From positions 1 to 36,773 of IMG/VR virus record IMGVR_UViG_3300042902_000033: a stretch of 36,773 bases of DNA; one strand, written 5' to 3'. Below are positions 1 to 36,773 of this stretch, one piece after another. The stretch comes from a virus. Below the pieces are notes generated by a model that ran no database searches, had not been told where the DNA came from, and was given only the letters and a program-made list of their open reading frames with translations. The position numbers and the translations under genes are program-made. Numbering within the stretch: position 1 is the stretch's first letter; the number at the start of each line of letters is the position of its first letter.

Positions 1-127
1 TAACCCGCCCATCCGCATAAGCCTGACGAATTTCAGGTTCAAGCGTTTCATATCGAGCGGGGTCTGTCATGCGAAGCCGGATAAGGTCGGCACGACGATA
101 AACTTTCCGTGAAGATTCACCAGTTCC
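1..127. repeat. Left copy of terminal 127-bp direct repeat
   Basis: These 127 bases are identical to the last 127 bases of the window (36647-36773). The repeat lies wholly inside the scaffold gene, which reads through it in frame, so it is coding sequence and not an obvious terminal-repeat control region. An exact length of 127 matches a common assembler k-mer. I infer a circular contig whose ends overlap, coming from a circularly permuted or terminally redundant genome. Confidence 0.95.
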
Positions 128-757
128 GCCCGTATCAACAGTAGCAGCTCGCATATTGGCTTTAAGGGCCTCTGCACCATCGGTGCGCGTCTGACTTGTC
201 TTTACGTTACGAATCTGTTTGAATGTGGACAATAGCTCGTCAGCGGAGTCGAAGTCGAAGGAGGTGTTGGCTTGTGTGTACATTTGCACACGAAGCTTGC
301 TCCCCTTAACCCAATCAATAAACTCAGAGTCATTCACAATGTCTGCAAAGTCGGGATGCTTCTTTTGGAGAGCACCTTGGCTTTGCATTTGTTTGAATTG
401 CTCCGCAGCCTGTTTAGCTGCCAAGACATCTGGATGTTTATCCACCGCATTACGAACTGCTGTCTTTGGGTCTTCAAAGAAGTCAATTTCGTTATCAATA
501 GCAGGCTCTTCTGTTTTCTTATAGAGTTGCTGTTTGAGTAGTTCATCTGCAAGCTTACGAACCTCACCCACCTCCTGAGCCTGCCGTCCAATGAGCTTTT
601 CAGCCTCTTGGTGCATTGTCATGATGTCTTCTAGACTCTTACCCTCATATTTAGAGGGAATCTTTGGACGCTCTGGGGGAGCTTCTTCTTGAGCTTCTTT
701 ACGCTCAACTGCATCAAATTCACTATCACCCGGTTCTACTTCATCAAAAATTGCCAT
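1..757 (-). CDS. Capsid scaffolding protein (interrupted by window edge)
   Basis: The reading frame starts at ATG 757, with AGGA about 6 nt upstream. It is open to base 1 and continues across the circular join to a TAA at 36642-36644, giving 253 residues. The product begins MAIFDEVEPGDSEF, is acidic and helical in its N-terminal two thirds, and ends in a basic region with RRADLIRLRMTDPARYE and QAYADGRVK. A DP-RYE and GRV ending is familiar to me from scaffolding proteins of T7-like marine phages. It sits directly before the major capsid gene, where scaffolds normally lie. The role (internal scaffold for procapsid assembly) rests on position, charge pattern and this tail motif. No protease was recognised. 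Confidence 0.8.
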   Translation of the reverse strand, partial: MAIFDEVEPGDSEFDAVERKEAQEEAPPERPKIPSKYEGKSLEDIMTMHQEAEKLIGRQAQEVGEVRKLADELLKQQLYKKTEEPAIDNEIDFFEDPKTAVRNAVDKHPDVLAAKQAAEQFKQMQSQGALQKKHPDFADIVNDSEFIDWVKGSKLRVQMYTQANTSFDFDSADELLSTFKQIRNVKTSQTRTDGAEALKANMRAATVDTGGTGESSRKVYRRADLIRLRMTDPARYETLEPEIRQAYADGRV

Positions 758-821
758 GCCGTCCTTTCATCCTGCCCGTAAGGGTTTTAGGATATTTGTT
801 AAATAGTTCAGAGGTTGTCGC

Positions 822-1049
822 TCACGCGTTCTTCTGTTCTTGTTTGAGCTTTTCAGCTCGATTTCGTACCCATTTATCCGAAGCTCCGGGAAAAGCACCT
901 GTAATGCCCTCCAATGAAATCATCGGGGTGGATATGATACGAGAGGCTTCTTCGCCACATTCTTTACAGGAAGTGGTTCGGATGCCTTCGTCTATGTAGT
1001 GCTCGGAGGTATGTTGCTGAGCGCAGCGAAACTCATAGATTCTTTTCAT
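822..1049 (-). CDS. Small zinc-ribbon-like protein, virion gene cluster
   Basis: This 75-residue protein begins MKRIYEFRC. It has Cys9, His13, Cys28 and Cys31 (CAQQH then CKEC), which could bind one zinc ion as in small FmdB-type ribbons. The middle reads RIISTPMISLEGITGAFPGA, followed by a charged helix rich in Lys and Gln. Its ATG overlaps the TGA of the upstream 76-residue gene (ATGA), so the two are translationally coupled. Similar short proteins occur between portal and scaffold genes in T7-like aquatic phages. Their function is not known to me, and a head-assembly accessory role is only inferred from position. Confidence 0.75.
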   Translation of the reverse strand: MKRIYEFRCAQQHTSEHYIDEGIRTTSCKECGEEASRIISTPMISLEGITGAFPGASDKWVRNRAEKLKQEQKNA

Positions 1050-1276
1050 TCTGTGAGTTCCTCATAAGCCCGTTCGCAAGCCTCTTTGCGGGTTAAAAGC
1101 AAGTTAAGAATGTCTAGCTGTCCTTGTCGATTAAATAAGGATTGTGAATCTAGGACAGTTGACAGTTCGTTAACGTTGTTCTTAATCTGTTGCAAATCCT
1201 CCATCAATAGTTTCCACCCTTTGGTAGCCATCATTGAGAAGGTTTCTTCATAATATTGGGAAAGTTCAGGAGCCAA
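1046..1276 (-). CDS. Small helical protein of head gene cluster, TTG start
   Basis: This 76-residue protein reads MAPELSQYYEETFSMMATKGW and looks wholly alpha-helical, with heptad-like leucines. The start is a TTG at 1276. It is chosen because AGAAGGA lies at proper distance (about 1284-1290) and no ATG precedes the conserved-looking start of the protein. It is the first gene after the strong promoter at 1308-1337 and is coupled to the zinc-ribbon gene downstream. Function is unknown. The operon goes on to scaffold and capsid, which suggests a head-assembly accessory role. Confidence 0.7.
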   Translation of the reverse strand: MAPELSQYYEETFSMMATKGWKLLMEDLQQIKNNVNELSTVLDSQSLFNRQGQLDILNLLLTRKEACERAYEELTE

Positions 1277-1307
1277 AGCTTTATCCTTCTGTTGTTTTAA
1301 TGCAACT

Positions 1308-1337
1308 ATTGTAGCATATTTACAACACTTTTGTCAA
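1308..1337 (-). promoter_or_regulatory. Sigma70-type promoter for scaffold-capsid operon
   Basis: On the minus strand, a perfect -35 TTGACA (1332-1337) and a TACAAT -10 (1308-1313) are separated by 18 bp. TGC directly precedes the -10, giving an extended -10. Transcription would start near 1301, about 25 nt before the TTG start at 1276. The -35 overlaps the stop codon of the collagen-like gene. This is the best promoter seen inside the late block. It should raise expression of the two small proteins, scaffold and capsid over portal and terminase. Confidence 0.8.
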
Positions 1338-2650
1338 GCCATTTGTAATTTAAATGCTGGAACCGTGACAGTGCCTGCTACAGTGCCGGGGAGGTTGGTT
1401 GTTCTGAGGGTGATGGTTGAATCCCCCCAGATGTAATACCTGATCTTTGTACCTGTTGGGTAGTAGGTAGAAAGCCCAATAACAACCTCTGTTTCCGTCG
1501 CATTGGTAAGCTTTAGCTGTGTTGCCGAATACCGATCAATAACCCATCCAGCCCCTTTGTCTTCCTCAGCATAAAAATAGATGTTTTTATTTGAAGCGGA
1601 TGGCTCTGCATTAAACTTAATAGCAAGAGAATAGGAGCTACTTACAAGGGTTGTCATAACTCCTGTAGCTAGGTCATAGGTGAAGCCGTCGTTATTAGCA
1701 ATAGTTGTTGCTTTAAACACCGTAGGCGTTGTAGGAAGAACAACCGCAGCATTTGTATTTAGCAGTTCAATAGAGGGAAACCAGTCCTTCTTATCAACCC
1801 TTACATACACGCGCCCGTCTGTAGCACTACTGAGCACCACAGTACACATTTCAACGACATAAGCAGGCTGAATTGGAGCAATGTCTGTAAGCAAGCCTGG
1901 TGTTTCAGACAAATAAAGAATGGTTCCCGTAGCATAGGCAGAGGTGTTTAAACCGCTTACAAGTCCAGAAACACACACATATCCGTAGCTGTTAGCCTCC
2001 AGAGGGGCCGTAACAATGCCTAAGATGGCTTCGGAGGTTGCTTGTGTAGACGCGTCTGCTTTAACAACACCGGGGAAGTTGGTGTCGGTTCCGCTGATAT
2101 AAACCACATCGCCGTCAGTGAGTAGGGCTCCAGAGGTGTTATAAACCCTTACAAGCATTTCCCTACCGATGTTCACCGTTACCTGCTCTTCCTCGTTGTA
2201 ATAGGAAAGGGAGTGGTCAAAGTTGTCATAGAACAGAAGCCCCTCTTGGTGCTGTGGGTTTGGAAGGGTTGTGTTGAAATCAATCCTATCCCAAGCATTC
2301 CCGTGGGTTTGCTTTAGAGAAACCAAAGCCTTAGCCTCAGAAGCCGTGATTGTTCCGCAGTCAATCTCCCTGCCGTCTGAGAGGGATAGAACTAGGCTGT
2401 TGTCGAAGTCAATACGGGCATCAACTACTGAAACCCCCTGTGCTCCTTCGTCGCCCTTGTCCCCTTTAAGGCCTTTGGAGCCTGTTTCTCCCTTGGCTCC
2501 ACTGTCTCCTTTATCCCCTTGCTCACCAGAGGCCCCACGAAGCCCTCTAGGGCCTTCTAAGCCATCTAAAGGGATAGGGATAGCCACTAAGGCTGAAACA
2601 CGCTCACGGAGGGTTTTGAGCTGTGTTGCGAGGATAATTGCTTCATCCAT
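1334..2650 (-). CDS. Collagen-like virion protein, probable head or tail fibre
   Basis: This 438-residue protein has a short helical N-terminus, then a run of 14 Gly-X-Y triplets (about residues 30-72; GDKGDSGAKGETG type) expected to form a collagen triple helix. The rest is beta-rich. Residues about 165-290 read LVRVYNTSGALLTDGDVVYISG, then GIVTAPLEANSYGYVCVSG and GTILYLSETPGLLT. This beta module recurs in phage virion proteins. The ATG at 2650 overlaps the portal stop by 8 nt (ATGGATGA). Placement between portal and scaffold suggests a trimeric fibre or decoration on the head or connector, but a tail position cannot be excluded. Confidence 0.8.
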   Translation of the reverse strand: MDEAIILATQLKTLRERVSALVAIPIPLDGLEGPRGLRGASGEQGDKGDSGAKGETGSKGLKGDKGDEGAQGVSVVDARIDFDNSLVLSLSDGREIDCGTITASEAKALVSLKQTHGNAWDRIDFNTTLPNPQHQEGLLFYDNFDHSLSYYNEEEQVTVNIGREMLVRVYNTSGALLTDGDVVYISGTDTNFPGVVKADASTQATSEAILGIVTAPLEANSYGYVCVSGLVSGLNTSAYATGTILYLSETPGLLTDIAPIQPAYVVEMCTVVLSSATDGRVYVRVDKKDWFPSIELLNTNAAVVLPTTPTVFKATTIANNDGFTYDLATGVMTTLVSSSYSLAIKFNAEPSASNKNIYFYAEEDKGAGWVIDRYSATQLKLTNATETEVVIGLSTYYPTGTKIRYYIWGDSTITLRTTNLPGTVAGTVTVPAFKLQMA

Positions 2651-4688
2651 TGCTCATCAACCCAGCAAACTCAGCATCCTTCTCCTTCTTCTTATCCATC
2701 TGCATCATGGTGATTCGCTCGTTGCGCTTGCTGTCTTCTTCTTTGATGCTCAGGTCTTTTTCCTTCAGCATCAGTTCAGTGATACGGGCACGACGCTCAA
2801 AGTCCTTGCTTTCATTGTCTTCATTCAGATTGGTAGAAAGCGCTGCGGTAAGCTTTGCCTGTGCCAACTGAGGAGCCAACTGAGTATCCACCTGAATCTG
2901 CTGAGCCTCTGCACCAGCCTTCTGAGCCTTAGCAGCCAGTTCAGCCGTCTGAGCACCAATGAGCTGCATCTGAGCCTGTTCTTGCTGCTGCTGAGCCTGT
3001 TGAGCTTCTGGGTTTGGCTGACTCATCTTATCCAGCGTTTGCATCAGTTCTGCTCGGTTGGACAGCGAGCTATTAGCCAAAATACCTTTGAGAAGCACTG
3101 GCAGCACCGGAGTGTTGGGGCCAAGGGTTTGTAGCAAGCCAATCATCTGCTGTTGTTCATACTCACGAGCCAACACACCTAGCGTAGCCGTAGGAACAAA
3201 GGTCATGTCCACAGAAGGATAACGCTCAGGGTCAAACTGCATATAACGATATACAGCTTTATAAATGAACGGAATCATGAAGTCTTCTTGGAAGTTTACA
3301 AGGGTACGTTTGTACTTCTTGATAATACCTGCCATAGCCATCGACATGCCCTGACCACCACCGTCGCGCTGAGTTGCGGAAGGTAGACCAGCACTATCCA
3401 CAGTTCCGGTTGCTTGGAGAAGCATACGTTCAAAGTTTTGAGCAGCCGCTGGTGCGTCAACGTTTGATTGACCGAAGTGGAAGGGGTAGATGATTTCTGT
3501 TGGGTTGCCATTGGTGAGGAGAGCCTTGCCGGGTTTAACTTCAAACTTAGCACCCCTTGGAAGGCGCGTAGCATCCATAGCAATCATAGGGGCTGTGGTG
3601 AGGGCCAAGCTGTCCATGTGAGCGCGTAGCTGGCCGTCAATGGCCTTCTGCATGTTGTAGGCCTTCTCAACCGTACCACGGCCATAGAAGCGACCCGGAA
3701 CCGTATCATCTTGATAGGCCACCACAGGGCGGTCTTTCATCATGTATGGGGATTCCTCAGCCTTCAAGAGCTGACCGTCGTTGGCAATGACAACAATGGC
3801 CTCAACCATGTCGCTATAATCGTCAGCAAGGGAATCTTCTGGAAACAGATCAACCTCATCACTTTCGTCTTCGTTGATTGCTTTCAAATACTCACGGGGA
3901 ACAAGGCCGTAATAGGTGATTAGCTTAACCTTATCGTCTTGGTAATAGCTATCTTCTTGGGTTGCTTCCAAGTCACTATCGCCGCTGCTTGTACCAATAT
4001 CCACCTTCTTGTAAATGCCGTTCTCCATGCCTTGTACAATCTTGTGGATTGAGACATATTTCTCCACGGCACAGCCCATTGCCTCTTCAATGCTGTCGGC
4101 ATTGGGGTCAATGATGAAGTTCTTTGGGTTGACGGGCTTCAGCTTCACACAGAAGCGCTCTGAAGATTCCACGCCAATGGCTGCCATGCCCTGCATATTA
4201 GGCATTGCTTGGGTGGCTGGCTTATATTCGGTGTAGGAAGAGACAGAAATCTCACCAATGCCTGTTCCGTAGATTTCAGCCATCAGCTCAATGTGGTCAA
4301 TACTCTTCTTAATCTTGTCCCGCTTGAAGTCTTCCATGAGGAGAGCCTTAATAGCCTCCACATCCATTGGGTTGCCATTAACATCTTTGATGTCGTCCTC
4401 AATGTCAAAGAATTCTCCCTGACCGAAGATGGCTTCAATAACCTCAGCGTGGCGGGTCTCCACAGCCTGCTGTGTGGCAGGGCTAATAATACGGCTGCGC
4501 TCACTTTCGCGGGTCTTGTCCTCAGCAGCCCACTGACCACGGAAGATGCGCTCATACTCCTCCCAATCAGGCAGGAAGTTGGTGTCGCGGTAGTCACGCC
4601 AGCGGTTTAGGTGGCCTGTAACCCAATCAACAAGTTCCTTCTCGTTGTTTGTTTCTTCTTCAAATACTACTGGAGTTTCTTTAGCCAT
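2643..4688 (-). CDS. Portal (head-tail connector) protein
   Basis: This 681-residue protein has the size and position of a portal: directly after large terminase and before scaffold and capsid. The N-terminal part (VDWVTGHLNRWRDYRDTNF, then ATQQAVETRHAEVIEAIFGQ) resembles the portals of T7-like and P22-like marine podoviruses. A glycine-rich stretch near QRDGGGQGMSMAMAGI fits the wing/stem region. The C-terminal 150 residues are Gln/Ala-rich and strongly helical, as expected for a barrel or coiled coil. The start is ATG 4688 with AAAGGA upstream. A dodecameric ring for DNA entry is family knowledge. No frameshift is seen. Confidence 0.88.
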   Translation of the reverse strand: MAKETPVVFEEETNNEKELVDWVTGHLNRWRDYRDTNFLPDWEEYERIFRGQWAAEDKTRESERSRIISPATQQAVETRHAEVIEAIFGQGEFFDIEDDIKDVNGNPMDVEAIKALLMEDFKRDKIKKSIDHIELMAEIYGTGIGEISVSSYTEYKPATQAMPNMQGMAAIGVESSERFCVKLKPVNPKNFIIDPNADSIEEAMGCAVEKYVSIHKIVQGMENGIYKKVDIGTSSGDSDLEATQEDSYYQDDKVKLITYYGLVPREYLKAINEDESDEVDLFPEDSLADDYSDMVEAIVVIANDGQLLKAEESPYMMKDRPVVAYQDDTVPGRFYGRGTVEKAYNMQKAIDGQLRAHMDSLALTTAPMIAMDATRLPRGAKFEVKPGKALLTNGNPTEIIYPFHFGQSNVDAPAAAQNFERMLLQATGTVDSAGLPSATQRDGGGQGMSMAMAGIIKKYKRTLVNFQEDFMIPFIYKAVYRYMQFDPERYPSVDMTFVPTATLGVLAREYEQQQMIGLLQTLGPNTPVLPVLLKGILANSSLSNRAELMQTLDKMSQPNPEAQQAQQQQEQAQMQLIGAQTAELAAKAQKAGAEAQQIQVDTQLAPQLAQAKLTAALSTNLNEDNESKDFERRARITELMLKEKDLSIKEEDSKRNERITMMQMDKKKEKDAEFAGLMSNG

Positions 4689-4696
4689 GTTGTCCT

Positions 4697-5956
4697 TTAA
4701 TAGCCTGCCACAACGTCCATGACTTCGTAGTCATCTTCGTCATAATCTTGTTGATAATTACTGATAGCGAGTTGGTCAATGTATGACAAAGCGTCAACCA
4801 AGTCATCATGCACCCCTGCTGTGGGGAACATGATTAGCTGATCCTCAAACTCTTTCCAATCACCCTTTTCATTGAAGGAGATGCGCCCGTGCTCCATGCG
4901 TCCCTGTAGCGACCAAACCACCCGATCCACCTTCTTCTTGTTGCCGTGGGTGAGGTCATGGATGTGGGTATAGACATTGTTTTTACGCATCAGGTCAGAC
5001 AAATAAGGAAGCACCGCGTTCTTCAGAGCCCCTCGCTCAATGCCTGTGGCAATGGGCTTGTATTCTCTGACGGCCTTCAGGATGTGAACAGCCGTAGCCA
5101 TAATGTCCCAGCGCCCGTGCTCAATCTTCTCAACCCACCAATTCCCGTTGTCCTCAATCTTTACAATTGCAATGGCTGTTTCGTCAAGGCGGTTCTTTGC
5201 AGCCCCTGCATTCTTACCAACCTCCTCAAAGCCTGCCAAGTCAATGGCAATGACATAGGAGCCATGCTTAGGCTCAGGAGCTGTCTTAAACCATTCCTCT
5301 TTAAACACGTCAGAGCCTGCGTTGTCAAAGGAGGAAAGATATTCCTGCTTGAAGGCAAAGCTGCTGAGGGATCGTTGAGCAGCGTCAATCTCTTTGGGGT
5401 CAATGGTTTCGTTGTCTTTGGTGGTGAAGTGCCAGCTCTTCCATTCCTCGTCTGTTTCTTCAAGCCCAAGCTTGTAGATGTCGTAGAACCAGTTACGCCC
5501 AGAAGGCGTGGAAATGAATAAGGCCCGTCCCTTGCGGTCAGACAAGGAAGCACGAATAACCTTCTCCCAGATGTCTTGTTTAATAAAGGCAACCTCGTCC
5601 AGCACTACATAGGTGAGCGACATACCCCGCAAGCTGTCTGGATTGTCAGCCCCTCGTACAAATATCTTTTTGCCGTTTATCAGCGTAATTTCCAAGTTGT
5701 TCACATGGCTGCTCTTAATAACCTCTCTTCCAAGGTCATGGAGCAAGTCCCAAATAATTGACCGAGCTTGTCCCAACGTGGGAGCAATATACATGACAGC
5801 AGCGCCGTCAGGGCAGTTGAGCCCTTCAATCAGAAGGGTGATGGCTGACAACCTGCTCTTACCACAGCGACGCCCTGCCGCTACAATCTTGAACCGGGTG
5901 CTGTCACTAAACACTTTCTTTTGCCATTCAAGCAACTCAAATGACAAAGCCGTCAT
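4697..5956 (-). CDS. terL: Terminase large subunit (packaging ATPase-nuclease)
   Basis: This 419-residue packaging motor has clear motifs. Walker A is AGRRCGKS (27-34) and Walker B is YVVLDE (Asp120-Glu121). The coupling motif is STPSG (149-153). Nuclease acidic residues are Asp239 (VIAIDLAG) and the C-terminal HDDLVDALSY (His383, Asp384, Asp385, Asp388). The length is short but complete for a phage terminase. The ATG overlaps the stop of the small subunit gene (ATGA at 5953-5956), and the portal follows 8 nt after its stop. The protein cuts and pumps phage DNA into the procapsid through the portal. Confidence 0.95.
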   Translation of the reverse strand: MTALSFELLEWQKKVFSDSTRFKIVAAGRRCGKSRLSAITLLIEGLNCPDGAAVMYIAPTLGQARSIIWDLLHDLGREVIKSSHVNNLEITLINGKKIFVRGADNPDSLRGMSLTYVVLDEVAFIKQDIWEKVIRASLSDRKGRALFISTPSGRNWFYDIYKLGLEETDEEWKSWHFTTKDNETIDPKEIDAAQRSLSSFAFKQEYLSSFDNAGSDVFKEEWFKTAPEPKHGSYVIAIDLAGFEEVGKNAGAAKNRLDETAIAIVKIEDNGNWWVEKIEHGRWDIMATAVHILKAVREYKPIATGIERGALKNAVLPYLSDLMRKNNVYTHIHDLTHGNKKKVDRVVWSLQGRMEHGRISFNEKGDWKEFEDQLIMFPTAGVHDDLVDALSYIDQLAISNYQQDYDEDDYEVMDVVAGY

Positions 5957-6336
5957 ACGTCAATCACTCCCTCATCTTTGTTATACACCTGCTTAGCATC
6001 TGACAAGCCTGTTATGTTGATAGTGACTTGGGGAGTGCTGCTTCCGTTCTTAGCAGCATCAAAGGCACTCATTGGAAGAATACGCTCAGCACAGAACTTC
6101 AGAGCAGCAAACTGATCTTTGTCATCACTGTCCATTGCCTTGTGAATGAGGGTGGCAATAATCTTCTCACCTGTGGTTCCTAGGAGCCTTGCCTTGAACT
6201 CCTGAAGCCTTGAGGCCTCTCCGGGGGGTCTGCCAAGGGCTACACGGCCTCCGGGCTTCTTAGCGGCTATGGCAGCCTTTGGAGGACGTCCCTTACGCAC
6301 AGGAGGCTTTACAGGGATTGGTTTATCTTCTTTCAT
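5953..6336 (-). CDS. terS: Terminase small subunit (DNA recognition)
   Basis: This 127-residue, N-terminally basic protein lies just before large terminase and overlaps it by 4 nt. The N-terminus has two AT-hook-like cores (RKGRPPK and LGRPPGEASR). A helical region follows: LQEFKARLL, then KIIATLIHKAMD and QFAALKFCAERILPMSAF. This pattern matches small terminases of T7-like marine phages. The C-terminus (PQVTINITGL) should be a beta strand for ring assembly. AAAGGA lies before the ATG at 6336. It is the first gene of the late block and faces the noncoding region with the minus-strand promoter. Confidence 0.85.
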   Translation of the reverse strand: MKEDKPIPVKPPVRKGRPPKAAIAAKKPGGRVALGRPPGEASRLQEFKARLLGTTGEKIIATLIHKAMDSDDKDQFAALKFCAERILPMSAFDAAKNGSSTPQVTINITGLSDAKQVYNKDEGVIDV

Positions 6337-6478
6337 TAGTCTTTGTCCTTTCAGGGAGACAGCTGTGCCTCCTTGGAGGGCTTTAAAGCCTATGGAGAAC
6401 TTAGGCTACTAAGTTTCCCTATTACCTACTAAAACAGTAATCTTAATGAACTAGGGCCTTTGAGGGAAGTCATAGCCT

Positions 6479-6508
6479 TTGTCCAGATTCTGTTAAGTTT
6501 GCTATGAT
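6479..6508 (+). promoter_or_regulatory. Candidate rightward promoter, extended -10
   Basis: TTGTCC (6479-6484) lies 18 bp before TATGAT (6503-6508), and TGC directly precedes the -10. The architecture matches the better leftward sites. It would give a transcript running over a kilobase of noncoding DNA before the first + gene at 7555, so it may make an untranslated RNA, a replication primer, or nothing. Confidence is moderate because the -35 matches only four bases. Confidence 0.45.
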
Positions 6509-6563
6509 GGGGCCCGACATCACAGTTCATTTGAGTTACTGATAAGATTTCTCCTATACAAAT

Positions 6564-6593
6564 ATTGTAGCACACTTTTGCACATAAAAGCAA
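6564..6593 (-). promoter_or_regulatory. Leftward promoter for terminase and late block
   Basis: On the minus strand, TGC-TACAAT (-10 at 6564-6569) is preceded at 18 bp by TTGCTT (6588-6593). The extended -10 and the 18-bp spacer are the same as in the promoter at 1308-1337. The expected start is about 220 nt upstream of the small terminase ATG, leaving a long leader. This is the only good leftward site seen upstream of the late block. Confidence 0.6.
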
Positions 6594-6984
6594 GCTTTTT
6601 GACAAAGAAGTGCAAATAAGTTGAAATTAACCCAATCTTTACTTAATCTTTACACAGAACAGCCCGCTGTTCCCCTTTAAGGCCCTTTCTGGGCTTCGGG
6701 ACGACAACTAAAAGAGGATGTCGTTAACAAGAATGGTGTCTTTTTCCTTTAAGGGAACTACGTTAGTGCAGATTCCTTTAAAGTATCCCCTTCTTTCTTC
6801 TTCTGTCCCTAATTTATTGTTAAATAACAACAACTTAACGGCCTTTGGTTACTTTTATGTCGTTGTCTATTTAGCTTCTTTTATGGTGCTTTATAGTGCT
6901 TTATAGCCTTTTGTCTGTTTTTAGCTTTTTGTAGGCTTTGGAGGCTCCTACAATATTTATAAGAACTCACGCACCCCTCCCCCC

Positions 6985-7329
6985 CTATCAAGCAAGCTCC
7001 GAAGGGTAATACGAATCACTCTCATTAGCCTTCAGAGCTGCTCTGGTGCTTGCATTGGTGCTATCAAAAGCATAGCAGGTGCTTACAAGGCTCAGCAGTG
7101 CTATCAAAACCATAGCAGACATATAAGCAAACACTTATATAAGCGGTGGCTTATGAGTGGGGGCTGCAGTGGGAGCCTATAAAGCACACCTATCAAGCCT
7201 TACCAACCGATAGCCAACACCTATCAAGCCTATTGTGTTGCTTATAAACAACAGCTAAGCACGCGATGTGCCAATCAAGAACTATGCCAAGGCTTTAAAC
7301 GGCTTCTAAGCCCTTCAAAGGGTATCAAG
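6985..7329. repeat. CTATCAA repeat cluster (iteron-like)
   Basis: CTATCAA occurs at 6985, 7061, 7101, 7190 and 7221, with a TATCAAG variant near 7323. Two copies sit in a 19-bp imperfect palindrome, TGCTATCAAAAGCATAGCA (7059-7077) and its near-copy (7099-7117), exactly 40 bp apart. Two more are in ACACCTATCAAGCCT (7186-7200 and 7217-7231), 31 bp apart. Spacings near multiples of a helical turn suggest protein-binding sites, either replication iterons or operators. The binding protein is unknown. Confidence 0.65.
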
Positions 7330-7371
7330 CCACTACCACACCTAGGAAAGTTATCCCGTCTGCACTCATAG

Positions 7372-7427
7372 TTATCCACAATTTGGAGGCTTGCCGACTC
7401 TTCTATAAGACCTAAGCCTGTGGATAA
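7372..7427. promoter_or_regulatory. Pair of inverted perfect DnaA boxes, candidate origin
   Basis: TTATCCACA (7372-7380, + strand) and its reverse complement TGTGGATAA (7419-7427) are both exact matches to the bacterial DnaA box, facing each other 38 bp apart. A weaker TTATCCCG lies at 7351. An AT-rich stretch follows (7428-7450). Together with the upstream CTATCAA repeats, this looks like a DnaA-dependent origin or a DnaA-regulated promoter region. Function is inferred from the motifs alone. Confidence 0.6.
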
Positions 7428-7481
7428 CTTTATAGAATTGAAAACAAAGGTTCTAAGGGTTTGTCCCTATGAAATAATTGT

Positions 7482-7508
7482 TGACAGGTGATCGCAGCGT
7501 GCTACACT
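7482..7508 (+). promoter_or_regulatory. Rightward promoter for early gene block
   Basis: A perfect -35 TTGACA (about 7482-7487) is followed after 15-16 bp by TACACT (7503-7508). The expected start lies near 7515, about 40 nt before the ATG at 7555, the first gene of the rightward block. The DnaA boxes end 55 bp upstream, so DnaA or the repeat-binding factor could affect this promoter. Confidence 0.7.
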
Positions 7509-7554
7509 ACATTTATGGATTCGGGGATTCTCCTCGACCACTTAAAGGCTTAGA

Positions 7555-7758
7555 ATGAAACACCTTGTACTAACACCCGCTGATCGTCTCAACTGCAAAG
7601 TCACGTTTAACGTGAACCGTTTTGAGGTTTATCACGCAGCTGGCTGGCTGCTGACTGCCGCGAGTGATAAGGCAGACTTAAAAGCCCAGCTCGCGGCCAA
7701 CGGCATCAAGGGCGCACTATTCGACGGTAGCGCCCAGCGCCGATACATGGCCTACTAA
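7555..7758 (+). CDS. Hypothetical early protein, 67 aa
   Basis: This is the first gene after the rightward promoter. The 67-residue product begins MKHLVLTPADRLNC. It appears to be a small mixed alpha/beta protein with a beta hairpin (CKVTFNVNRFEVYHA) followed by a helix (SDKADLKAQLAANG). AAAGG lies about 8 nt before the ATG. I do not recognise a family. First-transcribed phage genes often encode host-takeover or anti-defence factors, but nothing in the protein itself shows this. Confidence 0.65.
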   Translation: MKHLVLTPADRLNCKVTFNVNRFEVYHAAGWLLTAASDKADLKAQLAANGIKGALFDGSAQRRYMAY

Positions 7759-7771
7759 AGCCCAGCGTAAA
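7756..7771 (+). repeat. 16-bp direct repeat after early gene 1, copy 1
   Basis: TAAAGCCCAGCGTAAA begins with the stop codon of the 67-residue gene. An identical copy lies at 8041-8056, shortly after the next gene's stop. The repeat may be an RNA-processing or regulatory site between early genes, or a trace of a local duplication. Confidence 0.8.
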
Positions 7772-7798
7772 TTAAACCCCACCAAACGAAAGCCTTTT

Positions 7799-8035
7799 AT
7801 GTACAGCACCACTATCAAACTTTGGTCACGCAACGGACACACACCATTAACAGGTCGCGGCGGCTCCTTTTGTGATGAACTACTGAGCCTCACTATTGAC
7901 TGCGCTGGCCCTTCTGAGGCTGAGCAGAAGGCGCTAGATTATAAGAACAAAACAAAAGGAGCTTATTCCTGCCATTACAATATGCCAGACTATCCAAACC
8001 AAAACACCCGTTCACGTTTCTGTCATTACGGATGA
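7799..8035 (+). CDS. Hypothetical early protein, 78 aa
   Basis: The 78-residue product begins MYSTTIKLWSRNGHTP and contains three Cys and several His residues (SFCDELL, IDCAG, YSCHYN, FCHYG), which could allow metal binding. No family is recognised. There is no strong ribosome site; an AAAG lies about 7 nt before the ATG, so the start is uncertain. It lies between two copies of the 16-bp repeat TAAAGCCCAGCGTAAA. Assignment as a gene rests on its open frame and its place in a compact row of small genes. Confidence 0.5.
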   Translation: MYSTTIKLWSRNGHTPLTGRGGSFCDELLSLTIDCAGPSEAEQKALDYKNKTKGAYSCHYNMPDYPNQNTRSRFCHYG

Positions 8036-8040
8036 CCAAA

Positions 8041-8056
8041 TAAAGCCCAGCGTAAA
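8041..8056 (+). repeat. 16-bp direct repeat, copy 2
   Basis: This is an exact second copy of TAAAGCCCAGCGTAAA (copy 1 at 7756-7771). It starts 6 nt after the end of the 78-residue gene and lies before the Gp88-like gene. Confidence 0.8.
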
Positions 8057-8105
8057 GCCTGCAAAGGCTTTGCAGTGTGTTTTTAATCAACTAACAGGGC
8101 ATATC

Positions 8106-8741
8106 ATGCAAGCAATCCGTACTCTCAAAGCAGCCAAAGCCATCGCAGGTTCACTCGGCAAGCCTTCAAAGATGCCGGGCCTGTCATATGGCATTAGCGC
8201 CAAGCGCTGCATTGTCGGGGCTAAGCTGGCAACCATTGAAGGCAGCGTCTGCCATGGCTGCTACGCTCTCAAAGCAAACTACTCATACCCTTCGGTCATG
8301 AAAGCCCATGAAACGCGCTACGAGTCCTTGGATCATCCACAATGGACAGAAGCCATGATGTTTCAAATTGATAAGAGTAAGACGGAATGGTTTCGCTGGC
8401 ATGATGCCGGTGACCTCCAAAGCTTTCAGCACCTGCTTAACATCGTCAAAATTGCAGAGGCTTTGCCTTTGGTTAAGTTCTGGATTCCAACACGTGAAAA
8501 GAAGATTGTGCATCAGTTCACCGACACCTTCGGAGCGTTCCCTGATAACTTAAACGTACGCGTGAGCGCCACAATGATTGACGGCGAAGTTCCCGCAGGC
8601 TTTGCTAACACGTCAACCGTACACGAAAGCAATGAAGCCAAAGGGACAACATGCGAGGCTTACAAGCACAACAACAAGTGCAATGATTGTCGTAAGTGCT
8701 GGGATAAGGAGGTTTCTAACGTTTCGTATAAAAAGCACTAA
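8106..8741 (+). CDS. Gp88-family phage protein with two cysteine clusters
   Basis: The 211-residue product (start MQAIRTLKAAKAIAG, ATG 8106) matches what I know of the Gp88 family named from mycobacteriophage gene 88. Marks are Cys35 and Cys49-x2-Cys52-Tyr (SVCHGCYALK), then FRWHDAGDLQS, FWIPTRE, LNVRVSA, and a C-terminal cluster with Cys183 and Cys192-x2-Cys195-x2-Cys198-Trp. The paired Cys clusters suggest an iron-sulfur or zinc centre. The PTRE-type block recalls phage Gp37/Gp68-like proteins. The biochemical role is not established. The upstream ATG at 8070 has no better ribosome site and adds a non-typical N-terminus, so the inner start is preferred. Confidence 0.8.
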   Translation: MQAIRTLKAAKAIAGSLGKPSKMPGLSYGISAKRCIVGAKLATIEGSVCHGCYALKANYSYPSVMKAHETRYESLDHPQWTEAMMFQIDKSKTEWFRWHDAGDLQSFQHLLNIVKIAEALPLVKFWIPTREKKIVHQFTDTFGAFPDNLNVRVSATMIDGEVPAGFANTSTVHESNEAKGTTCEAYKHNNKCNDCRKCWDKEVSNVSYKKH

Positions 8742-8753
8742 ACTAAGGGTTTT

Positions 8754-8781
8754 CCCCTATAGCAGGGGCCTAAAAAGCCCC
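8754..8781 (+). promoter_or_regulatory. Two mutually exclusive GC hairpins
   Basis: CCCCT (8754-8758) can pair with AGGGG (8764-8768). The same GGGG plus C (8765-8769) can instead pair with GCCCC (8777-8781) across a CTAAAAA-type loop. Such competing stems can act as attenuators or RNA-processing signals. No T-run follows the second stem, so it is not a classical terminator. It lies between the Gp88-like gene and the SH3-like gene. Confidence 0.4.
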
Positions 8782-8810
8782 GATAATTAAGATTCACAAC
8801 AAAGGTTTAT

Positions 8811-9065
8811 ATGTTTTTACAAGCAGTCTTGAAAGCCACACAAGGTAAGTTCTTTACAGTCTCCTTTATCAAGAAGGACGGAAGCACACGGGTTATGAAT
8901 TGTCGTTTAGGGGTGACTAAGCACCTCAAAGGAGGCGTGAGCACTTTAAACCCTACCGAGTACCTCACGGTCTATGATATGCAAGCAGAGGGCTACAGAG
9001 CCGTCAATCTGTCAACAATCGTCAGCGTGGTTTGTGGCGGTGTTGTTTTAACTAATGGAAAATAA
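8811..9065 (+). CDS. SH3-barrel-like phage protein (DUF2693 type)
   Basis: The 84-residue product has the pattern of a small SH3-like beta barrel common in phages: KFFTVSFIKKDGSTRVMNCRLG, a HLKGG loop, then TVYDMQ, GYRAVNLSTI and a last hydrophobic strand. This matches proteins annotated as SH3 beta-barrel fold or DUF2693, whose molecular role is unknown to me. The start follows a weak AAAGG. It may bind nucleic acid or a protein partner, but the sequence does not say which. Confidence 0.7.
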   Translation: MFLQAVLKATQGKFFTVSFIKKDGSTRVMNCRLGVTKHLKGGVSTLNPTEYLTVYDMQAEGYRAVNLSTIVSVVCGGVVLTNGK

Positions 9066-9068
9066 TCT

Positions 9069-9191
9069 ATGTCACGTCCTAAATATACAATCTTCACCAA
9101 GCCAAGCCTTTGGGAGAAAATGGCCGATTATGCCCTAGCTTTGGGGCTTGGTGTTGCCATTGCCTTTGGTCTGTTCGTCTACGTTTCCTAA
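9069..9191 (+). CDS. Small single-pass membrane protein, 40 aa
   Basis: This 40-residue frame follows the SH3-like gene by 3 nt. It has a polar, basic N-terminus (MSRPKYTIFTKPS) and one predicted membrane helix (ALALGLGVAIAFGLFVYV) at the C-terminus. GGA lies about 10 nt before the ATG. The compact fit between neighbours and the clean membrane segment support a real gene. Function is unknown; an early inner-membrane effector is one possibility. Confidence 0.55.
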   Translation: MSRPKYTIFTKPSLWEKMADYALALGLGVAIAFGLFVYVS

Positions 9192-9208
9192 CCCTTCAGA
9201 GGTCTGTC

Positions 9209-9397
9209 ATGCAAATGGAAGTTAAAAGAGTGTTCCTAGAAAATAGTGATAAAGTTCACTGGGCTGTCATATCGGACGGTGTACAGGTTATCACCCTCGG
9301 ATCAAGAGAAGCTGCAAATAAAATGATGGATGTCTTGTTCAATGCTAGATCAGACGCAGAGAAACGACTAGAACAGTTCTATAATGATGAGGTGTAG
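9209..9397 (+). CDS. Hypothetical early protein, 62 aa
   Basis: The start is placed at ATG 9209, because AGAGG sits 6 nt before it and the frame upstream belongs to the preceding gene's region. The 62-residue product (MQMEVKRVFLENSDKVHW) looks like a short alpha/beta protein with an acidic C-terminal helix (ARSDAEKRLEQFYNDEV). It is preceded by the same CCCTTCARAGG leader as the gene at 9623. Family not recognised. Confidence 0.65.
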   Translation: MQMEVKRVFLENSDKVHWAVISDGVQVITLGSREAANKMMDVLFNARSDAEKRLEQFYNDEV

Positions 9398-9399
9398 AT

Positions 9400-9606
9400 A
9401 TGAAAAAAACAGACTTAACGAAGATACGAGATCAAGCTGCATTAATCGAGACGACTATTGCAGTCCTTCGGAACAATCTATATTCGGTCGGTCTTTCCGG
9501 TTTGGCTGAAACTCTTCGCCATTGTCAGGAAAGTGCGTATACAATACACCACTTAACACTTCCGACAATCAGCAAAGACACTCCTCCTTTCATTGACGTT
9601 GCGTAA
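9400..9606 (+). CDS. Hypothetical early protein, 68 aa
   Basis: This frame begins 2 nt after the previous stop, with GAGG 8 nt before the ATG. The 68-residue product (MKKTDLTKIRDQAAL) is mostly helical in its first 50 residues (IETTIAVLRNNLYSVGLSG, then AETLRHCQESAY) with a short Pro-rich tail. No family recognised. Tight coupling to its neighbours supports that it is translated. Confidence 0.65.
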   Translation: MKKTDLTKIRDQAALIETTIAVLRNNLYSVGLSGLAETLRHCQESAYTIHHLTLPTISKDTPPFIDVA

Positions 9607-9622
9607 CCCTTCAAAGGCTCCC

Positions 9623-9766
9623 ATGTACAAAATTATTCATGTATCAAGCGGCATTGTGGCAATCACCTTCAACGAGCGCTCTTATGCCCTCGATTGGCTT
9701 GCCGACAACAACAATCTGAGCGGAGAGCCCGCTAATTTATATAAACTAGTCAAGGCTATGTCATGA
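9623..9766 (+). CDS. Hypothetical early protein, 47 aa
   Basis: This 47-residue frame (MYKIIHVSSGIVAITFNERS) has AAAGG 5 nt before its ATG, and its TGA overlaps the next ATG (ATGA at 9763-9766). The fold may be one beta hairpin and a helix (SYALDWLADNN). Family not recognised. Ribosome site and coupling make translation likely. Confidence 0.6.
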   Translation: MYKIIHVSSGIVAITFNERSYALDWLADNNNLSGEPANLYKLVKAMS

Positions 9767-10143
9767 AAGTATTTGTCTACTTCAACCTTCACCGAAAGGT
9801 GTTCAGCGTCAAGGCTCTGGAAGGGCCAATGAAGGGCCGCGTAGTGGCTCACCTTCATGATGTGCTGCTGGCCGACGCCACCTTTAAGGTGTCCGAAGCA
9901 GGCCGTCAGCGTGTCCTTCGTGAGCGGCGTAAAAATGTTCATGCTGGCGTTAAGGGTGATTGGCTTGAGGGCAATGATAAAACTCATTCATTTGTCATCA
10001 TCAATGGGGCCGCCGCAGTGTATAATCCGTACAAGTATGCTTCATTCGTTCACCTATACGGAGAGCATCCTGTAACAGCCGCCCACCTTGTCGCATTGGC
10101 TGTAGATGAGAGCCGCCGCCCTTCAATTCACTACTGGAACTAA
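9763..10143 (+). CDS. Conserved phage protein of unknown function, 126 aa
   Basis: The 126-residue product starts MKVFVYFNLHRKVFSVKAL and continues with GPMKGRVVAHLHDV, then VSEAGRQRVLRERRKNVHAG. The pattern FNLHRK-SVKAL-GRV-H then AGRQRV-RKNVHAG is one I know from many phages infecting Pseudomonadota, always without a known role. Basic stretches (RQRVLRERRKNVHAG) suggest nucleic acid contact. It is coupled to the 47-residue gene upstream by ATGA. The start is secure. Confidence 0.8.
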   Translation: MKVFVYFNLHRKVFSVKALEGPMKGRVVAHLHDVLLADATFKVSEAGRQRVLRERRKNVHAGVKGDWLEGNDKTHSFVIINGAAAVYNPYKYASFVHLYGEHPVTAAHLVALAVDESRRPSIHYWN

Positions 10144-10144
10144 T

Positions 10145-10351
10145 ATGAAAAAACACACCTATTATTGGATCGTCGACGACGTTAGTTTCAAAGGACAATA
10201 CACCATTGAGGAGGACGAACCCGGTTATTTGCCTATTGTCACCCTTTGCACCTTGGAAGTCGAAGGCATTGATCTTATGCTCGTAATTGATCCCAGAGTA
10301 GTACAGGAAATTGAACATGGGTTATTGGAGCAGGAGCTATGGAACACATAA
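10145..10351 (+). CDS. Hypothetical acidic early protein, 68 aa
   Basis: The start is set at ATG 10145, directly after the previous stop, with GGA 6-7 nt upstream. The longer frame from 10106 would overlap the upstream gene without a ribosome site. The 68-residue product (MKKHTYYWIVDDVSFKGQY) is acidic and probably beta-rich, ending in a helix (VVQEIEHGLLEQELWNT). Family not recognised. Its end overlaps the next gene by 13 nt. Confidence 0.6.
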   Translation: MKKHTYYWIVDDVSFKGQYTIEEDEPGYLPIVTLCTLEVEGIDLMLVIDPRVVQEIEHGLLEQELWNT

Positions 10352-10599
10352 GCGCCTACAATGCCCTCAAATGGCCCGTGCTGGCCTTCGTAGGTCTTGC
10401 CGTAGGCCTATGCGCCGGATATGCTGCGAAGGGCATAGAGGACGATCTACAGGCAGGCAGCATTGAAGGGCTTTGCAGGCCAAGCAAGAGCTGGACTGCT
10501 TACGTCGCTGAAGACGCTAGTGGGTATGTATGCTTTAAACAGCAGAAATTTAACAAGAGAATTATTCGTTACAACATTGTGGAGAGAGAGAATGACTAA
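10339..10599 (+). CDS. Single-pass membrane protein, 86 aa
   Basis: The 86-residue product has one membrane helix near the N-terminus (WPVLAFVGLAVGLCAGYAA, about residues 12-30), rich in small residues. A soluble domain with two Cys follows (GLCRPSKSW, YVCFKQQ). GGAG lies 6 nt before the ATG. It overlaps both neighbours (13 nt and 8 nt), so it is part of a coupled row. Function is unknown. An early membrane protein could change the host envelope or block superinfection, but this is only a guess from topology. Confidence 0.65.
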   Translation: MEHISAYNALKWPVLAFVGLAVGLCAGYAAKGIEDDLQAGSIEGLCRPSKSWTAYVAEDASGYVCFKQQKFNKRIIRYNIVEREND

Positions 10600-10888
10600 G
10601 CATATCCATTACGATACAATCAAGGCTTGGGCTAATGGGGCCACTATTGAGATATATGACCTTTATAAGGATACATGGCACGCCATGGACAACCCTTCAT
10701 GGTATGAGGACAATGAATACCGCATCAAGCCCCAACCAAAGCCCGACCTAGTACGTGAAGCCCTCATTGTGAACAGCTTAAGCGCCGGGCCTATGTTGTA
10801 CGCAGCAAGCCCTTCGGAGTCCAACATTGTGCTGTTGTTCGATGGAGAGACAGGCAAGCTGAAGCAATGCACCATTAAAGGGGCTTAG
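10592..10888 (+). CDS. Hypothetical phage protein with YRIKP motif, 98 aa
   Basis: The start at ATG 10592 is preceded by GAGAGAGA and overlaps the previous stop. The 98-residue product begins MTKHIHYDTIKAWANGATIE, with DNPSWYEDNEYRIKPQPKP later. This IKAWANGA ... W ... YRIKP arrangement recurs in short phage proteins of unknown role. A C-terminal beta-rich part (NIVLLFDGETGKLKQC) follows. The gene ends inside a hairpin (10881-10894). Confidence 0.7.
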   Translation: MTKHIHYDTIKAWANGATIEIYDLYKDTWHAMDNPSWYEDNEYRIKPQPKPDLVREALIVNSLSAGPMLYAASPSESNIVLLFDGETGKLKQCTIKGA

Positions 10889-10935
10889 AAGCCCTTAGGA
10901 GCGTTTAAACGAACAAGGCAAGGGCTAAGTAGCCC
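10881..10935 (+). promoter_or_regulatory. Two short GGGCT-stem hairpins between early genes
   Basis: GGGCTTAGAAGCCC (10881-10894) and GGGCTAAGTAGCCC (10922-10935) are both perfect short hairpins, and the first spans the stop codon of the upstream gene. No T-run follows either. With the related hairpin at 11205-11220 they share the core GGCTWAG-AGCC, which suggests RNA-processing or mRNA-stabilising stems rather than terminators. Confidence 0.5.
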
Positions 10936-10970
10936 AGCCAACCGATAGATCAACTTAGAGGGTTTTAGCC

Positions 10971-11195
10971 ATGCGCTGTATTTGCTGTAACAAACAACTG
11001 AACGACTTCGAGAGCACCCGTCGCCATGCAATCACCAGAGAATTCCTAGACATGTGCAACAGCTGCCATGCCTCCGTGGCAAGCTCGTCTCGTCTGCCCA
11101 CCATCGACAGGAAAGACCTTGACTCCTTGTCGGGTATTGAAGAAGAGCTTGACAATGACGACAATCAATGCTACCCTACCTTTAAAGAGCTATGA
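10971..11195 (+). CDS. Small zinc-finger protein (two Cys pairs), 74 aa
   Basis: The 74-residue product starts MRCICCNKQLNDFESTRR and has a second pair in MCNSCHA, giving Cys3/Cys6 and a CxxC about 25 residues later: one treble-clef or zinc-ribbon site. The tail is acidic (GIEEELDNDDNQC). Similar short zinc proteins lie upstream of primase or polymerase genes in T7-like phages. Their role is unknown; DNA or RNA polymerase binding is possible. GAGGG precedes the ATG by 8-9 nt. Confidence 0.7.
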   Translation: MRCICCNKQLNDFESTRRHAITREFLDMCNSCHASVASSSRLPTIDRKDLDSLSGIEEELDNDDNQCYPTFKEL

Positions 11196-11204
11196 AGTTC
11201 TTAG

Positions 11205-11220
11205 AAGGCTTAGTAGCCTT
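11205..11220 (+). promoter_or_regulatory. Hairpin AAGGCT-TAGT-AGCCTT
   Basis: A perfect six-pair stem with a four-base loop lies 10 nt after the zinc-finger gene. It belongs to the same hairpin family as 10881-10894 and 10922-10935. No T-tract follows, so termination is unlikely. Confidence 0.5.
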
Positions 11221-11286
11221 AGGTGATAGATAATTCAATTAACAAACTCAGGTACTACGGTACTTCAGTCCTTTAAAGAGCAACCA

Positions 11287-11469
11287 ATGGCTAATGATTT
11301 TTATCTTAATGAAGAGCAAGAGGAGACACCAGAAGAATGGGGTCTATTACAGCAGGAGTTTCATGAATGGCAGGTGCTTAGTGATGCTGCTGACATCGTT
11401 TCTGCTAGGGGGCTTCCATTTGTTATGTCGTCAATTTTAGAAATAATGAAACAGAAGGGAATTCAATGA
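11287..11469 (+). CDS. Hypothetical acidic early protein, 60 aa
   Basis: The 60-residue product (MANDFYLNEEQEETPEEWG) is strongly acidic in its first 40 residues and ends in a helix (PFVMSSILEIMKQKGIQ). AAAGAG lies 7-8 nt before the ATG. The acidity might mimic DNA, as some phage inhibitors do, but there is no direct sign of that. Family not recognised. Confidence 0.6.
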   Translation: MANDFYLNEEQEETPEEWGLLQQEFHEWQVLSDAADIVSARGLPFVMSSILEIMKQKGIQ

Positions 11470-11564
11470 TTTATTTGTCTTGTGTTGCTGTGGTTTTTGT
11501 CTTGACGCTGGTTGGCAATGAATGATTTAATTAAAACCTTCTTGTCCTTTATAGGGGTGTTAAA

Positions 11565-11660
11565 ATGACAAAGAACTGGCCCTTCCCGCAGAGGGACACT
11601 TATGGTGCTATAATCATTCCTCCGAAGCCTATTCCGGTGCGTGAGGATGCCCTCTTTTAA
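11565..11660 (+). CDS. Proline-rich small protein, 31 aa (tentative)
   Basis: This 31-codon frame (MTKNWPFPQRDTYGAIIIPP) has GGGG about 8 nt before the ATG and ends 9 nt before the primase-helicase gene. It is proline-rich and basic. It fills an otherwise empty gap, and its ribosome site is fair, but it is very short. A tiny hydrophobic frame (11466-11525, 19 codons) and a 16-codon frame (11517-11567) just upstream are even weaker. Confidence 0.4.
   Translation: MTKNWPFPQRDTYGAIIIPPKPIPVREDALF
11606..11614 (+). promoter_or_regulatory. Candidate extended -10 promoter before primase-helicase
   Basis: TGC-TATAAT is a perfect extended -10 element about 50 nt before the primase-helicase ATG. No good -35 is seen 16-18 bp upstream, which extended -10 promoters can tolerate. 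The motif is the same TGC-TAYAAT seen at the other promoters of this genome. It could start transcription of the replication genes after the small early genes. Confidence 0.45.
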
Positions 11661-11669
11661 GGAAAGACA

Positions 11670-13274
11670 ATGAGCAGCAGTTTTATCAAGCACGTGGCCT
11701 GTGAAGCCTGTGGCAGCAGTGATGGGAACGCCCTATATGACGACGGCCACACCCACTGCTTTGCCTGTGGCATCACAGCAGGAGAGAATGACAGGGAGGA
11801 CAGCTACCGAGGCAGGGAGGAAATGAACAGGCAACAATCAATGAAAGTTCCAATGGAAATCAAAGGTGAAATCAAGAGCATTCCTGAGAGAGGAATCACC
11901 CGCTCTACATGTGCTAAATATGAGGTGAGACAAGATGAAAACAGCCACTATTACCCTTACACTGACGGAAAAGGAGCTGTTGTTGCTTCAAAGGTCAGAG
12001 GTGTTGCGGATAAATCTTTCTCTATCCGGGGAGACTTTAAAAGCGCTCAGTTGTTCGGTCAATCCCTATTCAGTGCTGGGGGAAAGGCAGTCACCATTTG
12101 CGAAGGTGAGCTGGACGCTTTAGCGGCCTTTCAGATGCAGGGGAGCCTGTACCCTACGGTGAGTGTGAGAAATGGCGCTCAGGCGGCTCTGAAGGACTGC
12201 AAAGCAGCCTTTGAGTGGCTTGACTCCTTCGACTCCGTAGTTATCTGCTTCGATGCAGACGAACCGGGACAGAAAGCAGCTAAGGAGGTGGCAGAACTCT
12301 TCGGAGGTAAGAGCAAGGTTGTTAAGCACTTGGCGGGCTACAAGGATGCCTGTGACTACTTAGCAGCAGGCAAGGAGAAGGATTTCATCAACACATGGTG
12401 GAGGGCTGAGGAGTTTAAGCCTGAAGGCATTGTGACGGTGAGCGACATCAAGGAGAGAATGCTAACTCCTCCGAAGGCGGGGCTTCCTTGGTGCTTCGAC
12501 ACCCTAACACAGCTCACGTATGGGCGGCGTCAAGGGGAAATCTATGGCTTCGGAGCAGGTGTTGGAGTTGGTAAGACTGACGTGTTTACGCAGCAGATTA
12601 GCTATGACATTGACACACTGGGCGAGAAGGTGGGGGTGATTTACTTGGAGCAGAATGTCGTAGAAACTGCACAGCGAGTGGCTGGGAAACTTGACCGAAA
12701 ACTGTATCATATTCCAGATGCAGGATGGACACGAGAGCAATACGAAGACAGTGTGGAAAGGCTTGACAAACGGAAGCAGCTCTATATGATGGAACACTTC
12801 GGAGCGATGGATTGGGCAACGGTGAAGGGCATTATTCGTTATTTCGCCAAAGCTTATGACATTAAGATGATTTATTTAGACCACCTGACGGCACTAGCCG
12901 CCAATGAACAAGACGAACGGAGAGCACTCGATGGAATTATGGCAGACATGGCCTCTCTTGCTCAGTCTGACGGCCTTATTATTCATTTTGTCTCACATCT
13001 TACAACTCCTGAGGGCAAGGCCCATGAAGAAGGAGGACGGGTTTTGGAGAAGCACTTTACAGGTAGCCGGGCTATTGCTAGATGGAGCCACTATATGTTT
13101 GGGTTGGAACGTGATAAGCAAGCTGCTGATCCTGTGAAGCGCCAGACAACAACCTTCCGAGTTTTGAAGGATAGGTTTGCAGGCAGCGCCACAGGTGAGA
13201 AGTTTGGGCTGCATTACGACAGAAAGACAGGATATTTACATGAATGTCCTCTTATTGATGAAAGTGGGCTATAA
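11670..13274 (+). CDS. DNA primase-helicase (T7 gp4 type)
   Basis: This 534-residue bifunctional replication enzyme starts with a zinc-binding domain with Cys11, Cys14, Cys30 and Cys33 (CEAC, CFAC). A TOPRIM primase domain follows, with Glu145 and Asp149 (CEGELDALA) and Asp195/Asp197 (CFDADEPG). The hexameric helicase domain has Walker A GAGVGVGKT (295-303), a Walker B-type strand MIYLDHLTAL, and HFVSHL. It unwinds the fork and lays RNA primers. AGGAAAG precedes the ATG. It overlaps the next gene by one base (TAATG). No internal start equal to T7 gp4B is evident. Confidence 0.95.
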   Translation: MSSSFIKHVACEACGSSDGNALYDDGHTHCFACGITAGENDREDSYRGREEMNRQQSMKVPMEIKGEIKSIPERGITRSTCAKYEVRQDENSHYYPYTDGKGAVVASKVRGVADKSFSIRGDFKSAQLFGQSLFSAGGKAVTICEGELDALAAFQMQGSLYPTVSVRNGAQAALKDCKAAFEWLDSFDSVVICFDADEPGQKAAKEVAELFGGKSKVVKHLAGYKDACDYLAAGKEKDFINTWWRAEEFKPEGIVTVSDIKERMLTPPKAGLPWCFDTLTQLTYGRRQGEIYGFGAGVGVGKTDVFTQQISYDIDTLGEKVGVIYLEQNVVETAQRVAGKLDRKLYHIPDAGWTREQYEDSVERLDKRKQLYMMEHFGAMDWATVKGIIRYFAKAYDIKMIYLDHLTALAANEQDERRALDGIMADMASLAQSDGLIIHFVSHLTTPEGKAHEEGGRVLEKHFTGSRAIARWSHYMFGLERDKQAADPVKRQTTTFRVLKDRFAGSATGEKFGLHYDRKTGYLHECPLIDESGL

Positions 13275-13618
13275 TGTTCTTTGAAGAAAAGCTGCGGATT
13301 ATTTCTAACGCTGGATACACATACAAGACAGGAAACTACGGAGCAACTATTGACAAGGCTTTAGTTATTGCCCGTAATAAAAGCCTGTGGCGACCTGTTG
13401 GTATTCTGGACTGGCTCCCATATTACGGCCTCAATTCACTGCTTACAGCGTATAAGGAAGGAACTTTAGAGGCTTACAAAGAAAAGCAAATAAAAGCAGG
13501 ACGCCAACAACTTGCCGTTGTAAAGCCAAATGTATGGAAAGACAAGAAAAAAGAGAAAGAAATGAAAGAATTTTATGCCAAACGATCCACAGGAGAGGCG
13601 TATAATGACAAGCATTGA
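13274..13618 (+). CDS. Hypothetical protein between helicase and polymerase, 114 aa
   Basis: The 114-residue product (MFFEEKLRIISNAGYTYK) is coupled to the helicase by TAATG. It is globular for about 75 residues (containing RPVGILDWLPYYGLNSLL), then becomes a lysine-rich helical tail (WKDKKKEKEMKEFYAKR). It shows no known catalytic motif. Placement between helicase and polymerase suggests a replication accessory role, perhaps DNA binding through the basic tail, but this is inference. Confidence 0.7.
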   Translation: MFFEEKLRIISNAGYTYKTGNYGATIDKALVIARNKSLWRPVGILDWLPYYGLNSLLTAYKEGTLEAYKEKQIKAGRQQLAVVKPNVWKDKKKEKEMKEFYAKRSTGEAYNDKH

Positions 13619-13739
13619 AGCCGTTATTGGCAGAATGATGGAAATGGAAACCAAGTATTACGATCTTCAGGAGAAGTATCAAGAGCTTATCCACCAGTTT
13701 GAAGAACTAAAGGCGCGTTATGAAGAGGCTAGTAGTTGA
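13605..13739 (+). CDS. Short coiled-coil protein, 44 aa
   Basis: This 44-codon frame overlaps both neighbours (13605-13618 and 13720-13739). It has an excellent ribosome site, AGGAGAGG, 6 nt before the ATG. The product (MTSIEAVIGRMMEMETKYYD) is one long amphipathic helix with leucine/tyrosine heptads, likely a coiled coil. Function unknown. It may serve partly to couple translation into the polymerase gene. Confidence 0.6.
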   Translation: MTSIEAVIGRMMEMETKYYDLQEKYQELIHQFEELKARYEEASS

Positions 13740-15435
13740 CATTGAGACCACGCTAGATCATAAAACCATCTGGCTTTGCTGCACGAAGAATATTGACACT
13801 GGGGAAACACACAAATGGTATCAGGCAAAAGCATTTCAGGACTATATCGAGGACGCTACGTTACTGATCGGACACAACCTAATCAGTTTCGATGCCTACC
13901 TGTTGAACAGCTTATGGAAGACACGGATAGTTTTGAACAAGTGCTACGACACACTTCTAGTCTCTCGTTTGCTCAACCCAAGCCGCGAAGGGGGCCACAG
14001 CCTCGCCGCATGGGGCAGCACGTTAGGCACGAAGAAGATTGACTACAAAGCAACTTGGCAGTGGTTGGCGGGGCGTAGGGAGGAATATGCTGGGGAGTGC
14101 TACGACAGCCCTCACTTCGGCCTTCTAAACATCTATTGTGAGCGTGATATTGATGTGACAGCCCTGCTGTATCAGCACTTGATAGAGGAGACAGAGGCTC
14201 AGAAGTTCTCACAGGAAAGTGTGGAGCTGGAGCATTCTGTAGCCGCTATCATTGCCAAGCAGGAACGTAATGGATTTAAACTGGACTTGCCTTATGCAAC
14301 CGTGCTACTTACTAGAATCAAAGGAAAGCTGGACGGCATTTATGAACAAATGCAAGAGAGATGGCCTCCCTACATCGTTGAGCGAACAAGCGAGAAAACC
14401 GGGAAGCCTCTTAAACCAGCAACTATTGTCTTCAACCCCGGAAGCAGACAACAGATTGGAGAGAAGCTTGTTGAACTTGGATGGAAGCCTTCCACTTTTA
14501 CACCTACAGGGCAGCCAGTTGTTGATGAGGGAAGCTTGGATGGATGCCTCCTCCCAGAAGCAAAGCTAATCAGTGAATATCTGATGCTACAGAAGAGGGT
14601 TGCACAGATAGAAAGCTGGATGGAGGCTGTGGAGGATGATGGAAGGGTTCATGGACGGGTAACCACCAATGGTGCTGTGACGGGCCGTATGACTCATTCC
14701 AGCCCCAACATGGCTCAGATACCTAACAGCGGTTCTGTGTTTGGCCCTGAGTGCAGAGAGTGTTGGAGTGTGGAGGAAGGGAATGTGCTAGTAGGTGCAG
14801 ACGCTTCAGGTTTGGAATTGAGAATGCTTGCCCACTATATGAAGGATGAAAGCTATGTTAGAACCGTGGTTGAAGGAAGTTCTAAGGATGGAACTGATGT
14901 ACACTCGGTTAATCAAAGAACTGCGGGACTTAATACTAGAGACGAGGCAAAAACATTTATTTATGCCTTTCTCTACGGAGCCGGAAATGCGAAGATTGGC
15001 TCGATTGTCGGAGGATCAGCTAGTGCTGGTGGCAAACTTAAAGAGAAGTTTCTTAAAGGAACTCCAGCTTTACGAAGCCTCATTGACACAGTTGCAACAA
15101 TCGCTTCCAGCGGCAGTGTGCCCGGCCTTGATGGAAGACGAATCCTTGTCAGAAGCGAACACGCAGCACTAAACAGCCTGCTTCAAGGGGCTGGTGCAGT
15201 GGTAATGAAGAAGGCTCTGGTGATCTTTGATGCTAAAATACGACAGAACAAATGGCCTGTGAAGATAGTTGTCAATGTTCATGACGAATTTCAGTGGGAG
15301 ACCACCGAATCTTATGCTACAATCACTGGTGAAGCTGCGGTGCAGAGCATCGTTGAAGCCGGTGAGTTTTATAAGCTACGTTGTCCTTTAAATGGAGAAT
15401 TTAAGTATGGAAAAAGTTGGAGAGAAACCCACTAA
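13720..15435 (+). CDS. DNA polymerase, family A with 3'-5' exonuclease
   Basis: This 571-residue T7-type replicase starts with a proofreading exonuclease: VVDIET (Asp7, Glu9), GHNLISFDAYLL (Asp58) and YCERDIDVT. The polymerase domain has motif A with Asp361 (GADASGLELRMLAHY), the O-helix RDEAKTFIYAFLYGAG (Arg407, Lys411, Tyr415), and motif C VNVHDEF (His521-Asp522). The O-helix Tyr equals the position called 762 in E. coli Pol I and is Tyr as in T7. The protein is shorter than T7 polymerase (about 700), so the thioredoxin-binding loop is probably reduced or absent. It overlaps both neighbouring genes. Confidence 0.95.
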   Translation: MKRLVVDIETTLDHKTIWLCCTKNIDTGETHKWYQAKAFQDYIEDATLLIGHNLISFDAYLLNSLWKTRIVLNKCYDTLLVSRLLNPSREGGHSLAAWGSTLGTKKIDYKATWQWLAGRREEYAGECYDSPHFGLLNIYCERDIDVTALLYQHLIEETEAQKFSQESVELEHSVAAIIAKQERNGFKLDLPYATVLLTRIKGKLDGIYEQMQERWPPYIVERTSEKTGKPLKPATIVFNPGSRQQIGEKLVELGWKPSTFTPTGQPVVDEGSLDGCLLPEAKLISEYLMLQKRVAQIESWMEAVEDDGRVHGRVTTNGAVTGRMTHSSPNMAQIPNSGSVFGPECRECWSVEEGNVLVGADASGLELRMLAHYMKDESYVRTVVEGSSKDGTDVHSVNQRTAGLNTRDEAKTFIYAFLYGAGNAKIGSIVGGSASAGGKLKEKFLKGTPALRSLIDTVATIASSGSVPGLDGRRILVRSEHAALNSLLQGAGAVVMKKALVIFDAKIRQNKWPVKIVVNVHDEFQWETTESYATITGEAAVQSIVEAGEFYKLRCPLNGEFKYGKSWRETH

Positions 15436-15604
15436 AGAAGAAAGTCCCAATGAAATCTTGGGAAAGGTGATAATTACAGTGTATAATGATTGCTTCTCGG
15501 TAGAGCACACAGCAGGGCTTAGCCCCAATGAGATTGTGGGCCTACTGATTGCAACGTTAGAGCACTTAGGCGGCGAGACGGAAGACGAAGCTACAGTTCA
15601 TTAA
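15407..15604 (+). CDS. Hypothetical protein after polymerase, 65 aa
   Basis: ATG 15407 is chosen because GGAG lies 9 nt before it; the ATG at 15392 has no site. The 65-residue product (MEKVGEKPTKEESPNEILG) has a short polar N-terminus, then a globular part with a beta strand (VIITVYND) and a helix (PNEIVGLLIATLEHLGG). It overlaps the polymerase by 29 nt. A TGC-TACAAT element at 15315-15323, inside the polymerase gene, could be a promoter for this gene and the following SSB. Function unknown. Confidence 0.65.
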   Translation: MEKVGEKPTKEESPNEILGKVIITVYNDCFSVEHTAGLSPNEIVGLLIATLEHLGGETEDEATVH

Positions 15605-15618
15605 ACAAAGGAAATATT

Positions 15619-16047
15619 ATGACCGAAATTACAAAACCAGTTCGCATCACAGGCACTCTCTACTGGACTCAGTGGATGAGCAAGATCAACAAAGCTTTCA
15701 ACGAAGACAGCATCAAGTATGAATGCACCATCGGTGACTTGTCTGACAAGGATTGCGAGGCTCTGAAGGCTATGGGCATTAAGATTAAGAACAAAGACGG
15801 TCAGGGCAACTTCGTAGTTTGCAAAAGCAACTATGTGCATAACGGTGTTGACGAAGACGGCACACCCATTGAAGCCACCGCCATCGGCAAGGGTACTAAG
15901 GTTGCAGCAATCATGGGCTTCTACACCCACAAGATGAGCAAGATGCACGGCAATGCCCCTTCTATTAAGAAGCTGATTATTACGGAATTGATGTCCTACA
16001 ACCCGGACAAGGCAGCCTCCGAAGAGCTTGACGAGTACGTGCTGTAA
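15619..16047 (+). CDS. Single-stranded DNA-binding protein (T7 gp2.5-like)
   Basis: The 142-residue product (MTEITKPVRITGTLYW) is followed directly by the exonuclease gene. It has a beta-rich OB-like body (IKIKNKDGQGNFVVCKSNY, KVAAIMGFY) and an acidic C-terminal tail ending in EELDEYVL, with an aromatic residue near the end. That tail is the hallmark by which phage SSBs contact polymerase and helicase. The ribosome site AAAGGA lies 7 nt from the ATG. Overall identity is low, so the call rests on size, tail and position. Confidence 0.8.
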   Translation: MTEITKPVRITGTLYWTQWMSKINKAFNEDSIKYECTIGDLSDKDCEALKAMGIKIKNKDGQGNFVVCKSNYVHNGVDEDGTPIEATAIGKGTKVAAIMGFYTHKMSKMHGNAPSIKKLIITELMSYNPDKAASEELDEYVL

Positions 16048-16748
16048 TGACGGAACGCCCTAAGACGGCGTTCATTGATGCTGACTATTTGGTCTATAGG
16101 GTTGGGTTTTCTTCCAAGGAAGATACCGAAGCTGTAGCCTGTAGTCGGGTTCAAGAGCAGCTATTTAATACGGTGTATGTGCAGCTAAAGTGTGAAGATT
16201 ACGATGCGTTCATTACAGGGAAGACAAACTTCCGGTTTGAAACGGCAACAACTCACCCCTATAAGGGTAATAGGAAGCTGTCTGAGAAGCCTCCTCACTA
16301 CGCTGCATTGAGAGACAAGCTGGTGGCTCTAGGGGCTACAATCAGTGAGAATCAAGAAGCTGACGATGATGTGGGAATTGCCTCTACTAAGTATGAGGGG
16401 TGGATTGTTCATGTGGATAAGGACTTGAATCAGCTTCCGGGCTGGCATTACAACCCTGTGAAGGATGAGCAATACTATGTGACTCCCTTTGAAGGGCTTG
16501 TAAGCTTCTACACACAGCTCTTAACAGGAGATAAAATTGATAACATTGTTGGCTTGTATGGAATTGGCCCTGTTAAAGCTAAGAAGCTTCTGGCAGGTTG
16601 TGAGACAGAACAGCAGCTCTACCAAGCAGTAATCGCAGCTTACGCTGCTCATGGGGAAAAGCCTGAAAGGGTGTTAGAGAACGGCCAGTTGCTGTGGTTG
16701 AGTCGCTTTGAGGGACAACGATGGAGCCTGCCAAGTGAAGAGGAATAG
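16047..16748 (+). CDS. 5'-3' exonuclease / flap endonuclease
   Basis: The 233-residue product has PIN-type nuclease features: FIDADYLVYR (Asp11, Asp13) at the N-terminus, then the acidic cluster ENQEADDDVG and VDKDLNQLPG. A helix-three-turn-helix region follows (LLTGDKIDNIVGLYGIGPVKAKKLL) that grips the DNA duplex. This is the T5/T4 RNase H-like family that removes primers and may degrade host DNA. Its ATG overlaps the SSB stop (TAATG). It ends 14 nt into the HNH gene. Confidence 0.92.
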   Translation: MTERPKTAFIDADYLVYRVGFSSKEDTEAVACSRVQEQLFNTVYVQLKCEDYDAFITGKTNFRFETATTHPYKGNRKLSEKPPHYAALRDKLVALGATISENQEADDDVGIASTKYEGWIVHVDKDLNQLPGWHYNPVKDEQYYVTPFEGLVSFYTQLLTGDKIDNIVGLYGIGPVKAKKLLAGCETEQQLYQAVIAAYAAHGEKPERVLENGQLLWLSRFEGQRWSLPSEEE

Positions 16749-17115
16749 CTACAACGACGGAGAATGGACACCTGCTAAATACAGAAGCTTTGTTACAGGG
16801 GCGCTACGCACAGCAACACGTCGCTGGCCTCCTAAATATAAAGCTCTGAAGGAAGCCTTCGTAGGTCGTCAGGTTAACAAGAAGACGAACAAGCTTGCCA
16901 TGCACTACCGCTGTGCAGCTTGTGACAACGAGTTTGTTAGCAATGATGTGCAGGTGGATCATATAAGCCCTGCGGTGGATCCCGCGAAGGGGTTTATTAG
17001 CTGGGATGTTTATGTCGATAGGCTGTTCTGTGAGACGAGCAACCTTCAAGTTTTATGTCTTCCATGCCATAAGGTGAAGACAGCGGCTGAGAAACTATTA
17101 AGGAAGAAGAAATGA
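16735..17115 (+). CDS. HNH endonuclease, GTG start
   Basis: This 126-residue protein has a zinc-bound HNH core: YRCAACDNEF, VQVDHISPAVDP, then LQVLCLPCHKVKT. The N-terminus KRNSYNDGEWTPAKYRSFV is typical of free-standing HNH proteins next to the exonuclease in T7-like phages. I place the start at GTG 16735, which gives VKRNSYND and has GGAG about 8 nt upstream. A TTG at 16708 in the same frame is less likely. The gene overlaps the exonuclease. It may act in recombination or host DNA breakdown, or be a homing-type element. Confidence 0.85.
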   Translation: MKRNSYNDGEWTPAKYRSFVTGALRTATRRWPPKYKALKEAFVGRQVNKKTNKLAMHYRCAACDNEFVSNDVQVDHISPAVDPAKGFISWDVYVDRLFCETSNLQVLCLPCHKVKTAAEKLLRKKK

Positions 17116-17747
17116 ATGTAAGCACAGTGTGGGCAACACCAGAGGGAGAGGCTCTGGTGGCTTATATGGCCCGTGTGAGCAACCCCGGCAATCAGGACAA
17201 CCCAGAGAGTGCTCCGAAGCTAATTAAATACTTAGCTAAGAACAATCACTGGAGCCCTTTTGAGATGGTGAATTTGTGCATGGAGATTGAAACAACCCGA
17301 GACATTGCCCGACAGATATTGCGCCACCGAAGCTTTAGCTTTCAGGAGTTTAGTCAGAGGTATGCAGAGGTTCCTTCTGACGGCTTTGAATACGGAGAGG
17401 CTCGGTTGCAGGACAGTAAGAACCGTCAGAACAGCCTTGAGAGCGATGATGGTTATTTGAAGAACTGGTGGGTGGCTATGCAGCACAGAGCTACGGCAGA
17501 CGCTGAATACATCTATCAGGAGGCTTTGAAGAAGGGGATTGCTAAGGAGGTTGCTCGTAAGGTGCTGCCTGAGGGTCTTACGAAGAGCAGGATGTATATG
17601 AACGGAACGCTTCGCAGTTGGCTTCATTATGTAGCCATCCGCTGTGACCCAGCAACTCAGAAGGAGCACCGAGAGGTTGCTCTATTGTGTAAACAGGAGA
17701 TCGCTAAGGCGTTCCCTAGTATTTTGGAGGTGCTAAATGCGTCTTGA
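17112..17747 (+). CDS. thyX: Flavin-dependent thymidylate synthase
   Basis: This 211-residue enzyme converts dUMP to dTMP with FAD, NADPH and methylenetetrahydrofolate. The ThyX signature RHR-x7-S is present as RHRSFSFQEFSQRY (Arg71-His72-Arg73 to Ser81). The C-terminal SRMYMNGTLRSWLHYVAIRC fits the substrate-binding part. The ATG overlaps the HNH stop (ATGA). With the ribonucleotide reductase and diphosphohydrolase downstream, it forms a deoxynucleotide supply set. Length is normal for phage ThyX. Confidence 0.95.
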   Translation: MNVSTVWATPEGEALVAYMARVSNPGNQDNPESAPKLIKYLAKNNHWSPFEMVNLCMEIETTRDIARQILRHRSFSFQEFSQRYAEVPSDGFEYGEARLQDSKNRQNSLESDDGYLKNWWVAMQHRATADAEYIYQEALKKGIAKEVARKVLPEGLTKSRMYMNGTLRSWLHYVAIRCDPATQKEHREVALLCKQEIAKAFPSILEVLNAS

Positions 17748-18030
17748 AACTATTGAAAACATTTTGGATGAATATGACTTCCAGAAGGTGCAGAAGGCAA
17801 TGGAAGCCCTTGAGTGGCACTGGAGTACTGCTGAAGACGGCTTGCCCTCCATTGCTGAGCTTCGTAGGCAGGCACGGGGCCTCCTTGAGGATGTGTATCA
17901 CCACAGCGACACCACCTGTATCACTATGGGCTGTGGAGGATTTGAAGCAACCCGCCTTATGGGTGTTGGCGATTTGAATAAATATCTCTCTCTTAAATTT
18001 ATTGTAGAAGAAGGAAACAATCATGAATGA
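17737..18030 (+). CDS. Conserved phage protein of unknown function, 97 aa
   Basis: The 97-residue product begins MRLETIENILDEYDFQKVQK, with MEALEWHWSTAEDGLPS and TMGCGGFEATRL later. The pattern YDF-KV-KAMEAL-W-W, then GGF-AT, then a last strand ending in VEE, recurs in phage genomes as an unknown family. It overlaps thyX by 11 nt and the next gene by 8 nt, so it belongs to the nucleotide operon. No catalytic motif is visible. Confidence 0.75.
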   Translation: MRLETIENILDEYDFQKVQKAMEALEWHWSTAEDGLPSIAELRRQARGLLEDVYHHSDTTCITMGCGGFEATRLMGVGDLNKYLSLKFIVEEGNNHE

Positions 18031-18265
18031 ATCAACTGAAACCTACAGCTTCCATTACTCCGATGGTGAAGACCGAAGCATTTCTGTTTCTTTCACTCCC
18101 GGAGACACTTGGCCGGAGGTGCTGGAGCAGTTTGTCTCCTTCATGAACAATGTGTATGGCTACGATATTCGTCAGAAGGTGGGCATTAAAGCCAATCGAC
18201 TAACTGCTTCAATGCTTGACGAAACATGGACAGGTGTTGTGTTTAACCCGGAGGACGAGCTGTAA
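18023..18265 (+). CDS. Hypothetical acidic protein, 80 aa
   Basis: The 80-residue product (MNESTETYSFHYSDGEDR) appears to be an alpha/beta protein with a helix (WPEVLEQFVSFMNNVYGY) and beta strands on both sides. AAGGAA lies about 7 nt before the ATG. It overlaps the previous gene by 8 nt and the next by one base (TAATG). Family not recognised. It is probably real because of the tight coupling. Confidence 0.65.
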   Translation: MNESTETYSFHYSDGEDRSISVSFTPGDTWPEVLEQFVSFMNNVYGYDIRQKVGIKANRLTASMLDETWTGVVFNPEDEL

Positions 18266-19035
18266 TGCGTATCTTAGTTATTCCTGATTGTCAGGTTAAA
18301 GAAGGGGTTGCTCTGGAGCACCTCACGTGGGCTGGGGAGGCCATTTGTGATTATCGCCCTGATGTTATTGTTAACATTGGTGACTTCGCTGATATGCCTT
18401 CCCTGTCCACACATGATGTGAAGGGCAGCAAATACTTCGAGGGGCTGCGCTACAATATTGATGTGGAGACGACTAAGAAGGCTATGGCTTTGTTGCTTAA
18501 GCCCTTGCGAGACCTCCAAGAGAAGCAGCGTGAGAACAAGCACAAGGTGTATAATCCTCGCATGGTGCTCACCCTCGGTAATCATGAGAACCGCATCAGC
18601 AGGGCAGTTAACAACAACCCAATGCTTGATGGGCTTATTTCTACGAAGGATTTGGGCTACGAAGCTGATTGGGAAGTACATGAGTTCCTCCATCCTGTGT
18701 TTATCAACGGTGTTGGGTTTAACCACTATTGGCCTGTTGGTGCTATGGGACGCCCTGCGGCCTCTCCTGCCGCTATTATCAGTAAGCTGCACATGAGCTG
18801 TGTCGCTGGTCATCAGCAAGGGAAACAGGTGGCCTATGGTAAACGAGCTGATGGACAAAGCATCTGTGCTATCATTGCAGGGAGCTTCTATCAGCACGAT
18901 GAAGATTACATGGATCAATTGAGCAACACGCATTGGCGGGGCTTGGTAGTCTTGAACGAAGTTAACGACGGTGCTTTTGACGAAATGTTCCTAAGCATGA
19001 ATTACTTGAAAGGCAAGTATGGAAAAGAGTTGTGA
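18265..19035 (+). CDS. Calcineurin-like metallophosphoesterase
   Basis: This 256-residue protein has the metal-binding motifs of the calcineurin-like superfamily in order: PDCQ (Asp8), NIGDFAD (Asp40), LGNHENR, and a late GHQQG. The second-position Asp-x-Gln replaces the common Asp-x-His, as in several phage members. The substrate cannot be told from sequence: nucleic acid ends, cyclic nucleotides or phosphoproteins are all possible. It sits among nucleotide-metabolism genes, which favours a nucleotide or DNA substrate. Its end overlaps the next gene by 17 nt. Confidence 0.88.
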   Translation: MRILVIPDCQVKEGVALEHLTWAGEAICDYRPDVIVNIGDFADMPSLSTHDVKGSKYFEGLRYNIDVETTKKAMALLLKPLRDLQEKQRENKHKVYNPRMVLTLGNHENRISRAVNNNPMLDGLISTKDLGYEADWEVHEFLHPVFINGVGFNHYWPVGAMGRPAASPAAIISKLHMSCVAGHQQGKQVAYGKRADGQSICAIIAGSFYQHDEDYMDQLSNTHWRGLVVLNEVNDGAFDEMFLSMNYLKGKYGKEL

Positions 19036-19498
19036 TAATTGCTTTTATGAAGCGCTTCCTTGGAACGAAGGCCCGTGCTTTCATTGTGATGCCGGAGGCT
19101 CTAAGTGGGTTGCAATGGATTTCCTAAAAGACGTACCAGATGACACAGAGAGCTTAGAAAGCCAGCAAGTGATGGATCAAATGATTGCCCATCTTGAGCG
19201 TATTAAACCAAAGCAAGGCGTTAAATACGACAGTGATAAGCTACAATGGACTCTGCTGCCCTTCAGAGCAATCAACGAGGTGTTGGAGGTTCTTGCCTTC
19301 GGTGCTAAGAAGTATGCTGCTGATAACTGGAAGATTGTCCCTGAAGCCCGCACCCGCTATGTGGATGCAGCTTTCAGGCATCTCTCTGACTGGCACTTGA
19401 AAGAAAGGCTCGACGGGGAAACAGGAAAGAGTCACTTGGCCCATGCCATTTGCTGTTTGTTGTTTCTTCTGTGGTTTGAGCAAGAAGACCGTGTATGA
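19019..19498 (+). CDS. Zinc-ribbon fused to dATP/dGTP diphosphohydrolase-like domain
   Basis: The 159-residue protein starts with a four-Cys zinc site (Cys5, Cys8, Cys20, Cys23; CDNC, CFHC). After a linker it carries the conserved phage domain KYDSDKLQWTLLPF, then EVLEVLAFGAKKYAADNW, RYVDAAFRHLSDW and ETGKSHLAHAICC. This is the all-alpha, MazG-related domain described as dATP/dGTP diphosphohydrolase N-terminal (DUF5664). It should hydrolyse dNTPs to dNMP and pyrophosphate to adjust pools. No purZ is present, so a diaminopurine genome is not suggested. Confidence 0.85.
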   Translation: MEKSCDNCFYEALPWNEGPCFHCDAGGSKWVAMDFLKDVPDDTESLESQQVMDQMIAHLERIKPKQGVKYDSDKLQWTLLPFRAINEVLEVLAFGAKKYAADNWKIVPEARTRYVDAAFRHLSDWHLKERLDGETGKSHLAHAICCLLFLLWFEQEDRV

Positions 19499-19644
19499 TC
19501 TACACCTCTCACATAAAGAGCAGCTATAGCTCAGGAGGGCTTCGACGACAAACCGTCCAAGACTTCCTGAGTGCTGTGGCCTTTGTAGAGCAGTTTAAGA
19601 AGTTTGACCAAATTTATGTTTATGAACAAGAAGGAAATGAATGA
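19495..19644 (+). CDS. Hypothetical linker-gene protein, 49 aa
   Basis: This 49-codon frame (MIYTSHIKSSYSSGGLRRQT) overlaps the stop before it and the start after it, both as ATGA (19495-19498 and 19641-19644). It fills the only gap between the diphosphohydrolase and the ribonucleotide reductase. It has a helical middle (VQDFLSAVAFVEQFKKF). No family recognised. The double coupling strongly suggests translation. Confidence 0.65.
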   Translation: MIYTSHIKSSYSSGGLRRQTVQDFLSAVAFVEQFKKFDQIYVYEQEGNE

Positions 19645-21548
19645 CTAAGAATAAAATGAGCCCGTACCAAACCTACATCTCCAAGAGCCGGTACAGCCGG
19701 TTCCTAGACAAAGAAGGCCGACGAGAGCATTGGCCTGAGACAGTTGGTCGTTATTTTGACTTCATGGAGAAGCAGCTTCTGAAGAATCACAGCTATGTGC
19801 TTACAGAGGCCCTACGAGGCCGTTTGCAGGAGGCTGTGACCAATCTAGAGGTGGTTCCTTCAATGCGTTCCATTATGACCGCTGGTGAGGCTTTGGATCG
19901 TCAGAACATTGCAGGCTACAACTGTGCCTACTTGACGATTGACGACCCAAAGAGCTTTGATGAGAGCATGTACATCTTGCTTTGTGGAACAGGTGTTGGT
20001 TATAGTGTGGAGCAGAAATATGTTAACAAGCTACCAGAGGTTCCTGAAGTGTTGTACAATAGCAACACTGTTATTGGCGTTAAAGACTCCAAAGAGGGAT
20101 GGGCTAAAGCGCTACGACAAGTGTTTGCCTTGCTTTATGCAGGTGAGATCCCTAAATGGGACGTATCATCTGTGCGGCCTGCCGGAGCACGTCTTAAGAC
20201 ATTCGGTGGTCGTGCAAGTGGGCCGGAGCCTCTGGTGGACTTGTTTAAATATGTCATTACGAAATTCAAAGGTGCTGTTGGTCGCAAACTATCATCACTC
20301 GAAGCCCATGACATTTTATGCAAGATTGGGGAAGTTGTTGTTGTGGGCGGAGTTCGACGAAGTGCTATGATTAGCTTGTCTGACCTTGGCGACGACAACA
20401 TGGCTAAGGCTAAGGCAGGTAATTGGTGGGACGGTAACGGTCAACGAGCCTTGGCTAATAACAGTGCTGTGTATGACACTAAGCCCTCCGTAGGCCAGTT
20501 TATGCGTGAATGGAGCTCGATCTATGAAAGTCATTCTGGTGAGCGTGGTATTTTTAATCGTTATGCTAGTGACCTTCAAGTTGCTAAGAACGGACGACGC
20601 ATTGTTGGAAAGGAATGGGGTACAAACCCATGTAGTGAAATCATCCTCCGGCCTTTCCAGTTCTGTAACCTCTCTTCCGTTATTGTGCGACCAGAAGACA
20701 CAGAAGAAACCTTGCTAGATAAGATTGAAATGGCAACCATCTTGGGAACCTTCCAATCTACAATGACAAACTTCCCATATCTCCGTAAGATTTGGCAACA
20801 GAATACAGAAGAAGAGCGTTTGTTGGGTGTGTCTATGACAGGCCCTCTGGACAATCGCTTATTGAATAACCCAAATGATGAAAATCTTCCAAAGCTTTTA
20901 GAAAGGCTTAAACAACATGCTGTGGATACAAATAAGCTGTTTGCTGCTGATATTGGCATCAGTGCCTCTGTGGCTATTACCGCAATTAAGCCAGAAGGAA
21001 CTGTCAGTCAACTGTCAAATACTGCTAGTGGCTTGCATCCTCAACACAGTAGCTATTTTATTCGTCGTGTACGAAGCGACAACAAAGATCCTCTGACGGA
21101 CTTCTTGAAGATTCAAGGGTTTCCTTCAGAGGCTTGTGTTATGAAGCCTGACAGCACAACAATCTTTAGCTTTCCTATGAAGGTTAAAGAAGGTGCTCTG
21201 TTGCGTGAAGACCTCAGTGCTGAGAAGCATTTGCAGCTTTGGTTGTTGTATCAGCGTCATTATTGTGAGCATAAGCCTTCAGTAACTATTAGTGTTAAGG
21301 AAGACGAATGGCCAATTATTGGTGCTAAGGTTTGGGAGCATTTTGATGAAATCACGGGTGTTAGCTTTCTACCTATGGATGGAGGGACATATCGACAAGC
21401 TCCTTATGAAGCTATTACGGAAGATGAATATGTAGCCTTTGAAGCAGAAATGCCTAAAGACATCAATTGGGATCATCTGTTTGAGAATACAGATAATGTC
21501 GAAGGTGCTCAAACACTCGCCTGCACCGCTGGTCAATGTGAAATCTAA
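19641..21548 (+). CDS. nrdJ: Adenosylcobalamin-dependent ribonucleotide reductase (class II)
   Basis: This 635-residue enzyme makes deoxynucleotides with a B12-derived radical. Key residues match the monomeric Lactobacillus-type enzyme by motif and spacing: Cys95 (YNCAYL); NPCSEI with Cys331 and Glu333; Cys342 (FCNLSS), 11 residues on; and a C-terminal redox pair Cys628/Cys633 (CTAGQC), five apart as in that enzyme. It is about 100 residues shorter than the Lactobacillus form. No cobalamin-synthesis gene or B12 riboswitch is seen, so the host must supply B12. The start overlaps the preceding gene. Confidence 0.93.
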   Translation: MTKNKMSPYQTYISKSRYSRFLDKEGRREHWPETVGRYFDFMEKQLLKNHSYVLTEALRGRLQEAVTNLEVVPSMRSIMTAGEALDRQNIAGYNCAYLTIDDPKSFDESMYILLCGTGVGYSVEQKYVNKLPEVPEVLYNSNTVIGVKDSKEGWAKALRQVFALLYAGEIPKWDVSSVRPAGARLKTFGGRASGPEPLVDLFKYVITKFKGAVGRKLSSLEAHDILCKIGEVVVVGGVRRSAMISLSDLGDDNMAKAKAGNWWDGNGQRALANNSAVYDTKPSVGQFMREWSSIYESHSGERGIFNRYASDLQVAKNGRRIVGKEWGTNPCSEIILRPFQFCNLSSVIVRPEDTEETLLDKIEMATILGTFQSTMTNFPYLRKIWQQNTEEERLLGVSMTGPLDNRLLNNPNDENLPKLLERLKQHAVDTNKLFAADIGISASVAITAIKPEGTVSQLSNTASGLHPQHSSYFIRRVRSDNKDPLTDFLKIQGFPSEACVMKPDSTTIFSFPMKVKEGALLREDLSAEKHLQLWLLYQRHYCEHKPSVTISVKEDEWPIIGAKVWEHFDEITGVSFLPMDGGTYRQAPYEAITEDEYVAFEAEMPKDINWDHLFENTDNVEGAQTLACTAGQCEI

Positions 21549-21560
21549 GGAGGGATTTAT

Positions 21561-21719
21561 ATGTTTGATTATGAATGGAAAGCAGGCCTAGTCTTTGGAC
21601 TAGACACCGACAGCATCTACTTGGTGGAGGAAGGAGAAGACTTTGATGCTGAGGGGCCTTCTGCAACAATCATCACCCTCTACTTGGGCATTGTAGCCCT
21701 GTCCTTCATTATGCGATAG
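21561..21719 (+). CDS. Small membrane protein at end of rightward block, 52 aa
   Basis: This 52-codon frame follows the reductase by 12 nt with a near-perfect ribosome site (AAGGAGG, 7 nt before the ATG). The product starts MFDYEWKAGLVFGLDTDSIY, has an acidic middle, and ends in one membrane helix (ATIITLYLGIVALSFIM). It is the last + gene, 5 nt before the terminator hairpin. Function unknown. The glutaredoxin-type CPxC motif often seen near phage reductases is absent. Confidence 0.7.
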   Translation: MFDYEWKAGLVFGLDTDSIYLVEEGEDFDAEGPSATIITLYLGIVALSFIMR

Positions 21720-21724
21720 ACGTG

Positions 21725-21763
21725 AAAAAGCCACCAGAGCCTTATGAGCTTTGGTGGCTTTTC
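21725..21763. terminator. Bidirectional intrinsic terminator between converging blocks
   Basis: The hairpin pairs AGCCACCAGAGC with GCTTTGGTGGCT (one G-T wobble) around a short CTTATGA loop. A run of A lies on the left and a run of T on the right, so it works as a rho-independent terminator on both strands. It separates the last rightward gene (stop at 21719) from the last leftward gene (stop at 21764). Confidence 0.9.
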
Positions 21764-21853
21764 TTATTTCTTCTTAGCTGCTTTGTGCTTTGCAGTTCGG
21801 CTGCCCCTCATCGGCAAGGGCATCGGAGTTTTCTTTGCAGGTTGTTTGTTCAT
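21764..21853 (-). CDS. 29-residue basic peptide after holin
   Basis: This frame encodes MNKQPAKKTPMPLPMRGSRT followed by AKHKAAKKK, 29 residues with about ten positive charges and no acidic residue. The ATG overlaps the holin stop (ATGA, 21850-21853), and AGGAGAAGAA precedes it. It ends just before the terminator. Coupling and ribosome site argue for translation. A role in lysis, or in DNA or envelope binding, is unproven. Confidence 0.6.
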   Translation of the reverse strand: MNKQPAKKTPMPLPMRGSRTAKHKAAKKK

Positions 21854-22266
21854 TTCTTCTCCTTTTTCATTTCAACGATCTTTTCAAGGGTTCTACCACC
21901 GAAGTAGGCAGACATAACCAACATCCCCCATTGACCTAGTAGGTTGACAAATGCTTCGTTGGCGTTATGCCCAAAAGCACTCATCATGGCAAACAAGAAG
22001 TAGGCCCCTAAGATGGCAATAAGAGCAAGAGGACGAATGTTCTTAGACAACCAACTATCGCTGGTCATGTCGGCTGACCACCGCTGACTAACATTGGTTT
22101 GCTCTGTCTTGTACAGATCAGCCTCTGTAGCCATCTTAGCAAGCTCTCCCTCCTGAGCCATCTTAGCCAGCTCCAGTTGAGCCTGAGCCTTAGCAACTGG
22201 GTCTGGAATCAGTTTATCAATAAGCTTTGAGCCAATGCTTAAGAGGCTGTCAATAATCATTTCCAC
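21850..22266 (-). CDS. Holin (3-TM, GTA-type family)
   Basis: The 138-residue product has an amphipathic N-terminus (MEMIIDSLLSIGSKLIDK), a helical linker (KAQAQLELAKMAQEGEL), the conserved SQRWSADMTSDSWLSKNIRP, and two clear membrane segments (LALIAILGAYFLFAMMSAFG and about residues 105-125). This fits the phage holin family of three membrane spans first named from gene transfer agents. It would open the inner membrane for the lysozyme encoded just upstream, whose end it overlaps by 10 nt. Confidence 0.85.
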   Translation of the reverse strand: MEMIIDSLLSIGSKLIDKLIPDPVAKAQAQLELAKMAQEGELAKMATEADLYKTEQTNVSQRWSADMTSDSWLSKNIRPLALIAILGAYFLFAMMSAFGHNANEAFVNLLGQWGMLVMSAYFGGRTLEKIVEMKKEKK

Positions 22267-22682
22267 TCCCCTGTAAGCATTTGTTCAGAAAGCCTCTTGG
22301 CCCGTTCAGGGGTTTGCTCTGCCCAAAGGCTGTTAAGCATCTGCCCTGCTGCCTTCTCATACCGACCATTGGCGATGCTTTCTAGGGTGTTCTTAAACCC
22401 TTTCAAGCCCTCCACCCCCATTTGAAAGGACATATTCACCAAGGCCCCCTTACGAGCCTCATCCATGCCTTTGAACCACGGGAAAGCTGCTTCTAAGGCC
22501 TTGATGCGGGTGTCCACATCGTTATTTAGAAGAAACGCACTTTCCTCGGGAGATAAGCCACCTCCTTTCCGTTTGTCAATTAATCGACCAACACCAATAG
22601 TCCAGAAGCCTAAGTGGTCTTGGTAGGCCGTTAGCACCTCCCCTTCGTCCCTTCGTAGTTGTTTGATTAGGCTTTCTTTCAT
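22257..22682 (-). CDS. Endolysin, T4-type lysozyme (GH24)
   Basis: This 141-residue muramidase cleaves the glycan strands of peptidoglycan. The catalytic triad has exactly T4 lysozyme spacing: Glu13 (RRDEGEVL), Asp22 (YQDHLG) and Thr28 (FWTIGVGR). The rest (SFQMGVEGLKGFKNTL) fits the family. There is no signal peptide or SAR helix, so it needs the holin to reach the wall. It overlaps the internal virion gene upstream by 4 nt. Confidence 0.95.
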   Translation of the reverse strand: MKESLIKQLRRDEGEVLTAYQDHLGFWTIGVGRLIDKRKGGGLSPEESAFLLNNDVDTRIKALEAAFPWFKGMDEARKGALVNMSFQMGVEGLKGFKNTLESIANGRYEKAAGQMLNSLWAEQTPERAKRLSEQMLTGEWK

Positions 22683-24841
22683 TGTCCCATCTCCTCTGCT
22701 GCTGCTGGAATAATAAAGGCTTGCTGGAAAGCTGCTCTTGTAGGAGCATCCATCCCTTTCATCAGTGAAGATGTAAACTCAGCAATCTTCCCTTGTTTAA
22801 TACCTGAAGACATAAACTGAGCAGCCGCCTGTGGGTCAAGCATTAGCTCTGACATCTTCTTATTAAACTCAGCTTGGTTCCCCTGCTGAAGGTAGCGTAT
22901 TCCTGCTTTCATAATAGAAACTGTCCGACTTAAAACATCAATACTTTCACCAATTGGCTTGCCTAAGCCGCCCTCTATGCCTCCAATCTTTGAAGACAGC
23001 TCACGTGCCTTCCCTGTTCTTTGTAGGTCTGCCAATACATCTTTAACTGTAGACACCTCGCCTGCGCTGAGTACATCACTAAGGTTCTTGTAACGTGGAA
23101 GGCCTGTGGAGCTTTTAATGGTTGCTGCTGCGTTCTCAACAGCTGCTGCAAAGACTCCTGCACTTTCTTTATCAAGAGGTGTATTGAGCTTCTTAGATAA
23201 GAAGTTACCGACTTCCATTCTGTTAAGCTTATTACTATACTTGGTATAAGAAGTTATGTAATTCGTCCACAAACCGTCAGAAGACTTATCTAAAGCAGAA
23301 TCAATAAACTTCTTCACATTAGCGGCTGTCTTAGCTTCTGCCTCTGGCAAACCACCCATGAAAGGTCTACCTGCCTTAGCGGCATATCCTGTGATGTCCC
23401 GGTTAATTGATTGACGAACATTTTCATACAAGTCACGACTATTCAAAATACCGTTCTCATCTGCTTTAGACAATATCTTGTCTTTAGTCTCTTGCAGAAT
23501 AGCCTTAACTTCGTCCTTCCGAGCACCTCTAATAGCAGCGTCAATCTGGTCAGTTAGGTCAGAAGCCTTCAAAGGAAAGAAGCCGTTCTGTTCCAAGCTA
23601 TTTAACTGAAACTGTTTTAGGCCTATTTCTGACTTACGCTGCGCCGCGATGTCTTTAAAAACTGTTGCTGTGCCTGAATATTCAGGGATACGCTGAGCCA
23701 TCTCAGTATAACGGCCCGGTACTCTAGGGTATCCGGGAACAGGGCTGTATGTATTTGATAATGTTGTCTGTCTCGCTGCTTCTGACTCAGCTTTGCCCGC
23801 TTCTTGAAGAGCATTAATTCGAGAACTATACTTATCAGAAATCTCCTTTTCCAGTTTAGTCACGATGCCACCAGCGGTATCAGACTGGTTAAGAGCTGTT
23901 TCACGCATGGGGCCCGTAACGGAGCCACGCTCCGCAGCCACAGCAGCACGCTCAGCAGGTGTTCCAGCAATTGAGTCAATAGCCCGTAGACGTGCGGCTT
24001 GGTTGTCAGCTGTGCGTACCTCAAAGAACCTGCCTGTCCCTGCTGCGGAAGACAGTTTCTTCTGTGCCGCCATTAGGTCAACAGCAGAGGGGAGGTCTGC
24101 AAGTGTCTCAGCAACTGTTGGGCGACTACCTGTTACTAGCTGCTTAGCATCCCTCATCAGTTCAATAGCAGCTGTCTTTTCCGGCCCAACAAGGCTGTCT
24201 AGATGGGTTCGCATGGCTGTTTCACGACCAGAAGCTGTAAGGCCTTTAACAGCTCCGTAGACGGCCCCTAGTGTCTTCAGGCCCCCTTCAACTACAGGCC
24301 CCAATACAGCACCTACAGCCTGCTGTGTAAGCTTGCTCTCTGTAAACTGGTCAGCAGGGGCACGTACAGGCTCTACAGAGGCCAGCACAGCACCTGTACC
24401 TGAAGCACGTCCAAGAGCAGCTAAGCCGCCTCCAGTGGCTGCACGGGTAAGGCCTACAAGCTTATTAGCTGGGCTAAGAACAGCACCGGCAAGCTGAATA
24501 GGGTCAAAGCCTGTGCTGCCTTGTGCTGCCCGTGCCTGCTCAGTAGCTTGATCATAGGAGCGAACATTGGCATTAGCTCCTTCTCGAATGCTTTGACCAA
24601 ATGGGAGAGTGTTAGCAAGTAGTTGATTAACACCCAGCAGAGGGTCTACAACAGCTCCTTTAGCAAATCTAGCAATAGGACTCCCCATACCAAACATCTG
24701 TTGAATGATCGAAGGAGGAGCTACAGGCTCAGCGGGCTGTGTAGCTGTGGTTCCTGTCTCCATCTGAAATCCGGCAGGAAGACCCCCTACAGGAGCAGCT
24801 TCCGGAGCCTGCTCTATAATAAAACCTTGCGGTAAAGCCAT
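22679..24841 (-). CDS. Internal virion (ejection) protein, 720 aa
   Basis: The largest protein (720 residues) begins MALPQGFIIEQAPEAAPVGG and repeats LPxGF at about residue 21 (LPAGFQME), an N-terminal pattern familiar from podovirus ejection proteins. It is Ala/Gly-rich and helical, with Gly-rich apolar stretches (TRAATGGGLAALGRASG, QAVGAVLGPVVEGGL) that could insert in a membrane. No lytic transglycosylase motif was seen. Its place as third internal protein after tail genes supports a role in carrying DNA across the envelope. Confidence 0.8.
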   Translation of the reverse strand: MALPQGFIIEQAPEAAPVGGLPAGFQMETGTTATQPAEPVAPPSIIQQMFGMGSPIARFAKGAVVDPLLGVNQLLANTLPFGQSIREGANANVRSYDQATEQARAAQGSTGFDPIQLAGAVLSPANKLVGLTRAATGGGLAALGRASGTGAVLASVEPVRAPADQFTESKLTQQAVGAVLGPVVEGGLKTLGAVYGAVKGLTASGRETAMRTHLDSLVGPEKTAAIELMRDAKQLVTGSRPTVAETLADLPSAVDLMAAQKKLSSAAGTGRFFEVRTADNQAARLRAIDSIAGTPAERAAVAAERGSVTGPMRETALNQSDTAGGIVTKLEKEISDKYSSRINALQEAGKAESEAARQTTLSNTYSPVPGYPRVPGRYTEMAQRIPEYSGTATVFKDIAAQRKSEIGLKQFQLNSLEQNGFFPLKASDLTDQIDAAIRGARKDEVKAILQETKDKILSKADENGILNSRDLYENVRQSINRDITGYAAKAGRPFMGGLPEAEAKTAANVKKFIDSALDKSSDGLWTNYITSYTKYSNKLNRMEVGNFLSKKLNTPLDKESAGVFAAAVENAAATIKSSTGLPRYKNLSDVLSAGEVSTVKDVLADLQRTGKARELSSKIGGIEGGLGKPIGESIDVLSRTVSIMKAGIRYLQQGNQAEFNKKMSELMLDPQAAAQFMSSGIKQGKIAEFTSSLMKGMDAPTRAAFQQAFIIPAAAEEMGQ

Positions 24842-24847
24842 AATAAA

Positions 24848-26128
24848 TTACCTTCTTGGTTGCCAAGTTAAACCACCATCCGTAGACATGATTTTCTCAC
24901 CTGTTGTTGGGTTACTTGCGTATTGGGGGGCCTTCGGAGCGGCCGTGGCTGCTGCTGGCGCACCATAATAAAGATCAACTCCTTGAGACTTCCTTCGAGC
25001 TTCGATGATCTTTTTAGTTCTTTCTCCGCTCTTATCAATTGCCTCATTAAATCGATCAAGAGCAGCGATAGAAGCTGCATTGTCGTTCTTACCAAAAGCT
25101 GTTATAATACCGTTCGCTTGACGAAGAACGTCTGAGTCTGTTTGAACACCTTTGGCAGCGTCTGTTTTAATGTTGGTGGCTTCTGTGAAGGCTGCTAAAT
25201 ATTGCTCATAAGCCATACTAGCAGGTGTGGAACGTCCTGTTGCATTTGCTAGTCGATACCGTTGGTTATTCAAGGGGCCTAACTGAAGCAAAGGGACACC
25301 TGTCGCTGGGTCTGGTTTTAAACTTGCTAAAGGTTTTGCAAAGGTTTCTTGCTGGGCAATCCCTGAATTGATCTTAGCAAGGTCTTCATCCTCTGACTTC
25401 TGCAAACCAACAGCAAGCTTAGGAGCACCCTTCAATGCAGATACGAGAGCAAGATTGGCTTGTCGATTCTCCTGCCGATTAAGAGCATTATCTCTTGCTA
25501 ATGCCGCAGCAGCAGCTAACCGTTCTGTTTGTCGTCGAGCATCCTCTGTTTGTTTTGACTCAAACTGAGCCAAGGCCGCAGCACGGCTTTCTGCTTTATC
25601 TGCTGAAATCTGCAAAGAGGCAACCAGAGTTTTTGGGTCGCCAAACTGAGAAGCTGTGGAAAGAAGTTGAGCCTGTGTTGGATTTGGGCCAAGAGTTTTT
25701 ACAGCCTCCCTGAATGCAGCTATTTGAGCCTGTGAATTCTTCGTTGCATCAACCCCTTGCTGCTTAGCTTCCACATCCAAACCAGTAAGACGTATCTGTT
25801 GAGCTGCCTGAGAAGCCTGCAAAGCTACGTCATTAAACCCAAGCTGAGCAGCTCCTCGTGCATATTGCTGCAAGCCCTGCGGAGTTGTTGTGTCAAACTG
25901 AGAAGCCAGTTGCTTCAAAGCTGTGGCTTTCTGGAGCTGAGGGTCTTGACCGCCAAGCATACCGCCTACGACGCCGCCTAGCTGATTAGCCCCTTTGTAG
26001 ATGCCCATAGTGGCCCGTTCAAAGGGATCAAGCTTGGCATACTGAAGAGCCTCTGTATTTAGGGCTGCTGCTCGTTGTTGTTGAATGTCTTCCGGGTTTG
26101 CTCCGAAGAGGCTGGGAGAAGTTGCCAT
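24848..26128 (-). CDS. Internal virion protein, 426 aa
   Basis: The 426-residue product begins MATSPSLFGANPEDIQQQRA, then YAKLDPFERATMGIYKGANQ, LGGVVGGMLGG and a helical Gln/Ala-rich body (QQYARGAAQLGFNDVALQAS). The SLFG-P-QQQR, then GIY-GANQLGG layout is typical of internal virion proteins in T7-like marine podoviruses. The C-terminus resembles an exposed tag (MSTDGGLTWQPRR). AAAGGA precedes the ATG by 7 nt. Confidence 0.78.
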   Translation of the reverse strand: MATSPSLFGANPEDIQQQRAAALNTEALQYAKLDPFERATMGIYKGANQLGGVVGGMLGGQDPQLQKATALKQLASQFDTTTPQGLQQYARGAAQLGFNDVALQASQAAQQIRLTGLDVEAKQQGVDATKNSQAQIAAFREAVKTLGPNPTQAQLLSTASQFGDPKTLVASLQISADKAESRAAALAQFESKQTEDARRQTERLAAAAALARDNALNRQENRQANLALVSALKGAPKLAVGLQKSEDEDLAKINSGIAQQETFAKPLASLKPDPATGVPLLQLGPLNNQRYRLANATGRSTPASMAYEQYLAAFTEATNIKTDAAKGVQTDSDVLRQANGIITAFGKNDNAASIAALDRFNEAIDKSGERTKKIIEARRKSQGVDLYYGAPAAATAAPKAPQYASNPTTGEKIMSTDGGLTWQPRR

Positions 26129-26138
26129 AATTATTCCT

Positions 26139-27167
26139 TTAACTCATGTTTCCAACATCTAACGAACCACCACCCATCGGATAGTAGCCGCCAGTGGTTT
26201 GTGCTTGTTGATAGCCACCACCAGCGCCGTAGTATGATGGGTTTTGTCCCGTGCTAAACAGCCCTGCAAAGCCCTGCTGAAGCTGTTGGTTATTAGCCAA
26301 GCCCGTGAGAGCTGTTCCAAAAGGACTATAAGCGTCTGCTCTTCCTTGAATCTGAGCAGCATTCGTACCCCCTTGAAGCAACGTGTTGCCCACATTAGCA
26401 CCTGCTTGAGCCGACCTACCACCGACATTGAGACCAAGATCAAGAGCCCCTTGACCAGCACTCTCCAAGTTCTGAGCCAAGCCAAACTGTGTCTTATAAG
26501 GGTTGTAGCCTGCGGAGGTAAGATCAATACCAGCACCAAGCAAGCCTTGACCAAACTGTGTTTGTAGGCGTCCCTGCTCTTGTGCTTGCCCTTGAAGGCC
26601 AAGATTCTGCTGTGCAAGGCTGTTGTAATAGGCCTGAAGCTCTGGGTTAGAGGCTCCCATGCCTCCTGCGTCTGTAGCCCCCACAGCAAGCCCTGAACGG
26701 CCCTGTTGTAGCTGAGCGTTACGAATACCTGCAAGCTGTCTCTCCTGACCCGGAGCCAAAGCAGCCTGTTGGCTTTGAAGCCACTGCTGACTAGCTGCTT
26801 CGGGGCTTTGAGCCAGATAGCCCTGACCAAGGTTGAATAAGCCTTGACCGGCCTGCCCTGCCTGATTAGCCCAATCCATACCTGAGCCACCCGCCTGAGC
26901 AAGGAAGGCATCCCGCTGAGCAGCAAGCTCAGGAGACAGGGTGTAACCTGCTGAGTTAACATTGCCTTGGTCGTCTGTGCCGAACTGGCTAGAACCGAAG
27001 GCTGTAGTGACGCCTACTGGTCGGAAGCGTTGTGCATCGGCAGCAATTCGTGCTGCTTCTAGCTGTGCGTTTGCTTGTGTGGCGGCCGCCTTCTTAGCAG
27101 AATTACCGCCGATTACACCACCTAAGAGGGAAGACCCTCCAATAATAGCGCCTGAAATCCAAGGCAT
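26139..27167 (-). CDS. Internal virion protein with glycine-zipper N-terminus, 342 aa
   Basis: The 342-residue product starts with an apolar Gly-rich helix (SGAIIGGSSLLGGVIGG) able to span a membrane. A long Gln/Ala/Gly-rich region follows (QGLFNLGQGYLAQSPEAASQ). The C-terminus is Gly/Tyr-rich (YYGAGGGYQQAQTTGGYYP). This matches the smallest internal (ejection) protein of podoviruses, comparable to T7 gp14. GGGAG lies 8 nt before the ATG. It follows the cupin gene with a one-base gap. Confidence 0.78.
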   Translation of the reverse strand: MPWISGAIIGGSSLLGGVIGGNSAKKAAATQANAQLEAARIAADAQRFRPVGVTTAFGSSQFGTDDQGNVNSAGYTLSPELAAQRDAFLAQAGGSGMDWANQAGQAGQGLFNLGQGYLAQSPEAASQQWLQSQQAALAPGQERQLAGIRNAQLQQGRSGLAVGATDAGGMGASNPELQAYYNSLAQQNLGLQGQAQEQGRLQTQFGQGLLGAGIDLTSAGYNPYKTQFGLAQNLESAGQGALDLGLNVGGRSAQAGANVGNTLLQGGTNAAQIQGRADAYSPFGTALTGLANNQQLQQGFAGLFSTGQNPSYYGAGGGYQQAQTTGGYYPMGGGSLDVGNMS

Positions 27168-27168
27168 A

Positions 27169-27474
27169 TTATGCTCCCTCTTTAATTAATATTTCATCAA
27201 TGTGGTCTACGTCTGTTTCAGAGGTAGCGTGAATACAAAACCAAACACTGTCTTCTAAGGCATAAACAGCATGGTTTACATCCTTGACAACATTAATACA
27301 AGCAGGAGCTGTGTATTCCTTGCTAAGCTCTCCGTCAAACAACACCTTCACCTTGCCTTTGGAGAGGATGCTTAGATGGTCATACTTGTGCTTGTGCTGC
27401 ACCGCGAATGTACCGGCCTTTAGTTCCATCTCTTTTGCATAGAGGCCTTCTGAGAAGTGGTGGACTTGGTTCAT
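27169..27474 (-). CDS. Cupin-fold protein in virion block
   Basis: The 101-residue product ([20 protein letters not shown]) has a single cupin barrel pattern. Motif 1 is QHKHKYDHLSILSKGKVKV, with HxH and a further His, and motif 2 includes VKDVNHAVYALEDSVWF. The usual Glu of motif 1 is replaced by Asp/His, so metal binding may differ or be lost. The ATG shares one base with the collar protein stop. Similar cupins lie at this place in other aquatic podoviruses. Enzyme and structural roles are both possible. Confidence 0.8.
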   Translation of the reverse strand: MNQVHHFSEGLYAKEMELKAGTFAVQHKHKYDHLSILSKGKVKVLFDGELSKEYTAPACINVVKDVNHAVYALEDSVWFCIHATSETDVDHIDEILIKEGA

Positions 27475-28823
27475 TAGGTCTTCATAATGTAAGCAAGAGC
27501 AAAATAGGGAGGCAGGTTGGCGTTTGTGCCTGACACACCTTCGGAATCGGTAGTGAGTGTGTGCGTATGCGCGGGGATAGAAAGATTAGCTGTAGTTTGG
27601 CTACCGCCGCCAGCACTTCCTTGTGGCCGGTTTGGAGCACCGCCAGACAATGAAAACACACCTGTTGCTGCATTGTATGTACCAAAGTCTCCTGTTCCAT
27701 TACCGCCGCTTGTACTGCCTGTAGCAGCACCGCCAGAGGCCGTAGTTCCTGTGTGACTGTGACTGACAACAACAGTATCTTTACTACCGCCCACAGTTCC
27801 AGCAACAACGGTTCCCGCAGAAGCAGAAAGGTTTTCAGTACTCGCAATTTGAATAAATGTGTCAAGGGTGTAGGTTCCTATCCCCCCCGTCCCTGTCTCA
27901 AGAGCTATAATCTTTGCGCTGAAAGGAATACCCGTACCAATAACATATTGACTGACGGACAAACTACCTGAAGTTAGTGCCGTTACAGACAAAGAAGTGC
28001 TTTTAAGAAGCATTGCAAGGCTTGTAAATGTGCCCACAGCAGAAAGAGAGCGACTAGAAAGTGTTTGAGAAATACTAACTGTATAAGTTCCTGTTCCACC
28101 TGTGCCTGTTTTTAGTGCTGTAATTTTTGTATCTGATGCAATTCCAGTACCACTAAGAATCTGACCAATAATTAACTTACCAGAGGCTACACTTGTAACG
28201 GTTAGAGTTGTTCCTGCTATGGAGCCTGTCACAGAAGCAGCAGAGCCCTCATAAGAAACCACATAAGTTCCAACATTACCTAAACCTGTCCCTAGTGTTG
28301 TAATTACCATGTCGTCAGGAATTCCTACTCCTGTTACTTTTTGGTTAACAGCTACAACCCCTGTCGAAACAGCAGAAACAGTTAACTCAGTTCCAGAAAC
28401 AGCAGCCGTTACCGAAGCCCCTGCAATGGCTGTAAACACCGCGTCCATAACACCAGCGCCGATAACAAACTTGCCTCGTAAGTCGGGCGTGTCATTGTCA
28501 CCGTCACACAGCAGCCACCCAGAAGGGATTGCCGAAAGAGCGCCGCTCCACATAATAATGGAGCCTGTTGGAAAAACAGATGTTATATAATTTACAACAA
28601 AAGCCGTAGTTGCTAATTGCGTGGTTGCAGTGGTTGTTGCTGCTGTGGGGGCTGTAGGCGCTCCCGTAAATACGGGGCTTAAAAGGTCAGCCTTTGTAGC
28701 ACTAGACACAGCGATGTTGTTAAACTCCGTGTCAATCTCAGTTCCCTTGACAATCTTCAAAGGGTTGCCTGTTGCTAAGGCGTCCTTTGAAGCGAAGCTT
28801 GTACTTTTTACATAATTTGTCAT
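27474..28823 (-). CDS. Tail collar-domain protein with three inserted repeats
   Basis: This 449-residue protein has an N-terminal virion-attachment module ([34 protein letters not shown]). A Phage Tail Collar domain follows ([31 protein letters not shown]). Its end ([27 protein letters not shown]) appears only after an insertion of about 190 residues. The insertion holds three imperfect repeats of about 55-60 residues, each with LTV-V-SG, GTGI, I-L-TGTG and GTYTV. It probably forms a tail spike or fibre. AAGGA precedes the ATG. Confidence 0.82.
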
Positions 28824-28851
28824 TGTTGTCCTTGTGGATTAATAAGGCCAG

Positions 28852-30393
28852 TCATGACAACCGCCCATTCTTTGATTGCAATTCAATACGTTGTATGCTT
28901 AAAGAAGCCCCTTGTATTTCACTCTCGTAGCCTGTCTGTACAACCTTACCACTACCGGAGGGGTAGGCTGTTAAGGTTTGTAAGGAAGTTCCCGGATTAT
29001 ATTCAGATTCATTATACTCTGCTTCTCCGTAATAGTCAACCCCTTTAGAGGGAATCTGCACGGTTTGTGAATAATAATTACCTGTGAAGTCGTAGCCCCA
29101 CTTCATACTTACATACTGGTCACTACCACCGATAACAACCACAGACAGCTTCTTCAAGATTGAGGTTACTGATTGGTCTCCTAAGTCCACATGGGTTGTG
29201 AAATATTGGAAGCGATAGTTGGCTGTGTCATCAATGAAGCCGGTGTAGAGGCCTACAAAGCCTGCCTTGCCAATAAGCATATCTCGGTTACGAAGGAAGC
29301 AGAAGGCCGTTGGCTCCAAGCTGTCCCAAGTTGTGATACGAGCACTGCCGTCCTGCAAAGCTGTCTTTGTGTCAAAGCAATAAACTGTCTTCAGCACAGG
29401 GAGGGTTAGCAGGTAGAAGCTTTCAAATGGATTATAGATGCTCTTGATGTTGGCAACAACTTCTCCATTGACAACACTCATTAAGTCATTACGCACATTC
29501 TTACTGAAGTCTCTGAATGGAGCACTCTTCTCTTGAATTGTACGCATAACACTTCTTACCCCTGTGTCCGAGAGGAAGACAATGTCTGAGCCTGTATTCT
29601 GAATTGTATCTCTAGCAATGCAGCCAATGCCCGTCACAGTGTCCGAAAGAGCCATTGAAGCAGGCTCTTTAGCCCCTGTGTAGATGAGAATGCAGCTCTT
29701 ACCAAAGATGAACAAGCTTCCGTTGTGAGCAGCAATGCCTGTGATGGTGTCGGCTCCGGCAGGCCATACAGAACTAATGTCTAAGGTTCCTGCTGTTCCT
29801 GTTGTCCAAACCTGCCCTGCTAAGATGTCAGAGAAGGCAACAACTGTTTTGTTAGTGGTTGTAGAAGCCACCCACAAACGGCCATAGGCACTCACTGCTA
29901 CGTTGGCATCACTCACTGTGCCGGTATAGCCAGCCATCTCACTAACACGCCTGTAGGTGGTTGTGCTTACTAACGGTTGGAAGACAAGGGGGTTGTGGCC
30001 TTCTTGGAAGAAATATAGCACCTGATTGAGAGAGACAACCTGCCAATTACTGTCTGTAATGGTTGGAGCTGTTCCTCCGCCTCCGTATGTTAGTTCTACA
30101 AGGGAGCCGCTATTGAGTCTGAACAGCTTGTTGTTTCCTGCTGCTACAATGTATTCAGAACCATCATCTACGACAATCTGGGCAATGGCTTCTACGGGAG
30201 AGCTGCCAAGGGCTGCCGAGACTGTGTTCTGTGGCTGCCACCCCTTACGAGCACCAATCCGTCCATATTGGTCAATAACGCAATTGGTTGCTACAAGGGC
30301 AAACCCCTGAGCAAGGTCAAGGGAGCTGTCTTGTGTGTTGAGGCCCATGAAGCCCGGAGCACTGATTGTTGAGGTTTGGAGAGGTTGTGCCAT
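28852..30393 (-). CDS. Tail tubular protein B (nozzle)
   Basis: The 513-residue product starts MAQPLQTSTISAPGFMGLNT, then DSSLDLAQGFALVATNCVID and QYGRIGARKGW. This is the conserved N-terminus of podovirus nozzle proteins comparable to T7 gp12. It is beta-rich throughout. The start at 30393 shares a base with the stop of tubular protein A (TAATG); an ATG six codons upstream has no support. The C-terminus reads TGYESEIQGASLSIQRIELQ. It forms the lower tail tube and the attachment point for tail proteins. Confidence 0.85.
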   Translation of the reverse strand: MAQPLQTSTISAPGFMGLNTQDSSLDLAQGFALVATNCVIDQYGRIGARKGWQPQNTVSAALGSSPVEAIAQIVVDDGSEYIVAAGNNKLFRLNSGSLVELTYGGGGTAPTITDSNWQVVSLNQVLYFFQEGHNPLVFQPLVSTTTYRRVSEMAGYTGTVSDANVAVSAYGRLWVASTTTNKTVVAFSDILAGQVWTTGTAGTLDISSVWPAGADTITGIAAHNGSLFIFGKSCILIYTGAKEPASMALSDTVTGIGCIARDTIQNTGSDIVFLSDTGVRSVMRTIQEKSAPFRDFSKNVRNDLMSVVNGEVVANIKSIYNPFESFYLLTLPVLKTVYCFDTKTALQDGSARITTWDSLEPTAFCFLRNRDMLIGKAGFVGLYTGFIDDTANYRFQYFTTHVDLGDQSVTSILKKLSVVVIGGSDQYVSMKWGYDFTGNYYSQTVQIPSKGVDYYGEAEYNESEYNPGTSLQTLTAYPSGSGKVVQTGYESEIQGASLSIQRIELQSKNGRLS

Positions 30394-31052
30394 TAAGGGG
30401 CACTCCAGCATTCCTCTTCGGGGTAACGAGAGGCTTCCAAGGCAATGTAGTCAGACAAAGCTGCCTTATACATGGCGGCTGCTTCGGAGCTGCTCATACC
30501 GCCGTCTTCACCACGCTCAACGAGGCTACGAGCGTAAGCGAGGAGCACCACAGGCTCTTTGGGAACAAACATGGTGTCACTGTCGTTAACCAGCTCCTCT
30601 TGAGGAACATAGAGGTTAAAGAAGAGGGTGTAAACTCCATCGGGGATGGGAAACACATCAACCTGAGTGTCTCCGTTGCTGTCAATGCCGTTGAAATTGT
30701 AATAGGCAGGGATGCCCGGCTGCGGTGTGACAGAGCTAATGAAGGCTGCTGTCATCTCCCTAGAGGTTTTAGGAGACAAGAAAGCACGGGTTGTGTTGTT
30801 ATATATTTCAATAACTTTGAAGCGGCTACCAGTGCCAACCATCACATAGTTAAACACATCGGCTGCTGTGGTTGCTGTGAGGGTTGTGGTTAGTGCATTC
30901 CAGTTGTAAGCGTCTTCCACATGTCGTTTAGAATCATTGACATATTTGCTTACAAGCTTAGACAACACATTCTCGTTAACAGTGGAAACCTCTGGCTCAC
31001 GCATACGCACAAGCACATCGTTTACAAGAGATAGAAGGGAGGGGAGAGCCAT
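30393..31052 (-). CDS. Tail tubular protein A (adaptor)
   Basis: The 219-residue product (MALPSLLSLVNDVLVRMREP) fits the adaptor below the portal, comparable to T7 gp11. Marks are the helical start VNDVLVRM-E, KYVNDSKRHVEDAYNWNAL, and a late helix pair PVVLLAYARSLVERGEDGG. AAAGGA precedes the ATG at 31052. It is coupled to tubular protein B by TAATG, the usual A-B order. Confidence 0.85.
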   Translation of the reverse strand: MALPSLLSLVNDVLVRMREPEVSTVNENVLSKLVSKYVNDSKRHVEDAYNWNALTTTLTATTAADVFNYVMVGTGSRFKVIEIYNNTTRAFLSPKTSREMTAAFISSVTPQPGIPAYYNFNGIDSNGDTQVDVFPIPDGVYTLFFNLYVPQEELVNDSDTMFVPKEPVVLLAYARSLVERGEDGGMSSSEAAAMYKAALSDYIALEASRYPEEECWSAP

Positions 31053-31069
31053 AGGTTCCTTTAATTAAT

Positions 31070-31549
31070 TTAACATTTTCCAGCACATTGATTAAGAGCT
31101 TCGTAGACAAACCAGCCAACAATGCCAAGCAAACTGAGGGTTACAAATAAGATTAACACAATGGTATAAATTTCTTCAACTTCAGCAGCTTTGCGCTTCT
31201 TAGCTTCACGTTCTTTACGGGCTTCGTGTGCAGCTTCTTTGTTAAGGGAGGCCGCACGAGATACAATCTTGGCCCATATGTCCATCTTATTGTTTTGAAA
31301 GAACAGCATCTTCACTTCTTCTTCAAAGGCTCTGGCCTGCTCAATTGCAAGCTCTAGCTCCAAGGCTTGCCCCATAGCACTTCCTTTGAAGCCTCCTTTC
31401 TTAACCACAACTATTGCTTCCGCTTTAGCTGAGAAGAACTGACCCAAACAAGGGCCAAGGCTTTCAAGGTTTTGCACAGTCTTAACCGTTGTCTTAACCA
31501 GTTTAATTGCTGTGTTAACTGCTGCTAGGGCTGTGAAGGGGTCAAGCAT
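31070..31549 (-). CDS. Membrane-anchored protein beginning [11 protein letters not shown], 159 aa
   Basis: The start is set at ATG 31549, which shares a base with the upstream stop; the longer frame would read through that gene. The 159-residue product begins [20 protein letters not shown], has a long charged helix (KEAAHEARKEREAKKRKAAE) and one membrane segment near the C-terminus (IYTIVLILFVTLSLLGIVGW). Proteins with this LDPFTAL start are common in T7-like marine phages. Function is unknown; a lysis or ejection role is possible. Confidence 0.75.
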   Translation of the reverse strand: MLDPFTALAAVNTAIKLVKTTVKTVQNLESLGPCLGQFFSAKAEAIVVVKKGGFKGSAMGQALELELAIEQARAFEEEVKMLFFQNNKMDIWAKIVSRAASLNKEAAHEARKEREAKKRKAAEVEEIYTIVLILFVTLSLLGIVGWFVYEALNQCAGKC

Positions 31550-31776
31550 TAAGGGGCCTTGTAGTCTTGTATAAAAAAAGCAATGGCAGATATGCAAGCA
31601 GCCAGCCACAGGATTGGCTTTGCCGCCTTAGCAATCCACTCCAGCACTGTGAAGGCTCCCTGAGCTGCTTCAAAGGCATGAACAACCCCGTCTGTACTTT
31701 TATTAAGGCAATCAACCTTAGCCTCTACAGCCACAAGCCTGTCGTAGATTTCTTTGTGGGTTACTTCTTCGTTCAT
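31549..31776 (-). CDS. Small membrane protein, holin-like topology (XhlA type)
   Basis: The 75-residue product has a predicted coiled-coil N-terminus ([19 protein letters not shown]) and one membrane span ([16 protein letters not shown]) near the C-terminus. That is the topology of XhlA-like lysis accessories, though no clear motif confirms it. The ATG overlaps the upstream stop (ATGA), and its own stop overlaps the next ATG. A second membrane-active gene far from the lysozyme-holin pair suggests either a second holin/antiholin or a virion membrane factor. Confidence 0.7.
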
Positions 31777-32057
31777 GACTTAGGATACTCAGCTTTAACT
31801 GCCAAGATAGTCGCAAGCATACTCGCCTGCGGCTCGCCGCCCTTCCACATTGCATCAAGTTGGTCACCCACTGGAGGGTAGGCAGCAGCTCGTAGCTCTT
31901 GGTAGGTTAGTGCTGGAATGGGGTCAGCAGGTGTTGGGACATTGCCTTCTGAGAGCCATACCAGATAAGCCGCGTAGTCTGTGTTGGCTGGGTCAGCGGG
32001 AATGCTTGCACCGTCAGACAGGCGGGTGATGCTTGGGAAGTTTGTTAGTTTGTACAT
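31773..32057 (-). CDS. Short tail-fibre-associated protein, 94 aa
   Basis: The start at ATG 32057, 1 nt after the previous stop, gives [20 protein letters not shown], then [20 protein letters not shown] and [20 protein letters not shown]. This is a familiar phage layout (RL-DGA-IP-D--N-DY--YL-W---GN--PAD) found beside tail-fibre genes. An upstream in-frame ATG at 32153 lies inside the fibre gene and is not supported. It is probably a fibre-assembly helper or a minor tail protein. Confidence 0.78.
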
Positions 32058-32058
32058 A

Positions 32059-33102
32059 TTAGAGTTCCGCTGTGCCTTGTATCGCATTGATGTATGCAAC
32101 AGCACTTGTGCTTGATAAATTGACGTATACCGAGGCGCTATCCGGGCTTCCAAACTGTGAGCCTGCCCCTGAGCCTGTATTCCATGTGAATGATAGAGTT
32201 GGGATCGCTCTCATTGTTTGTGGATATTTATACAACACGCTTCTATACGTTTCTGATATACCCCCAGTGTAGCCATACGCAATCCCCGTGCCGTCACCGC
32301 TACCTTTAAAATAATACCGCTGGCACATAATCAACTCGCGCCCGTAGTCACGATAGTCAAAGGAGGTTGCTGTGCTGCCTTTTTCTAGCTGGACGCCGGT
32401 GATGTAGAAGGTGGCTCCAGAGGTCTGCGCCCAATTTACAGTACCAGCAACGCCAACCTTATTGGTTGCAGCTTGCCACGAATTAGCAGTCACTTGATAG
32501 TTTGAACCAGAGCCTAAATCTAGTTTAAGGCGTAATCCTGATGTGTTGTCAATTGGGTACGAAGTTTTCCCGCCGCTTGTGTCTCCAACAACGGTAACGG
32601 TCTTTTGCTCCCACGTATTTGCCGCGTTAATTGTGTAAGTAAAACCATAAGTTCTACCATTATTCCCACTTGCTAAAACGCCTGAATACAAACCTGATAT
32701 GCTTGAGCGAACCCAGAAAGAAAGTGTTACGGTTGCAGCGGTAGACAAGCCAATGTCAAAGTCTGCTACGTTTAAGCCTTCAATGTTTTGAAACATAAAA
32801 GAATAGTCGCCAGCACTTCTTGTGTTTACTGTCGCAACGGTAATTCCGTATGCATATGAAAATCCAGCAGGGACAACGCTTGTTGTTCTTTGGGCTGTAA
32901 TTGAACCAGCACCAGCATATTGCGCCCATCGGTCTAAAGTAAATCCAAGGCTTGTTGCAGTAACACTAGCCCCCTCATTCCTCTTGTCGATCCTCATGTC
33001 GCCGTTGATGATGCGGTTCTTGAAACCAAAGCCTGTTGGCGATGTGTTCTGAACGCTCAGGTCTGGGAAGGTGATTGAATCACCGCTGTAGGCGATACTC
33101 AT
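32059..33102 (-). CDS. Tail fibre protein with carbohydrate-binding-like module
   Basis: The 347-residue product starts [20 protein letters not shown]. It then has [20 protein letters not shown] and FTLDRWAQY, the widely shared NRI-NGDM-I--RN-G---DRW tail module often placed at receptor-binding ends. A jelly-roll-like beta region follows ([42 protein letters not shown]). The C-terminal 70 residues are Gly/Ser/Tyr-rich. GGAG lies before the ATG, which overlaps the upstream stop (ATGA). It is a likely host-recognition protein. Confidence 0.8.
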
Positions 33103-33338
33103 AACGTCTCCATAATCGCTTTAAGCGCTGTCACCTCTGTAGCTGTATCAATGCTGACCTGCATAGTTTCATACCGTTCCCTCACCTCTTGACGGGCTGC
33201 TTCAGCGGCTGCTGCTTCGCTTGGGATGGTGGCTTTGATGTCTAGCGGAGCAAACTCCGCAGAACGGGCTGCTCTACGGGCTTCGTGGACAATGGCTTGG
33301 GCTTTTTGGATGTTGATACTCACTACGTTCGTGTTCAT
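33099..33338 (-). CDS. Small fibre-cassette protein, 79 aa
   Basis: The start at ATG 33338 overlaps the previous stop (ATGA); a further ATG five codons upstream is possible. The product reads MNTNVVSINIQKAQAIVHEA, then RRAARSAEFAPLDIKATIP and EAARQEVRERYETMQVSID. The VSINI-KA-AI-HE-RR-AR--EF-PLD pattern is common in phage tail cassettes. It is all helical after the first strand, and may chaperone fibre trimerisation. Confidence 0.75.
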   Translation of the reverse strand: MNTNVVSINIQKAQAIVHEARRAARSAEFAPLDIKATIPSEAAAAEAARQEVRERYETMQVSIDTATEVTALKAIMETL

Positions 33339-33523
33339 GCTGAGAATTCCCATGCGTTACGGAAGGTGCGGTCTGTTGGAATGTCAGCCACATCGACAAT
33401 GGAATAGGCAAGACCAGCGGGTACATCCTTTGCTGCAATAGCTTCGATGGACAAGCCGCAATCTGCGGGGACGATGATGGCAAGAGTGCCTTCGGGGGTG
33501 GTATATATGATTCGTTTATTCAT
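33335..33523 (-). CDS. Small fibre-cassette protein, 62 aa
   Basis: The 62-residue product reads MNKRIIYTTPEGTLAIIVPA, then DCGLSIEAIAAKDVPAGLAY and DIPTDRTFRNAWEF. This compact family (IIY---GTLA-I-P---GLS-E-IA-KDVP-G--Y-I-D---IPTDRTFRNAW) recurs next to tail-fibre genes of many phages and normally pairs with the following 79-residue family. The exact function is unknown; a minor tail protein or chaperone is likely. Confidence 0.82.
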   Translation of the reverse strand: MNKRIIYTTPEGTLAIIVPADCGLSIEAIAAKDVPAGLAYSIVDVADIPTDRTFRNAWEFSA

Positions 33524-33541
33524 TTGGTTCTTTCTTTATGC

Positions 33542-34015
33542 TTAGCGGAAGACTGCGACGCAAATAGTTCCTGAATCAGTTGCTGTTGGTGTAATACTTG
33601 AGCACCGGATAGGGGCTTGGGTTGTAGTTAAAGGACTCGCCCCACCAGTTCCTGCGTTTACTGAAATAATTACAGCAGAGCCTGATTGCCCAACTCCTAC
33701 TACTGAGTAATCTACGTCTGTCATGGCAGTAATAAAGTTAACCGTGTAAGTACCAACCCCATTGTCCGCAATACTGCTTACATTCCCACTAGCCCGAATA
33801 GCCACAGTGCCAGTGCCATTGAAGTTCACCCAAGCGCGGCAGGCATATACAGGGGCTGCTCCGGTGGCATTAAATTGAGCAAGGGTTGATTCAGCCGTTG
33901 CCATAGTGCCTGTGGAGTCAGGCAGGGTTAGGGTGCGGTCAGTAGATGTCGAAGGGGCTACTACGGAGAATGTCCCCGTCCCTGTAGCGCCTCCGGTTAT
34001 TGCAATGTTGCTCAT
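33542..34015 (-). CDS. Short tail-fibre protein, paralogue 2 (157 aa)
   Basis: The 157-residue product has an N-terminal beta-helix-like start (MSNIAITGGATGTGTFSVVA, RTLTLPDSTGTMAT). The C-terminal module CRAWVNFNGTGTVAIRASGN is shared with the gene at 34051-34479 and known from podovirus tail fibres. It lies 35 nt after the paralogue and has its own weak ribosome site (AAGAAAG). It probably forms a fibre tip or a branch. Confidence 0.8.
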   Translation of the reverse strand: MSNIAITGGATGTGTFSVVAPSTSTDRTLTLPDSTGTMATAESTLAQFNATGAAPVYACRAWVNFNGTGTVAIRASGNVSSIADNGVGTYTVNFITAMTDVDYSVVGVGQSGSAVIISVNAGTGGASPLTTTQAPIRCSSITPTATDSGTICVAVFR

Positions 34016-34050
34016 TTGGTTTCTTTCTTTATTAGGGCTTGCAACGACTA

Positions 34051-34479
34051 TTAACGGAAGATGGCTACGTTGTTATATGTAGCATCAATTCTTGCTTGTC
34101 CACCACCTGTAGTTGTTGCATAAAAAGAGTAAATAGACCAAGATGAACTTGTCGGAGGTCGCGTTTGGTCAACAACAGCGGGATAGCCGTTAGATGTGGA
34201 AACGCCACTATAATTTTCATCGCTCATCGGAACTATCATGTTAATTGAGTAAGACCCAACCGCATTGTCAGTAATACTACTCACATTCCCACTGGCTCTT
34301 ATAGCAACCGTCCCTGTCCCATTGAAGTTAACCCAAGCCCTGCAAGTGTATGAAGGGGCGCTCCCTACTGGTGTTGCTAGTACAGAGCTTCCAAGCAGCA
34401 CATCGCCACTGAAGGAACCCGTTGTTCCGCTAATTGGGCCAGAGGTTATTCCCGCTGTGCCGTCTAAAACTATTGCCAT
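34051..34479 (-). CDS. Short tail-fibre protein, paralogue 1 (142 aa)
   Basis: The 142-residue product begins MAIVLDGTAGITSGPISGTT, a start often seen in marine phage fibres. It then carries the same module as the next gene: YTCRAWVNFNGTGTVAIRAS, VSSITDNAVGSY. The first 45 residues and the last 50 differ from the paralogue while the core is nearly identical, pointing to module duplication with diverging ends. AAGGAATC precedes the ATG. Confidence 0.8.
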   Translation of the reverse strand: MAIVLDGTAGITSGPISGTTGSFSGDVLLGSSVLATPVGSAPSYTCRAWVNFNGTGTVAIRASGNVSSITDNAVGSYSINMIVPMSDENYSGVSTSNGYPAVVDQTRPPTSSSWSIYSFYATTTGGGQARIDATYNNVAIFR

Positions 34480-34495
34480 ATTGATTCCTTAAAAC

Positions 34496-35455
34496 TCACA
34501 AGACCACCCAGCGACTGCCGGACGGAACGGTAACAGTTACCCCCGAAGCAACTGTAATTGGGCCACTGCTCATGGCGTTATTACCTGCTGTGATGGAATA
34601 GTTGGTTGTGATTGAGCTGTTGTTCTCGTACAAGCCTTTGGTGGTTGTGTTGGCATCTGTATCCAAGACAGTCCAAGAAGCATTGGTTCCGTCTGTTGTT
34701 AAATACTCACCTGCATTGCCTGTCTGGTCTGGCAAGGCATCCACCGGAGCCCAGCTTGTAACAGAGCCATCGGTGGTTAGATAGTTGCCTGCTTGCCCTG
34801 TTTGGTCAGGGGTGTAGGTTGCTGCTAAGGCTGCTGAGGCTGCTGCATTGGTTTCGCTTGTAGCGGCATTGGAGGCGCTTGTTGCTGCTGCTCCTTCGCT
34901 TACAAGGGCCGCTGCTGCGGAGGCTGCTGAAGCTCCTTCACTCACCAAAGCTGCTGCTGCACTGGTGGAGGCCAGCCCTGCTTGTGTGGTTGCTGTAGCT
35001 GCGCCGGTTGTAGCAATACCTGCTTGGGTAGTTGCTGTGGAGGCGCTGGTTGCTGCGTTGCCTTCACTAACCAAGGCAGCGGCTGCTGAGCCTGCTGAGG
35101 CCGTTGCAGAAACATCAGAAGCTGCTGCGGAGGCTGCTGACAAGCCTGCTTGGGTTGTCGCTATGCCTGCTTGTGTGGTTGCCGTGTTCTCGCTTGCAAG
35201 GGCGTTAGAAGCACTAATAGCCGCTGCTGATTCACTCAGAGCGGCTTCGGATTCACTTGCTAAGGCGGCTGCTGCGGAGGCATTGGCATCAAAGGCACTA
35301 CCTGAAGCTGCTGCTGCTGAGGCTGCTGCCGCGTCTGCTTCTAGAGCGGCTTGCTCTGCATAAGCAAGGGACTCGTTAGACAAAGCTGTCAGCAGGTTAA
35401 CTTCTGAGTCGGAGGTTGCATTACCCCCCCCACCAACCCCTCTAAATATCGTCAT
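34496..35455 (-). CDS. Proximal tail fibre with long Ala/Ser repeat shaft
   Basis: The 319-residue product starts with a virion-anchoring sequence (MTIFRGVGGGGNATSDSEVN). It then has about 190 residues of Ala/Ser/Thr repeats (AAALVSEG, TTQAGIA, SAAAASD units), expected to form a long helical or coiled-coil shaft. Two copies of PDQTGQAGNYLTTDG-type modules follow. The end is a beta tip (ITVASGVTVTVPSGSRWVVL). The ATG overlaps the upstream stop (ATGA). It is likely the base and shaft to which the shorter fibre proteins attach. Confidence 0.83.
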   Translation of the reverse strand: MTIFRGVGGGGNATSDSEVNLLTALSNESLAYAEQAALEADAAAASAAAASGSAFDANASAAAALASESEAALSESAAAISASNALASENTATTQAGIATTQAGLSAASAAASDVSATASAGSAAAALVSEGNAATSASTATTQAGIATTGAATATTQAGLASTSAAAALVSEGASAASAAAALVSEGAAATSASNAATSETNAAASAALAATYTPDQTGQAGNYLTTDGSVTSWAPVDALPDQTGNAGEYLTTDGTNASWTVLDTDANTTTKGLYENNSSITTNYSITAGNNAMSSGPITVASGVTVTVPSGSRWVVL

Positions 35456-35619
35456 TTGGCTTCCTTCTTAGGCTTTGGATTTGGAGCCTCTTTACTGGCG
35501 GCGACCGGAGCTGGAACAGCGACTTCCTCGTATTCAGCATGGAGACGCATATTCTCAATTGCCTCTTCTTCTAACAGCTCATAAACACAACCACTATGCA
35601 CACATTTAAATTTAGCCAT
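35452..35619 (-). CDS. Small Cys/His protein between capsid and fibre, 55 aa
   Basis: This 55-codon frame begins MAKFKCVHSGCVYELLEEEA, continues IENMRLHAEYEEV, and ends in a Pro/Lys/Ala-rich tail. Cys6, His8, Cys11 and His27 could hold a metal ion. AAAGGAAAAC precedes the ATG, and the stop overlaps the fibre start. Short proteins with this KFKC-HSGC layout are common after capsid genes in podoviruses; function unknown. Confidence 0.75.
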   Translation of the reverse strand: MAKFKCVHSGCVYELLEEEAIENMRLHAEYEEVAVPAPVAASKEAPNPKPKKEAK

Positions 35620-35655
35620 TTGTTTTCCTTTTTAGAAAGCTCTCTAGAATCCTCT

Positions 35656-35682
35656 AAAAAGGAAGCCCCGTAGGGCCTCCTT
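35656..35682 (-). terminator. Hairpin terminator after major capsid gene
   Basis: On the minus strand, AAGGAGGCCC pairs with GGGGCTTCCTT (one G-T pair, four-base loop TACG) and is followed by a T-run. It lies 7 nt after the capsid stop. It probably limits, without fully stopping, transcription into the fibre and tail genes, so that capsid is made in excess. Confidence 0.8.
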
Positions 35683-35689
35683 AGCTCAT

Positions 35690-36613
35690 TTAGGCTGGAA
35701 CAACCAGAGCAACAGCAGAGCCATCGCGCAGTTCTTTCACACCGTACAGCGTGTCAGCAGTGAACAGAGTACCGAGATATTCCTGTTTGTACTGAGTTTG
35801 TGAACGAACACCCATCTGCTCGATAAACACTGCGAAGTCACGATGACCCAACAGGCAAACCTTAGCAGCAGTAGAGCCGGTAGTGGATTCGGCGTTGCTG
35901 GTCACAAAGACCGGAACACCATAAACATTACCAATTTCACCGTTACGGATGGTGTTACCAGAACCAACTTCACCCGTGAAGGCTTGCTCAGTGAACCGTG
36001 CAATGCCCATGAGGGTGTTGCGGGTTGAAGGAGGAACCATCAAGAAGCGGCCGTCCATAGGAACGTCGTTGTCATCAAGGCGCTGGATGGAGCGACGAAT
36101 AGCGGCATCGGTGAGAGCACCCAAACCAGTATTTGCAGCAGCCACATAAGCGGTTGTGCCATCAGCACCAGAGAAAGCAGCGTTGTAAGCAGCAGTAGAA
36201 CCGCCACCGTTAACGCCACGACCCAGCTGGATCAGCGAGGTGTCAACCTGACGGGCAAGGGCGTAACCAGCATCTTCAGTGTAGAAGTTGCGGAGCGAGG
36301 CCAAAGCCTGTGCTTCCACAATGTCTTCAATCAGACGCGAATACTCGTAGTGTTGGTCAATCGTAGCAACAACTTCCAACTCAGTACCTGCAATCAGGGT
36401 GACTTGAGTGGAAGCGGCTTTGACAGACGCATTACCACGGATAGGAGCAGGAATGTGAACCGAGTCACCTTTCTTGCCTTTGAAGCTCATCTTTTTAATC
36501 AGATTAGCGAGAACCAAGTTCTTCTTATAAGTTGCAACAATTTCATCACTCCAGATTTCTGGGATGAACGTTGCGGCGGTCGTCGATGTGACGTGAGCAG
36601 TACCAAGAGCCAT
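35690..36613 (-). CDS. Major capsid protein (HK97-fold type)
   Basis: The 307-residue product begins MALGTAHVTSTTAATFIPEI, then WSDEIVATYKKNLVLANLI, KGKKGDSVHIPAP and DQHYEYSRLIEDIVEAQA. It has GRFLMVPPSTRNTLM, GNVYGVPVFVTSNAE and a C-terminal GVKELRDGSAVALVVPA. This is the usual layout of T7-like marine podovirus coat proteins with the HK97 fold (N-arm, E-loop, peripheral and axial domains). It follows the scaffold gene by 28 nt, with AAAGGA 8 nt before the ATG, and is followed by a terminator. Confidence 0.92.
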   Translation of the reverse strand: MALGTAHVTSTTAATFIPEIWSDEIVATYKKNLVLANLIKKMSFKGKKGDSVHIPAPIRGNASVKAASTQVTLIAGTELEVVATIDQHYEYSRLIEDIVEAQALASLRNFYTEDAGYALARQVDTSLIQLGRGVNGGGSTAAYNAAFSGADGTTAYVAAANTGLGALTDAAIRRSIQRLDDNDVPMDGRFLMVPPSTRNTLMGIARFTEQAFTGEVGSGNTIRNGEIGNVYGVPVFVTSNAESTTGSTAAKVCLLGHRDFAVFIEQMGVRSQTQYKQEYLGTLFTADTLYGVKELRDGSAVALVVPA

Positions 36614-36641
36614 TTAAATTTCCTTTGCGCCTTAGCGCGTA

Positions 36642-36773
36642 TTATTTAACCCGCCCATCCGCATAAGCCTGACGAATTTCAGGTTCAAGCGTTTCATATC
36701 GAGCGGGGTCTGTCATGCGAAGCCGGATAAGGTCGGCACGACGATAAACTTTCCGTGAAGATTCACCAGTTCC
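36642..36773 (-). CDS. 3' end of scaffolding gene (second fragment)
   Basis: This is the last part of the scaffold frame as it appears at the right edge, ending at TAA 36642-36644. All but five of its bases duplicate 1-127. In the circular sequence it joins base 1 to give one intact 253-residue gene, so neither fragment is a pseudogene. Confidence 0.85.
   Translation of the reverse strand, partial: GTGESSRKVYRRADLIRLRMTDPARYETLEPEIRQAYADGRVK
36647..36773. repeat. Right copy of terminal 127-bp direct repeat
   Basis: Identical to 1-127 without any mismatch. Removing one copy gives a 36,646-bp circle in which the scaffold gene is intact. Confidence 0.95.

Follow-up and report, generated by a model that had tools for sequence, protein, structure and literature searches.

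Organization of the genome

The window, i.e. the whole stretch of DNA analysed here, is the 36,773-bp virus contig IMGVR_UViG_3300042902_000033, the ends of which overlap by 127 bp. This apparent 127-bp DTR was read as an assembler overlap, and the genome is therefore described as circular, with a closed length of 36,646 bp. The left-strand genes code for the terminase large subunit (TerL; 4697–5956, minus strand) and for portal, coat and tail proteins, and the right arm carries a T7-type primase-helicase (11670–13274, plus strand, phrog_239), a family A DNA polymerase (13720–15435, plus strand, phrog_17), an exonuclease, ThyX and RNR. An earlier note on this DNA had placed the region under study between divergent operons. 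This position was borne out: TerL and its adjoining ORF (5953–6336, minus strand) lie on the left, and the early ORFs run to the right from 7555, the first of them (7555–7758, plus strand) encoding 67 residues without family match. Three large late ORFs of the minus strand (22679–24841, 24848–26128 and 26139–27167; 720, 426 and 342 residues) have no PHROG or Pfam match. The early genes at 8070–8741 and 9763–10143 match the Pfam GP88 and mycobacteriophage L5 gp82 families, the phage not being a mycobacteriophage.

A profile search with PF00940 detected no single-subunit RNA polymerase in the window genome or in 13 relatives, the control HTVC019P being recovered with E = 4e-106. The gene expected of Autographiviridae or T7-like phages was not found in these genomes, and the comparison drawn in the earlier note with T7-like phages, which start from transcripts of their own RNA polymerase, loses its premise. 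T7-type promoters were considered, relatives containing CACTATAGG, and were rejected because the polymerase gene was not found.

Among the matches listed, the identity of the window TerL to cultured phages does not exceed about 32%; those at 28–32% are T5-like and Thermus phages, SIO1 is absent from them, and no homology to the terminase/structural module of known Zobellviridae members was found. These values point to a deeply separate uncultured lineage, which is known through IMG/VR contigs. A megablast of phage records returned no near relative of the window, and scans of GTDB genomes with TerL and with the conserved tract element described below were both empty, giving no prophage, no co-binned copy and no host.

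DnaA boxes, repeats and putative early promoter of the window

Two exact copies of the DnaA box TTATCCACA, of the E. coli R1/R4 type, are found at 7372–7380 (plus strand) and 7419–7427 (minus strand), confirming the inverted pair described previously; the two boxes face each other and are 47 bp apart. A third exact box lies at 16412, inside the exonuclease ORF. Over the whole window, three exact boxes compare with 0.25 expected, a number reached in none of 100 shuffles, and a chance origin of the boxes is excluded by these shuffles together with the relatives.

Five exact CTATCAA repeats, all on the plus strand, occupy 6985–7227 (starts 6985, 7061, 7101, 7190 and 7221), and 11 exact copies are present across the window where 4.75 are expected. 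Six motifs of this type had been announced; five are exact in the region and a sixth is obtained only through near-variants such as GTATCAA at 7322. The copy at 6985 abuts the G-tract, an arrangement also seen in L051, L054, L055, L099 and L147, and at least three copies occur in only 8 of 137 loci. With the five CTATCAA copies as the directly repeated unit, no cognate initiator of an iteron (Rep-type) origin was recognised among the ORFs searched. IHF was rejected as the reader of CTATCAA: its consensus is about 5-fold enriched in the island yet common on the late side, and the window island has no exact match. The two 19-bp palindromic copies reported earlier do exist as two copies 40 bp apart, and are really a 21-nt direct repeat, GTGCTATCAAAA[G/C]CATAGCAG (7058–7078 and 7098–7118, plus strand, 95% identical), with inverted symmetry limited in each copy to a short pair of arms, GCTAT...ATAGC.

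A predicted sigma-70 early promoter, TTGACA-16-TGCTACACT with an extended -10, is located at 7481–7508 (plus strand), 53 bp past the second DnaA box. This call is a consensus match only, one of two scan hits, and shuffles give 2.0, so that the count is not above chance.

A conserved G-tract element bounds the region

The most conserved feature of the region had been overlooked in the earlier note. It consists of a GGGGGGGAGGGG tract (CCCCTCCCCCCC; 6974–6985, minus strand), a near-universal element of the family and the boundary of the variable island, and of a block TTNTNNGGAGCCTC-N(7)-YACAAAAA (6924–6955, minus strand) fixed at about 17–19 nt from it, the whole element covering 6924–6985 on the minus strand. 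A further conserved motif, AATTAGGGACAG, is found on the late side of the tract (6803–6814, minus strand). In 53 of 53 aligned loci, a GGGGGGAGGGG tract is followed after about 17–19 nt by TTNTNNGGAGCCTC-N-ACAAAAA, and apart from this element the early-side intergenic DNA of the TerL relatives aligns poorly. A pattern scan of viral contigs highlighted the element at more than 120 places, the true ones sharing one spacing, and the 103 loci that could be read for TerL all have it 0.5–1.8 kb downstream of the tract and on the same strand. A single-copy conserved motif, GTGAGGGGCTATGTAGCACC, is present in 87 loci, 105–198 bp from the tract on its early side, and is missing from the window.

The tract and block are reminiscent of mitochondrial CSB II, and an R-loop primer, a packaging site or a recombination boundary are candidate roles. 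We take the tract to resemble both CSB II and the G-stretch of ColE1 RNA II, as a similar G-rich tract near a putative origin, presumably placed to stabilise an RNA-DNA hybrid; this is no more than a resemblance. An RNA hairpin in the conserved block was rejected, the pairs being mostly unvarying or broken with few compensatory changes. A cohesive end at the G-tract found no support, since contig starts show no pile-up there: only L028, of about 30 contigs starting near the tract, begins inside it.

DnaA boxes are concentrated on the early side of the tract

The relatives were analysed as about 139 non-redundant IMG/VR loci anchored on the conserved tract CATAGGGGGGAGGGG, the near side being defined as the 800 bp on its early side. 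In these loci, 144 exact DnaA boxes were counted in 100.8 kb of early-side island DNA, versus 8 in 1,255.5 kb elsewhere (about 9.6 by chance), an enrichment of 224-fold in the tract-anchored count and of 272-fold in the consensus scan. The late side of the same loci had no exact box over its initial 2.5 kb and none in its noncoding DNA. At least one exact box is carried by 52 of the 139 loci (about 38%). Among boxes with one mismatch, TTATACACA (27-fold), TTATGCACA (26-fold), TTATCAACA (9-fold), TTATTCACA (8-fold) and TTGTCCACA (5-fold) are enriched and every other variant stays at 4-fold or below, the near-miss enrichment being restricted to changes tolerated by DnaA. Permuted DnaA consensuses were never as enriched as the observed box. 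The relatives show that the boxes are under selection in this family, as judged from these counts, and the prediction that host DnaA binds them is a strong one.

As in an oriC-type region, consensus boxes are clustered in one intergenic region, two in the window and three to five in some relatives, with a pair at 27–52 bp from the tract in L150, L129, L155 and L167. Their distance to the predicted early promoter varies from about 50 to over 200 bp, a distance of about 50 bp being shared by the window, L002 and L046.

Sites resembling those of other host regulators

A de novo motif search over 560 bp of the early-side island returned DnaA boxes (178 sites in 57 loci), AGTnAGTACTnACT (127 in 50), NtrC-type sites (106 in 48), Fur-type sites (83 in 39) and sigma-54 promoters (60 in 56). 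Scans with published or standard consensuses gave island enrichments of 116–175-fold for NtrC, 129-fold for NrdR, 43–106-fold for sigma-54, 33-fold for Fur and 18-fold for SlmA, most other regulators tested showing about 0–5-fold. CRP, FNR, PurR, TyrR, PhoB and most other control consensuses received no confirmation in the island scan, and HapR/LuxR and FNR sites were rejected for want of island enrichment. Shuffled DNA and permuted consensuses back all the enriched regulators but Fur, which is weaker: the shape of its motif and the 33-fold value are in its favour, and 4 of 200 permuted consensuses equal it at a loose setting.

In L101, L130, L163, L170 and about 30 other loci, sigma-54 promoters with pairs of NtrC-type enhancer sites are found at 300–440 bp from the tract toward the early genes. 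The promoter, TGGCAC-N5-TTGC, faces the early genes. The NtrC-type sites, for which about 100–170 bp upstream is the usual range, form two clusters relative to the inferred sigma-54 start, one at about -134 (centres -132 to -142) and the other at about -164 (centres -160 to -174). In the four named loci, the two sites and the promoter have the geometry of a working enhancer-promoter pair. This arrangement is seen in relatives only, the window having a single weak sigma-54-like match on the opposite strand.

Arrays of the palindrome AGTnAGTACTnACT, which resembles the SlmA consensus GTGAGTACTCAC, lie within 25–80 bp of the tract in L013, L023, L093, L120 and others. SlmA is a tentative reader of this palindrome, and another TetR-family protein could read it; SlmA itself was reported not to regulate transcription (PMC3116907). 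In 123 loci, the position 5–36 bp from the tract is taken by an SlmA-like site 39 times, by a DnaA box 9 times and by a Fur site 3 times; CTATCAA occupies it in the window. Over the island as a whole, the sites resembling those of other regulators occur either instead of DnaA boxes or next to them. Fur-like and SlmA-like sites are closer to the G-tract than to the early promoter, and 24 of 137 loci are altogether devoid of recognised operators. Further palindromes without assigned regulator (GGGTTAACCC, TCTTATATAAGA and TAATACTnnAGTATTA) occur in several island loci and are possible host operators.

Turnover of the island between close relatives

On the TerL tree, the presence of DnaA boxes changes 24 times, shuffling giving a mean of 29.4 and a minimum of 25. 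The operator sets differ in 47 of the 57 pairs with more than 95% TerL identity. In most of the pairs compared, homology on the late side (87–96%) breaks off 3–97 bp from the tract and resumes in the early genes, and this arrest at the G-tract between close relatives suggests that operator cassettes have apparently been swapped. The record of L012 (G001) holds two versions of the island (1–2150 and 36095–38246), with a tract element 97% identical and with operators that differ by end, NrdR/SlmA-like at one and Fur plus TCTTATATAAGA at the other. What the compared sequences show directly is which sites are present, how specific they are, that they are confined to the island and how they turn over.

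An oriC-type origin should keep its boxes among close relatives sharing the same replisome, and this was not observed, L120/L132, L096/L132 and L046/L047 being different. In the first two pairs, identity over the primase DNA is about 84%, yet boxes are present in one member and absent in the other, a pattern difficult to reconcile with an obligate initiator role for DnaA. DnaA probably does not have such a role.

Interpretation of the island

The explanation that fits best, and for which we see about even chances, is that the region may be a hypervariable docking island for host regulators upstream of the predicted early promoter, with the early operon under their control and DnaA as the input recognised here. 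The island would sit between the near-invariant G-tract and the early promoter, each phage possessing a particular assortment of host-regulator operators, and these operators would be traded as cassettes breaking at the tract. A family without any findable RNA polymerase of its own has to rely on the host's transcription for its start. In the window, DnaA would act through the two facing high-affinity boxes just upstream of the sigma-70 early promoter, and the CTATCAA repeats would serve another factor. Occupancy by DnaA and its effect on transcription, which we infer from these sites, would most likely adjust the firing of the early operon, and hence the start of phage replication, to the growth or replication state of the host; NtrC and sigma-54 appear to play the corresponding role in relatives. 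Counting against this reading, the distances between boxes and promoter are loose for direct activation, Fur-like and SlmA-like sites lie nearer the tract, some loci have no operators and the promoter does not exceed shuffles.

The earlier note had proposed either a DnaA-dependent start or DnaA control of the early promoter. The binding of DnaA is strongly supported by the enrichment and the degeneracy of the boxes in relatives, and early promoter control fits better than a DnaA-dependent start, because close relatives lack the boxes despite sharing the replication genes, and because sites for other regulators occupy the same island. An origin at which host DnaA melts the region, the self-loading primase-helicase and family A polymerase of the phage then taking over for bidirectional theta replication, is unlikely. 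It would account for the clustering of the boxes at one place of the genome, for their number and proximity to the tract in some relatives, and for the cumulative GC-skew minimum, which in 10 of 10 near-complete genomes falls 57–1,705 bp from the tract toward the early genes. All genes run away from the region, so that transcription explains the skew equally well and gene direction alone accounts for it; moreover, an exact box is carried by little more than a third of the loci, and boxes are lacking in phages whose late genes are the same and whose primase and polymerase are similar. The lack of conservation in close relatives, which the earlier note had set as the finding that would tell against its proposal, was observed for single phages and not for the family.

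Somewhat less probable still, though a serious alternative, is an island acting as a decoy, in which many phage copies would soak up DnaA (SlmA, Fur, NrdR and NtrC in relatives) and so stop host replication, alter division control or derepress host genes. DnaA titration by plasmid-borne boxes is established (PMC5835720), and exact sites of strong predicted affinity in 2–5 copies per genome, placed without being bound to a promoter, with interchangeable targets and with SlmA-like sites among them though SlmA does not regulate genes, are what such an island would contain. However, NtrC and sigma-54 sites are spaced as in a functional promoter, the sites keep to a single island and are not spread, and two boxes per genome matter only at high copy number. 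It is very doubtful that the G-tract and block are the functional core, as an R-loop primer site or a packaging site or genome end, with the DnaA boxes as incidental neighbours: the invariance and fixed spacing of the tract, the strand, which would yield a G-rich RNA toward the late genes, and the breaks in homology agree with this, but it explains the tract and not the more than 200-fold DnaA enrichment, the contig ends leave a cohesive end unsupported and the block has little covariation. Taken together, the region looks more like a host-sensing switch or a decoy than a fixed DnaA-driven origin, and early-operon control, origin and decoy are not mutually exclusive.

Relation to known systems and significance

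T4-like cyanomyoviruses carry NtcA and Pho boxes, and binding of PhoB was shown by EMSA in S-PM2d (PMC3037559, PMC10976474). As in these cyanophages, sites of host global nutrient regulators are put at the phage's own promoters; unlike them, where many promoters answer to one or two regulators, a single late/early island here gathers sites for at least five regulators and is swapped between close relatives. In the pO/pR region of lambda, host DnaA binds beside promoters that adjoin the replication region, and transcription is thereby stimulated (PMC3985674 and references therein). Lambda relies on an initiator (O) and a loader (P) of its own and recruits DnaB from the host, whereas the window phage carries a primase-helicase of the T7 type, and nothing like the O initiator was recognised in it. 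The two NtrC-type sites of L101, L130, L163 and L170, 30 bp apart upstream of TGGCAC-N5-TTGC, recall the glnA promoter glnAp2, with the difference that the promoter of the relatives drives phage early genes. The window shares with the Zobellviridae roseophage SIO1 an early set of ThyX, primase-helicase, PolA, exonuclease and RNR, an RNA polymerase that was not found and several structural genes on the other strand; unlike the window, SIO1 (first 28.9 kb) lacks both an exact DnaA box and a GGGGAGGG tract.

A swappable island, bounded by a constant G-tract, that takes up operator arrays for DnaA, SlmA-like, Fur, NtrC/sigma-54 and NrdR-like regulators, and so reads or disarms host cell-cycle, division, iron and nitrogen control as the early genes start, is a proposal that we hold at slightly less than even chances. 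A single swappable multi-regulator island appears new: in a limited search of the literature, neither a multi-regulator cassette system nor phage genomes with DnaA plus SlmA, NtrC or Fur sites were found. The combination of SlmA-like, NtrC and Fur sites points to gammaproteobacterial hosts, as far as operator types can indicate them.

In the usual view, phages override host regulation. A common uncultured lineage appears here to wire the growth, nitrogen, iron and division regulators of the host into its early control region, with inputs apparently exchanged between near-identical phages, which raises the question of whether host regulators are sensed or sponged. The operator sets constitute testable predictions on the hosts and on the conditions of infection.
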